Part shown: in pieces, positions 1 to 64,000 of the stretch
How the letters are laid out: each line of letters opens with the position of its first letter
How positions within the stretch are numbered: the stretch's first letter is position 1
Origin: Hypoxylon rubiginosum
Taxonomy: Eukaryota > Ascomycota > Sordariomycetes > Xylariales > Hypoxylaceae
Length of the DNA: 64,000 nucleotides
Reading direction: 5' to 3'
Assembly (NCBI GenBank): GCA_902806565.1
Contig: CADCXA010000003.1
Location: 62,001-126,000, forward strand
The notes under the pieces: model-generated
Databases searched by the model: none
Seen by the model: the letters and a program-made list of their open reading frames with translations, nothing else
Told to the model about the DNA's origin: nothing
Translations under genes and position numbers: made by a program

Positions 1-267
1 GCGCTCCTCCGCCCGTTGCGCAAGTGGCCCACAGCTGATAGGGGAGCTCCGCCGGCAAGCGTGGGACAATTCAATCGGAATTAGTCACATTGATGGAAAT
101 AGATGATAGTCAACCCCCTGAGGTGCGTTGGAGATTTATATATTCACCTTGTCGTCGAGACTCTATAGACCAGATAGGACGTTCCTTTCTTGCTATAAGA
201 CAAAATTGCTAGGATTCTACCAACACTGACCCTTTTGAATTCGCATCCGCGAACCCCTATAGTAAAA

Positions 268-1142
268 ATGAGCTTCGGAAAGTTATATTGGTACCCGAAG
301 GCCCCTCGGGCCACGATGTGTCTCTACATCGCCGAAGTTAACAAGTACGTAGTCTCATTGTATACGTGTCCGCGAAGTTTCTAACATCATTTCGAGGCTC
401 GATGTAGAATACATCGAAGCGTGGCCCATCAAGGTCAACCCTAGCAAAGGGGGCGTCGGCGAAGATTACCTGTCCAAGTTTCCTACGGGAAAGGTTCCGG
501 CGTTGGAACGACCAAATGGGTTCACTCTGTTCGAGTGCATCCCCGTCGCAATATATCGTAGGTCGAACTCGACAGAACCTGGCTGTTCTTGTGACAGTTT
601 CTAATCAGTCGGGATTCTAGTCGCGAAGCAGAATCCAAACACAACCCTTCTAGGATCGACTCTAGAGGAAGAAGCTACGATAATCAAGTAGGTTGGCTTG
701 ATTGTTGCCCTCCAACATGCTCAACGTTCGCAGCTGACCAGCATCCAAGATGGGCGTCATTCGCCAACAGCGAACTCTTACCTCTTATCATGGCGTGGAT
801 CAAAAGTCCCAAGTCCCCTGAGAGTCTTGCGGCCGCTGAGAAAAACAGCGACGACATGGTCGATGTCGTAGAGAAGTCACTAAAGGAAAAGAAGTACCTT
901 GTTGGCGACCGGTTGACTCTCGCTGACCTGTTTGTGGTTGCTGCCTTTACCAAAGGATACCAAGCTGTAAGTCGATTGGTTACGTGGTCGTAACCCCTGG
1001 GTCAAACGCAGAGGCTAACATAGGATAGGTTCTCACGAAGAAATGGGCGGCCACTCATCCTGCGATCCATGAATGGTACATGAGGCTTAAGAGCGATCAA
1101 ATTTGGAAGAAAATTGATGGCGAACCGTATGTTCTAGAATAG
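268..1142 (+). CDS. eEF1B-gamma-like glutathione S-transferase (211 aa, 5 exons)
   Basis: Exons 268-344, 397-557, 621-687, 750-966 and 1029-1142 join into one 636-nt frame. The product begins MSFGKLYWYPKAPRA, a thioredoxin-fold GST N-terminus of the type found at the front of elongation factor 1B gamma. It continues through FPTGKVPALE and ends in an all-helical GST C-domain containing YLVGDRLTLADLFV. It stops after the GST domain, so the large C-terminal EF1G domain of a true translation factor is absent. Proteins like this occur as stand-alone GSTs in filamentous fungi, often near secondary-metabolism genes. They are expected to be cytosolic and to bind glutathione. No biosynthetic genes follow it here, and whatever lies upstream is outside the window. 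The family call is firm; the substrate is unknown. Confidence 0.85.
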
Positions 1143-3748
1143 CTCGCATTTTAAGCCATGGACTTGGAATCTTGGAATGTGTACGATGGTTTGCGGCAGG
1201 CAGATAAATGAGGGTGCAGGGCTATTTGTGCGCTGGTAGGTGGTAGTATTAGCACACATACCTCCTATAAGCTAGCGCACTCATACGCTAAATTATCTTC
1301 AAATTCAGCAGGGGAAATTCCGGTAGCGGGTCGAATGGGAAATGGCAGGCCGGTCAGGCCGGTACAATTTTCAATTACCCCCAAATTGCCCAAGTTCTCA
1401 ATTACACCTAGCTTTCCCAATATGAGCTTGAATTATTTACAACCGGCCTTATTCGAAATCTCATTTCAATGCGACAATAATTGTATAGATTCCACTTCGA
1501 TCAGATAGATAGGCGTAAAGATATTCCAATTTGAATAGGGAGCCAACTCTTGGGAGTGTTGGTTTCAGGGGCAATGCCAACTTATTTAGGTACTCGAATA
1601 ACGTCACAATCAGTCCTGCACTAGCTCGATATCTACGCGATTCAGACCATTGGAAAATCCTCACTTGAGCGAGACTCTTCATATAAGTCCTGGGGCAAGC
1701 CTTCATTTCATTTCAAGTTGGTTGTTATGGCAGCTCGATGCACTAACAGAGTTGTATGGATAATTCATGGAATCCTGTTACTGAGACGCATAGGGGTTGG
1801 GGGTACGAAATGACCAGGAGTTTCGGGCAAGAAAAGGGGCTAGAAAAGGGGGAGAACCCTCTTTACATGCCTACATAGGAACCAGGTAGGTAGCCTACGA
1901 AATAAATGAAGGTATTCTATCATTGAAGCTACAAAGTATTTGTATGGAGAACCCGTATAATTGGATGTACCTCGAATGAATGCCCGGTCTTGCCCAGCAC
2001 GGGTCAGAAATCATAACAGTCTGCAATAGAGTGGGTGACGGAAGGTGCTTAATATTATTAAATTAATCCAATTATTCGTTTTCAGACTGTTCCAATTAAG
2101 GCTGCATTTCCCTCAACTAGGAGGCAAATACCTAGGGACCTAGGGTTTGACGCTGTCATCGCCACGAGAGCCTATTCAAGAACCAAAACCAGGACCTGTA
2201 CTTTACTGGCACCTCTTCTAGAGAATGACCTTGATTTACCTCTCGCAGACTCTCTTCAGGACTGTATTAGATGCCTACGTAGGTATAGTATCCCTTAAAT
2301 ATTAGGCATTGTACTGTGTCGCGCTGTCGTTTCGTGGTGGTGTAGACGATATCTGTACTTCGAATGTCATATGTTCTTAGATATGCTATCAAAACCAGAT
2401 AAAGGTACATCTCGCCCCAAAACCCAATATCCAGACCTGCTAGGGCATACACTGAGGATCAAGGTGGTATTCGGTGCCTGGATACCTAGGTAGACAATAG
2501 AACCGCTTTCGTTGGTAAGGTGGCCGCGATGGAGATGATACACTCGAACAGCTCCTGTACAGAAACTTCTTAGGTCAATACCTTACAGAATCGGAGAGAG
2601 AAATATCGAACGTACAGGTACTCAGGTGTCTAGCTATGAAATTTGTTAAACTATGGGACCTCATGACCATATAGCAAACTGATTAGGCTTGTCATAGGTG
2701 CACGCTGACCTCACAAACAGAATTTTAACCGAAAAGTACAAAGTCCAACAAGATTACCAAATTATTTCAAGGAAAAGTTGGCTTTATTAGTGAAACGTAC
2801 TGTGAAATAGGTGTCTTAGCTACCTACAGAGTAGAGATTAAAAAGAAGGGTCACTACGTATCAAGCAGCTTAAAGTAAAGGCATCACGTAAATTCAAATA
2901 TCTGTCCATTGTTATGAGTACGTAACTTTTTCGTTCACGTAAGAGGCATGTCTAATGTTAAGTCCATACCAGTGTCATCCCTTAGTTCCAACATGGTTAT
3001 AGCCTTAATTTTCTTGATGCTTATAACGTTTCTATCATATAAATCATACCTAGGACAAGTAGTCTAAACTTCATTACATTAACAGTGATAATGGGAGTGT
3101 AGGATGACTTTGGGTTCATGTACCGAGTTCCCAGCCAAAGCTCCGGCCGTGATATGGGTTTACCATTAAAATCTCGCTTCCTAGAGGAGTGCTTCGCAGC
3201 CCTTCCTTCCTACTCGGCGGGACTATATATACGTGACTTAGAATCATCCTGAAAGACTCGCACGTCACATTAAACACAGAACTGGAAGAGCATGTATTTA
3301 GTTCTCAGAGCTGATATATTCCCCGGTAGCTTGTAAAGTACCTGACCTTATACCATCAACATGCATCCTACTTCACGATACTTTACTTAAGGTAGAAGTT
3401 ATTATTGAAATTCACAAGACGAGCTAAGCAATACTTGGTGTAAGTGATAACTTGGTACCTAGTAACACCTCCTCAGTGTTATGTACTCAGGGAGGTATCT
3501 ATGACTAGAAGTCTCGGCACGCATATAGCCTGCATACCTGTTGCCCCCAGCGCTGACCCCAACAAGTAGTTTCATCTGCTTAAGAAAAATAGTTGTGCAC
3601 CTACCTTAGGTAGGTAGGTACCAGGTAGGTAGGTGGCTTGTTCATTGTTGTTCTGCTTTCTTCCCTCTTCCAACTTTCCCTCCCCAGTTCTACCCCAAAC
3701 ACCAAACAGTCTACCACAATGACACAATTTTGGCCCTTCTCTCATCAC
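1143..3748. other. gene-free, AT-rich stretch
   Basis: I see no supportable gene. All frames are broken by frequent stops and the longest open stretches show no family resemblance. The region holds several copies of the genome's CCTACGTAGGTA/TAGGTAGGTACC-type short motif, for example near 2275-2290 and 3603-3635. The base composition and many TA dinucleotides would fit old repeat-induced point mutation, but this was not calculated. Confidence 0.5.
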
Positions 3749-3816
3749 CCCAAACCATCATAATACCCAAACCATCATAATACACAAATCATCATAATAT
3801 CCAAATCATCATAATA
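3749..3816. repeat. 17-bp tandem repeat, 4 copies
   Basis: Four head-to-tail copies of a unit close to CCCAAACCATCATAATA. The first two are identical and the last two differ by one or two bases. It is a small minisatellite in gene-poor DNA. Confidence 0.8.
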
Positions 3817-4416
3817 TGCCCTGAATTCTATATCAACTTCTGGTGGCTTATCCCTTAATACTTACCCTCTACTATAGCTCGCTTCAGGTCGAAAGGCCCA
3901 ACCACGGTTGCGATACAATAACATTTCGCTACAATACCATCGCAAGAGTCGAACGCTCCTAACAACAGCCTACGTAAGCTGCTCTAGCTGATGCTAATCA
4001 TAAATCTAACCATTTCTCACCTTCTTCAATACATAACATCACCACTTTGATTCAAGGAAAATTCTACACTTCCCTTCTAACATTGCATCAACTCCAGTTG
4101 CAACTACGATCTCAATATGCCAGTCAAATCAATCCCACTTGGGAAAATCGCGTCCGCGCCATAAATTTGGCAACTCCTTTATTTCCTACGGTGCTAGTGG
4201 TCGCATTTCAAGCTTCCGACGCGTCGCTGTCTTCCCGGAAACCGCGACATGAGCGGCAGGATCATGGAGTACGAAGAGGGGGCAGGCCCCCGGAGGAGTT
4301 CATCACCGTTGGGAGCACGTCGTAAGTATTCCACTGCTACCGGCATATCATATCATATCATATCATGGGATGCATTTCACGGAAAGGGGGACATTTACTG
4401 ATAATATCGTATGCAG

Positions 4417-4539
4417 CACTATCACCCCGACGACCTCAAGGGGAAGGGCGAGCCGTCGTACACCCTCGAGGAGAAGCAGAAGGATAAGGATCGTCTCACC
4501 CAACGCTCCTCCGACCAGAATGTTGTTCATAAAATGTAG
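4417..4539 (+). pseudogene. unidentified exon-like fragment
   Basis: After a good acceptor (ATGCAG just upstream) a 40-codon open stretch encodes a charged helical peptide containing KGKGEPSYTLEEKQKDKDR, ending at a stop. A donor-like GTAAGT at about 4321 could pair with it, but the only upstream frame in phase is interrupted by a stop at about 4249. I do not recognise the family. It could be the last exon of a small gene whose first exon has decayed, or a chance open frame. Confidence 0.25.
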
Positions 4540-5388
4540 CCAAGAACCTCATACAACTCGAGTTCCCCATACCTACGACACGAACGCGTCTATGGCTATA
4601 ATGCCTGTCAAGAAGAATGTACGTACAGATATTAACTCTAATTTTCATATACAGAAAAAGAGATGACGATTGCTAACAGAATGAAACGCTAGACTCGAAA
4701 GTGTTAGCAACGCCCCAGTCAATAGTGGTCTGTGGTCATCGACGCAAGCAATTCTAGAGACCAGCTTTGGCTTGAACTTATTCCATCAAAACGGTGGTTA
4801 GGTCTTTCGTCGCCTCTACCACTTTGAAACCTTCCCACATTACCGACTCTGCTGCTTCCTCTACTTCCTCACCTCCAACTAAACAGCAGTGCCTGCCCCA
4901 ACCGATCGAATTCGTACACCCTATGAGAGGCCTCCTTTCCCTTTACTAAACGAAACCCCACCTCTCCCTCAATCATCTTCAAAGAGAATAAGGTTGTTGC
5001 TCAACTGTCAACACATACGCAGGACGCACTCGTTCGCCCACTTATTGGATAATGATCCTCTTCTTCAAGTTGGGGGTTGAGGCCTTCAGTACTTCTGAAG
5101 GAGAATACCCTCTACCCTACCTTGAAAGACTAAACTCAACTTTCAGGTAGCAAGCAGCAACCAAAGTCTTTCGCCTTTAGACATAGTTTGCCTTAAGCTT
5201 TAAACCAATACAGCCTAAGCTCGGAACAACTAAGCCCGCAATAAATCAGCTATAGCGAACTAGTTCTGAGACTACCTACCTAGGTAATTCTCAGATACTA
5301 CGTCTTGAGTCCGACTCACCTTCCGATTATCGACATATTACATTTCTCCCTGTCACTTCCTCATTTGCAATACCCTTTCTCTACATGG

Positions 5389-6212
5389 TCCCAGCGCGAG
5401 AATTTGCCACAGGGTGCCGAGGACGTCGTCAGGTCTTTTGGAGGAAAACTCCAATTGGGCTGCTGGACAGACCCGTTGTATGGGAAGTTCCTACATATTA
5501 TTGAAAAGTGGGAGCAATCGGCTGAGGGATCTCAACCCTACAACGGCTACAAAACGGCCTTGAACGATATAAGCTTATTAAAGCAATTCGGCTCTATCTA
5601 AACAGGCTGATAGGCAGCGCGTATCCCTTGGGCTAAGGTCAGGGAGAAGATGGGTGTCTGGTTATAGTACTAACTTGGGTCGCACATACCTGCAACGATG
5701 TTGGACAACTCGATTAGCCTAGGTACCTACCTTGAAACGACCTAAGCCATCGAAAACTTAGGAGGGGCGGTCTCCGAGATAATGAGAAAGGGGAAGGCTA
5801 AGGCCACGGTCGCGGCTAAGGAAGCCAGCGAGGCTACCAGCCTGGATACCACCACTGCCATCAAAGCCAAGGCCAACGTCGGCAAGGCCAACGCCAGCAA
5901 GGCCAATGGCAGCAAAGCGAAGATTAGCAAGACTATTCCTAACCAGTCCGCCAAGACTGCTGCGGCGAAATCGCAGAAGCGAAGCACGCCTTTCGTCGAG
6001 ACATCTCTCCAGCATTCTCTTGTGGCATTCTCTTTTAGATAGACAATGGCTACACTCCTCTTATGTATGCGGCATACAGGGGCTTCCTATCTGTCGTCGA
6101 GTACTTGATCGAAGCTGGAGCTGATGTCAATGTGGCTCTCGGCAATGGGCACGCTGCTCACACTTGGGCTTCGCCAGCTATTATGCCTCTCTCGATTATG
6201 ACCGCCTATACA
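5389..6212 (+). pseudogene. decayed ankyrin-repeat gene remnant
   Basis: Bases 6042-6149 encode one clear ankyrin repeat, DNGYTPLMYAAYRGFLSVVE, followed by YLIEAGADVNV, with the TPL and GADVN hallmarks. The frame stays open to 6212 but the next repeat is no longer recognisable. Upstream, 5782-6042 is open for a Lys/Ala-rich low-complexity peptide (KAKANVGKANASKANGSKAK). An open stretch at about 5389-5601 may belong to the same former gene, but this link is inferred. No intact start-to-stop model can be built. Ankyrin proteins in fungi often form large, fast-evolving families, so a dead copy here is unremarkable. The repeat itself is certain; the limits of the remnant are not. Confidence 0.5.
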
Positions 6213-6828
6213 TGATATTCAATCTGTTATCACCATGCTCCCACGTCTCCTTGGATACTTAACAATTGCTATCCAGGAAACATCACACCAACTGCGACAC
6301 TTACTGTCGGTGCACTTGTCATGTTCGGGGTGACGCCAAACGCCTAACGCTAGGTTCCAGCAAGAGCAAGCGTCCTTGTCGTTGTTAGCAATGTCGAGAT
6401 CAACCTAGCATTGATTATTCCAAATGGACTTAGTTGGCTTGCCTCCCGTTCCTCGACACAAGCTGATTGGGGCACTCCCGTCCATATTGAGCATACAAGC
6501 CTCAAGTCAAAGTCATTCGAGGGCCTGCCTATCTGGGCACCATCAGATCGACGAGCCAGATCCGATGCTGCTTTCGTGGCTAAGGTACACCCTACACTAG
6601 CCGGCATTGCCTGCGTTATTATTAGTTCGCCATGGCAGATCAAACCAGATCAGAGTTAGATATTATCCAAGAGTTTCCAATTGGAAACCTCGCAAACTTC
6701 TTTGAAAGTACTAGGAAGGGAAAATAAACGTCGCGCTACCACACAAGAAGTCTCGGACTCAAAAGATTTGCACGACTCAATTCTGAGCCCAAACACACCC
6801 TAGGTACGTCACTTGACCGTTCCCTCGT

Positions 6829-7194
6829 ATGCAAAGCCAAAATAACTTACGCAGCCCATCTAGCAAAAATACTTCTCACGTAAGGAACCATGAACCAGCA
6901 CGCGCGGAAGAGATCAGCTCGCCGATATCATCTACCAGCTCCCACGATACACCCATCTCTCTGCATTCCATCAGCCAGAAATTTGTGTCGATGTTGGGTG
7001 GCTTAGAGATGTTCACTGATGGCCCTGAGAACGCCTTTACCTCGACATCCTTTCATCCAGAAGTGTTGGAAGACCTACCCCCAAGAGAAGAACGCCTAAA
7101 AGGCCTTTCTGCACAGGCTCATACGTCGACGCGGACTCGGACATCGAATTCGAGCCAGCTAGAGATCGAATCAGTCAATAAAGAGCATGCGTGA
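6829..7194 (+). other. open frame of unknown nature (121 codons)
   Basis: An ATG-initiated frame encodes a Ser/Thr-rich, low-complexity peptide with no recognisable domain, signal peptide or membrane segment. A second open stretch follows at about 7187-7576. Codon choice and composition do not look like the neighbouring real genes and no splice sites join the two convincingly. I list it because it is the longest plus-strand frame in the area. It may be non-coding. Confidence 0.2.
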
Positions 7195-7709
7195 AACTGA
7201 CATCGATACTGAGGAAATCCGAATAAACAAATTGCGGCCTCGAACAACAAGGAAATGTTTAAGGAGTTTCCCGAAGCCACGAGCTTCGAGTATGGCATCG
7301 GATATACACACGAATGCAGCAAAGGACCTCTCATCTTTTGGAAAGGATGTTCATACTCATAACGCCATGCATGCCTCCAATCGGATGCCTCACCTTTCCC
7401 CTTTCAGATGTGACCAGGGCTTCTACTTCACGTGCAAGACAGCCTTCGCCTTAAACGTGGTCTATCACTGCCCACAAGCTACATACCAATGGGTTCTTAG
7501 CCCTCACACTCTACAACACCACCAACGGCGTACCACTACCTCTCACTACCTTTTACATCCTCAACCGCCAACATAACCTCATTCACTTCTCTCGTAGCTA
7601 CTGCAGCGAAACGGAAACCCAAACCTCGGACTAAGGTCCCCCTCTCGAAGACAGCAGTACCGTAATCAAGCTGACCGAGGCCAAGAAGCAAGGTCATATC
7701 ATATTCGTG

Positions 7710-7897
7710 TTAAGCAGCGGTTACGGCTATGCTATATTGAGCAACTACACCGCGTCTACTTCTATCCCCGGCCGGTGACTTTACCGCTGGCAATGGCACG
7801 GGCGGCGAGAGCATCTACGGCGACAAGTTCGAAGACGAGAACTTCAAGCTCAAGCACGAGCGCCCCTTCTTGCTTAGCATGGCGAACGCCGGTCCTG
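7710..7897 (+). pseudogene. cyclophilin (peptidyl-prolyl isomerase) fragment
   Basis: Bases 7777-7897 encode [19 protein letters not shown] (the leading G is the family's) and then [16 protein letters not shown]. This is the highly conserved core of cyclophilin A-type isomerases, including the FT..NGTGG and LSMANAGP motifs, ending at a plausible donor, G|GTAAGT. Upstream, a GYGYA...IPG pattern at about 7720-7770 resembles the preceding GFGY...IPGFM segment, but a one-base shift near 7772 puts it in another frame. The next family motif, TNGSQFFI, is not found after the donor. The piece therefore looks like one surviving exon of a dead or transposed copy. Cyclophilins catalyse cis-trans isomerisation of prolyl bonds; this fragment cannot. 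Confidence 0.7.
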
Positions 7898-8035
7898 GTA
7901 AGTTTTGATAGCCTTGCCGTAAGCTCAACCTAGCATGAGCTCTCCATCCGAAATATTCTAGCTAGCTAGCTAGCAAGCACTAGGTTAGGGTCAGATCGCT
8001 AACAATTATTGTTCTTTTTCTACTACAGGCTTCTA

Positions 8036-8350
8036 CTATTTCTGCCTTAGAGGCTGCTCAATACAGGAGCGAAGCCATATTGCCCGAGTGCATCGCCAAG
8101 GACTTCGACGATGACATGGATAGAAACATACGCACTGTCGTTTGTTGAAGCAATGGGGATACCCATCAGCGCAGAGGCTGACGTAGGAGCTCGTGTACAC
8201 GGAAAGGAGCCCATGGGTATTGCATGGGAGCTTTTTACCAACACTTGGGATGAGGACCTCGACCATTGCCAATTCCCAACCCTCCTACAAAGGGAGGGAG
8301 GCTCGCCTGTGTCGCAATCTCAGATCCGATCTGACGCGGCAGCCTGAGGC
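8036..8350 (+). pseudogene. unidentified broken gene remnant
   Basis: Two adjacent plus-strand frames look protein-like: one giving LPECIAKDFDDDMDRNIRTV at about 8077-8140, and one giving GIPISAEADVGARVHGKEPM and then GIAWELFTNTWDEDLDHCQF at about 8150-8280. They lie in different frames and are not joined by an obvious intron, as expected of a frameshifted gene. I do not recognise the family. The antisense frames over the same bases are judged to be shadows. Confidence 0.3.
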
Positions 8351-8399
8351 TTTTCCTAGGTATGTCGTTCCAAGCCGACAATCATTTGCTCCATGAGAG

Positions 8400-10197
8400 C
8401 TATCTTATATCTTAAACCTAACATCTTCTAGATGCCAAGTTCCCCTGAGAGATGTGAGGGCCCCAAGGCACCCAGTCAGAAGACCCCACACCAGTACCTA
8501 AGCTATCTCGCCACCATGATCCTCTCTTTACCTACGCAGCATGATGATACTAGCGACAGCTCGCCAGGTTCTTCTGATGAGGTTGACATAAGATTCGGTA
8601 GAAACTGAATATGGCCTCAAGGAGGATCACGGAAAGGTGGCACTGTACTCGATGAACGGCAGAAAAAAACCCCTAACGCCTTCAATCGTCTCATATGGTG
8701 GTTCAGTCCAGAATTGGCCAAGCATTGATCGCTGCGTCAATGGCCAAACCCATTTTAAGCACCCCTTTGAGATTTTTCTCACCCTCTCGCCTGATTAGCC
8801 TACCTCGATCTTGGCCTCGGTACGCTTCTTGGTTGCCCCCTTGATCTGTTCCTTGCGCTAGAGTTCTTCCTTCACCTCGTGCTTCATCTCTTGGGGAGGG
8901 GCGCCAGTCTAAGGCCTCCTTGCTGCCCTAACGGCGGCGCCGGCCCCGCGTCCTGTTGCCTACCACAACACAACTCGTCTAAGATTCCAAGCGTCCGGTG
9001 GCAACGTCCTGAGAACCCTTCCGGCTAACACTACCCTCATCGAGGTCACCCAGTTGCTCCATCCCAAGTGATGGCGCCTTTGCACAAGGCATTGATCTTT
9101 GGATAGGCCTTGGGACGAGCAAGAGGCAAGCGCTTCAGTGACGGGATCAAGCGCCGAAGCGGCAGCATGGAGCGCAAGATGTTCGATGAGCAATTCATCT
9201 ATACTATCCATATACAGCACACGCGATGCGATGCAGTCGATCGCCCATGCCACCAGCGTTAGCAGCAAAGATGACAATGCCTCGCCCGCGAGCGGCGTGG
9301 AAGTCTAGACTCGGCCGGCACGTTCACGTCTACTTCACGTCCACAGAAGACTTCCGCACGAGAAAACACTGAGAAAATTATGGTTCATAGACGATTCTCA
9401 CGTTCCTGTCCTAAAGCATGCCTCCATCAAAGGCTAAAACCCTGGTTCCCCAAGTTCACTTTTCCTACAATGGTACCGAAGGACGCAATACTTCAGCAGG
9501 GGTACCCCAAGGCCATCGGGACAAATCCCATGGCTAATATGCCACACATGGATGGTAGTGGGTCGGGAATTGCTATAACAGAATCATTCTCTGTGAGTAT
9601 GACGATGCTCAACTCGGCGCAGATCCTGCTTCCTAACAACCCGATCATCTTCGATAAGGGCAGTTTTTTCTTTTTGGATGGTTATCCATTCCGTATGGCA
9701 GCTGTTTCCTTCAAGTCTGAGAGGCTCGAGCAATACATAAAGAGTGACCCGGGCCGTGGACTGGGTCGTCCCTGTTGACAGCACACATTGACACTGCCCT
9801 CAGGGCTTTATTATTCCTTCTCTTCTATTAATCGTCCTTGATCGACACCACTTGGAGGAACAGCCAACTGGAGCTCCAGTCCGCTAAGAAGGTGTCTTGG
9901 TTCTACGCGCCAAAGAGATACGACTCTTACAAGAGCTTCTCGTAGGACATCAAGATTGCCTACGATCTCGACCTCAACCCAAAGAACAAGAACTACAAAC
10001 TTAACGAGAATCAGGTCCTTACCTAATTCTTAGGAGAGAAGAGGGTCACTATAACATCCGCACTATCCTGGTTGGTCAAGTTGGATACCTCCTAGGTACG
10101 TTTGGGGTCGAGGAGGTAGATGGAGAATGTGGTACTGAGCTTAGAGCTTTTGGGCGGCTCTAATAGTTCCGACAACGCCAACACTTCTGCTGGTAAC
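8400..10197. other. gene-poor stretch with short coding-like scraps
   Basis: No intact gene is visible. Small scraps look once-coding: about 9130-9260 (basic peptide) and about 9898-10025 (WFYAPKRYDSYKSFS, then an in-frame stop, then IKIAYDLDLNPKNKNYKLNE). None matches a family I know. The stretch reads as a graveyard rather than as regulatory DNA. Confidence 0.4.
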
Positions 10198-10225
10198 TAC
10201 CGTGGAGACCCGACTCTCCACGGTA
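10198..10225. repeat. perfect 11-bp inverted repeat (hairpin)
   Basis: TACCGTGGAGA is followed after six bases by its exact reverse complement, TCTCCACGGTA. It lies about 280 bp past the stop of the minus-strand gene at 10509-11531, in gene-poor DNA. It could be a fragment of a small inverted-repeat element or a transcript-end structure; nothing further supports either. Confidence 0.7.
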
Positions 10226-10508
10226 GATCCCACTCTCCGGGTGAACATCAGTTCTCATAACATCTAGATCTCCTAGTTCCGAAGTGTCAACGATGATATT
10301 CTCCCCTAAGAGGACAGACTCTGACGATACTAGGCCGTCTTGGCTTATCGGAGAGAGTAAAGAAAAACTGTTGATAAGTTGCAATAATTCAGTTCGCGCT
10401 GAGGTAGCGGATTGTCTTTGTACGTTAGTTTTTTGTAATATGGAACTTAGCCTAGGGTATAACAAATTACAATTTGGTATCGATCGATCGATCGACACAG
10501 CAGAGGCA

Positions 10509-11531
10509 TCAATTAGCCATCATCTGATCGCCTAAATCGAAAAGCCATTTCGGTTGTCTCGCCGCCTTGATTTGTTTCCGTTCCCTCGATAACTTCTTCT
10601 GTTCCTTGGGCACAGCCTTCTCTTCGGGCGTCTTCTCCGGTCTAACCTTCGGCCATTTGTCTTTCTTCTTCTTTACTAACATTCCCTCGTCTCCCGGCCC
10701 CTCGAAAAGGAAAGCCAACGACACCTGATACGGCTCTTGTTCCTGTTCCGGCAGCCTCCACGCCTTAGCGATCCCCTTCAGGCACGACAACGTCTCGCAC
10801 ACCATCGGCGCGGGGGTGGTTTCATTGCGCAGGTTCCAGTCGCGCACCGCGAGCATCAGCATGGCGTGCAGCGTGAACCTCGCGTCGTTGCCGGCGACGT
10901 GCAGGTTCATCCAGGGGAGGTTCAATGCATCGAGTAGCTTGGCTAGCGAGTACCGGTAGTGCATCTGGAGGGGGTATTGGGCTACTTTCAGGACGTCGAT
11001 GTGGTACAGAGGGCGCGTGATGAGGCGGAGCTGCTGGATGAACTTGCAGTCGGTCGACTCGCCTCCATAGGTCACAAGTACGTATTGACGGTGCCTGATC
11101 AGCTTTTGCAGATATGCTTTGACATCTTGCGCCTGTATCTGCTGTGTGTCCCCAAAGAGGAACCTGTCCGATTGGTACCTAAGATGGTCGGAGTGCCCGG
11201 CTTGAACAAGATAGGATCTGATGACATCTTGGGCATATTTAGCCTTGGGCTTGTTAGTGTACGAATGCAAATCGCGTGCGTCCAAAATCGAGATTCCAAG
11301 AAGATAGTGACCAGTATGGACGCAGCTGAAGTCCTGCGTGCCGTCGATATCAACCGCAATATACAAGACGTCTTTGAGCGAAGACTTTCCTAGGGACCTT
11401 CCAAAGTTTGTCTGAGTCGGATTCTCTTCCGTCAAGCCCAAAAGATGCCTTAAAACTCGAAGCTCCTGCCGCAGCCGTCCTGTATGTTCCGGTGCGCTAT
11501 TAGACGGGTAGTTTTCCAGATCCATGGCCAT
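10509..11531 (-). CDS. Gfd2/YDR514C-like RNase H-fold protein (340 aa)
   Basis: A single-exon gene. I start it at the ATG at 11531 (MAMDLENYPS) because a TATA-like element sits about 60 bp upstream and the longer open frame has no other good start. Residues about 55-250 match the Gfd2/YDR514C C-terminal domain, a DEDD-type exonuclease-like RNase H fold. Visible are VLYIAVDIDG with the first acidic pair, SDRFLFGD, an acidic residue in YGGESTDCKF at the second site, SLAKLLDALNLP and VAGNDARFTLHAML with the final acidic residue. The last about 60 residues are Lys-rich and probably disordered. Yeast Gfd2 is linked to mRNA export factor Dbp5; most fungal relatives are uncharacterised. The key acidic residues are present, so activity is possible but unproven. 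Confidence 0.8.
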   Translation of the reverse strand: MAMDLENYPSNSAPEHTGRLRQELRVLRHLLGLTEENPTQTNFGRSLGKSSLKDVLYIAVDIDGTQDFSCVHTGHYLLGISILDARDLHSYTNKPKAKYAQDVIRSYLVQAGHSDHLRYQSDRFLFGDTQQIQAQDVKAYLQKLIRHRQYVLVTYGGESTDCKFIQQLRLITRPLYHIDVLKVAQYPLQMHYRYSLAKLLDALNLPWMNLHVAGNDARFTLHAMLMLAVRDWNLRNETTPAPMVCETLSCLKGIAKAWRLPEQEQEPYQVSLAFLFEGPGDEGMLVKKKKDKWPKVRPEKTPEEKAVPKEQKKLSRERKQIKAARQPKWLFDLGDQMMAN

Positions 11532-11590
11532 TGAGGTGTTGAGATGATGTGAGTTGTGGATGAATAGAATAAGGGGGCGAAGGATCATGT

Positions 11591-11598
11591 ATTTATAG
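11591..11598 (-). promoter_or_regulatory. TATA-like element of the Gfd2-like gene
   Basis: CTATAAAT on the minus strand, about 60 bp upstream of the chosen ATG at 11531. It supports that start over the upstream extension of the open frame. Confidence 0.4.
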
Positions 11599-12124
11599 GG
11601 GGAGGCGGGGAGGGGTAAGGCAGCAGCTGAAGCAGTCCAGCAAACGTTAAAATACCTAACCAAGCCGATTAAATTTATAAAGTTCATATTATTGAGACTT
11701 ACTGTTACATACCTAATGTTTAATTCAAAGGTTAATGTTCTGTAGCAAAGAAATACGGTAGAGCACGCCCGCACTCGCTGTACCTAGGTAATGTCTGCCC
11801 CTATTATACCATAGCAATGCCTGTCATTCTGTTCGTGAATCGATAAAAGACTATATCCAAGGTAAATCAGACGCCCAGAGGGTCACTGAGACCATTTACC
11901 ACATCGCTGTATAGATAGAGTCTGTTCGGTGCCCTTTGTTATCTAGCAAGGGGCTCACGATATCCAGAATAAGTACCTAGGTTAGGTATTAATAGTTGCC
12001 ACCGCCATCGTACAGATCGTCTACATTATCAGGTCGGTTACAGTACACAGGTAAAATAGCCCAGTCGCACACGACATATTACTTTCCTTCAATTGTCCTC
12101 GCACCTTTCTCTCTTATTAGTCGT
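11599..12124. other. intergenic, no feature seen
   Basis: Divergent-looking spacer between the Gfd2-like gene and the end of the membrane protein gene. It contains TACCTAGGTA-type motifs near 11783 and 11975 and nothing else that I can identify. Confidence 0.4.
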
Positions 12125-12993
12125 TCAAGTTGCTATACTTGTGGGAATTTTCCCAACCGTTTTCGTCTCGAGCTCGAACAAACCTGGGGCGCCGTTCATT
12201 TCGCTTAACGGCGTCGAGGACAGGCCAGCACGAACTTGACCTAGTCCAGATTTCGAGAATGGTGGATGATCATCCTCCCCAGCAGCCACCCCTTGTCGTC
12301 TTCTTCGATATCGTCTGTAGGCCAGCCCGGCAACACCCAATAGCAAAAAGACAGCAACACCAACACCAATCCCAACTCCTATCGTAGCCCCTACTGACAA
12401 ATTCCCTGAGCTTATGGCGGAAGTATCTGTGTCTGAGGTCGATGTCGGTATCGTCGAGGTCAATGTCAAAGTCTCCTGATATAATGAGTCGGTGGGAAGC
12501 GTCAGCATGGCCAAGTCGGACGAGTGAAAAGCCACCCGGATTGAATGCGCGTTTATCCCGCCATCTGTCGTGTGCTGTGTTGTAATAGTGTTTCCGAGGA
12601 TATCGGTAGTGATCGCGTCGTAGGTCTTCGTTATTCCGGGCGACGCATCTGAGAGGCAGGAGTAATAGCCTGCGTCACAATGGAACCCGCTTAAGAACAG
12701 TTAGTTACTCGTGCTAGAAAGGAGGCCTTAGTACGGCAAGGGTAGAAAAAGGCTCACCTTGGGCAACACGCCCAAACCGTCTCGCTGGCATCGCGCGGTG
12801 AGGAGGCATCGCATGCACTCTTGTATCCAGGTGGACAGATCGCAGGTGAGATCGTGGTAGTCAAATCTTTACTAGCGTGCCAGCAGCTCGTGTCGTATGG
12901 ATTGCCGAGTACAACACCTGTACCGGTCTCGCTACCGGTAGATAGCCAGGTCTCGGTTAGGCAAGACGATGCTAAAGAGAGCGTCGTTAACAT
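12125..12993 (-). CDS. single-pass membrane protein with cysteine-rich ectodomain (266 aa, 2 exons)
   Basis: Exons 12758-12993 and 12125-12689 join in frame (CCP|SGFHCDAGYYSC). The ectodomain starts with a short hydrophobic stretch after the ATG that may be a weak signal peptide and carries several Cys (ICPPGYKSACD, WACCPSGFHCD). A Ser/Thr-rich stalk follows, then one transmembrane helix, IGVGIGVGVAVFLLLGVAGL, and a basic stop-transfer RRYRRRR. The remaining about 70 residues form a cytoplasmic tail. This layout is common among fungal cell-wall or plasma-membrane proteins of unknown function, some described as mid2-like or WSC-like sensors; no WSC domain is seen. The upstream in-frame codons KVWRAFA would lengthen the signal peptide but have no ATG, so the true start is uncertain. 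Confidence 0.65.
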
Positions 12994-13325
12994 CGCGAAG
13001 GCACGCCAGACTTTAGGACATAATTATATACCTAGATGAAAAAGGGCATAGAGGCGGAAGAAACAAAGCTACCTACCTAGCGAATCCCTCTTTAAAGTAC
13101 TTCGCAACGCTAGACTCAGCTGTATTCATACCGTGTTGCCTAACGGCTGGGCGAGCGAGACATAGTGGACATAGTGAGGTCTTGTGGAACACGATTATAC
13201 GTCAGCTGAAAATTTTCAGGGAGGACAAACCAATCGCATCTTGTATTTGCAAGCCACTCATCTGCTGTGCCCTACATCGCAGTCAGCGCTATGTCTTTGA
13301 CTCGGATTGAGACGGCGGCTATTCG

Positions 13326-13341
13326 AAAAAAAAAAAAAAAA
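13326..13341. repeat. poly-A tract (16 A)
   Basis: A homopolymer run in the spacer between the two minus-strand genes at 12125-12993 and 13482-15092. It has no evident role and its length is prone to sequencing error. Confidence 0.8.
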
Positions 13342-13481
13342 CCCCTAACCTAGCATTTTATGTAGGTATTCAAGATAAATGTTCGTTTCTATTCTAAATA
13401 TTTCTACTTTAAACATCGAGTTTTCCTTTAGACATGCCAATTGGGGAGGTTAGGCTGTTGGTTGGTAAGTCATGCATCCAT

Positions 13482-15092
13482 TCAAACTGATTCCCGTCTC
13501 CTGTCTCTCTCACAATTGTTACTAGCCGCTTGTGACACCGGTGTAGATCCTGTCTCGGGGGAGCCCGCAAGCCCAGTATCGCGGTTGAGTTCCGGGAAGC
13601 TGGCAGTGGCAGCTCGAGAAAAGTACAGAGTCGAGGGAAAGCCGGAGTAGAGATGATCACGGGAACTTGTATTGTTCTGCCCAAATTCTCGCATGAACGC
13701 AAGCTCGGCAAATCCCCGTCGGACTAACGCATCCTGCACATCGCTGGAAAACCCTCGCCATCTTATCAGTTCGTCAGATTTGGTGTTGAGGTTTATAGCG
13801 GAGGCGTCGATTTTGGCTTGGACAGCCTCGATTTCCTTCTTGTTGTTGCTGATGTCTCTTCTGATAGCGGCCGAGTGCTCCTTAAGAGGCTGTAATCGGT
13901 CGGTAACCAGACTGTTGATCTCTGCTAGGAGATCATCTGAGGCGCGTGTCGTGCCGAGCGACGGCTGAGATGGAGGCTGCTCACTTGAGGAAGCCATGGA
14001 CGAAGACGGCCGCCAATGGGCTGTCATTCTCCGCATCATGAGCTCACGGCGTCGCGATGCGAGCTCCTCTTCTTCCTTCTCAATCCCAAGCAAATCTCCA
14101 TATGTGTTTTCCATTTCCGATTTCTGATGCTCTAGTTCGGCGATGTCCTTCTTCGTGTCTTCGAGCTCGTTCTCTGACGATGTTAGCCTGGTTTCCAACC
14201 TGCGTAGCTGGGACCTGGCATCGTCGACTGTTCGTTCCGCGCCGTGAAACTTTTCCTGGAAGGAGGTAGATAGCTGGCTAATAGCGGTCTCCATGTGTGA
14301 AGCTACGCCACCCAAAGATGGTGGTCGCATTGGACCTTCCGAGTCAAATCGTCGCATGGAGCTCGGGGCAGGGGCGCTGGGACGCGGACTAGGGAAAGAT
14401 GCGGGAGCCAGTGGTGGTGACGATGCATTCGCGAGGTAGAGCGGTGTAGATACCTGTTCATGCCGATGCTTCGGACGTTTGGATGGTGGGACTTTTGATT
14501 TCCTGGGTAACCCGTAACCGCTCGGAAGGCTGTTCCCCCGAGCGCGATGGGCTGACGGGATAAGGGACCGACGCCGACGTAGTCGCGACTCATACGTTTC
14601 GATCTCGTCATTGTCGTCGTCGTCATCTTCTGCCTCGTCTGTTTCCTCTTCTAGGTCTTCGTGGCCTGACCCGGTGCCCTCCAGGTGGTTTTCGTATCCA
14701 TCCGACCCGTACTGCACGACGATAGTACGGCCTTGCTTCCGCTTCCTGTTCTTTACGACAGGATTGTGGGGCGTGCTAGACTCTTTGCACGCTTCGATGA
14801 CAGCGTTAAGTGGAGCGATAGACAGCTGCTGGCTGTCGGTGAGGTTGGCTTTCAGTAGCCGGAGGGCATGTTGCAGGGTGGTGCACAGGGCGATGGTCTT
14901 AAGTTTATCGAGTAGGTTGTCGGTCCAGATAGTAGGCATATGAGGCGAGCTAGCGTCAAATAGCTTCCAAGGCCAGACGTTCCAGAGCTGGTAGATCCGT
15001 TGGGCCGCTTGTTTGTTTCTGTTTGATACTGGCCGTTTGAGTGGGTGATCCGCCGGTAGAGCGACGTCGAGCGTTTCGACTGGGCGAGGCAT
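13482..15092 (-). CDS. hypothetical coiled-coil protein (536 aa)
   Basis: A single long exon starting at the ATG at 15092. Residues 1-110 are ordered-looking and Leu/Trp-rich (RIYQLWNVWPWKLFD). Residues about 110-170 include a basic KNRKRKQGR stretch and a long acidic run, EEETDEAEDDDDDNDEIE. This is followed by basic SRLRRRR and KRPKHR clusters that would serve as nuclear localisation signals. A Pro/Ser-rich linker leads to two predicted coiled coils, about 265-345 (ERTVDDARSQLRRLETRLTS) and about 385-445. No catalytic motif is visible. I do not recognise a named family. A nuclear structural or chromatin-associated role would fit the composition but is inference only. The antisense frames over this gene are shadows. 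Confidence 0.65.
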   Translation of the reverse strand: MPRPVETLDVALPADHPLKRPVSNRNKQAAQRIYQLWNVWPWKLFDASSPHMPTIWTDNLLDKLKTIALCTTLQHALRLLKANLTDSQQLSIAPLNAVIEACKESSTPHNPVVKNRKRKQGRTIVVQYGSDGYENHLEGTGSGHEDLEEETDEAEDDDDDNDEIETYESRLRRRRSLIPSAHRARGNSLPSGYGLPRKSKVPPSKRPKHRHEQVSTPLYLANASSPPLAPASFPSPRPSAPAPSSMRRFDSEGPMRPPSLGGVASHMETAISQLSTSFQEKFHGAERTVDDARSQLRRLETRLTSSENELEDTKKDIAELEHQKSEMENTYGDLLGIEKEEEELASRRRELMMRRMTAHWRPSSSMASSSEQPPSQPSLGTTRASDDLLAEINSLVTDRLQPLKEHSAAIRRDISNNKKEIEAVQAKIDASAINLNTKSDELIRWRGFSSDVQDALVRRGFAELAFMREFGQNNTSSRDHLYSGFPSTLYFSRAATASFPELNRDTGLAGSPETGSTPVSQAASNNCERDRRRESV

Positions 15093-15837
15093 TGGTGTTA
15101 AAATGGTCTAAATAGATATTACTAGTCAATGCCTAGATTTAAATGATACCTCCCAAGGCAGGTAATTCATCAGTATCGGAGATAGAGTTGAGGGTCTTAG
15201 ACTTCCAGAATCCAAGGCATCAGACTCTAAAAGTGAATGGACAAAACGAACAGAAGACAAGGACGGGAGGGAAGATCTTAGAAGAAAATCTTGCTACTAT
15301 GTAGTTTAGATTGGCAAATCACCTAGTCACATATGTTATGCATTCTATGTTGTCGTGTCATATCATAGATGGGTAGACGTGTACAGCACAGAAACCATTG
15401 ATCGCAGCAGTTCCACTTACATGTACGTTGGCAATTGGAGAATTCGGAGAAATTGGAGATGATGAGGTGGAGAAGAGAGATGAATTTACCTGCCCCTGAG
15501 ATCCAATACGACGTCGGCGACCCTTGAAAAGTACGAGGGTTTAGGCTACAGTTATAGCGCATGCCCTCTGCGGTCTAGGGACAGACATACGCTGTAGCTT
15601 TTGTAGTCGCGGTGGCTTAGCGCCTAGCCCGCTGCATTTTGTAGGGCCCCTAGAGGGACAGTAGTGGTGGCTACGCGCACAGGGTGCTGCACTGTATAAT
15701 TTGGGCGACCTACTATTTGTACCTAGGTACCTAATTCCCCCCTATTTTATTTTCTCCAATCAAGGCAGTCAGGCAGTGCAATATGTACACGACTTAGTTG
15801 GCAAGTCAATCCCTCGACTTCAAGACTCAGTCCACGA
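15093..15837. other. intergenic, no feature seen
   Basis: Spacer between the coiled-coil gene and the 3' end of the endoglucanase gene. It includes a TGTACCTAGGTACCTA motif near 15718. A 79-codon minus-strand frame at 15323-15562 shows no family resemblance and is not called. Confidence 0.4.
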
Positions 15838-17842
15838 TCACACAGTCAAGGTGTAATTCACCGCATTTCCTGCGACCCGAGGATAAAACTCGAATGTGAA
15901 AGTCGTGGGCACTTTGCCCGAGACGACCTGCGAAACCGCAGCCTCTTTTATCGTAACGTGTGCGCCGTCTCTATCCCACTGACCACTATAAGTCTGCATA
16001 CTAATGTTAGCATACCATAGCTGCATAGACTGACCTCTAGGCTATTTGGAAATACGTACCCCACGAGCCTGCTGAAGAGGGCCGAGCCACTGGGTCCAGT
16101 CGTCAAAGAGGTAGATGCCATCGTCTCGCAACATTTTTACAGCCGCTAGCTTATAGAGACCCTTCCACGTGATGGGAATTAGAAGATCGGAGCCCGGAAT
16201 GGCCTGCGACGTCGTTGCACCCAAGGTCGGCACGTCCCATTGAACGATCTCGACAGACGCGTCAGCTCCGGCCGAGAAGGTAACTGTAAGGTTCGCCTTG
16301 CTACCCGGGACAGCCGTAGGGGATAGATAGGTCGAAAGGAACGCTTTCTTGAAAGTCAAGGTGCCGTCGGATATAGAGTAGTCCTTAGGAGAGCTCAGCA
16401 CCGCACCATCCACTACTTTGACGGATTCAATCTTGTTCCCATTCAATAGGAATGTGGCGGTCTGGTCTGTAACGTCGTCTCCTACTTTATGAAATAAGTA
16501 AGCTGAGCTCAATTGTTCCACAGCTGAGGCGTCGGTCGTAGCGTCTGATAAACTGTTCGAGACTCCATTCACGGCGTTGAACATGATATCCATCAAAATA
16601 GGATCTCGCCACGTGTGAGTTGCCCTATCTAGGGCTCCGTCGCCATTATCCCAAAGGATTACAGACGTGTTGTATTTTCGAGCCGTGCGTACCGCGAAAT
16701 CGATGTACTTTCTTCTAGCGGCTGGCTCTAGTAGCGTATTGACTTCGAACTCCCCGATGACCAAGGGAATGTCGGTAAAGTTTCCCCGGATATTCGCAAA
16801 GTCGGCCTCCATGGCAGCTTTATCTGCCTCGGATCCCCATACGGTCTTTCCCCTGTACAGGTTGTTAGTATCCAGTACTCATCGAGAACACCCAGCTCCG
16901 GCATACCAGGCCTGGAAGATGAAATCATCTAGAAGCTCCGTTAGTGCCAGCCTTCGAGAAATGGGTATCCAGCTTACAAGGACTGTAGTAATGGTATTGA
17001 ACGGCCCAAGGGTTGGAATACCCTGTCGGCGCCTTAAACCACTGCGAAGTCTTGATACTATCCATGCTTCCCCCGACAAGCGTAACTACGCGCTGCGTAT
17101 TGAATCCCCCAGATTCGACAAGAGCTTGCAAAAATAAGTCGTTAATCTTGTTCAGTTCCGTCCCGTCCTCTGCTGTATTCGCCGGAGGCTCGTTGATTGG
17201 CTCGAGGGCTACTAAAGAAGATTTGCACCCAAGCTTCTCTCCGATCTGGACCCAAGAACGGTAAAATTTCTCCTCAATCATGGTCAGATTAGCTCCGGAC
17301 GCCGTCACGTCGGCCCATTCCCACGAGTCTAGAAAGCCGTCAATGGGTTATTTAATATCCACGAGTAGGGACGAATTTACCGTGATGCAAGTTGGTCACT
17401 ACGAACAGTCCGTTATCCAGCGCCATATCCACTACGTCTGAGACCCGTTGGAGCCATGCCGGGTCGATTGTCCAGTTGGGTGAACCGCTCGTGAAGTGGT
17501 CCGCATACGTTACTAGTAGACTTCGTCGGCTATTGTTATCATACCCTCTAGTTCTGGAGACTAACCTGGGATTCTCACGCTCTTAAACCCGGCGGCCTTC
17601 ACATCCTCAAAAGTGCTCGCGACAACCGGCGGGTTATTCCAGGAACCCTCGTTCGGGACAGCATCTAGTGTGTTTCCCAGATTCCATCCTGGGTTGATAG
17701 CAGCTATGTAGTCAGCGGCAGAGATAGGGGAGAACTCCCCGTCGCACGCCACTACCCCATTAGTTCTTAACAAGCTTCTTTGAGCAAAGCTTTGGTGAAA
17801 CAGAACCAACCCCAAGCTCCAAGTAGTTAATGCGCTCTTCAT
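15838..17842 (-). CDS. GH5 endo-beta-1,4-glucanase with CBM_X2 module (576 aa, 6 exons)
   Basis: Exons 17566-17842, 17381-17512, 16978-17328, 16907-16928 (only 22 nt), 16060-16852 and 15838-15993 join into 1731 nt. An N-terminal signal peptide (MKSALTTWSLGLVLFHQSFA) indicates secretion. The GH5 barrel shows NPGWNLGNTLD, TNLHHDSW, the acid/base Glu in ALEPINEPP (about residue 183) and the nucleophile Glu in VIGEFEVN (about 295). After the barrel, about residues 390-475 form a CBM_X2-type Ig-like module (FLLNGN...DYSISDGTLTFKKAFLS). A final beta-rich region resembles a second accessory domain. The enzyme should cut internal bonds in cellulose or related glucans; xyloglucanase activity also occurs in such GH5 groups. 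The apparent stop near 16880 lies inside a normal intron with a TACTAAC branch site, so the gene is intact. Confidence 0.88.
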
Positions 17843-17927
17843 TATGAAGACGTAGGCTTACAATAGGTCCAGTTACATCCAACTAAAATAATCAGAACGA
17901 CCAAAATAAAATACTTAGGGTTGGCAT

Positions 17928-17935
17928 TATATAAG
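17928..17935 (-). promoter_or_regulatory. TATA-like element of the endoglucanase gene
   Basis: TTATATAA lies about 85 bp upstream of the ATG at 17842. Confidence 0.35.
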
Positions 17936-18820
17936 ATCTCTACAGCAGACCTACTTCATGTATGCTTCAATCGGACTACATAGCTCCGTGACTGTTATAG
18001 AAAAACCTCCGGTGTGTACCTAGGTATGCATCTAGGTAGCTAATGTCATATTATGGACAGGTATAAATCCATGTACATGTCCCCCTGACTCCCCGAGTTA
18101 GTTAGGCCTCGCTGCGATGGCGGGCCGTGGACAGGCACACGGCAATCCGAGATGAAATACTACTCGCCCTGCGAAGTTTTCGTGTGTCATGTATATTAAA
18201 ATAGCCTCATGTTGTCGCAATGTTGTCTTGCGTTCCCACTGGGCGCTTATGAGTTCGTTTGGGGTAGCCCCACGAATGTGTTTCCTATTTAGTCTCACCC
18301 TCCGTAGCGAAATCTCTCCACGATTCGGCATCGGCATGGAATATCGGATAGATTACCCTTGCAGCCGTCCCGCGTATCTAATGTGGATACTTACAATGTA
18401 ACCGTTACATGAGTACCTGGCCTATAGAAGGAAAATGACGTTGTGACCCGATGGCGATGTAGAAGACGTGGTAGTCGCCAAAGGCAAACGGCCCTTAAAA
18501 GGCATGAATGATCCATATGATGAGAACGGATTCTCGTGGACGACATGGTCAGCTACGTAAGATAATAATGACGAAGAGCTCGAACTTGAAAATTACCTAG
18601 ATACCGGGCTACCTTGAATTCGAGCGACGACGTTGGATATAAATTACCTTGGTAAGTAAGACCTCCAGACTGACCAAAAATGGCATTAAAGTGAACAAGT
18701 TCTCTAATGGGATGACGTATGGGAATTCGTTAATTCCCTCTTACTAACGACCAGGCTTAGGTATCTGTATGTATTCGAGGCCCAGCATCGAACAGAGAAC
18801 GAGCCAGGTCACCTTCATCT
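17936..18820. other. intergenic, no feature seen
   Basis: Promoter side of the endoglucanase and 3' side of the sterol glucosyltransferase gene. GTACCTAGGTATGC and CTAGGTAG motifs occur near 18016-18040. The small frames at 18098-18401 have no support. Confidence 0.4.
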
Positions 18821-21800
18821 TCACTGAAGCCTGTCGAACATATCTCTCACCAAAACTTCGTCGAAATCTCTACATGTCGTCTGCTCGCCCTTTACCAGAT
18901 ATTGCCCTTCTATTAGCCTAGCATGATTGATAGATCGGGCAGTTTTGTGGTGAACTGCTGCGTTGATACTTTTGCAAATGCCATGACCTGGATAAGCAAC
19001 CAGTCCCAACACGCCTTCAAAATAGGTAAGCATTAGCAATTCCGAATTCACACGAGGATGGTAGTTGTAGGCTTACCTGAAGAAGCTTTTGCAAGCATGT
19101 TTGCAGACCCCTTGCCTATACCTTTGATTGCTCCAAGTGTTCCGTCCTCCCTGCCTCCTTTTATAGGCTCCTGCACTAGGTCTGTGAACCCATCTTTGAA
19201 CCCGTCTACGAAATTCTTGCCGGCTACAGCCGCACCAGATTTCCAATCCGTAATCTTATTTATTTCGCGGACTTCGCCGCCGTACAATTTTGGCAGAGAT
19301 CGTAGACCCTCTGTAGTAGCCAATGGCATGTCGACATACATACCCTTAAAGAAGCACTTTAAGAAGCCACTTACTCCAGACGCCGAGCCTATTATAGCTA
19401 CACCAAGATTGCCGGTGGAAAATTCTCGCAGTCGAGTCCTTGCGATAGAATTAGTATCGCCCATCGGCCAGCTTCGATGCTTGTCGAACGATGAATATGT
19501 AGATAGCTCAGATTCACTCAAATGTCGCATGTGGCCGAGATTTCCTGCAGGTCTCTGGTATGCTTGGACTGGTTTGATGAAAATGTCGGATGTAGAAACT
19601 ACCATTCCTTTTAGCGTACTTGCTAATGAAGATGTCGTCGCGGTAACAGGATCCCATCGTACGGGATCGATGACTATAGGCCTCGGAATATATCTATTTT
19701 AGTGACTTTATGTTAGCAAATCATATCCTAGAGGCTGTACGTCTTCGTCGTCAAGCATGAGCCTTACCGTTCTAGTTGGCTAGGATGAATTCTCATGTTT
19801 TCGATAAGAATCTCTGCCGCAAGCTTCGAAAGCTTCAGATGTGTTTTTCCTTTCCTGTATATCCACGCGGCAGCCCTATCTTTGATAATGTCGCACTCCA
19901 GCTCGCCAACGGTGAGACTGGCATGAAACTGGTCAACGGCATTCCTGATACCAGACTCGCTTCGCATCTTACAGCTGAGCGTCTCGGCAGCTGATAATGC
20001 TTCCTGCGTTAGACAAAACCGGATAGCCGCGGCTAAATTCTCATATGTCAAGATGTCTAGGGGAATTGGTTGCGGCCCGGCACCAGCATTAGCAACCATG
20101 GCGCCCCAAAAGGGTTGACTAAATACCAATATTAGCTAAAGCGTGCCTTAGCCGCATATCAGGGTACCTTACTCTCCAAAGAAAGGGATCACAGTAGTAG
20201 GTCGACCATTAAGAAGCCCACAGGCCGTCGTCCCTGCGCCCCCGTGGTGAACGACAGCGGCTACATGTTGAAAAAGCCATTCGTGGGGGCAATCTCCGAT
20301 GTACAGTACATCATTACCACAGAGGCCCGCAGCATCGCCGAGATTACTCCATCCGCGTGAGATTATTGCTCGCACGCCCGCTTCCCTTACGGCTCGTAGC
20401 AAGATCGTCGTCAACTTTGCTGGGTCGTCAATGACTATGCTACCGAAACCAATGTATATCGGTGGTGGACCATGTTCTATAAAGGATTTGATTTCTGGAG
20501 GAGGTTCATATGAAGGCGGGTCGCGAAAGAAGAAGCCGCATACACCTAACCAGATGAGCGATTTTGACATGAGAAGCACAAGGAACGTCTCACTTACCTA
20601 TATGAGATGGCCAGTCGGAAGGCTTGGGTATAAGTGATGGCGACCAGCAGTACGTAAACGGAATTCTGTAAAAAGTTACAATCAATAATCAGACTGAAAT
20701 TTCGAACGATTTGGGCGTTCCTGATAGGAGTGAAAGGGGCTACGTAAGTTCGACCAATACACTCCAACTATCAAGATACGCCAAAGGGTAAAGAAGCTAC
20801 TCGAAGAGTTACATACCCAAGAGTCTCCGCCAGCATGGGGCCTTCCGAAGTCGGCACGGGTTCCAGGTCTAACGTTTTCCTCCAGGAGTTCACCACATCT
20901 CCAATCCTGAAGTCGAAATTAGTTCGCTTGCAATTTTCTTAGTTCGGAGCCGATTGAGCACCTACCCCTGCCACGTCAGCCATTCTACGGCCAGATACGA
21001 CACTCGGTTGGCATGGCCGACAGATATCGATGAATTCGCGAGGTTCATCTTAATGAGCGGATGCGGGAAGGATTTCGTGCTGGTCCAAGGCATGGTAAAC
21101 ATAAGATGTAGTGGAATTCCAAGAACTTGAGCGCAGGTAATATGTGCGAAGCTTGGAGGATTGGCTATGATCGCCTCGGCGACGAATGGACGCATCGTTA
21201 CCGGGTCTGGCATGATGCACGAGTCCCAGCACCCGTTCAACATCTCGGCAACCATTTTCCTCTTCTTTTGGATTTCACCAGCGCGTAAGCTCCTCATACT
21301 CGGTAAAAGGCCCGGGTTCTTGACCATGTATGCCATCAACTCGGCTGGATCTCCCCCGATGGGATAAAACTCCAAACCGGAATCCTGAACAAAGTCGCAA
21401 AACGTGTCGTGCGTGGCTAGGCGAACCCGATGGCCGTGCCGAAGGAGCTCGACACCCAGGGCGACGAATGGCTGGACGTCACCGCGACTCCCCACTACTT
21501 GAATGACTATATTCAGCTTGAGGTTGAACTGACGTCCGTCCCATTTCTCGTACGGTGGCGGTTCATCGGAGGGTCCTTTCGTTGGAAATCGATCCACTAC
21601 TCTCGAAAGCGTTTTGAACAACTTTGAATGCGTACTCAACTCAATCCGACCACCATCTAGCAGAACACGGTGAGCTAGGTTCAATTGATAAATTTGCTAC
21701 TTGGTGGATAACGTTACCTCCCGTTGGTGCAATTGCTTCTGTCTCGCCATTTGCATGACCTTCCATCTCAAAGGGGGAGTATTCCGGTAGAGGCACATCG

Positions 21801-21826
21801 CCTTTGATGCTCTTAAGGTTATCCAT
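18821..21826 (-). CDS. UDP-glucose:sterol glucosyltransferase (830 aa, 8 exons)
   Basis: Exons 21718-21826, 20966-21656, 20817-20906, 20598-20665, 20173-20545, 19768-20118, 19077-19693 and 18821-19014 join into 2493 nt. I start at the [13 protein letters not shown] because the upstream extension has no ATG. The glycosyltransferase-28 N-domain is clear: [31 protein letters not shown]. The C-domain carries [26 protein letters not shown] and the sugar-donor signature [16 protein letters not shown]. The last about 270 residues ([33 protein letters not shown]) form the conserved tail of this fungal group. It should transfer glucose from UDP-glucose to the 3-hydroxyl of ergosterol or another lipid. 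It lacks the GRAM/PH N-terminus of Atg26, so it is the shorter paralogue type. Intact. Confidence 0.88.
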
Positions 21827-22997
21827 CGTTGTTCTTGTCTTGAATATAATGAAGTAGAGGTCACTCAAAGATAGCTTATTGTGAGAAGAAAGTTCAAATG
21901 GAAGCGGACACTTCGTGGAGATGGTCCAGAGGTGAGCGTAGTCAAGCCACTCATTACAACGAGGAAATCATTCTCGCGGACTACCAAGTGCCTAGATATT
22001 TAATGGCGTTGGTAAATGGAAATAAAATCGAGGAGAGCAATATCTAGGTTAACCTCATCCGAAATCGTAAGTCATGCCCGCAGAATTACGTCGGTGATAG
22101 GTAGGTACCTAGGTAGATACTAGGCGATAGGTCAATTGCCATTAGCCTATGTCCTTGGCCGTAACGCTTGTTTCCACGTCATTCCAATTGATCTCAGCGA
22201 ATAGATCATGACTCGCATGGTAGCAAGCTTACCTATGCTTTACTGAGAGTAGGGTAGATGCAATCTAGGACCCCCTCTTTGGCTATACGAAAAAGCGAAG
22301 ATACTCGTATATTGGGGGTTTTGATACGACTAACCTCGCCAAAAGCAGCGCATGTATGTACGAGGACTAGAACCGAATCCGAAAATAGCACCCGCAATAC
22401 TGGAACTAGCATATATCTACCTAGGTACCGACCTAACAGTCTACCTAGGCGAGTACTACTACTAGATTGTAGGTCTAGTCCACTCCAACACCTACACTTG
22501 GGCCATTTAACGTATGTTAGGTTCGATTTCTAATAGCGCTATCTAATTGGAGATCATACGTTGTTCAGCTCATCTTCTACGTTCAGTAAAGAATTCATGA
22601 GAGCTACGGACGAAAACATCTAAGATAGGTATCGGGAGAGGTATGTATAAAACCCGAGGGACCTCTATGCGAGTCAAGGAAGAGCTACGGCAGTATAGCG
22701 AGCCAATGGTTATGGCCAACAGCGCAAGTACGAATCCGCGTATAGCTAGATCCACACGAGCTCATGCCCAAATTGCAAAGCCTCATTCCTAGGACCTATA
22801 ATGTCTCATGTCTCATACAAGTGTTTATGCGTCTGAATAGCTAGGCAAATCTGCAAGTGCTTTAAGTAGGGTCTCGAATCACTTCTTGGCTTTCCCATTG
22901 TCCCCTTTCAAAGCCAAGATTGAAGGGAAGTGACCATCTATCATTTGAAGCCAACAAAAGCCACACTCTCTAGTTTCGAACAAGACATCCCATCGAC
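21827..22997. other. intergenic, divergent promoter region
   Basis: Lies between the divergently transcribed sterol glucosyltransferase and RTA1 genes. It is rich in the short motif family, with GGTAGGTACCTAGGTAG near 22100 and CTACCTAGGTACC near 22420. The small frames at 22258-22533 and 22570-22755 have no support. Confidence 0.4.
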
Positions 22998-23982
22998 ATG
23001 GCTAACGCGGCCCCTACTTTCGTTTTTTATCACTACAAGCCGTCTGAGGTAGCTGCGATCATATTCGTCGTCATATTTGCTCTATCCACTCTTGTTCATC
23101 TCGCGGTTCTTATTCGAAAGAGGACCTGGTACTTTATTCCATTTGTTATTGGGTGCAACTGTGAGTAATTCTATTTTATTTCCGAAATAGAAAGCTGTGA
23201 AGGCTGTGAGATTATGGAGATCAGCTGCTAATATCACCCGCAGTCGAGGCCATTGGCTATGTAGGCCGAGCAATATCATCGACGGAATATCCCGACTTTA
23301 CCAAGATCCCCTATATTATCCAATCGACCCTTCTACTTCTTGGCCCTACTCTATTTGCGGCTTCCATCTACATGACTTTGGGCCGTTTAATCGTTCTTCT
23401 TGAAGCCGATTCGTATTCCATGATTAGACCGAAATGGCTTACGGCATTTTTCGTTCTTGGGGATGTCATATCCTTTTTCGCCCAAGGTGCAGGTAAGCTT
23501 AGGCGACCAGTTCCTCAGAACAAATTCACATATTAATGATGATATACATAGGGGGCGGCGTTCTTACGCAGGCTAAATCCGAAGACGACGTTCGTCTAGG
23601 CGAGCATATAATCGTAGCCGGCCTTTGCATACAGATACTATTCTTCGGTTTCTTCATAATCGTCGCCATGGTATTTCACAAGCGCATTGTGAGAAGACCA
23701 ACCAGGACTGCAGTAGCTCTTGGCAGCCCTTGGAAGAAGCTGCTTTATGTTCTCTACATTTCAAGCGGTCTCATCATGGTCAGATCGGTCTATCGTGTGG
23801 CGGAGTACCTCTTAGGCTCGGATGGCGAACTACAGGCGAAAGAGGTGTATCTGTACTGCTTGGATGCACTTCCAATGCTGATAGTAGCACTGGCTTACAA
23901 CTGGTATCACCCAAGCCGTGTTGTCCGTTCAGCGAAACGCATCTCAGCCACAAGCTTGGAAGTATTGAACCACTCTGTTTGA
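22998..23982 (+). CDS. RTA1-like lipid-translocating membrane protein (280 aa, 3 exons)
   Basis: Exons 22998-23160, 23244-23492 and 23552-23982 join into 843 nt. The product has seven hydrophobic segments, beginning AAIIFVVIFALSTLVHLAVL. It carries the RTA1 family hallmarks: EAIGYVGRA after helix 2, LLLGPTLFAASIYMTLGRLI, the FVLGDVISFFAQGAGGG segment, and a YISSGLIMVRSVYRVAEY helix followed by EVYLYCLDALPMLI. In yeast, RTA1/RSB1 relatives are linked to 7-aminocholesterol resistance and sphingoid base export from the plasma membrane. The gene starts about 1.2 kb from the divergently transcribed sterol glucosyltransferase; both concern membrane lipids, which may be coincidence. Intact, with normal length for the family. 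Confidence 0.9.
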
Positions 23983-24198
23983 ACCTCGTGGAGTCATGGC
24001 AAAGTCTACGTGACGTAGACAATGCTACGAGCGGACAGGCACAAGCAAATAACAATGTAATTTAGAAAATCCGAATTGATTCCCCTATATTGACGCTGTA
24101 CCTCACACTTTTTGTAATCAAGTACCTACACGAGTAGGCATTCACTCAATCTATATTACCACGTGAATACTGCTCAGTGCCGATATGGCTTTTTCCTA

Positions 24199-25950
24199 CT
24201 AGTAAACTGGATATCTAAATGCATCGAATGTGTACTTCCATGATTCTGTCGACGCGCTGTCGGAAACGCAATTAAAAGAGGTGCCATTGCCAGACCACAG
24301 AGGGCGGAGCGGCCACTTGCACAAAGTTGTGATATTGCCCGCGTTCTCGAGTGTGTCAGGGGCGATACCATTCTCAGCCCATTCAATAACAGTCTGTAAT
24401 GTAGTCGCGGGCCAACCACCAGCAGGCTGGGCCCTATTGCTTCCGCAGTGGGAGCCACCCGGTACAACATAAAATCGGTAAAATTCATCCATGGCAGAGA
24501 TGCTTTCGTCATAATCAAGCCCGCCATACATTGCGTTACGAACGGATTCGTAGTAATGGACCGACGATCCCGCCGGTATAGAGGAATCTGCCTCTCCGTG
24601 AACGTGTATGACCTTACCCCCAGCTGATCTAAAGGGACCGAGGTCTGGCCAAGTAGTCTGCAATGAATCGTAATATTTCTGTTCGCCGAGTGCCATCCAG
24701 TCTCGCAATGTATCCGCAATGACATTCTCGAGGCTATCAAGACTGTCTTTATCTTCGAGATTGAGAAAACGGGCCACCCACTGTCCCCCTAGCCCTGAAA
24801 GGCTGGGTTCCCACGCTGCCGTGTCTGCATTGTAATGGTTCGTAGCGTCAGCAAACGAAGAACCCGGTTGAGGATTCAAGTAGATACGCTTTCCTTCCGA
24901 GTCAATTAGACCGTTCGTAAATGCAGAAGCTACGGCTACACCTTCTGCTGTGACAGTGCCGCTCTGTTCGGGAGTAGAACCGCCGCCCGGAAATTGACGC
25001 CGGAGCAGCGAGGGCGGTCCTCCGGGAAAGCCACCGCTCGATGCGGCACAGTAGTACGGTTCGCCGATAGTTGAGCTGTAGTCGAAATTCAGCTTGCAGA
25101 GATCAGACCTCGAGATGACGCCGTCAATCTTGCCATCCAGGCCATCGCACGCGGCGATCGTCAGGTTAACGATTTTCTCAAGTTCGCAAGGAGGAGGGTA
25201 GTAGCCGAGAGCCTGCTCTATGACTCCGCCAGAAAGATGGTTCGTCTGCAGCTGGCTGAACCGGAAGGCAGGGGCACCAGTGACGAGACCGTCGAATTGG
25301 CTAGCGAAGCGTTGGATCTGGCTCCATCCTTCACGGCCCCCTTCAGAGCATCCCTGGTAGTATGAGTACAGCTTGTTATCCTGAGATACATTGAAGAAGT
25401 TCCGGGTGAACTGCTTTCCAAGCGTGGCAAGTTCGTGATGGGCCTGGTACCCGAACATGTACGTCGCTTGCCAATTGATGGTACCTTTCCCTAAAAGGAA
25501 CACGCCATCGTACTGCGTGTTGAAGTTGCCAAAGCCGCCATCCGTGATGCCCGATACTGCCCCGACGATGATTCCGGTAGGGCTTGAAGAAGCCCCTGAG
25601 TTTATCGCTAGCCCGCCACCTCCGGTTGACACGTAACGATTCGTAAACTTTTCCGGCGGAGGTACTAAGTATGACACGTGAACGATGTCGTTGGCGAGTC
25701 CATTGTGGGAATAGGCGAACGTGACGTTGCAATAATCAATCACGGCGGACTCGTACCACTGGGAACTGACGGATTTGTTTACAGTCAGAGCAGCCGAGAC
25801 CGATTCTGTATCAATCGCGATACCAAGTCCAAGGTCTTGAATGGGGAGCACGCTCGCAGCGTAGTCGGTGGTGCAGTAATCAGCGAGGGTGGTAGCGTGG
25901 ACGGTAGCAACCGCGTTGCCTATGGCCAGTGTTCTACTAGCAGAGACCAT
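24199..25950 (-). CDS. secreted tannase / feruloyl esterase family protein (583 aa)
   Basis: Single exon. I start at the ATG at 25950 (MVSASRTLAIGN) because the open frame further upstream has no ATG and a TATA element lies about 110 bp away; the N-terminus then reads as a signal peptide. The tannase fold signature is complete. The nucleophile Ser202 sits in QGCSEGGREG with the adjoining Cys201. The acid residue lies in VHGEADSSIP and the His in VPGGSHCGSN, with the partner Cys that bridges the catalytic Ser and His in this family (CS-D-HC motif). Several Cys and N-glycosylation sites fit secretion. The family cleaves gallate, ferulate or related phenolic esters of plant polymers. Which substrate applies cannot be read from the sequence. 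Confidence 0.87.
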   Translation of the reverse strand: MVSASRTLAIGNAVATVHATTLADYCTTDYAASVLPIQDLGLGIAIDTESVSAALTVNKSVSSQWYESAVIDYCNVTFAYSHNGLANDIVHVSYLVPPPEKFTNRYVSTGGGGLAINSGASSSPTGIIVGAVSGITDGGFGNFNTQYDGVFLLGKGTINWQATYMFGYQAHHELATLGKQFTRNFFNVSQDNKLYSYYQGCSEGGREGWSQIQRFASQFDGLVTGAPAFRFSQLQTNHLSGGVIEQALGYYPPPCELEKIVNLTIAACDGLDGKIDGVISRSDLCKLNFDYSSTIGEPYYCAASSGGFPGGPPSLLRRQFPGGGSTPEQSGTVTAEGVAVASAFTNGLIDSEGKRIYLNPQPGSSFADATNHYNADTAAWEPSLSGLGGQWVARFLNLEDKDSLDSLENVIADTLRDWMALGEQKYYDSLQTTWPDLGPFRSAGGKVIHVHGEADSSIPAGSSVHYYESVRNAMYGGLDYDESISAMDEFYRFYVVPGGSHCGSNRAQPAGGWPATTLQTVIEWAENGIAPDTLENAGNITTLCKWPLRPLWSGNGTSFNCVSDSASTESWKYTFDAFRYPVY

Positions 25951-26057
25951 CGCTGCGAGACTCGGCTTAAGCCTCTGAGATCGGGATACTCTGAAGAGTA
26001 AAGGCGGCTGGGATGAGATGGTGATCAGAGCCAAGGAACCCTAGGGCATCTGCTGGA

Positions 26058-26067
26058 TAAATATATA
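26058..26067 (-). promoter_or_regulatory. TATA-like element of the tannase-family gene
   Basis: TATATATTTA on the minus strand about 110 bp upstream of the ATG at 25950, which supports the shorter start. Confidence 0.4.
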
Positions 26068-27301
26068 GCCGCATCAGACATAGTAACATCTCTTGAGATG
26101 TCATAACTATCGGTTTCCGGTCTTCTAAGGAGCCTGCCAGGGATAAAGATCATCCGCGAGCATATTTGCTGGCGAGCGCCGCCGTGCCGTAAACTATACC
26201 CGAATCCGTAGAGAAGTGGATGTCAAGGACGGTAAGCTACCTACCTCCAATCATTCCGAAAACGCGGATGAAATTACCTACCTAAAAGGTAATACTCATT
26301 AGCCTCATATATACGAAGCTGGAAATGCTACTACGACTCCGAATCGCCTGTTATAATAGGCCGCGCGTCCCCACTCGTCCGCTTTCCTCATTTAGACATG
26401 GAGAAATAGAATGGAACGCTGGCAATGGATCCCGCCAGGATTAGGGATAATCATACATGAAAGGCACCTAGGAGGTAGGTATAGATCGAGATGGCAGAAT
26501 CAAATTGATGAAGGACCTTTCACACGACATGGAATGCATACCTCGTATCTTTTCTATCCTAGGAGGTAGGTAGGCAAACGCAGGTAGTTCCTTGGATTAG
26601 AGCGATGATTTGTTAACTAGATTATAGCTGTAGTTATCTAGCGTAGGCATTTAAGGTAGGAGGTAGGAGGTAGGAGGTAGGTATATGCGCGTCAAACCGC
26701 GTCTCACCAAATATTGAGAGCCGGTGAATCTAATCTAATCAGATCTTAATCCCATCCGGTCGGATCGGGTCGGATCTTATCTCGGCGGTAACTTGGCGCA
26801 GACCTAGACTCGTCTCGAACCACACGGGATGGGAGTCCCTACTGTACCTCTGTCTACGCTGTCTACGCGACTTCGTGGTGAAGAAATCGATAGCCTTCCT
26901 GATATGCCACATGTTTATCAGTGGCTGGTGACGGGGCCGTTCAGGGCGTTATGCTGTTGCGAACATATGCGACAAAAAGCTGCACTGTATTATAGGGCTT
27001 TCTTACCTTGTAGCTGTAGTGGATAGCCGCCTGAAGCATAGCGATTGATTAGGTAACTTATTAAGTGCCTAAGACGGCTAAGCTGACACTGTAAGTTTTA
27101 GGTGTAATTTACTAAGCTTATACTGAATGAATACCTGAAATATGGCGTGCAGCTCGCCATTTGCCAGGTGACTTATTGGTGATTAATACAGTAGATATGA
27201 GCTTACTTGGCACAGTGCAATTGCAACGAAAAGGCCCGCCGACACTCATGGTTTTTGAAAGAACCTGAGCGCGTCATCTTGTAGCTCATCATTGTCCTCG
27301 G
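26068..27301. other. intergenic with short-motif repeats
   Basis: No gene seen. Between about 26470 and 26685 there are several GGTAGG-type runs, including (AGGTAGG)-like tandem copies near 26655-26685. These belong to the genome's dispersed CCTAGGTA motif family. Confidence 0.45.
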
Positions 27302-27776
27302 ATCGCGGATGCGACTGGCATTTCTTCACGCCGTATCATTGCAAGTGCTAACGCGTAGGGGTAGGCTTTGGCTTTCTAACGCCATGCGTCACCACCAACC
27401 TGACCAGTTTTGAGATCGTGCTGCCGCCCTCAGCTGTGCCCGACGGCTCCCGGTACGCACTATCCTACCTCCTCTACAAATTTCGTGATAATGGCACCAT
27501 AGATACCTACTACCCAACCTTCTCCGTCTTCAGCAGCAACAGGTGTTGAAGCTTGCCCTAGGTATGGCTGGAATCCGACGGATTGCATCGCGCAGAATGC
27601 GGTCTCTCCCGGCTGAGACTGCAAGTTCAACTCTAACACCCACCCTTGCAAATTCTAGTTCAGGTTCCTCACCTACGACGTCGCCATATTCATCTTCGCG
27701 GCCAACATCGCCTGCGAGCATGGGCATAATGTCATGGCTGATCTCGCTCGTAGTAATAGCCATCGCATATAGTTAA
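27302..27776 (+). pseudogene. broken gene for a secreted GPI-anchored-type protein
   Basis: One frame (about 27352-27548, preceded by a branch-point and acceptor-like GCTAACGCGTAG) encodes FEIVLPPSAVPDGSRYALSY and then KFRDNGTIDTYYPTFSVF. This resembles the beta-sandwich repeat of a widespread fungal secreted-protein family related to KRE9/KNH1-like cell-wall proteins. It hits a stop at 27546. A second frame (27543-27776) ends with a Ser/Thr/Pro-rich stalk and a hydrophobic tail, MGIMSWLISLVVIAIAYS, exactly as in a GPI-anchor signal. A start-like MRLAFLHAVS precedes at about 27308. The parts sit in different frames, so the gene is frameshifted unless unusual introns join them. Transcript data would decide. 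Confidence 0.4.
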
Positions 27777-28254
27777 CTCAGGCGATTGCAACTCGAGTAG
27801 GCTATTGTACCCCTGAAGCACTTTCTCGTGTTGAGAAGACTCAGCGTCGCAATCAATATTAGAAGTTTCTACCTATGTGATTAGGTCTAAAACCATATCC
27901 CAATTCGTCGTATTTCTAACAAGCATTATAGAAATTTCAGATTCGCGCGTAGTGAGAGACGGCAACATCCATTGTGTTTACCTAGCGAAAGGAGTTAGCA
28001 TTGGCGCTCCAAATAAGGCACCCATGCTACAGATCCGGGGACGAGACCCAAATATGTTAGTCGACCGTGCTGCCAAGACATTTAATACGAGGAAACTCAT
28101 GTCTTGTATGCAAATACGATCCCACGTTAAGAACCCCCGATGATGGATCTGCCGTTGGTCGACTTATACAAGAATACAAGATGGCCGCACATCAATTTCA
28201 TCCTGTGGCATATCACGGCCTTTGATACGTTACTAAACGTATACTCATTGTACT

Positions 28255-30400
28255 ATGGCGCTGAGATGGGCGATATTTGCCATGCTAGCCGCGAGGGCCG
28301 CGTTTGCATCACCCGCGTCCACACCAAAGGCCGTGGTTCATGAGCGACGTAGCGCCCACCACGAGACAGCATTGATCAAACGAGACCGAGTTCCCCGAGG
28401 TGACATTTTTGAGATGCGCATTGGTCTTAAGCAGCAGAACCTGGATCGAGGGTATGAGCTTCTTATGGACGTCTCGGATCCGAAGTCGCCCAACTACGGA
28501 AAATACTGGCAGCGTGAAGAAATCGTCCAGATGTTCGCGCCAGCGGAAAAGACTGTTGAAACGGTGCAACATTGGCTATCGTCATCGGGAGTTGATAACG
28601 GGCGTCACGCCCTCACAGGAAGTGGCGGTTGGCTGGTCTTCAATGTGACAGTTGAAGAAGCAGAAAAGCTACTCAAGACGGAATATTGGCTGTACGAGGA
28701 TGAAGACGGGCAGGTTTCTGCAGGCTGCGACGAGTGAGAATGACGCACCAGACGATTTCGTCCACCCTTACTAACGACACTCAACAGATATTATGTTCCA
28801 AGCCAGTTTAGTGAACACGTCGACTTCATATACCCAGGAGTTGTCACGGCAGATAGCAAGAACCCGGGTAGCCTTAAGAGACGGCCCACCTTGAAAGCAG
28901 CAAGGGGAAACACCAAGCGTCAACAGTCCAACTGCTCAGATGCAGCGACGCCAGAATGTATCGCAGCGCTCTACAGCATTCCACCCGCCGACAAGGCACA
29001 CCCTAACAACTCTATGGGGTTCTTCCAGAAAGGGTCGTGGTATCAGGAAAAGGACCTTGACCTATTCTTCGAAACGTATGCTCCCAACATACCTCAAGGG
29101 ACTCGCCCCCTCAACTTGAGTATCAACCAAATCGTCTGGCATTATAACGAAAATGATACATATGTCAGCCAGCCCGATGAAGCAGACCTGGATCTTGATA
29201 TGGCATATCCAATTATCTACCCCCAGACGACCACGGTTTACCAGGTAGACGATGAGTACTACAATTTGCATTCGTCCAATGCATACTTTGGTATTTTCAA
29301 TACCTTTCTCGATGCTATCGATGGTGTAAGTCCTTACCAGTTTCTCGCTGTGCGAATGTTGTCACTAACACAAAGCGGTAGTCATACTGTAACTACTCGG
29401 CCTACGGCGAAACTGGTGACAATCCACAGTACGACGCCAGCTACCCCAATAACAAGACAGCCGTAGCCCCTGGACGACCAGAACCCTTCGATCCTGGCAA
29501 TTACAAGGGAGAGCGCATGTGCGGTGTCTACGAACCGACTAACGTCATCTCAATGTCTTATTCGAGACCCGAGTCCACCTTCAGCGTCAGCTACCAGATG
29601 CGGCAATGCAATGAGTTAGTCAAACTACCCACATCACCCCGACGATAGGGGCGAATACAGAGATGTTAACAAGTATACAGGTGGATGAAATTAGGTCTTC
29701 AAGGCGTAACCGTCGTAGGTTCCGCCGGAAACAGCGGTCCGCTTGCTACTCGCCAATGTATGGCCAGCAACTACGGCTCATTCTGGGCTTCTCATCCAGG
29801 AAAGTATGTATCTCCGGGCATCACATACCTCAAAGCCGAGCGTAGCCAAAAACTAACCTTGGAAATAGCTGCCCATTTGTTACCTCAGTCGGCGCTACTA
29901 TGCTGCTACCAAACGGCACCCAGGCCGTGGCGGGGGACGAGGGCTGGGCATCGTCCGGTGGCTTCTCTCGCTACTTTCCCGCTCCCGAGTACCAAAAATC
30001 GATCATTTCCACCTATTTTGAGAAACACGACCCGGGTCGCTCCAGTATGTATAACAGTTCCGGCCGCGGCTTTCCAGACATCTCCGCTCTCGGTAAGAAT
30101 GTCGCTGTGGCCGTACTAGGCGAGCTAGGTGTCTCCGACGGCACCTCTGCTGCCACGCCGATAATTGGTGCCATGTTCAATCGGATCAACGAGGAGCGGT
30201 TGGCTGTTGGGAAATCGACCGTGGGTTTCGTTAACCCTGTTCTCTATGCCAACCCAGGGATCTTTAATGATATCACGACGGGTAATAACTCGATATGCGA
30301 CATGGAAGGCTTCAGTGCGGTAGAAGGTTGGGATCCTGCGAGCGGATTGGGAACGCCGAGCTACCCGACCTTGCTAGAAACATTCATGGCTCTACCATAG
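28255..30400 (+). CDS. sedolisin (S53) tripeptidyl-peptidase-like protease (634 aa, 5 exons)
   Basis: Exons 28255-28733, 28788-29325, 29382-29614, 29681-29803 and 29869-30400 join into 1905 nt. A signal peptide (MALRWAIFAMLAARAAFA) is followed by the pro-kumamolisin prosegment, typical in DVSDPKSPNYGKYW and in the later YYVPSQFSEHVDFIYPGV. The mature enzyme begins after a Lys/Arg-rich stretch (GNTKRQQS). Catalytic candidates are the Glu and Asp in DEADLDLDMAYPI and the Ser in SDGTSAATPIIGAM. The oxyanion-region Asp lies in the preceding GSAGNSGP segment, and GFPDISALG and the calcium-site motif GWDPASGLGTP are present. Sedolisins act at acid pH outside the cell and release tripeptides or cut internally. 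All family elements are present, so it should be active. Confidence 0.9.
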
Positions 30401-30762
30401 ATTCGACATAGCAAATCACACTGCTTTCGAAAAGAACAGTGCAGAGAAGTCTACTAAACTCGCCTTTGGCTTTGCATCGCTTGCAAATACGTAGACGGCC
30501 ACCGCACCCTCACGGTCCGGGGGTAAATATCAAAGAGCAATAAACGATGAGCGACCTGACACTTCCTATTTCGCATTTGTGTTTATTTCATGTTCTAAGA
30601 CGTAAAAGAGCAGCGCGCGGATATTGATACGCCAGGGAGGGAGACGATTGGAGATAAGTACTCACAATTACATATGCTAGGTACTATATACCCATAATAC
30701 AGGCTCGCTTCAAATTAAAGGGTCTTGCCACCCAGCACCTACGTATCATCGATCCATACGCC
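30401..30762. other. convergent intergenic spacer
   Basis: Separates the 3' ends of the sedolisin and TMEM19-like genes. It should hold both transcript ends; no distinct terminator structure was recognised. Confidence 0.4.
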
Positions 30763-31923
30763 TTAAGCCTTGAAAATACTCTCAAGAGGTACCCCCCAAT
30801 ACCAACCAGCCAACACCATTGCGCCAACGCTCATTGTAAAGGCCATGAGAAAATTAACATCGTTATTGTCCAACAGATCGAGTCCGCTCTCGGCCACTCG
30901 CGTTGGCTTGAGGTCGCCAAAGTGGGAACTGCGATGTTTATCCTTCGGGTCATACGGGTCCGTAGTAGACGCACTATCCACGCTGCCCGTGGATTGCTTC
31001 TCGACAGCACGGCTCCCTTCTCCGTGTAGTAGTTTTGCTTTCGCATCGGTAGTGACCTTATCAAAGCGCTCGTGCGCATGCGTCTCAGCGCTCTCAGAAG
31101 TCAATACACGCACGCCGCCGTCACCTTCGACGATCTTTCCGGACCGTACATCACGTACGCTCTTTTGGAACCACCCCCCAAGAAGACTGTCCAGCACACT
31201 ACCAAGCGCGCCCCACAGACATAAGCCCCATGCGAGTGTGGCTTTTTGGTTAACAGTCCAGCTGTCGCCACCGCCGACTCTGCCCTTGGTGTCCTCACCG
31301 CAGAGCGGAAGAAACAGGAGGGCAGAAGTCACGACGATCATAGAACCGAGCAAGCCGGCGACCAAGCCCCATAGTGTGACGCCGCCGTTGGTGCCTCGCG
31401 GCACCTTTCGTAAGGAGAAAGAGGTAAGCAATCTCGGCGTGCTGCGCGACAATATGCCTAGCTCGGAGGAGAAGGTATCGGCGCTCACAGCGGCGTAGTT
31501 GGCAATGATCCCGACGACGAGCAGATCACCGCCCCAGCTGTAGCAGAACGAACCCTCGGGGACCTGTCCGTGGGTGACGATCGCCTCGCGTCGCATGCGG
31601 AGCTGGTAGGCGTGCAGCAGAGACAGGATGGAGGCCATCAGCGAGTTCGCGAGCACCTGCACATGCGTCCTCGGGCCCTCGCCGCCGGCGTTACCTTGCG
31701 AGCTCAGGGTGAGGCCGGCTTTCACGCCCGCTTTGATCTTGGTGACGCGCGTGCCGGCTAGGAAGAAGACGCAGAGGAGGACGAAGGGCAGGTTCCATGG
31801 ATGAACAGCGTGCGCGGCGGCAGTCAGCGCCGCGGTAAGGATGCCGAGAGGAGTAAGCGACTTGTGGGAGTACGCCCGGTATACGAGGGCGAGCGTCGCG
31901 GGGACGGCGATGACGGCTTTCAT
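30763..31923 (-). CDS. TMEM19/DUF92 family integral membrane protein (386 aa)
   Basis: Single exon from the ATG at 31923. Several hydrophobic helices are visible, including TPLGILTAALTAAAHAVHPW, the family-typical FVLLCVFFLAGTRVTKI, and GLVAGLLGSMIVVTSALLF. The DUF92 signature motifs are present: TRVTKIKAGVK, a Gly/Asn segment before the second helix (GNAGGEGPRTHVQVLANS), ADTFSSELGILS and TNGGVTLWG. The C-terminal third contains a polar, probably cytoplasmic, insert of about 80 residues before a last helix. DUF92 proteins are related to VTE6-type phytyl-phosphate kinases and to animal TMEM19. The fungal members are uncharacterised, so a lipid or isoprenoid phosphate kinase role is a family-based guess. 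Intact, with usual length. Confidence 0.85.
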   Translation of the reverse strand: MKAVIAVPATLALVYRAYSHKSLTPLGILTAALTAAAHAVHPWNLPFVLLCVFFLAGTRVTKIKAGVKAGLTLSSQGNAGGEGPRTHVQVLANSLMASILSLLHAYQLRMRREAIVTHGQVPEGSFCYSWGGDLLVVGIIANYAAVSADTFSSELGILSRSTPRLLTSFSLRKVPRGTNGGVTLWGLVAGLLGSMIVVTSALLFLPLCGEDTKGRVGGGDSWTVNQKATLAWGLCLWGALGSVLDSLLGGWFQKSVRDVRSGKIVEGDGGVRVLTSESAETHAHERFDKVTTDAKAKLLHGEGSRAVEKQSTGSVDSASTTDPYDPKDKHRSSHFGDLKPTRVAESGLDLLDNNDVNFLMAFTMSVGAMVLAGWYWGVPLESIFKA

Positions 31924-32218
31924 GACGAAAGTTTCCTAGTGCTCTCTTCGAGTGAAAGAGTAGGTCACTTGCTTGGTCAGGTAGCTGGGTAGAATGTTGC
32001 GAAGCTGGCCAAAGTTGTAAATGTGGAGAAATCGCTATTACGTACGTAGGTAAGCTTCAGCTCACTTTACTCTGATCTTATCCTTATCGTTATCTGTTCT
32101 TTTATCGATAGACGAGATAAGATGCTTAGCGTGGATAGCTCATAAACACTGTTGGAAAGAGCTTCACCGGATCACGAAGAACAGCAGAATAATAAGAGTG
32201 GCACTTTTAAGGGTCAAA

Positions 32219-33279
32219 CTACAGCCCCGATTGAGAAACATCCCAATGCAAACCTTCTCCGAAACCAATATCCGCGTTTTCCATTTTGATAGCCACGTTC
32301 CAACGACGCATGCCCGGCCAGAAATTGTCATATTTAGTATCACTACCATGACCGCTGTTACGATTACTGCCCCCATCATCATCACCATCATCATCATCAG
32401 CTACGTCGCGATCATGCTGAGACATGTCTATCCATCCCAACGTTGCTTTCCTTGTCGACATGGTGGGCTGGATTTTGCACCAGCGGCTCGTTCCGATCAA
32501 TTCCTCACCAGCCCGTGAGTTGTCTTGACGCCCGTCTGGCAGCGGCGGCTGCACTAGAGACGTGTCGATCCCCACGTACTTCAACCATGAGAGTGCTAGG
32601 GGGAAGGATGGCGCCCACCGTACAGGTTGGAAAGCCGCTTGGAAAAAGAACTTGTCACTCGGCCTCGATTCAGTATCGTGGCTACTGTCACTCGACACCG
32701 CAGTATCATAAGGATATACTCTGACTCTCGTCTTTCCGTCGGGCGATTCATCCCATTCAAAACGTGCGAGATGTTTTGGGATATTCCAGTCTGCCAGATG
32801 TTAAAACAATCGAGGTAAACCTGATGAGCGAGATGTTGGACACATTCTAAGGAAGAGGACTCACTTTTCCGCCCATTCCAGCATGTAGACTTCCGCGACA
32901 CGTATATTCTCGTGATCCTCGGGTTCTTCATCTTCTTTCTCTTTCCCTTGGGGTCGTCCTTTTCATAGGCGAAGAATCCCGGACAGATGATCAGTTCATC
33001 ATAGGGGCCTAGGGGACTTTCGGTGTAGCGAATGATCTGGAACTGGCTCAGGCCACCAAAGTGTTCTCCGGACGCAGCCGGGTCCGCAAAAGGCGATTTC
33101 GCTTCTAGAGCCGAGTATGTGATTGACGGCAGCCCATCTTGTCTTTCATCTTGGGGGTTGGCTTTTACTTCAGCGGCAGAGGCCTTGCTTGTCCAGAAAC
33201 TCAACATGTAGACTGTCCCCTTCAGTTTCCAGGGAGCAGGTGTAGGCACGATTATCTCGTCGTTATTTGATTCCTCCAT
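32219..33279 (-). CDS. acetoacetate-decarboxylase-like fold protein (328 aa, 2 exons)
   Basis: Exons 32865-33279 and 32219-32790 join at RK|NWNIPKHLARFEW. The sequence matches a fungal group with the acetoacetate decarboxylase-like beta-cone fold: PAPWKLKGTVYMLSFW at the start, FGGLSQFQIIRYTESPLGPY, DELIICPGFF, ITRIYVSRKSTCWNGRKNWN and IPKHLARFEW. No signal peptide is seen. The C-terminal about 60 residues include an Asp-rich low-complexity insert, DRDVADDDDGDDDGG, encoded by a GAT/CAT repeat near 32370-32400, and an ending typical of the family (MENADIGFGEGLHWD). True acetoacetate decarboxylases use a lysine Schiff base. Whether that Lys is kept here I cannot say, and many fungal members have no known reaction. 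Confidence 0.78.
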
Positions 33280-34252
33280 TTTATCACCTTATTAGGTAAG
33301 CGATAATACGTGCTCTTAGCTGAAAGGGAAAGGAAGGACGGCAACGGTGATGATCTTTGTAGATTGAGGGCTGGGTTTAAGAATTCGGGTGGTTGTATCT
33401 TTTTAGCCACACGCTGTAACACGTACTCTTTAGCCAACCACAGCGAGTTGTAGCGCTCCTACGCAGCCCTAGCCCACTAGTGTACTGGTACGGGCCAAGA
33501 GGTGCGGCCCGTGCAATAGTACATAGACTAAGCTCAGTAAGATATTCCACTTGGCGACACGCTCTAGACTCATTCACCTGAACTGATTCATCTGCCCCCA
33601 ATGCTACACCACACTAGGTAGACCGATTCACCTCCCTCTAATTCGACACAATGAGCGATCGAGTCCTCTAGTACTGATATAAGATTTTCAATCGATTGGA
33701 TGTCAGGGAGTTGATTGGGATGTCAGAGAGGCTCAACACTGAACAGCCTTGACATCCTCACACCACCATCGCAATGCGCAATCTTTGGGTACCTAGCACC
33801 TAACCCTAGCTTAAATAGCCTTAAGAATCCTTCGGATACGGCCCCTGTCCAATGACTTCCATAAGTTACACAGCATCTACTGCCTTACTGCGGCAGCTCA
33901 TCATGACACTCCAACAATTGAAGGTTGTCAAGTGGCACGATTCATTCAGCTTTGATGCGCGATACCTATGTCAAATGATTGATTACCTTCAGACGAAAAG
34001 GCCCCTGCAGTGAGCATGCGTTTCATAATTTTATATCAGGTACGTAGGTACCTGGATAAGCAATAGTAAGCCATACCATGTAGCATTATAGCATTACAGG
34101 GCTAGCTTATCGGCTAGGGGTATAAGTACTAATATCATCTGTTCAGGGTATTTGATAGTTCCCTGCCATCATCGAGGAGACTTTTTCCGACGAGGGAGTT
34201 TCCTTCATCTCGTACCAGAACAATTGATTTACATCAACTTTTCACCTCGGTC
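33280..34252. other. intergenic, no feature seen
   Basis: Promoter-side DNA for the divergent genes on either side. TACGTAGGTACCTGG and related short motifs occur near 33789 and 34039. No supported open frame. Confidence 0.4.
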
Positions 34253-35573
34253 ATGGTGATGGAGTTAACCGATAGCGGCAGGCAGAGGCTAGAGACCAGC
34301 ATAATTGCCGGCACCCTTGTTGTATTAGCAGTTGCTATACGTTTCTGGTGCAAGTTCTTACTGAAAAGCCGTATCCATTCCGAAGATTGGTGGATACTTG
34401 CCGCGGTGCCGATTTACATTGGTGCTGTCGCTGATGACATATGGGGTACGCTCGCGTTTCTCTCCTTTCTCTCGTTTCTCGTCACAAGCACCACGATCCC
34501 ACGATCCCGTACTGACAGTACGCAAAAGGTGTCTACAATGGAATTAGCGGCGAAGATTCCCAGCAAGTAATAGCCACACTGCTGCAAAACCCAACCCCTG
34601 AGCTTGCCTTGGCTTTGGAGAACTACTTGAAGGTAAATATCATTAGAGGTTGTCTTCTGGTTCTACCTGCTCACTCAGTTTACTTGTAGGCCCTATATAT
34701 CGGCTTCATACTCAACCTATTTTTGCTTACCGTCATTCGAATCTCCATATGCCTTCTATATCAGCGAATCTTTGCAACCCCTGGCTTTAGAATTGGGTCT
34801 TTCATTATGATAGGCCTAAGCGTCGCCTGGTTTATTTCGGCTTTTGTCGTGGGCGTGGTGTACTGCATGCCACTTGACAAGTTTTGGCATCCGTTCAAGG
34901 ATGGGCGTTGCTTGAATTTCAACCTCTTCTACCTTATCATCGGCATATTCGAAACTGTGATCGATTTTACAATACTAGTTCTCCCCGTGAGAGCCACTTT
35001 CAAGGTTCAAATGCCCATGAAGACGAAATTTCTCGTATCAGGTATCTTTCTTATCGGGGGCGTGTAAGTCAAGATCTTGACCCTAAAACTAGTCACCCGC
35101 ACCAAGCTCACAAATATAGTGCCATTATCACCAATATTCTTCGGTTATACAACATCTATCGACCGGGAGAGCAATTCGTGTCATTCACAGAATCGATATT
35201 CTGGACACACATTCACGGGTTGATATCGGTGATTTGTGCCAATCTCCCGGTCTATAAGCCTCTTAGGAACAAAATGGCGAGCTTCTTCTTCGTGATACAG
35301 AGAAGTTTCGGCTCATCATTCCGTCGGTCACGAGCCGGCACGAGTCAAAGGATTAACGACTCCGCAGAAGGTCTCGGACCCAGTTTCCAGTTGAAGTCAG
35401 TCCCATCGAATCCTTCCGTGGGATGTCAGAAGCGCCGTGATAATTACTCGGAGGAGGCTAAACACCCCATTCTTAACAATTATGAGGGTGCAAATCTTGG
35501 TAATTCCTCCGTGGACACACTCACCATCATGCCGGTTGGAATTGTACGAACGAGGAAGGTTGATGTGGTCTAA
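34253..35573 (+). CDS. PTH11-like / fungal rhodopsin-domain membrane protein (374 aa, 4 exons)
   Basis: Exons 34253-34445, 34529-34632, 34690-35063 and 35120-35573 join into 1125 nt. Seven hydrophobic segments follow the fungal rhodopsin-like (DUF3433-unrelated, PTH11-type) pattern: SIIAGTLVVLAVAIRFWCKF, then the HSEDWWILAA motif, FLLTVIRISICLLYQRIFAT, VAWFISAFVVGVVYCMPLDK with the FW...GRCLNF loop, and IGIFETVIDFTILVLPVRA. A later helix holds FTESIFWTHIHGLISVICAN, leading to LPVYKPL. The cytoplasmic tail of about 110 residues is Ser-rich. PTH11 of rice-blast fungus senses host surfaces; most relatives have no known ligand. No CFEM domain precedes the helices. A second in-frame ATG two codons downstream is an equally good start. 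Confidence 0.82.
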
Positions 35574-36045
35574 GTATCTGGAGAATGAATCCCCTCAGTT
35601 CTCGAAGACAAAACTATTACAAAGCAACAAGGGCCAGAAAGGAAGACCGGCCAAGTGTAGGAAAGGAACCAATCGTGATGGCTCACCCGGTTCACCCAAC
35701 CACATTCAACTCACGAGCACCTGGAGCAGGTGAGCCTAATAAAACCAGCAGGACAGGAGACGATTCAGGTGAGTGTATGGCCTGAAAGTAGTGAAGAGCG
35801 GGAGTATAAGTACAGAAGGATTGTATTTAGTCATTCGTTCCTTGATCAATGGGCAACACGGTTCGAAAGCTCTGACGGGGCATGAGCTCGGAAGCCAACA
35901 ATGAAGACGATAGCACGGTAAATGACTTCGGAACGAGCGACAGTTCTCAAGACTTTCTTCACGGGCAAGTGAGGAAAGCATCGTCTATGGGGTAGAGGAC
36001 CTACCACCATTACATATAGCATTCGACCTAATCGACGACATAGCG

Positions 36046-36372
36046 ATGGGACCTAAGACAAGAGGTCAACTAAAACCAAGCGAAAGTTCAGGAAAAGTTC
36101 AGGAAACCAATAATCCAGGTCGTCAACTCAAGATCGCATTGAAGTAGCACAGGGAGAGTCTGGCGAAGGAAATCAAGACAAACGCAACTTACAAAGAGCC
36201 ATCGAAAGAGGAAGGGCTCAGGAAGAACATAGGTATCAAAAGGCTGGAACGACAACTGGCTAAGATGGCGGCGAGGTTAAGCCAACAAACCTCGGAACCA
36301 AGAAGTAACCCTTCTAGGGAACATACAGCCCCTTTAGACCCAAGGGATGAAGAAATTAGGAGGTCCAGATAA
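36046..36372 (+). pseudogene. open frame with one internal stop, possibly gag-like remnant
   Basis: From an ATG at 36046 a frame runs to a stop at 36372 with a single TAG at about 36145. The longer downstream part gives a charged helical peptide with LRKNIGIKRLERQLAKMAAR followed by a Ser/Pro/Arg-rich stretch. Such charged coiled-coil plus disordered segments are seen in retrotransposon gag proteins, but no zinc knuckle, protease or reverse transcriptase is nearby. I cannot name the family. Repeated GTTCAGGAAA (at about 36085-36110) and the lack of introns would fit a mobile-element scrap. Confidence 0.25.
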
Positions 36373-36508
36373 CAAAGATTGCAGTAGCCGCTTTCCGGGG
36401 AGGTCCGCTATTTGATTTTAACATCGACGAGCGAACTGCCGGAAAATCACACGTTTAAAGTATTCGATATTTATGATTTGCCCACTTCTTGTATGCATGT
36501 CTAGCTCG

Positions 36509-37542
36509 CTAAGATGCTACAGATTTCTGATAAACGCGGACGAGGTCATCTGCGGCCGTGCTCACTTTTTCATCGATACCGTACCAGAAATGCTCCGGCG
36601 TTAGCATCCAACGTCTCAAATGACCCTCTAAGACGTCCGTCGCGAGCTGTCCGAGCTGCCCTAATGCTTGCTCTGGGAGCTCGATGAGGATATCCCGGAC
36701 CGCTTCCCTCTGCGCGTCATTCATATGCGTCTCGTCCACCTCCTCCCATATAGCCTTGACTCTGTCAATGAACGCAACAGGGTCTTGGGGGAAGTCCTCC
36801 GTTGGGTTGGTGCATAGCGGGTCAGGCGTCGTCTTCTCGCAGTATGATAGCAGCTCGGTTCCTTGCGGTATCGCCGGATAATCGACACTGTCCTCCCAGA
36901 CGCTTATGGGATCACCGAAGACTCCTAATGCGATCACGTTTGATGCCGCATCCCCTATCTTTCCCAGTGATTTGTGAGCACACAAGGCACCTTGGCTGTG
37001 ATTGAAGTTAGCCATGGTCTTGAATCCGAGAGTCGGCCACGGAAGACACTTACCTCCACCCCCAAATAGCAACCTTGGAGTTCGTGCAGCGAGAGACGTA
37101 CGTCTGTACTGCTCTTCCAAGACTTTCGGCGCAACTATCTGATCCGCCATCCTCAACGTAACCGGCCAGGTCGGCTGGATAGTCTTCCGAACTTACACCC
37201 TGGACTGCGATCTTAATACCAGCTGACTTGGTAACTAGAGCGTCATGAAATGGGCCGCCCACCCAGGGACCCAAGTTGCTGGTTTGATTATGTTAGTCTG
37301 GCGAAAGGTCATATTGGATATAGGCTGTCATACCCTTTATCAAATGTTCCCCGGGCAAAGATCACGGCCAAATCGCTACACTCTGCACTATCTTCGCCCT
37401 CGAGCACAGGATTCCAATCGCTCGCAGAAACTGCTGCATCGCGCCGATTAGAGATAGTTCTTGCTAGAACGGGTGATGTCAAGGCAATGCATAAGAGAGT
37501 AGCGAGACCGAATAGGACGGCACGTCTTAGAATCGCCCACAT
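36509..37542 (-). CDS. cutinase-family esterase (CE5-like, 306 aa, 3 exons)
   Basis: Exons 37334-37542, 37054-37278 and 36509-36995 join into 921 nt. The start MWAILRRAVLFGLATLLCIA opens a signal peptide; the longer upstream frame has no better support. The alpha/beta hydrolase core shows DLAVIFARGTFDKGNLGPWV (a cutinase N-motif with the oxyanion region), then SKVAIWGWSQGALCAHK with nucleophile Ser145. The Asp candidate is in CEKTTPDPLCT and the His is probably in TPEHFWYG or EGHLRRW. Paired Cys fit secreted cutinases. The chain is longer than classic cutinases (about 210-230 aa) because of a C-terminal helical extension of about 80 residues. It should hydrolyse cutin or short acyl esters outside the cell; the exact substrate is open. 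Confidence 0.78.
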
Positions 37543-37660
37543 ATCTGCAAGTGCAATTTGTCGTGTCAGCTTCGAAACCCTACTGCTTGCTCCGCGATAG
37601 AATATCAACTAGAACTTGGGCTAATCCGTCTTTACCTAGGTTTGAAGAGAGAAAGTCTTG

Positions 37661-37669
37661 TATTATATA
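37661..37669 (-). promoter_or_regulatory. TATA-like element of the cutinase-like gene
   Basis: TATATAATA on the minus strand about 120 bp upstream of the ATG at 37542. Confidence 0.35.
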
Positions 37670-39006
37670 GGCATACCTATTACGAACCTAGGAGGTACGT
37701 ACGTGTAGTTTTACATACATGCGAGAGTGACGTGTGAATCGGTTCAGCTTGGTGGGGATTTGGGATTTTCGCATTCTATCCAATAATCAGAAGGAATATC
37801 GTTAACCGTGAAACCAACAGACCAAGGAGCAGAATGCTTGAACTTGTTCCTTGCCGCATCGTTGCACATTACGGATCCCGAGCCACTCTTTGTCAAACAC
37901 CTTCCTAAATTGAAGGCTGCTCTGTAAATTACCTACTTATAATTCAGACGGACAACATGGAGACTGCTTCGCGCTACCCGAATCACTCTTCTTGACTTAC
38001 ATGCTCGTCATCCTCAACAGATCCCCCAACAAAAGGCAGGCTCTAGACACGGAGGTCTTCATAGGCCTTGTACTTGAAGACACGTTCTCCTAGGGCCCTG
38101 TTTTCTTATTAGTTAGAACACCTAACGTATAAATTACTACCTTCATCATATCGCATGCTCCACGTACTGGACGACTTAGACATGACATAGGCGCACATTC
38201 GTCCCTTTCAGACGAAATTCCCAGAACGGTGTCCACAATACAGCCTTCTTCATTCAACTGATGATTGGGCGATGCATATCTGAGGGGTTGGTGTGTCTCG
38301 GTAGCCCCTGAACTCCATCACAAAGTCGAGGGCTTCCCGGTTCAAAATATCAATAGGGGCACAGCAATGCTGTAAAGTACTTCATCCCACAACAATAGTG
38401 ACGAAATAGCTATCCTATTGAAGTTCCGGTCCGAGGTTGTTTTGAATTCTGTGATTATGGACTTGAATAAGTGATCAAGCCTACACTTTAAGTAGACAGT
38501 TGCATTCATAAATATGAGGCAAGGCTTTAAGACTGGTCGGCAGGTATGTATTTGCCTATTGCCTATGCATCACAGGATGTTAGACTTCTCGTCTTGATGT
38601 AAAGACGTTGTGCTTAATGAATTCCGAGTCTGTTTAAGGATTACTTTTCTTTCAATATGAGCACTGACCTAAGACGGCTTGGACGGCGGATGAGCTGTAC
38701 TTTGCACTCGAAGATTTCAAGCATGAACGGCACATGTCCGCCGTTATACAAGTGGCCTCTGTAGGTGCCCATAATATGCAATGTGCTGATATAAGCCTTT
38801 AAGAGACGGGAGACGGAGATTTATTGACATGACAGGTACCTACCTAGTCCGGGGCTCGGCCGAGTACGGAGATGAACCAACACCACCGCGACATATGGCT
38901 TCGTCCTTACTGGTCAACACATTATTCATCTAATGCTTGCTCATCAACGATACTGGCGTCTAGATCATGTTTACTAATGTGCACACACGCAAACTCTAGA
39001 CATTCT
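37670..39006. other. intergenic DNA left of the transposon, no feature seen
   Basis: No gene or RNA is recognisable. CCTAGGAGGTACGTACG near 37685 and GGTACCTACCTAG near 38835 are members of the dispersed motif family. This is the left flank into which the transposon inserted. Confidence 0.45.
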
Positions 39007-39015
39007 CGCCTTTTC
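39007..39015. repeat. 9-bp target site duplication, left copy
   Basis: CGCCTTTTC directly precedes the left TIR and is repeated exactly at 45961-45969. A 9-bp duplication is the classic signature of Mutator-superfamily integration. Confidence 0.92.
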
Positions 39016-39228
39016 GGGGATACAGCTCAGCCGACCATTGACCCGCTTTGGACCTGACCATAGCCCCATTTATTTGTATGTGGCGGGGTGCCGACCACTG
39101 ACCATTGGGATCTGACCTGACCATGGCCCCATGGTCAATCTTGGCATTTATTAATAGAGTACTCAATAACCCCTCCATATCCAATTAACCACTTTCACTC
39201 TAGTGGCTCCATTTATATAAGCCAATTA
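39016..39228 (+). repeat. left terminal inverted repeat (213 bp)
   Basis: Matches the right TIR in inverted orientation with no indels and six mismatches, four of them clustered at about 39063-39070. The outer part holds GACCATTGACCCGCTT at 39033-39048 and a degenerate second copy at 39056-39071. It also carries one GAGTACTC box at about 39157. Confidence 0.92.
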
Positions 39229-39441
39229 CGTAGCTAGGTGAGCATTTATTAGAATATCACCACCACAAATCTATTAGAATACCACCACCACATATCACGA
39301 AATTTACCTCCTTTTACCTACCTACTTAACAAAACGTTTTGCTTATATCGATCTGCTTGATGAGCACTCATCGACTACTTATTAGGCTTTGCGGTGAGTT
39401 CACCGATGGCAGGACCAAGTAAGATGTAGTGATGGGTACGA

Positions 39442-39477
39442 TTGACCGCCGACTTGACCGCCGATTTGACCGCCAAA
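39442..39477 (+). repeat. 12-bp direct repeat, 3 copies, near the transposase 5' end
   Basis: Three head-to-tail copies of TTGACCGCCGAY, about 120 bp upstream of the transposase ATG. The core TTGACC also occurs within the TIRs (ATTGACCCGC), so these may be further protein-binding sites for a transposon protein. Confidence 0.65.
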
Positions 39478-39593
39478 GCGCAGGAGTTTACTATGGAATA
39501 GTTAATGAGTACTCAATAAGCAATCAATTATTAAACCAGCGTGAGTCCTCACATTTACCTATACATCGCGCTCATCAATACGAGAATCTAACA

Positions 39594-42500
39594 ATGGCTC
39601 AACCCCACCAGATTATTCGACCTAACTATGCTGAAGACATACCAGATGGTAAGCTTCAACTTAGATACTGGCGACGAGTTGAGGTATACTCATTAATTGT
39701 TTATAGATTATCGAGTTGAGGCACCTGCTCTCCCAAAACCATGGACAGATGCCTTACTCGATCTCACGACTCGGGCTGATATTGGTCGGCGTGAGTACTC
39801 GATGACTAACTCAACAACTATTCGGAATCAAGCAATGCCGACGAATAGTGAGGATATGAACAACCCGATAGGGCACCCCGATTCCATCGAGCTCTCCTTA
39901 AGCACTCCGCGATTAGTGTCAAGTGGTAGACGATTAATTGACGGTACATTGGTGCATCAAAATACTGCCACCTACGTTCGTCACGTTTATGCAGTTTCAA
40001 CGCTTCCGGCCTATCCAAGGACTGACCCAGATGGAGTGCTTTATATATGCCCTATTGGAGTACTCAATGAAGCCGTTCAAAATGCGCCCTGGGAGGACGT
40101 AAGTGATCCTGTATAGTGGTTAAGAAGTACTCATTGAGTACTCAGCTAATTTCCGTCTTCTAGATGCAATATTCGACATACCAGAAACACCCAGCGAAGG
40201 CTGGGACAACCGACCTATTAAACGATGCCGCCGTGATACGTTATACACGTCAATGTAGTGGTATTAAGATCTGTCCACATCTACACCCAAACATTCGCGA
40301 TCTCCATCACACACGTATCCCCGAAGATGACTCCTTTTGGAGTATGCCTGCGAGGATTAATCGAGCACGCGAGAAGCACTCGGCTTTGTTCGAGGCAGTT
40401 GCCTTTGCACGGGGAGCACTCAAAGCTTTCGATGTGCCTAAGCCATGTCACAGGACCTTGAAGCCTGAATTCTTTCCTGGTGACAGGTGGAATGAAATGA
40501 CAATGCAAGGGTATGTCGAGTGTGTGTTGGGTCACGGGCAAATGGCGGGCGACAATGTAAGTACTCGCAAACTACCTATTGAGTACTTATTAACCTCTTC
40601 ACTAGTATCCTGACGGATCGCCGAGGAAATTCTTGCAATGCGCGAATCATGGGATGGAAGAGTATGCGCACTTTTCTCGACATGTCCCTGCCCGTTTAAT
40701 GGAACACTGGACTGTGATTAAGCGCATAGTTGAGCAATGGGACTGGGAGGATATCATCCAAGATAATCCCGAACTTCGAGAGTTTGCTCGGGATATGGGT
40801 GAGTATTGTGGGACAATTGCTGGGACGTCTGGGAGGGGTAAACTGTGCAGTAAGTTTAGGGAGTACTTCATGAGTACTCTTTAAGGACTCACTAACATCT
40901 CGTCAGACACATTTCACACCGTTGATACTCCTCCGCAACTAATACCTCTCAAATGTGATGTGATATTCAAATGGCATATCCCATGCGACCGCAAGAAATA
41001 CCCATGGTTTTTTCTTTCGATCCATGGTGAGCATAAACACCCCCCGCCCACTCCAAATCGTGAACCTAAGAGCTTGGTACGGCGGTTTATTCAGTATATT
41101 CGCAAGTCGGGCGATCGTGATGGATCCCTCGGTAGGTCACGAAGCTCTAAACAACTACTTTTTGAGTACATATTAATTGTATTAGGGACTTTTCTCAGGA
41201 GCGAGGCGTGTCAGGAGTTCCTGAGAGAGTTTAATAGTCAAACGTTCGCCGAGATTCACCCCTATTTTACTAACGATGATGCCTTACGTCGTATCATTCG
41301 CCAGGAACGGGCTATACATTATCCTCTAGGTTCTTCGCGCCTCGCCTTGCGGTATGAATGGGAATTGAATCACAAGGACAGCGAAAACAAGGTAAGTACT
41401 CGATGAACTCTCGGTTAGTACTCTATTGCTAAGTTGATTATTTGCTCCGCAGTATATTCAATTCTTCCACGATGATAACACGAATTTCATGGTTATTTTG
41501 TTCTATGTCGAGCAACTTTTACTCTTGTTTCAGACTCCAGATATCTCACTCCAAGTAGATATGAATTTCAAGCACCTCATAGGTGGCCAGTTCGAGATAA
41601 TTTGGGCTTTTTACGATGAAGTATCGCGAAGATGTGAGTTCCCCATTTGCCCCTCCACGAGTAGTCTCTGAGTACTCAATGAGTACTTATCAAAGATTAA
41701 CCGTTCTATAGCCGAGGTAACACTCCGAGTAATCACAAACTCGCAGAGCCCTGATATGTACTTCTTCATGTTTCAGAATGTCTTTTCAACTGTTCACTCT
41801 GCCACTGGTAGAGAGATTCAATTAAAGCATCTCCACGGAACTGGTATTCTCGGGTTTACGTTCGATATGGAATGGGGCATTTTTCAAGGTCAGTTGCGAC
41901 TAGCTACTCTATAAGTACTCATTGAGTACTTAATAAGTACTAATTGTATATAGCATGGGGACACTTCGTATCGCAGCATCTGGACCCAGAACGCCGTGGA
42001 TGGCTCTATCATCACAAACGCTCCGTTCGTTTCTGCAGAGTTCATTACGAGAGAAATGTGAGAAAGCTGCTAGGGGAGTATACGCCGAGATTCCAGAATT
42101 CCATATACGATATCCTCATCCACTTACCTGAAGCCAAGACGGAGTCTGATTATCACGGTACTTGCGAAAAGATAATTTGTGAGTACTCATAGAGTTCTTA
42201 ATAAGTACTAAGCATACACTAATACTACTTCAGCTGAGGACACATTAACCAGTAACTACCCTGGGATAATCCCCTGGGTTAAACATAAGAGAATTCCTGA
42301 AATCGCATCAGGGCTCGCGAGGTGTTGTTCCGATATCGACGAAGCCGACTGGCATGCGATGTCTAGAAGTACGAACGCGGTAGAATCGCTCCATCATGCT
42401 AGTTATCATGCTAGTGGCAGGTATAAGCCGGTATTTGTAGTTGTTCAGGTTAACGCCGAATATGATGCTCGTCGTATCCAACAAGCCGATATATATCAGC

Positions 42501-43060
42501 GGTACGGCATTCGGTACGGTCAAAGGAATCATTCATTGGATACACGATGGAGCAATGCCATTAAAGCGCAAAGTAAGTGCCCCTAATTTTGATGGAATAC
42601 TCCATAAGTATTGAATAAGTACTTGCAGAGTACTAATTTGCAGTACAGTGAAAAGAACTACCCGTCAGCGACAATCAAGTGACGAACGAAAAGCCAGGAA
42701 GCAAATAATTAGATCCTCGCCGCTTTCCGATGCCTCTGGGAGTACTCAACGATCCCTTAGTGTCCCGAGGACGCCCACTCCACGTCGAACATTGAGTCCT
42801 GTCCATAGCACGCCTGGGTCCGGGCGTAGAGGAGGTCGAAGTCGCAGGTAAGTTATTATGAGTACTTAATGAGTACTCGAAGAGTATATATCGAGCACTT
42901 ACTGATACCTCTCAGTTCCATGGCAAGAGACGCGACAAGCAATGCCTATGATGAAGTCCTTGCTCGTCAAGAGCGGGAGCTTGAGCTTGAGGAGAGGAGA
43001 CTGCGGCTGGATCAGGCTAGGTATGATCTTGAACAGAGACGGAGGGCGGAGGGTATTTGA
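39594..43060 (+). CDS. MULE transposase (926 aa, 12 exons)
   Basis: Exons: 39594-39648, 39707-40098, 40164-40556, 40606-40849, 40907-41131, 41186-41391, 41453-41633, 41712-41888, 41954-42178, 42234-42572, 42649-42847, 42916-43060 (2781 nt, no stop). The N-terminal half has a Cys-containing domain (C180, C186 in QCSGIKICPHLHPNIRDLHH) and a WRKY-GCM1-like zinc-binding block (C378, C388, then HGEHKHPP with H401/404/406) expected to bind the TIRs. The catalytic core follows the Mutator pattern. D541 lies in LQVDMNFKHL and D617 in GFTFDMEWGIF. The diagnostic C-x2-H is in FCRVHYERNV (C652, H655) and the Glu in STNAVESLHH (E750). The C-terminus is basic and Ser-rich, then a charged coiled coil (EREL...RRLRLDQARYDLEQ). 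It should cut and rejoin the TIRs in the nucleus. An optional in-frame intron (39791-39832 or -39871) is possible in exon 2. Confidence 0.88.
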
Positions 43061-43544
43061 CTATTTTTTGTTATAGAATACTCATTAACTACTCATAGAG
43101 TACTCTATGAGTACTTAACGAGTATTTAGTTATAATGTATTGGATGCTTTATTCCGTGAACTTCCATTTTGCAAATAGGCATAGAAGTAATTAACTATAT
43201 ATGTTGAATTTGGAATTTTATTGCAATCCCTTTTATTGCTTAATTATTATGGTAATTCAATTGTAAATGCGTCAGCAAAGATAAATGAGAGTGCTTCATA
43301 TGGAAACTGGTTTTATATTCCATGAGTACTCATCAAGTACTCATCAAGTACTCGAAAGGTATTGGTCAAATTAGACTATCATAGCAATGGGTATCGTTGA
43401 ACGCGTTAAAACTGCCCTACTACCTGGATATCGTCCGTTTACTCGTAATGAAAAGAACGCCACATAAACACTTTTAAGTACTTATTGAATACTCCATGAT
43501 TAGCACATGGAGCACTCAAAACCCACTCTCCCTATTCTAGCCAC
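43061..43544. other. convergent spacer between the two transposon genes
   Basis: AT-rich spacer holding both transcript ends. It contains six AGTACT boxes, including three spaced 11 bp apart at 43325, 43336 and 43347. No gene is seen. Confidence 0.7.
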
Positions 43545-45556
43545 TTATACGTTATCCTGAAGCTGTCGCGCGGCTGCATCGTCATCGTTAGCTCCCTCCG
43601 GCGTCGTGAAACACTCGGTGGTTTCCCGTGAAGCATTTGATAAGGACTCTTCAAGTTCTCTCTTAGTAGCAGAACGAGTTTTCCTCGGCTCAGTGGACAA
43701 CGTTTTTTTCTCTACACGTCTTATTTTCATTGGGCGCGTATCGGGCTCCTGTTGTTTTTCTCCATTTAACTCGTTATTCTCGTGAGTCTCGCGATTCTCC
43801 TGCTCGTTTAGGCGCTCCTGCTCTTGTTGTAAGCGCTCTTGTTCTTGCTGTTGCCGCAGGCGCTCCTGCTCTTCTTGTTGTAAGCGCTCCTGCTCTTCTT
43901 GTTGTAAGCGCTCCTGCTCTTCTCGTTGCAGGCGTTCGTTCTCTTCTCGTTGCAGGCGTTCGTTCTCTTCTCGTTGCAGGCGTTCGTGCTCTTCTCGCTG
44001 CAGACGTTCTTGATCTTCTTGTTGCAGGCGAGTTTGTTCCTCTCGCTGCAGGCGTTCCTGCTCTTGCTGCTGCTGCTGCAGGCGCTCTTGTTCCTGCTGC
44101 TCCTGCTGCAGCAGATACTCTCGTTCTTGCTGCAGCAGGCGTTCCTGCTCCTGCTGCTGCTGCAGGCGCTCTTGTTCCTGCTGCTGGAACTCTCGTTCCT
44201 GCTGCAGCAGGGGATCATCCTCAAATAGGAACTCTTGATTTACCTCATCTTGAAGCTCAGGATGGGATATCATCTCTTGGAAGGATTGCAGCTGCATCAT
44301 TCCATGACGTTCAGTCTCTGCTTCCGTAGCTTGCTGACGTTCCGCGGCCTCGATATCCGCAATAGAGTCAAAAATCCGGGCAGAACCATCAGACAGCAGG
44401 ACAGTCTTGCTGCCAGCCCGTTGGTGACCCTGTTGAGTACTCATTGAGACACTCATTGAGGGCTCTCTTGGAAGAGTTGGCTGGTGCTCGGGTATAGATT
44501 TACTCTCCGCATCCTTGCTATCGATGGTATGGGCATGATTTGAATCGTCGTCGCTTACGTCGGTTTCATCGGGGCGGGCACGTCTCTCTCGCCTCGTCTC
44601 TAAGAACTGCATCCAAAGATGGCAGTCCGGTTTGCGTACCTCTGGACAAGCTAAACACCAGTTAGTTATTCATTGAGTACTTATCGAGTGATCACTTACA
44701 ACTCCTTCCGGCCTCGATACAGCCCTCGCAGGCCTTTTTCTTTTGTCCCGCCAGAAGCTTCATAGATTTCAGGTTAGGCTATAATAGATTAGCTCAATTT
44801 GTACTCGAAAAGTCCTTGATATATCTTACATGAGCTGCGCAGTTTTTGCGAGCCTTCGTGAAAGGAACTGACTTGAGATCCTTCTGCTTTGGGGCTTGGA
44901 GAGGCCGCGTATCAGGCCGGAATGGTGTCTTTCCCACCGAACTAGCCGCGGTGTTCGGGTTGAACTCGTCGATGTCCTTCTTCACCGAGTCCCAGTATGC
45001 TATATTGGTTCATTAGCTGATACGAGTTCTATACTGCTCGATGAGTACTTACTAATTAATACAGCATGATCATGCAGTGTCAATCCGCCATTGCGATTCT
45101 TCGCCAGTCGAATCTCCACATCATTCCCGTCGACGATGACACGATGTGACTCAACATGGCGCTTAAGGTTACTCCAATGTAATATCTTGTCCTGTTCAAA
45201 GTTAATGAGCACTTATTGAGTACCCCATAAGTGTTCATATATGACTCACCGTGCGATAGCATAACTGAATATCAGCGTCGGTGTTGTGATTCATGTTGAA
45301 TCGACAGAAGCATTCACCATTAGGAATAACGACTTGATCCGCACCCTGATATATAATGAGTACTCATCGAGTTATCAAAAAGAAATATAGAACTTACGAT
45401 CATATCGAATGGCGATACATTATCTGGTCGTGTTTCGTGAGCCTGATACCACTTGTATCCTTCCTATAAAACATAATGAGTACTCATATAGTACTTATGA
45501 AATGAATAAAAACTTACAGATTTGTGTTTGTAGGATGTAGAAGGTAATGGTGCCAT
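43545..45556 (-). CDS. transposon accessory protein of unknown function (564 aa, 7 exons)
   Basis: Exons 45518-45556, 45398-45463, 45250-45345, 45053-45191, 44830-44999, 44700-44778 and 43545-44650 join into 1695 nt without a stop. I recognise no named family. Residues 1-170 look folded (NGECFCRFNMNHNTDAD, WSNLKRHVESHRVIVDG). A cysteine cluster follows: C187-x2-C190-x7-C198-x7-C206 (CEGCIEAGRSSCPEV, then PDCHLW), which could bind zinc. Then come an acidic/Ser-rich part and, at about residues 325-490, a long coiled coil of repeated QEQERLQ / EENERLQR units encoded by imperfect 24-bp repeats. A basic segment PMKIRRVEKK lies near the C-terminus. The position opposite the transposase is that of mudrB in MuDR or the VANA/VANC genes of VANDAL elements. 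A DNA-binding, anti-silencing or transposition-helper role is inference. Confidence 0.72.
43795..44212 (-). repeat. imperfect 24-bp tandem repeats encoding a Gln/Glu coiled coil
   Basis: Within the accessory gene, repeated units of eight codons (xEEQERLQ, QEENERLQ, QQEQERLL) run for about 140 residues. Exact neighbours, such as the two EENERLQR units near 43930-43980, show that copies were duplicated recently. Copy number is likely to vary between element copies. Confidence 0.75.
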
Positions 45557-45747
45557 ATTAGTGAATAGGGCTGTGTAACTTTAGTAATTACCCAATAGAA
45601 TAAATTTTATATTAAATGCTCAATGAGTACTTATTGAGTAGTTAGTCAAATTATGGTAAAAGTATGTGTAAAGGAAAGTTTGGTATCATTTTAATTTGGG
45701 CATAGCAATTACTTTTATTGACTATTGGTCTATGCTTTTCTTGTGTA

Positions 45748-45960
45748 TAATTGGCTTATATAAATGGAGCCACTAGAGTGAAAGTGGTTAATAGGATATG
45801 GAGGGGTTATTGAGTACTCTATTAATAAATGCCAAGACTGACCATGGGGCCATGGTCAGGTCAGATCCCAATGGTCAGTGGTCGGCACCCCGCCACATAC
45901 AAATAAGCGGGTCAATGGTCAGGTCCAAAGCGGGTCAATGGTCGGCTGAGCTGTATCCCC
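45748..45960 (-). repeat. right terminal inverted repeat (213 bp)
   Basis: Inverted copy of the left TIR. Here the 16-bp segment AAGCGGGTCAATGGTC occurs twice, perfectly, at 45905-45920 and 45928-45943; in the left TIR the inner copy is degenerate. One GAGTACTC box lies at about 45812. Confidence 0.92.
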
Positions 45961-45969
45961 CGCCTTTTC
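45961..45969. repeat. 9-bp target site duplication, right copy
   Basis: CGCCTTTTC directly follows the right TIR and is identical to 39007-39015. Confidence 0.92.
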
Positions 45970-46426
45970 TAATAGATACCTGGTTAGGGGTAGTGACGCA
46001 CCACGGACGCCGAGCCGCTAATAGCGGCAAGACAGGGTTACCTATTTCCATTTTGGTGCTAGTATGACACCTCTATCTATGGTTAGCTTCCATGTGCATA
46101 AGGACCCGCGAATCGGTAGAGCCTTATTTGACGACAATAGTTGCATTGTGATATCGGCAGCCGCGAACCTACGCAACACCTTTTCCTCAAAATAGCAAGT
46201 TTTGAACATGTGGCTTGATTATCTAGGTCTGGAGCATGGAAACCCCCACGGGAATAAGTCAGCAAGAAGCAAAAGAGGCTTGCTGTGATAGATATAAAGG
46301 TATGGATGGCTTCACCTGTAACGACCTTATTTTTGCGGACTACTACATCGCTAACATTCATACATCTTTAAATCCCACCCGAGAAAACCTTGGCAGTTCA
46401 GCAGGAAACATCTAATTCCATTCATA
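45970..46426. other. right flank of the transposon and promoter of the dehydrogenase gene
   Basis: No gene is seen. The transposon ends about 470 bp upstream of the dehydrogenase ATG, so it could affect that promoter. Confidence 0.5.
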
Positions 46427-47337
46427 ATGCCTGCCGACACGTTATCTCTCGAGGGCAAGATTGCTATCGTTACCGGATCGGGCCGTGAGAATGGAATAGG
46501 GGGAGGAATCGCCCTTCGACTAGCGACCAACGGTGCGTATATTACGATCAACTACGTGTCTGATTCTGTCACCTCCCGGGCCCAGGCGCTGGCCGACAAG
46601 ATCAGGGCTCTCGGTGGACGAGCTGCCGTTGTTCAGGCATCGGTTGAAACGCCAGAAGGTGCGCAGCGTATTGTGCAGGAAACCCTGAAGGCTTTCGAAA
46701 CCGATCGCATCGACATTCTAGGTAAGCTTCAGCAATGACCATTCGGGTCACATCTAGAGCGCTGCTGTCAGTCTGTATCTAACGGCAAGCCAAGTCAATA
46801 ACGCAGGAGTCGGGGTGGCGGGAGAGACCCTCGAGCACACACCCGACGTTATCGATAGGATATTCGATATCAATGTGAAAGGGCCCATATACGTTGCTCA
46901 AGCCGTGGTCCCTCACATGCCGCCCGGAGGTCGAATCATCAACATCACCTCGACTGCTTCCAAAGTCGGAATGCACGACATGCCCGTCTACGGCGCTTCT
47001 AAGGCTGCCCTGGATAGCTTGACATATTCGTGGGCTAAAGAGGTAAGAGGTTTTATGAGCAGTAGCAGCTGTGTGGGAAGTCGAGACTAACGGGGCACAG
47101 TGGGGACGGAGCAGAGGCCTCACCGTGAATTCGGTCGCACCAGGTCCTGTTATGACGGACATACTCACGGAGGAGTTTGGCGAAAACATCACGAAAGAAC
47201 AGAGGCAGATGACTAGGGCTGCGGACAGACCGGGCACGATTGAAGATATCGGCGATGCAGTACTTCTTCTGGCATCTGAGAAATCCCGATGGATTACGGG
47301 GCAGTACATCTCCGTCAGCGGAGGTGTCACTAACTGA
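46427..47337 (+). CDS. short-chain dehydrogenase/reductase (259 aa, 3 exons)
   Basis: Exons 46427-46721, 46795-47042 and 47101-47337 join into 780 nt. It is a classical SDR: cofactor loop IAIVTGSGRENGIGGGIAL near residue 12, NNAGVGV at about 100, catalytic Ser151 in INITSTASKVG, then Tyr164 and Lys168 in PVYGASKAAL, and NSVAPGPVMTDIL after the active site. The C-terminus ends in ITGQYISVSGGVTN. The length and the motifs resemble the fungal polyhydroxynaphthalene-reductase-like and 3-oxoacyl reductase-like groups, which use NADP(H). The substrate is not readable from sequence. A regulator gene follows on the same strand 350 bp downstream. Confidence 0.88.
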
Positions 47338-47683
47338 TCGTAAAGACGCGCATCTCGCCTAGGAGAGGGAATTCGAGGTGGAGGATTCATTGTCAGCTAT
47401 AGCAAGTTTTATAGCACTAAGTAACGGGGTTTAAATCGTATATGTGCTCACGGTGTATGTGCCCACGGGACGCAAGATGAGTTCGCGGAGATGCGGAATC
47501 AGTACCGTGACATTCAGGCCGGCCTGCAGGTGTGGCCCTTAAGAGGCATACTAAGGCCGATCCGCATGCATAAGCTCGCTTACAAATCGCAGTACCACTG
47601 CCTTGAAATGCTCAATTTCAATCTCATTCGCGATCTTGAAAGTTTCCACTCACTGAGTGCTCTTGCTTGCCAAAGAAAATGAA

Positions 47684-49345
47684 ATGAAGCCAACATCGAG
47701 TAAGGAGCTCATAGACAACAGTCCTACGTCAAAGGCACTCGATGGCTCGGCCCCAGACTTGGCATGGGTCACCGTCACGCACCCTGACCAAATCAAAGAT
47801 CGGACTCTGCAGAGAAGGATTCATAATCATGTCATGAGGGAAATAGGAGCGACTAGGAGAAGAAAGCCTCGACGAGCACAAACGATCTTGAACGTGCCGT
47901 CTGACTTCGGTTCCGATAGAGCAATTTCACCGCCGTATCGTCAAGTAAGCCTTCAAGGCGGCCCCCAAATAGATCCTATGCAGTTCATTTCAAGTATACC
48001 TCAGTCACTACCGAGCGATCCCTATCTCGGATTTCAGGTAGACACCTCTCGAGTTCAAAAACTGCTCAGCTACCGTACGTAGGAGAGCCAAGCTGCGACG
48101 TGACGGCCGACTCCGACTGACCATAGATAGTAACAAGGGACGATGTCCCAGTATGTCAGGTGCTGCGCAAGGTGTGCTTCACGTTGGCGATGACAGATGA
48201 CAGTGCCATGTCGCTTACTCTGGCATATTCGGCGCTCTACTCAAATCCGCTGAATCAAAAGCCTTCTCTGCGGGAAGGCGTAGATGCGTTGGAACATTAT
48301 ACCGTCTCGCTTAGGCTTGTGAGCGAGCAGCTGAACAGACTCACGGGTGTTGGCTGGGACGGGATGGTAACGATAGTGGTTGGTCTCGCCGCTTACGATG
48401 TAAGTCCTGTAGCAATGCTCACCGGCGCACTCCCCATGACACAAGAGACAACTAACCGGTCACTAAGCTTGCCCTGCGTAGATTTGAGCGTTGGGCTATT
48501 CATATGAGTGGGCTGAAGAAGATGGTCCAGGACAGAGGCGGCTCCATGGAGGGGATTAGCTCGTATCATGTGCAAATGATAATGACCTGGTCAGTCGACA
48601 CACGAGACTCGTCGCATGCTTCGTATTTCGTTACTGAACTTGACACAGGACGGAGTTAGTCGGCTCGTTATCATTGGACTCACCACCTCAGTTCCCAGTT
48701 CCAGTGATGCCCAGAGGACAAATGCCGATCTACGCAGCGTCTCCTGCCGTGGCTAGGACGCTCTCCATCCTGCAGAACCGCTTCGATGAACTTTCGGATG
48801 TCTGCGAAATTCTGGAGTCAATTTCGGGGATGACGCGGAGGTTTTCTGGGCGACAGCTAGGTTACTGGGAGGGGGACACGAGCGAGGCCTTAAGCCTTGT
48901 CGTATCCAATGCGCTCGCGTTACCGCGGCTAGCGATACCAGAAGATCCGACCGAAGACTCAGCAGCTGGGCTGGTGATGCGCGAAGTACTTCGACTGGCA
49001 TCGCTGCTGTTTCTCACGACCCCCGTCGACCTGTATGCTTCAAATGCAGGCATCGAGTGGAATTTGAGGGGTCGACTGCCGAACCTATTTCGGTCGGGGG
49101 CACTCGATTGGAGTGGTCTGGAAGAATTGGAGTTCTGGATCCTGGTGGTTGATGCATTGGCAGAAGTGGGCGAAGAAAGGGCATGGGCAGTTTCGCAGAT
49201 GCATCGTATTATGCAGTCGCGCGGGCTCCGGGGTGAAGATGTTTTCTATGTGTTGAAGCAGTTTGCTTGGTTTGATGGTATTTTGGTTGATGAATTGGGC
49301 CGGCTTCGAGCGGAGGTCGACGACATGCTGTGCGGTGTTCTTTGA
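47684..49345 (+). CDS. fungal transcription-factor-domain protein without zinc cluster (492 aa, 4 exons)
   Basis: Exons 47684-48074, 48131-48399, 48468-48589 and 48649-49345 join into 1479 nt. The N-terminus AWVTVTHPDQIKDRTLQRRI, then HNHVMREIGATRRRKPRR, is the typical opening of a large fungal group annotated as C6-type or tachykinin-family regulators that lack a visible Zn2Cys6 motif. It is followed by helices of the fungal transcription-factor middle homology region (AMTDDSAMSLTLAYSALYSN, GWDGMVTIVVGLAAYDLALRRFERW, DLYASNAGIEWNLRG). The basic RRRKPRR stretch could target it to the nucleus. It may act by partnering other regulators; targets are unknown. The start at 47684 is preferred because the next upstream ATG is out of frame. 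Confidence 0.78.
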
Positions 49346-50084
49346 GAAAGGCTACATATAAAAAGGAATATCGCGACGCGGTAAAAGATAGCGGGGTATG
49401 AGAGATGAGTGAAATGGTGACATGCTGACGATCTTGCATAAGAATCTAAGATTGGAGGTTTTTTAAGATCCGAAAACGGTTTCGGTTTTCCAAATGCGAC
49501 AGACCGTTCTAGACAATCCAGTTCCGTCATGGTCTGCACAAATTGTACAATATAATATGTACAGGAGCTGAACAGACAGTCAGATGGCATTAATTAACGA
49601 ATGCTCGTAAAACCGAGAAAAGTGCCGAGTTTACTTCTCAGGGCAGGGCAAGGTAAGGGTTTTAATTTAACAAGATTATGCTTATGTTGACAGTAACAAA
49701 TCACGATGAATATCTCGCTCTTTGGAATTATTATCTCGTCTGCAAAAACCCGTTCGTATTCCGCGATTTCTTCTCGAGTCCGCCATACGGGGCTTTACCT
49801 AAAGCGGCAGGATAGCCCAGCTTACAACCCCTGTGGGTGGCATATCATGGGCCAAAACGGAAGGTCGTTATGATGATCCAGCCACGCGATGGAGCGCGTC
49901 CGTTCTGGCAGATAAGCTACAAGCGGGTAGGGTGGCCTACCAACCCGACCTGCCCGACCAAGCTGCCGGGGAAGCACATAACATAAATAAAAGCAAGGCC
50001 AGGGCCACCTCTACGGTCGGGGGGAGGGGAGATCTTGCAGCTTCACCTACCAGCTAACCTAGGTGCCTTGGAATCATTGCCAAG
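49346..50084. other. intergenic, no feature seen
   Basis: Promoter side of the S28 peptidase gene and 3' side of the regulator. Small open frames at 49833-50057 have no support. Confidence 0.4.
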
Positions 50085-51818
50085 ATGATGTCCCTCGCAG
50101 CAGCGTTCCAGCTTTTGCTGGTAGCCGGCTCCTCTGCCAGCTTCTTGAGAAACCAAGCTGGCATGCAGGTTGGTCCGATTGACGAGGATACCATTCTCGA
50201 GTACGGCAACAGCACGACTGGTTGGGGTACATTCGACCAGCTGCTCGATCACTCCAAACCCGAGCTAGGCACCTTTACGCAGGTATTTACCCTCATATTT
50301 GATAAAATAAGTGTAGACAAGAATTATTAATTCATTATAATTTCTAGCGGTATTGGTATGGCGCACAATACTACAAGGGACCGGGCTCGCCCATCATCCT
50401 TGTCAACCCTGGTGAGCAGGCCGCGGACGGATTTAACGTGTCTTACACGACCAGCCAGCGCCTGACGGGACTCATGGCCGAGAAGATTGGCGCCGCAGTC
50501 GTCGTCTTGGAGCACCGATATTGGGGCGAATCCTCGCCCTTCGAGAGCTTGACCGTTGAGAACCTCCAGTACCTCACGCTCGAGAACTCCATCAAGGACA
50601 ACACCTTTTTCGCCAACAATTTCGACGCGCCTTTTGACGCCACCGGGAAAAGCACGGCAAAGGACGCCCCTTGGGTTTTCACGGGCGGGTCGTACCCGGG
50701 TGCCTTGGCCGGCTGGATTGCGGCCAAGGACCCCGGAACGTTCTGGGCATACTATGGCACCAGCGGTGTTGTTCAAGCCATTGGTGATTTCTGGCAATAC
50801 TTCGTCCCCGTCCAGGAGGCGACGCCTAAGAACTGCAGTGCCGATCTGAACACCGTCATCAACTACGTCGATTCCGTCCTCCTGCACGGCAGCCCAAGGG
50901 AGAAGGCCAAGCTCAAGGCCAAGTTCCAGCTCGGCAACCTGGAGGACGCCGACTTCGCGTCTGCTCTGGAGAACGGCCCGTGGCAGTGGCAGTCGGGGCA
51001 GTTTTACTCCGCCAAGACGTTAGGATACAACCCCTACTACCAATTCTGCGACTACGTCGAGAACGTCTGGCCCAACTCCACCCACCCCGTCCCCGGCCCT
51101 AAGGGAGTCGGCCTGACCAAGGCCCTGGACGGGTATGCCAAGTGGTTCACGGAACTCGAGCTGCCCGGGTACTGTGAGAGCTACGGCTACTTCGAGGGCA
51201 CCTACAACACGGACTGCTTCCAGGCACTGAACGCATCCAACCCGATCTACCACGATCTCACCCCTGGCAATGCAGGAAATCGGCAGTGGAATTATATGCT
51301 CTGTTCAACTCCTTTTGAGGTAAGCTATATGTTCTTTACGGCTGATAAAAGGGGAAAAAGGAATGAAAATTTTAATATTAACCTTTTCTCAGTACTGGCA
51401 AGACGGTGCCCCCCGAGACCGACCTACTATCGTATCCCGCCTTGTTGATAAAGCGTACTGGCGCTCCCAATGCCCACTTTGGTTCCCCGGGCTGCAGTAC
51501 GGCATCGCGGCAGGAAAGTCCGCCGAGGACGTGAACAAATATACCGGCGGCTGGTTCGAGACCAATGTGACTCGCCTGATGATGACCAACGGGCAGTGGG
51601 ACCCGTGGCGCGACTCGACCCTCAGCTCCAAGTTCCGCCCCGGCGGTCCGAAGCAGAGCACCCCCGAGTTCCCCATCCGACTTGTGACGGAAGGCACTCA
51701 TTGCTCTGATTTGTATGGGCAGAACTGGGCTGTCAATCCCGGTGTCAAAGCTATCGCCGACGAGCAGGTAGCCAACATGGACGCGTGGGTGCAGGAGTTC
51801 TATGACCAGAAGAAGTAG
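50085..51818 (+). CDS. secreted serine peptidase, family S28 (531 aa, 3 exons)
   Basis: Exons 50085-50282, 50348-51319 and 51393-51818 join into 1596 nt. A signal peptide (MMSLAAAFQLLLVAGSSASF) precedes TFDQLLDHSKPELGTFTQRY, the usual S28 start. Catalytic Ser181 is in VFTGGSYPGALAGW, preceded by VLEHRYWGESSPF. The Asp is in MTNGQWDPWRDS and the His in EGTHCSDLYG. Cys and N-glycosylation sites are frequent. S28 enzymes are prolyl-Xaa carboxypeptidase or dipeptidyl-peptidase-like and act outside the cell or in lysosome-like compartments. They would work together with the sedolisin for acidic protein digestion. Two adjacent ATGs occur at the start; the first is used. The gene's GC-rich coding style is stronger than that of its neighbours. 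Confidence 0.9.
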
Positions 51819-52185
51819 GCCGTGGGTTGGGTACCTAGGTATATATCGTATATAATGTATCTTGAAATATATAAAGTGCCTAGATACATGTAAGTGCCAT
51901 TTGGGTACGGGTTAAATACGTTCCGTGCGCCGGGGGGTTCCATCGCTCCCTTCCTCGCTGTCATATTACTCGCTGCTGTCACATTAGCTGCTTACCTTGA
52001 TAAGACTGCATGGCTGACTAGAGGGGTGCCAGCCCGGGGTGTTAAAGGGGCCATTCAGGCCGTATGCCGACCTAAACCTCTACCTTTCTTATTCTTCGAC
52101 ATCAAATGCCATCTGGCTTTAAATCTTCTAATTCACAAGCAATTGTGAAGCAGATATTGTATGCCGTGTCCCTTATCGCATCATA
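51819..52185. other. intergenic, no feature seen
   Basis: Spacer with GGTACCTAGGTATATA near 51830. No supported gene. Confidence 0.4.
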
Positions 52186-53610
52186 ATGGCATCCCATCCG
52201 TCTCGGCCAATGCACGTCTTGATTGCTGGTGGCGGCATCGTTGGCCTTACAATCGCTCAAGGCTGTCGTGAGAACGGCATTCCGTATACGGTATTCGAGC
52301 GAGACGTAGAAGGTTAGGAATCCGGACATGAATCACAGATCATTGATACTAATATCTCATCAGATGGTCGTAGCCAAGGTTGGGCTCTAACCTTGCATTG
52401 GTGTTTAAATGCATTGAAGAGGACGGTCGGCCCAAAGACCGCGGCTCGATTACTTGATGTGAGTGAAGTAGCGACGACTTCAATTTCCGCTAACAATGGG
52501 TAGGCCGTAGTAGATAAGTCGCTGAAGAATGATGCGGGCAATTTTCTGTTTCTGAACTGCGAGACAGGGTTAGCAAACTCCTCAGCGTTTATGAAGGCTC
52601 TTATTGATCATATACCCATCTTAAAGCGAGGCCCGGTACAAAGTTCCCCCCTCGAAAACCCGTCTCCGCCTCCACCGGCAGAAGCTGAGAAACGTCCTTG
52701 CTGACGGCATCAATATCGAAGAAGGCAAGAAGCTGGTATCTGCGGAAGAAATTGGTGGCGGAGGCGTAAGAGCGCACTTCCAGGATGGCACATTTGCGGA
52801 TGGAACGATCCTGATCGGGGCTGATGGAAACAACAGCAATGTTCGCAAGCATCTGCTACCGGCTGACCATGCTCTGAGCCCTTTACCTGTCAGCCTCATA
52901 GGTGTTGTCCGGCATTTCAGCCCAGAACAGGCAGCTCCGGTTCGAGCACTGGACCCGTTACTGTTTCAAGGCCTCCATCCGAAGACTGGGAACTTCCTTT
53001 GGTATAGCATCCAGGTAAGTTCGGCGCGGCTATGAGCCCGGAGACTTCGTAGCTCCTAACAGTGGACTAGGATTGTTTCGAAGAGCCGGATGGCCGATAT
53101 TCCTTTGATGCATTGGTTATTATCTCTTGGATAGTGAAAGATCCATTGTTGGATGCTATCCCGGAGACGGATAAGGGGCGAATTGCAATGATGAAGCAGC
53201 GCGCAAGTTCCTATGCCGAACCACTTCGTAGCATTGTCATGGACATTCCAGACGACCTTGGCCTCACTACACCACTCAAACTCGCCGATTTCCCCTGCCA
53301 GGAGTGGGATAACAGAGATGGGCGCGTTACGCTTGCTGGGGATAGTGCGCATGCGATGACCATGTATCGTGGTGAAGGGGCAAACCATGGAATTCTGGAT
53401 GCGGCGTTGTTGGTAGACCAACTGAAGAAGGTCCACAGGGGTGAGATTGATCAGAAGACGGCTATCGACTTATATGAAGCCGAGATGAGACCTCGGACCT
53501 TTGCAGCCGTCATGAAGAGTCGAGAGGCCGCCTTGGTTGCACATGATTGGGATGCAATCACTGAAGATTCCCCTGTTGTTGGAGCCAGGCTCCCGCCCGC
53601 CACAGCATAG
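52186..53610 (+). CDS. FAD-dependent monooxygenase (404 aa, 5 exons)
   Basis: Exons 52186-52312, 52364-52458, 52504-52568, 52627-53014 and 53071-53610 join into 1215 nt. An apparent frameshift near 52570-52630 is resolved by a normal intron joining NCETG to [16 protein letters not shown]. The FAD dinucleotide-binding motif is [18 protein letters not shown] and the family motif R-x2-R-x3-L is in [23 protein letters not shown] segment (DG motif) follows, and the second FAD contact is [20 protein letters not shown]. This is the aromatic-hydroxylase/zeaxanthin-epoxidase-like class that hydroxylates or epoxidises with NAD(P)H and oxygen. No signal peptide or membrane helix is seen. It is the first gene of the putative catabolic cluster; its substrate is unknown. 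Confidence 0.85.
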
Positions 53611-53959
53611 GTTATTCGAAGCACCAGTGCATCTTTGACACGTCTTGAAAATATACAGATTGTTGCATTTGGAGATGGGATGTTCTGTAGATGGCTAGGT
53701 ACCCTATCTAACTGTCCTGCATTTGCTGTGTTGGTGATAGGTAACTACCTAGAAAATATGACAAGCATGAGTATATCATGCCAAATAGCTCCTTGAGATG
53801 AGATCTGTAGGTTATATGCAATTTGTAGCCTATTTTATTAGTTCATGTGGCCTTGACAATCGACTACGTTCACTGATTTCCTTCCGGTTCTACAAACCTG
53901 CTCGTGATGCTTGACCTTAATGCGGCCGAGCAGTATCCGGATACGGGGCGACCACTACT
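53611..53959. other. convergent spacer, no feature seen
   Basis: Holds the transcript ends of the FAD monooxygenase and of the zinc-cluster regulator. A TAGGTACCCTA motif occurs near 53698. Confidence 0.4.
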
Positions 53960-56308
53960 TTACGCTGGTTGGAACATAGTATCCCAATCCATGCCAGAAA
54001 ATCCAATCGACCAATATTCGCTACCGATACCAAATCCTTCGTCGCATGTGCCTGGAGGGTGGTTCCATGTAGAAGTCGCAGTGCCGGCCATTTCCGCGAG
54101 AATTCGTACACCTTCGGCTAGAGCTTCTCTTCCCTTAGCATCCATGGCTTTCTCAGCCGGAATGCCTTCCATCGCGGCCTCGATTCCGGCAAGCACGACG
54201 GTAATGAAGACGAGATCTTTCATATTAGGCTGACCGGCTTGAATGCGGGCCTTCATCCACTTCGTAGCCTCCCGAAGTAAGGAGAGAAGCTCAACAATAC
54301 GAATTCCGCTGCCCATATGTGTCTGTGTCTGATTCAAAGGTATCACGCCCATCCACGGAGATGTATCATGCGTTTGATGTATTATCGCCGTCAGTTCTGC
54401 CGCGACAACCATAGCAGCCGCAAAAGGTACCGACCTAAATGGACCAGATCCGTTGGTGACCAAGCGAACCCAGTCGTCGCAATGACTCGCAAAGGGGAGC
54501 ACATTATGCATAGCCGCTAGGAGGGGGTCCTCGAGTGAGGAAGAGAGAGGCAGTGAAAAGGAAGACAATCTTAAAGCTGTGTCGACGCATAGAGTCCGAG
54601 AGAAATAGAATTGGGCGGGATCTTTAAGGGCACGCGGCATATACGTTATATGCAAGGCGAATATGTAGCGGCTCATTACTAGTTCGCAATACTGCTGTTG
54701 AAACTTCGTAGGTGCGGGATGCAAAGAATGCAAGGTTTTTACCAAGGAGCGATATTCGGCCATCAGGTCTGAGCTTAGCCTCAAGGTCTCCTTGTGAGAA
54801 TCCTCGGCCTTGATGCTGTTGACGTACTTCGCAATGGAAAGCCGCATGGCAAAGGTACGACCGAGGGCAATTTGTATGGACGTGTCGGTAAACTCGGCGG
54901 GATCATGGCATGCGACCTCACCAGGTCCGCCGGTATTATCCAACTCCGCGTCGTTTAGGTTCAAAGGCAAGGAACAATCAAAGTCGTCGGGTGAGAGCAT
55001 AGGAGGTCCTCCAGCATCGATGCTAGAGTCTAAGACGAGCTCCATGATCGTGGCCCAGAGGCGTCGTCGCATTTCAGCTTCTAAAGCGGGCATATTCGGC
55101 AACTTTGCTGGGTCGCGATGCAGGCCGACAGACATCGCAGCTCGTACTAAAGCACCAGAACTATGCCAAACTTGATGTTCGCGCATATGTTGAGTCGTCC
55201 ACCGCGCCAAGTGCAACAGGCATCCCGTCTAGATATCGAACACTATCGCCCGAGGCTTCCCCGACGACTCAAGCCAGTGCTCTGCTTCTCGTATCCATTG
55301 GAGTGCCTGCGGGCGAAGTGAGAACGTTTCGTCGTGGAAGCAAGCACCGATGGCCAGACAGAGCTGCAACTGGACGACATATGCTGGACTCGCCATGCTG
55401 GCCAAGCCGGGGTTTTCCCACATGATCTCGTAGGCGCGCTTCGATGTAGGGATATGGACGATTCGATAGACGGATTCGAAAGTACGGAGGTATGCCTCGA
55501 ATAAATCGTCGGCAACTCTTCTGATCGGCAGGTGCTTCCCATATTCGCCCTGCGTCCACGGAAGAACTCGTGCGGATTTGATAGACCGGCCGAGACATTT
55601 GCAAGTCGTTAAATCTTGCCAAATGGGCCCTTGGTTCCGCACCTCTCGTTCAAGCCAATCTAAAGCATGTGGTGACTGGCTGGTTTAGCAACGGAAGGGG
55701 TTAGACGTGAAAGATGGATTTGTCTCCTGGCTTACCAATGTCGTCGTGAAGGCCCAATGGGTTGGGAAGAAGTAGCGCTTTTTCAATATGATGCCGCTTA
55801 TGGGATATGTATCCATATACGAGACTGCGTTGGAGTTGGTGCGAAGACCGTGGCTGCTCGGCTGGTTCCCCTTTGCATTCTCATCTTGGTCGACAAAAAC
55901 CGGCCCTTGCGTGGGAGTCTTGCTAGCCGTCGACGGCGAGCCGCTAGAATTTGGCTTGATCCCAGATGGGATCGTGACCAAGACGTCTGCCAGTGCAGAT
56001 GATTGCCATACTTCGCGTCGCGGTAACTCGTCTTGCCTAGCGTCTCGCCCCGGTGCTTTGCTGCCCGCCACACCGGGCGAGGACCTAAACGTGGCCTCAC
56101 CATCGCTAGGCTGGCTTTGTGGAGGAGTTGAGACAGCAGACCCGCCATGAACTACTGGGTAAGAGCATGCCTTATTCCTCGAGCGCATACAATTGCTGCA
56201 GGGGTGATTATGATCACACCGAAGCTTCTTCTTCCGGCACGGTATACACGCAAGTGCCCGCCGAGGACGCGGATTTAATCCGCGGGGAGATTGGTTGTAG
56301 TCGTCCAT
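53960..56308 (-). pseudogene. Zn2Cys6 transcription factor interrupted by one in-frame stop
   Basis: Exon 1 (55736-56308) starts MDDYNQSPRGLNP and holds a full zinc cluster: ACIPCRKKKLRCDHNHPCSN then CMRSRNKAC (C-x2-C-x6-C-x5-C-x2-C-x6-C). It is spliced to 55675 at an acceptor ending CAGCCAG. The second part runs in one frame to 53960 except for a TAG at 55229-55231 between KPRAIVFDI and TGCLLHLARW. Relatives have Gln near this point, so CAG to TAG is the likely change. Downstream is the fungal transcription-factor domain (AMSVGLHRDPAKLPNMPALE, MRRRLWATIMELVLDSSIDA). No intron can remove the stop. Without readthrough the product would be truncated at about 340 aa, keeping DNA binding only. 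It could also be a sequencing error. It lies convergent to the monooxygenase gene and divergent from the CYP505 gene. Confidence 0.82.
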
Positions 56309-57393
56309 GGGTATCTCCTAAGTACGTACCCGTCCGGCAGAGGGTCGCTTCTAGTCCGTCCGTGGCTTGTCCGTCCGATGAGTCGGACAGTGTTGAGTAA
56401 TGACCTGCTTGCCTAGCGTACGCAGCGGCGTATGCCGATAGATAGGTACGAATCGGATCGATTAGGTGTTGCTTAGAATTGCGTATTCAACTTTGAGACC
56501 CGCATCGGATCGCGGACCCGACCCCGATCCCGATTCCGACGTACATATTTCATTGCTGCCTTGTAACCGTCCATCGAGCCATCCTAGGGTTTATACCCCT
56601 GAGCGGCAACATCATATCCTCTGCTGGGGCTGTCGTCGAATGTTAATCAGTACTTTGATTTCGGCGTAAGAACTATTGCCGCTAAAAGTATTTGGATAAC
56701 TCTTGGAAAGCCGACCATTCCCGACCATCCAAATTGTCAGCTACAATTCTATGCCATACGTAATCATCAGTAACAATGTCTTGAGAGTAAATATAACGGT
56801 AAATATGCCTAAAGGGTATGTACCGTATGCGTATTCCTATCAAGAAAATAGGGGCAGAAAACCTAACTGTGAGCCTAATCTAGCTAGATCAGATACTTAC
56901 CTGTCCAACGCCATATGCCGAACAGGGGCCTACAGCAATTCTGATTGGAGAATGAGTCAAACTACTGCTTGAACAAGTATAGCGTATTGTTGAAAATTGT
57001 AAGACCCCCTACCCCCTTAAAGATCCTACCGACCACGGCTTAATATTGAGGCCGGGATATTGACTAGCAACTCGCAGACTACGGTTTTTAATCTGGCTCT
57101 ATTTCCTGCAGCGGCACGGACTACTATACTACAGAACGTCACCTAACGCGGATGAACTCGACCCCCGACGTTCCAACTCGCGGATCATGGAACTAACCGA
57201 ACGTGCGCCCGTGGGCGAAAAACGGGCGAGCCATACTGCTATGATGCATGGTCGAGTAAGGATTACGACGTACGTATGATGCTTCAGATATTTAAAGATA
57301 AAAGATGGCAACCAGCGCCACGTCTTGTGCGATGGTTTACGAGTTGGGTTTTGAGTGGCACACTTTACCATCTCGGCACGATCACAATACACC
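56309..57393. other. divergent promoter region between regulator and CYP505 gene
   Basis: About 1.1 kb between the starts of the zinc-cluster regulator and the CYP505 gene. Inverted CGG half-sites are the usual targets of such regulators. CGATCCGATTCG-like and CCGCATCGG-like stretches occur near 56445-56510, but no clear CGG(N)CCG site was established by eye. Small frames here are unsupported. Confidence 0.35.
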
Positions 57394-60300
57394 ATGGCGG
57401 TTGGGCAGATAACCCCAGTTCCCGAGCCACCACGGCTTCCCATTCTTGGCAACATCACTGACATCGACGCGGAAAACTCCGCTCGCTCATTAACAAGTCT
57501 CGCAGACAAGTACGGCGAGATATATCGACTACATCTTCCAGGAACTCGTATCGTCTTTGTATCCTCACATAGATTAGTGGATGAGGTCTGCGATGAGAAG
57601 CGATTCAAGAAGGTGCCCAACGTTGTCTTGGCCGAAGTTAGGGAGGGCGTCCACGATGGATTGTTTACGGCAAAACTCGAGGAGCCCAATTGGGGTATCG
57701 CTCATCGTGTCCTGATGCCTGCTTTCGGACCGATGGGTATCCGCGATATGTTCGACGAGATGAGGGACATCAGCTCACAGCTAGCCTTGAAATGGGCGAG
57801 ACACGGACCGCAGAAGAGAATCAACGCACCCGACGAATTCACACGCCTCGCTCTAGATACAATTGCTCTTTGTTCCATGGGGTTTCGATTCAACAGTTTC
57901 TATGCCGAGGGCCTGCACCCCTTCGTACACGCTATGGGTGAATTTCTCACGGAGTGTGGACGGAGATCTCAAAGGCCCCCCCTCCCGTCTTTCTTCTACC
58001 GTAACCAAGATAAAATATTCCAGTCTCATATCAGTGTCCTCCGCGAGACGGCCGAGGCTGTCCTGAAGGAGCGTGTCACGGATACTGGAAATGGACGAAG
58101 AGACCTCCTCGCGGCCATGTTAAAGGGCCGAGACTCGCAAACGGGGGAAAAGATGAGTGATTCGTCAATCATCGACAACCTCATTACCTTTCTCATTGCT
58201 GGACACGAGACTACGTCTGGGACCCTATCGTATGCCATGGTAAGTCCATATCCGTAGTCCGGCTCCTCCCACTGCGATCTAGACTTGATACCTACTGATA
58301 TGGTGCATGACTGCAGTATCGACTATTGCAGAACCCAGACGAATATCGTAAGGTACAGCAAGAAGTTGACGAGGTGATTGGGAAAGGGCCTATAACAGTA
58401 CATCATATGCAAAAGCTTCCGTACATATCAGCGGTTGGTCGCACCCATCTACGCCGTTCCGGCTCTCCTACCAATAGTAGAAATTAACGAACACAGGTTC
58501 TTCGCGAAACGCTGCGCCTAGACTCGCCGATTCCAATCATCGGCGTGCACACTGCGGAGGATACCCTACTAGCTGGGAAATATCCAGTATACAAGGGGGA
58601 GTTCATCAATTTGCTTCTAACAAAGTCGCATCTTGACCCGGCTGTTTTCGAGGATCCTCTCGCGTTCAAACCCGAGAGGATGCTCGACGAAAACTTCAAC
58701 AAACTACCCAAAAATGCGTGGAAACCATTCGGGAACGGTGTTAGAGCAGTAAGTAACGCTTCAATTTCTCAACTCTACTTCTACCTATATTTCAAAATCT
58801 TTTGAGGCAATATTTACACCTGCTTGGCGTTAAGTTGCTAACAATGCCATCGACAGTGCATCGGGCGGCCGTTTGCATGGCAGGAGGCTGTTCTCACCAT
58901 GGCCATGCTTTTCCAGAACTTCAACTTCGTCTTAGCCGACGCCGACTACGAGCTACAGCATAAACAGACGCTAACTCTCAAACCGAATGAGTTTTTCATC
59001 CGGGCCATACTTCGCGACGGCTTAGACCCTACCAAGCTTGAGCACCGACTCGCCGGGACCGAACCGAGCTTGACTAAGACGAAGTCAGGCCAAGAAAACG
59101 GCGTCCAAAAATACGAGGAAAAGCATGAAGGACTGAGCCGACCTATGACTATTCTATATGGCTCAAATAGCGGTACCTGCGAGTCCATGGCACAGCGCCT
59201 CGCCTTCGATGCTAGATCTCATGGATACCAAGTGTCTACCTTAGATTGCATGGACGCTGCCATGGAGAAACTCCCGTCGGAAGAGCCCATCGTCATCATC
59301 ACTGCAAGTTACGAAGGACAGCCGCCAGATAACGCGGCCCATTTCATTTCTTGGATCGAAAGCATCAAGGACAAGGCTGCCCTCAGCGGATCGTCTTACG
59401 CAGTCTTCGGATGCGGGCACCACGACTGGTCGCAAACGTTTCATCGGATTCCGAAGCTCGTCGACACGAAACTTGAAGAGCTTGGTGCGACGAAGCTTGT
59501 AGAAATAGGCCTCGCCAATGCGGCTGGTGAGGACATGTTTGTTTCTTTTGAGGCCTGGGAAGACAATGTAAGTTGATCGCCCCAATGCTAAAAGAAGCAA
59601 CCTCGAGTTCATTCTCGCCCAACCTCTACATGCTGACTGGTATAGATACTTTGGCCAGCTTTGGATAAGCTGCACACCAGCACGGTATCAGACACGTCAC
59701 CGAAGGCTGATTTCGCACCTTTGAAAGTGCATGTATCAAATACGCGCCCATCGATACTGAGGCAGAACGTAGAAGACGGTAGGGTCGTCGCGACTAAGCT
59801 TCTCACCGCAGACGGAGAGCCCGTCAAGAAACACGTCGAAATCGGACTCCCCCCTGGGACTACATACAGGCCCGGAGACTACTTGGCGGTCCTGCCTATC
59901 AACCCCAAAGAAACGGTCCAGCGAGCCATGCGTCGATTTGGGTTGCCGGTAAGCCACTCTCATCTCTCCTAGTCGTATAGCTAGGTTGTTTTCAGCCTTT
60001 AATTAATCCAAGACTTCGTCTCTTGCTAACTTGATGAATATTAGTGGGATGCGAGCATCAGAATTGAAGGGACCGGCATAAGAATGCCGACGAATGAGCT
60101 GGTGTCTGCCAACAGCATCCTGAGCGACTACGTCGAACTCGGGCAGCCAGCGACGAAAAGGAATATACTTGCATTACTCAATATCTCCGACAGCGAAGAC
60201 GAACGTAAGGCGCTAAAACATTTAGCAACGGATGGTTATGACGCCGAAGTTCTTGCGAAGCGGGTGTCTATTCTAGACCTTCTAGAGACGTACCCGTCTA

Positions 60301-61102
60301 TCGATCTACCCATGGGTCAATTCTTAACAATGCTACCGCCGATGCGTATCCGGCAATAGTAAGTTTTTATTCCGATCGTCCGCATAAGTCTCGAAGTACC
60401 CTAACGCTTGCCCTCAGTTCTATCTCTTCGTCTCCCCTCGAGGATCCGTCCGTTGCCTCCGTCACATTTTCCTTGGTCTCAGGGGGTGCGAAGGGTGCGA
60501 AGTCGGGACACAGGAACCACATCGGTGTTGCGAGCTCCTATCTGAACAGTCTGGAAGTCGATGACAGACTTCGCGTGTCCGTACGGATGTCCCACGCGGC
60601 CTTCCATCTACCGTCGACGCCCGAGAAGACGCCCCTGATCCTCATTGCGGCCGGAACCGGCATTGCGCCCTTCCGTAGCTTCGTTCAAGACCGCGCGGTA
60701 ATGATCAAATCGGGTCGGAAGCTTGCCCCGGCTGTACTGTACCACGGCTGTCGCGAGCCGGCAAAGGACGACTTGTACGCGAGCGAGTTTAGCGAGTGGG
60801 AAGATGCGGGCGTAATCACGGTGAAACGAGCCTTCAGCCGAACACCGAAGAAGTCGGGCGGGTGCAAATACGTCCAAGATGCTCTGTGGGCCGACCGGCA
60901 ACGTTTCCACGACCTGTGGCGTCGGGGTGCTCAGCTCTATATCTGCGGATCGAGACGGGTTAGTCAAGAGGTCGAGAAGGTCGCCAAGAGCATCCAGCAA
61001 GAAGCCGCGAAGCTCGACGGTGAAGATCTCAGCGACGAGGACGCGAAGAAGTGGTGGGATGAGCTGAGAAACGTCAGATATGCGACTGATGTTTTTGACT
61101 AG
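57394..61102 (+). CDS. CYP505-family self-sufficient P450 / P450 reductase (1075 aa, 7 exons)
   Basis: Exons 57394-58239, 58317-58433, 58497-58748, 58857-59567, 59646-59948, 60045-60358 and 60418-61102 join into 3228 nt. The P450 half has PPRLPILGN at the start, the I-helix AGHETTSG (about 269-276), the K-helix E-x-x-R in LRETLR (about 325-328), FKPERM, and the heme-binding Cys406 in FGNGVRACIGRPFAW. The reductase half follows directly: FMN-binding TILYGSNSGTCESMAQRLA, FAD-binding HVEIGLPPGTTYRPGDYLAV and the downstream YSISSSP, and NADPH-binding LILIAAGTGIAPFRSF, ending RYATDVFD. This is the fused layout of P450foxy/BM3, which hydroxylates fatty acids or related chains at sub-terminal positions. 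Length is normal for the family. The 3' end faces the aldehyde dehydrogenase gene 176 bp away. Confidence 0.92.
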
Positions 61103-61278
61103 AGTGCTATGTCGTGTTACAGGTTGCTACGCTGTCGGTATGTTCACTCCTCTCAGTCGCTACTGTAGGATCAGATGGTCGTATATAGCTGTCATAGGTG
61201 CTCGCGACATAAAACGACTGCGTGACCCTATGTCACTTTAATTATTCGAATATGGATAGTATATTATCCACTATACTT

Positions 61279-62980
61279 TCATCCGTATCTCACAGCCCCT
61301 GTCCCGTCTTTAAACCAGTCATCTGTAGCAAGCGATTCTTCTGTGGAGGCGTAGTTTATGATCGTACTCTTGATCGTCGTGTACGCGTGGTATGCATCGA
61401 TACCGTTTTCACTTCCCACGCCGCTCGACGATTTGGCACCACCCCACGGGCTGCTTGGGTCGTTTCGATGATGCGTGTTTACCCATGTTATACCTGCATC
61501 GATCTGCTCCGAGACGCGGAAAGCCTGAGCAAGATCCTGAGTCCAGATGCCAGCCCCAAGGCCGAACTCGCTGTTATTAGCTAGTTTGATAGCCTGCTCT
61601 TCCGTATCGAATCCCACGACTACGATTACCGGCCCAAACGCCTCCTCGCGCCAAATACGCGTCTCGAGGATACTGTCTCCTTCCCTCGACACCAAGATGG
61701 TCGGTGGGTAGAAATACCCCCGTGAGAAATCCGTCCCGTCTAGCGAGCTGATATCTTTCATCCTGCTTCCTCCCGTCACCGCCCGGGCCTTGCCACTATC
61801 TACGGCCTCGCTGACCAACGTCTCGACATTGCCGAGTTGCTTTGCCGATATCAACGGCCCCATCGCCGACTCCGGGTTGCTCGGGGCGCCCATACGTTTC
61901 GCGATCGAATCCGTCTTGGTCTTTAGCTGCTCCAGCAGTTGCGATAAGATCGTATTGTCGACGATGATCCTCGTACTCGCGATGCAGGTCTGCCCGCTGG
62001 CAACGAAACTCCCAAATACAATCCCGTTCACGGCGAGCTGCACATCCGCCTTCTCGAACACGATCAACGGTGCCTTACCACCGAGCTCCGCCGTGTATCT
62101 CGCTAGGTTTCCACCTACGATCCCTCCAATTGCCCGCCCCGACGCCGTCCCTCCCGTTACATCTACCTTCCTCACTAGCGGATGCTGAACGAGCGCCTTG
62201 CCAGTCGTGCCGCCATAACCAGGCAGAACATTAAACACGCCATCCGGCACGCCCGCCTCCTTCAGGATGGGGCCCAGCTGCAACGTCGTCAGCGGCGTCA
62301 ACTCGCTCGGCTTCACGACGACGCTATTGCCGGCGGCGAGCGCGGGCGCGAGCTTCTTGACGGCGATGAGCAGCGGGTGGTTAAAGGGCGTGATCTGCAC
62401 GACCACGCCGAGGGGCGCGCGCTGGAGGAAGTTGTGCAGCTTCCCCGTGGTCGGGAGGACGGGCAGCTCCTCGACGCGCAGGAGCGAGGCGTAGTACTTG
62501 AACCAGCGGACGAGCGAGGGGACCTGCGCGTTCATCTCGCGGACCGCGCGGCCGGTCTGGCGCACCTCGAGCGGGATCATGGATGACAGGGCCTCCGTGA
62601 GGAGGACGGCGCATTTGTCTAGGACATCTGCGCGGTGGTGGCGGGGAGACTTGGACCAGATACCGGATTTGAAGGTCTCGTGGGCCAGGGTAATTGTACG
62701 TTCCACGTCTGCGGTAGAGGCTGCATGGCATCTAGAGAAGAGCGGATAGCGTGTTTAGCCAACTATCTGTAGAACACCATGACATTCCGGAGAGTTATTA
62801 GTGCATGTGGTAGGTTTACTCACTGCGCAAAGATCTCTCCTGTTGCAGGGTCTTCCACTGGTATTCTACGGTCTTTGTTAACTGAGACATGTGATGCGCC
62901 GAAGACGGATCATCAACTCACTGCTCTGCTTCGCCCGGCAGCTCTCTGCCAGCGACCCACATGGGATATGCATCCACCAT
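61279..62980 (-). CDS. NAD(P)-dependent aldehyde dehydrogenase (517 aa, 3 exons)
   Basis: Exons 62922-62980, 62824-62865 and 61279-62731 join into 1554 nt. The 59-nt and 42-nt leading exons restore the expected N-terminus (MVDAYPMWVAGRELPG, then VEDPATGEIFAQ). The ALDH fold shows ITPFNHPLLIAVKKLAPALA (cofactor region), VVKPSELTPLT, then the general-base Glu in AELGGKAPL, the catalytic Cys in ASGQTCIASTRI, and EEAFGPVIVV with its conserved Glu-Phe-Gly-Pro. The C-terminus SSPWGGAKSSSGVG is typical of the salicylaldehyde/vanillin or succinate-semialdehyde-like groups. It should oxidise an aldehyde to the acid, a sensible next step after oxygenation by the neighbouring P450 or monooxygenase. No signal peptide is seen, so it is cytosolic. 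The GC content of the first third is unusually high. Confidence 0.88.
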
Positions 62981-64000
62981 TTCGAGGGGTTTTCTATCAA
63001 TTGGACGTTATGAGATGATCTTGGAATGCTTGAGATGGAGGAAGCGCCCTGGCGCCTAAGATACAGCCCCGGCCCCCCCTCAACCTAAGCGTCGGACTGT
63101 ATTTAAAGCTCCGCATTGGCTGCGAGCCCGTCGGAGTTGGCCGATCACTTGAATTATTCGTGATAACACATACGCTTAGCCGGCCTTCATTTGGCAACCT
63201 TAGGTCAGATGTCTAGAAGGTGAATTTAAAATGATGAAAATCCATTATGTTTATTCCGCTTTTAATCGCTCAGTATACACTGCTAGGTAGTGAATAGTGG
63301 ATGGCAAATAATGATGTTGACTGAGTGAAAATCTACTTCGTAAATTCGTAAATAGACGGTCGTTGGTGTGTGTCTAAAGCAGCGGGATTAGGATTGACCA
63401 CATTTTCTTGTATACCCCTTAACGTAGTGTTATAGCTTGGGCTGGTTATATCATGATGCGTGCCAAAAGAAAAAAGGGACATAGAAACGACGATCTTATG
63501 CAACAAGTTCTCACCCTAACGGTAGGTACTGAGAACCCAGGGCCATGGTCATGTATACCTTAGGTAGGTACTGGACAGGGCCGTTTATACTCGGATCTTA
63601 CCCAACCCCTTATGATCTGGAAGACTAGATCTCATTGACGCGAATTATTGGGGTTATTCTAAGAAGATGGGCTTCTTAATTAGCCTCTATATTCGTTGAG
63701 TTCATAATCATGGTAGGTATTAGTTAACCCGTAATATATCCCTTGCGAAGCTGACTATTGGAACAAATACACGCATCCTGTGTAAAATGAAGTAATAGTG
63801 ACTACCAATTTCTACAATGTGGTCATGTTCGAAGTCAGATATGCTTTGTTAATACTTCCAGAAGGCCGAATTTCCCAAAATCAACGACTACTAACAGAAT
63901 CCACATGCCTTCCTAACCTTAGATCCTGTCGTAATTACATTGCTGTTATAACATAAATCTCTCAGTGATATCTCCCAGGTAAACTCGTCCTGTCATAGCA
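62981..64000. other. intergenic to the window end, no feature seen
   Basis: Promoter side of the aldehyde dehydrogenase gene and unknown DNA beyond. ACCTTAGGTAGGTACTGG near 63557 is another copy of the dispersed motif. No open frame or RNA gene could be supported. Confidence 0.4.

Follow-up and report, generated by a model that had tools for sequence, protein, structure and literature searches.

We identified in Hypoxylon rubiginosum a transposon carrying 24 separate arrays of one 14-bp palindrome (consensus AATGAGTACTCATT), set mainly in introns, spacers and terminal inverted repeats (TIRs) and held to an 11-bp register. Within this genome, the arrays are nearly confined to the family of this element. 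That some protein binds the core word GAGTACTC is well supported, if indirectly, by its palindromic form, by the strict 11-bp phasing, and by the recurrence of these arrays in a non-autonomous family of different interior. We favour, with a probability of about 0.45, a reading in which the boxes are cis operator arrays for a dimeric protein, likely the product of the element's second gene, that would use them in the manner of the VANC anti-silencing proteins of Arabidopsis.

The element, its copies and its class

The element is a recently active transposon, delimited by its TIRs and target-site duplication (TSD), with seven full copies in the genome. Positions refer to the window, i.e. the whole 64-kb stretch of DNA analysed:

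39007..39015, no strand: left TSD, CGCCTTTTC
39016..45960, no strand: whole element, 6945 bp
39016..39228, + strand: left TIR, 213 bp, one GAGTACTC at 39157
39594..43060, + strand: transposase-like gene, 944 aa, 10 introns (hand-spliced model)
43545..45556, - strand: second gene, 564 aa, 6 introns (hand-spliced model)
43808..44215, - strand: second-gene tandem repeats, unit 24 bp (8 residues)
45748..45960, - strand: right TIR, 213 bp, 97% complementary to the left TIR, one GAGTACTC at 45812
45961..45969, no strand: right TSD, CGCCTTTTC

These limits correct the span of 39158 to 45818 given in an earlier note on this DNA. Across all seven full copies the TSD is 9 bp in five and 8 bp in two (four and two, respectively, among the six other copies), and a short word recurs in the outer TIRs, with five TGACC in the outer ~107 bp of the left TIR and six GGTCA in the right one. 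Every base of the seven copies is identical save for one 48-bp indel; being near-identical, they are not independent for judging conservation, and all comparisons were made within one genome. Two additional loci (L055 and L057) are akin to the element only across ~1.2 kb at its right. A transversion rate of 13% obtained for L055 was discarded as the product of forced alignment beyond this related part. Two other loci, L054 and L056, as retrieved, lay beyond an element end and did not enter the comparison.

Members of the MULE superfamily have TSDs of 8-10 bp, mostly 9, commonly possess long TIRs, and encode transposases with D-D-E residues and a CxxH between the second D and the E. The label of MULE given in the earlier note agrees with the TSDs (8-9 bp) and long TIRs of the element (213 bp at 97%), but finds no backing from Pfam, as the 944-aa transposase-like model has no match over the cut-off and, differing in this from the superfamily, none to PF10551. 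The model displays, as read by eye, a candidate residue layout D559-D635-C670xxH673-E768. A parallel layout (also by eye) is found in L096, a Pfam-recognised MULE of the same genome, which differs in possessing an uninterrupted 621-aa frame where the element's gene has 10 modelled introns. For the transposase core only PF19031 appeared, below its cut-off (15.3 of 23.7 bits), and was taken as chance, as were weak sub-threshold matches to PF03590, PF20215 and PF09827. Searching solved structures by sequence returned nothing useful, the best match of the transposase being a cyclophilin (E 0.027; taken as chance). A PF10551 profile scan of the genome identified five places, none within the element; at the one of these five examined for arrays (L096), 4 kb held one AGTACT and no array.

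Distribution and phasing of the boxes

We counted exactly 38 AGTACT boxes in the element (start positions 39158 to 45813) and 17 in the remaining 57 kb of the window, and all 16 GAGTACTC of the window fall within the element. The figures of the earlier note, about 38 boxes in 6.9 kb with about 34 in non-coding and four in coding sequence, were thus reproduced: 24 lie in introns (949 bp; first-order Markov expectation 1.6), eight in spacers (1040 bp; 0.41), two in TIRs (426 bp; 0.05) and four in coding sequence (4530 bp; 0.63), a division that rests on hand-made gene models. Each of the four boxes in coding sequence extends to the full GAGTACTC, for which 0.06 would be expected. Counts for seven other six-base palindromes in the fetched copies peaked at nine (CTGCAG), then eight (GATATC). 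The 24 arrays, which include decayed units at 11-bp steps, are listed below together with one intron lacking an exact box; both triplets reported earlier (41914/41925/41936 and 43325/43336/43347) were found at those places.

Boxes and arrays (no strand assigned except where given)
39158..39163: box, left TIR
39508..39513: box, 5' spacer
39794..39799: box, coding in the model (GAGTACTC)
40059..40064: box, coding (GAGTACTC)
40126..40142: 11-bp pair, intron 40099-40163
40560..40587: 22-bp pair, intron 40557-40605; first box overlaps 5' splice site
40862..40878: 11-bp pair, intron 40850-40906
41395..41422: 22-bp pair, intron 41392-41452
41671..41687: 11-bp pair, intron 41634-41711
41914..41941: triplet, intron 41889-41953
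42182..42209: 22-bp pair with decayed middle unit, intron 42179-42233
42618..42634: 11-bp pair, intron 42573-42648; decayed units upstream
42741..42746: box, coding (GAGTACTC)
42861..42877: 11-bp pair, intron 42848-42915
43099..43115: pair, spacer; decayed units on either side
43325..43352: triplet, spacer
43477..43482: box, spacer
44436..44441: box, coding (GAGTACTC)
44676..44681: box, intron 44651-44699
45044..45049: box, intron 45000-45052; overlaps 5' splice site
45192..45249, - strand: intron without exact box; by eye, three decayed units in 11-bp register
45359..45364: box, intron 45346-45397
45479..45495: 11-bp pair, intron 45464-45517
45626..45631: box, spacer upstream of the second gene
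45813..45818: box, right TIR

The coding box at 39794 is preceded by GTG and could lie in an unmodelled intron.

An exact box is present in 13 of the 16 modelled introns, and a decayed one (by eye) in the remaining three. The high density of boxes in introns, greater than in any other compartment, their overlap with the 5' splice site in 4 of 16 introns, and the reading AGTACTAA in 3 of 38 boxes would all suit an intron signal merging the 5' splice site (GTRAGT-ACT) with the branch site (TACTAAY). Such a signal is nevertheless highly improbable, given that 14 of the 38 boxes lie outside introns (eight spacer, two TIR, four coding), that the site is palindromic, that GAGTACTC shows no excess elsewhere in the genome, and that a short element in which a shallow search recognised no gene also carries arrays.

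Within the element, spacings of up to 80 bp between exact boxes measure 11 bp (11 pairs), 22 bp (five), 67 bp (one) or 78 bp (one). Random placement of 34 boxes in the non-coding DNA gave 0.43 pairs at 11 bp, with a maximum of five in 20,000 trials. Spacing between arrays was also more even than random (CV 0.64 vs 0.96, P 0.015; exploratory). Offsets of -3 and -14 were also high-scoring (2.58 and 2.21); the ranking of offsets was not used. Neutral slippage of an 11-bp unit, with no function, could yield the many decayed units, as well as the single-unit difference between two short copies (L058 and L059) described below, which is of the kind that slippage gives. We regard it as quite unlikely, however, because slippage lengthens an existing array and cannot seed one unit at 24 places, in most introns and as four full coding words; moreover, arrays are also found in a short family of different sequence. 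Likewise, a simple tandem-repeat origin, considered beforehand as a possible objection, does not account for a single unit recurring as 24 separate arrays.

Arrays in the genome and in a short non-autonomous family

Genome-wide, 91 AGTACT pairs were identified at 11-bp spacing (two for the reversed-word control), compared with one at 10 bp (control seven) and five at 12 bp (control 12); the full GAGTACTC does not occur twice at 10-bp spacing anywhere in the genome. The seven full copies account for 77 of these pairs, 11 in each, as follows from their sequence identity everywhere but in a single repeat region. The rest comprise 11 from short-family arrays, including the C19 fragment, two single pairs among the matches listed, and one outside those matches, so that at most 3 of 91 pairs lie outside the family. 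GAGTACTC itself occurs 503 times in 48.27 Mb, compared with 451 for the reversed word; each of the seven full copies contributes 16 (112 in total), and ~391 occur elsewhere. The word thus shows no enrichment outside the full copies, and the box is not a common one in this genome. In public viral contigs, three boxes at 11-bp spacing were found in 28 stretches, with flanks that differ in most. Two viral loci with GAGTACTC/AAGTACTC arrays, L075, which resembles a microvirus in its frames, and the phage-like L076, were taken as convergence.

Phased sites of palindromic form are characteristic of regulators that act as dimers. The arrays might thus be sites of a host transcription factor, used as internal enhancers; the type of site fits, and with ~391 GAGTACTC outside the full copies such a factor could exist. 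Conversely, the word there is no commoner than its control, phased pairs are nearly all within the family, and enhancer activity would not require arrays in the majority of introns of the two genes, or in a short element where no gene was recognised, which leaves host sites an unlikely explanation.

Arrays were also identified in a short family (967-1023 bp) whose members possess the element's ends. Its three unmutated copies, flanked by 9-bp TSDs (by eye), align to the element at the outer 116-123 bp of each end and at two arrays, further matches among those listed being 12-16 bp long, with E no better than 0.25. As in MITEs and other non-autonomous derivatives, the ends are those of the full element, whose transposase presumably also moves the short family. 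Unlike such derivatives, its interior is not seen as a deletion of the element, its inner similarity, among the matches listed, lying in the arrays. In the 979-bp copy L059 the arrays lie at about 590-655 and 777-820, and L058 differs from it in an array by exactly one 11-bp unit. Three RIP-mutated short copies retain arrays in 11-bp register, between TSDs of ~8 bp (by eye; one mismatch in two of them). The sharing of ends and arrays only points to a cis function, and argues against splicing, coding or pure slippage as their basis.

One such function would be as internal sites of the transposase, serving synapsis, copy-number sensing or self-repression. This is consistent with the presence of arrays in both full and short elements, presumably mobilised by one transposase in view of their shared ends and 8-9-bp TSDs, and with the single box in each TIR. 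It is unlikely, though, since TIR homology in the short family ends at 116-123 bp, before the TIR box at ~142 bp, and yet the family has moved. In addition, the repeated TGACC/GGTCA of the outer TIR is a better candidate for a transposase site, and the arrays extend throughout the interior and are lopsided in L059.

The family has not escaped genome defence. RIP has destroyed two full copies, L052 and L053, which bear 2739 and 2755 RIP-type changes, respectively, and six and eight transversions in 6.9 kb relative to the intact element, marking them as the same sequence after RIP; a protein search also listed matches interrupted by many stop codons at four further places (C6, C19, C25 and C31). 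RIP changes affect 62/76 positions in the boxes of L052 and 66/76 in those of L053, compared with 168/221 and 180/221 at other ACT-context sites, revealing no protection of boxes in these two copies. With both copies destroyed and their boxes mutated at the ordinary rate, the arrays stopped RIP neither in the element at large nor in the boxes, and any protection they may confer must be incomplete.

A candidate binder and the parallel with VANC

The second protein is the most likely binder of the palindrome arrays, as a candidate only. It possesses N-terminal C2H2-like residues (C49, C64, H79 and H83), a Cys-rich stretch and a long Q/E/R-rich repeat region, and the 24-bp repeats encoding the latter are extended by 48 bp (two units) in four of the seven full copies. 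C2H2 zinc fingers conserve two Cys and two His around a SxLxRHxxxH helix. The four residues are invariant in 3/3 sequences of the genome, at a spacing unlike that of the classic C2H2 finger, and two diverged frames of this genome preserve them along with SNLxRH; the surroundings of the protein's relatives (2.0 and 1.2 kb) contain no box. Against Pfam, residues 1-342 had no match at thresholds as loose as E 5, nor had the last exon at E 1, so the evidence for a C2H2-like finger consists of the conserved residues.

In VANDAL elements of Arabidopsis, the accessory protein, VANC, binds a short motif and reduces silencing marks. These elements exemplify sequence-specific anti-silencing by a transposon, VANDAL21 and VANDAL6 acting with VANC proteins (PMC5735166). 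In that study, VANC targets are located in introns, intergenic and terminal DNA, where they form tandem repeats whose units come and go; the VANC21 motif is YAGTATTAY; VANC proteins contain variable tandem peptide repeats; and the VANC6 motif also occurs in AT9TSD1, an element unrelated by sequence (PMC5735166). The parallel is closer than the earlier note had stated, as target places, turnover of array units and variable protein repeats all match. Both systems pair a transposase with an accessory gene. The boxes are enriched as tandem arrays in the family's non-coding DNA and change by unit gain or loss (one 11-bp unit in the short family), the second protein has variable 8-residue repeats with a two-unit difference between copies, and the arrays recur in a short family of different interior, as does the VANC6 motif in AT9TSD1. 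Differences are also apparent: the host is a fungus rather than a plant, the present element is known from sequence alone, and the second protein has C2H2-like residues instead of DUF1985 or DUF287, Pfam revealing no homology to VANC through these two domains.

Under the favoured operator reading, a dimeric sequence-specific protein would bind AATGAGTACTCATT on successive turns of the DNA and coat the element at some two dozen places, ~290 bp apart, and the long repeat region of the second protein could dimerise the candidate binder. The most likely purpose would be VANC-like, namely to mark both full and short copies as belonging to the family; open chromatin on marked copies would then allow their expression and movement. 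We put forward more tentatively, as a possibility, that a zinc-finger protein of the element reads the phased 14-bp palindrome, set into introns of both genes, in a convergent fungal form of VANC-like anti-silencing, with short elements having gained or retained the arrays and so sharing the protection.

If true, this convergence would represent a second origin of transposon self-recognition, in a genome with strong RIP defence, and would raise the question of how an anti-silencing system meets RIP. The VANC study itself asks whether the host machinery might be partly conserved in other kingdoms (PMC5735166); a short ~1-kb element with two arrays and a candidate binder would make the idea directly testable in one. 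Should the binder prove to be another protein, the arrays would represent an unusually clean case of one operator placed throughout the non-coding DNA of a transposon.

The element, its copies and its genes

The transposon at 39016-45960 of the window (6945 bp) is bounded by terminal inverted repeats (TIRs) of 213 bp that match at 97%, and is flanked on the left and right by the 9-bp target-site duplication CGCCTTTTC. Both of its genes are hand-built models, based on GT..AG introns and open frames, and are predictions only:

39016, left end: GGGGATACAGC...
45960, right end: ...GCTGTATCCCC
Plus strand, predicted transposase-like gene: 944 aa, 10 introns (hand model)
Minus strand, predicted second gene: 564 aa, 6 introns (hand model)

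The source genome (48.27 Mb, 70 contigs), probably that of a filamentous fungus, contains seven full copies, with target-site duplications of 9 bp in five and 8 bp in two. Every base is the same among them except for one 48-bp indel, and this near-identity suggests recent movement of the family. The 944-aa protein may resemble MULE transposases in a D/D/CxxH/E layout (D559, D635, C670xxH673, E768), placed by eye against L096, a MULE of the same genome recognised by Pfam. It differs from them in the lack of a PF10551 match: a Pfam search of the protein returned nothing above cut-off, and none of the five places identified by a genome-wide PF10551 scan lies inside the element. On these grounds, the element is designated here only as MULE-like.

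The outer TIRs possess five copies of TGACC on the left (39016-39135) and six of GGTCA on the right (45840-45960), and three more copies of TGACC, spaced 12 bp apart, lie at 39443-39471. These repeats are candidate transposase sites, separate from the boxes described below. On contig C66 (841225-841448; L061), two outer TIR pieces of this family adjoin head to tail, corresponding to a nested or tandem end.

Phased arrays of AGTACT

An earlier note had claimed about 38 AGTACT sites (boxes) at 39158-45818, mostly in non-coding DNA and often 11 bp apart, and had suggested that a protein might bind them in the manner of VANC in VANDAL21. The observation was both borne out and sharpened. There are exactly 38 boxes, 34 of them non-coding: introns hold 24 in 949 bp (Markov expectation 1.6), spacers eight in 1040 bp (0.41) and TIRs two in 426 bp (0.05), with the remaining four in 4530 bp of coding sequence (0.63). 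AGTACT is the commonest hexamer of the element's non-coding DNA (n = 34), and the next, GAGTAC (23), GTACTC (20) and TGAGTA (20), all overlap it. An exact box occurs in 13 of the 16 modelled introns, and decayed boxes were identified by eye in the other three. Sixteen boxes take the form GAGTACTC, including all four in coding sequence (expected 0.06).

Box-to-box distances of up to 80 bp comprise only 11 (n = 11), 22 (n = 5), 67 and 78 bp (one each). In a test for decayed units, non-exact sites were scored by offset for their match to AGTACT, other offsets averaging 1.47 of 6 (SD 0.38). Matches exceeded this mean at -11/+11 (3.15, 3.30), -22/+22 (2.45, 2.42) and -33/+33 (2.24, 2.18), with none above it at offsets 44 and 55; offsets -3 (2.58) and -14 (2.21), outside the 11-bp series, also stood out. 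Since matches persist at 11-, 22- and 33-bp offsets, the true unit is the array, made up of a few 11-bp repeats with the consensus TTAATGAGTACTCATTGA and the perfect palindrome AATGAGTACTCATT. The element holds 24 such arrays (mean gap 289 bp), which in an exploratory comparison were spaced more evenly than random (CV 0.64 versus 0.96, P 0.015). The single long gap, 43477-44436, takes in the tandem repeats of the second gene.

Across the source genome, AGTACT pairs number 91 at 11 bp (control 2), compared with one at 10 bp (control 7) and five at 12 bp (control 12), and a genome-wide search for the full GAGTACTC twice at 10 bp yielded none. By count, 77 of the 91 pairs fall in the seven full copies (11 in each) and 11 in arrays of a family of short, non-autonomous elements (three on C19, two on C21 and two sets of three on C37). 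Among the pairs listed, two are lone (C32, C34), and one further pair lies outside those listed. AGTRCT triples at 11 bp (control 0) number 29 in the forward and 25 in the reverse orientation; among those listed, all are family members except a single one on C9 and two that overlap each other on C6, close to position 1633480. The word GAGTACTC itself occurs 503 times in the genome versus 451 for its reverse, 391 (503 minus 112) lying outside the full copies, and is about 280-fold denser in the element than in the rest of the genome.

Similar arrays were observed between the listed frames of two public phage-like contigs, with four AGTACT units at L075:2327-2367 and five at L076:5059-5108, all at exactly 11 bp and mostly GAGTACTC or AAGTACTC. 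These are probably operator or iteron arrays, alike by convergence.

Retention of arrays in a short family

A TIR search of the genome returned at least 41 matches, among them elements about 1 kb in length, of which six were excised in full. L058, L059 and L060 are unmutated; L062, L063 and L064 are RIP-mutated. The unmutated elements align to the full element (BLAST, word size 7) over the outer 116-123 bp of both ends and at their two box arrays; among the matches listed, all others are of 12-16 bp with E 0.25 or worse.

L058, about 615-700 and 812-856: short-family arrays (BLAST)
L059, about 590-663 and 777-821: short-family arrays (BLAST)

The first of these arrays comprises six or seven units and the second about four, always in 11-bp steps and with some units decayed. 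L059 and L060 are identical, and L058 exceeds them by exactly one 11-bp unit; array position and register are unchanged in the RIP-mutated members. By eye, a fragment of the short family on C19 (L065, about 2240-2305) begins directly at the box array, and the end that should lie beyond is missing, as would follow from a break inside the array.

The strongest indication that the arrays work in cis is their retention by a short element of different interior, which also disfavours splicing or protein coding as their reason. Furthermore, because the TIR box (142 bp in the full element) is missing from the short family and the outer TIR is rich in TGACC/GGTCA, the arrays appear to be separate from transposase recognition. 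We consider the boxes to be probable operator arrays for a dimeric protein, at odds of roughly three in four.

A candidate binding protein and comparison with VANC

The N-terminal part of the second protein has two diverged relatives in the genome, on C50 (E 6.5e-11) and C53 (E 0.006), in addition to RIP relics:

L094:909-1283 (C50): relative, open frame of 124 aa from ATG
L095:397-672 (C53), minus strand: relative, open frame of 91 aa from TTG, perhaps a broken gene

The three aligned sequences have in common RPxN, PF, E.FC, LC, SNL.RH and HR, with C49, C64, H79 and H83 invariant in all three. We read this N-terminus as a C2H2-like finger of odd spacing; a Pfam search of the finger region gave no match. 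Both relatives carry the same C2H2-like residues, with no Pfam match to their frames and no boxes in their surroundings, and could be host or domesticated relatives. Beyond the putative finger lie a Cys-rich stretch, KKACEGCIEAGRSSC, and then a long, probably helical repeat region, with 8-residue units that are rich in Q, E, R and L; the length of this region varies between full copies by two units. A palindromic site would need a dimer, and this repeat could supply dimerisation.

Work on VANC, the VANDAL-encoded anti-silencing protein of Arabidopsis, reports that VANC21 binds YAGTATTAY, a motif with which VANDAL21 is densely furnished in introns, between genes and in its terminal DNA; that the motif occurs in tandem repeats, which copies have gained or lost; that variable tandem peptide repeats are a feature of VANC proteins; and that AT9TSD1, an unrelated element carrying the motif, is also acted on by VANC6 (PMC5735166). 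At the sequence level, our element parallels each of these features. It differs in its palindromic and phased site, in the family of the second protein and probably in host kingdom. It would at most work like a VANC system, and is not a member of it. That the second protein is the binder, with a VANC-like purpose, is the favoured reading, at slightly less than even odds; the full claim of convergent anti-silencing is less likely than that.

Two further full copies, L052 (C8:453310-460207) and L053 (C18), have undergone extreme RIP-type decay, the fetched stretches having a G+C of 9% and 11%. They bear 2739 and 2755 RIP-type changes and only 6 and 8 transversions, respectively; mutation has altered some 88-89% of the G:C pairs in the 6.9-kb transposon. 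Every C context is affected (CpA 95-97%, others 82-91%), and boxes are mutated like other sites of the same context. The outer TIR ends are less changed than the rest. Given this decay and stop-riddled transposase matches at four more places (C6, C19, C25, C31), a RIP-type defence has struck the element repeatedly, yet seven copies are untouched and share one assembly with decayed copies of the same sequence. The untouched copies may have escaped through protection, or may have arisen after the last sexual cycle.
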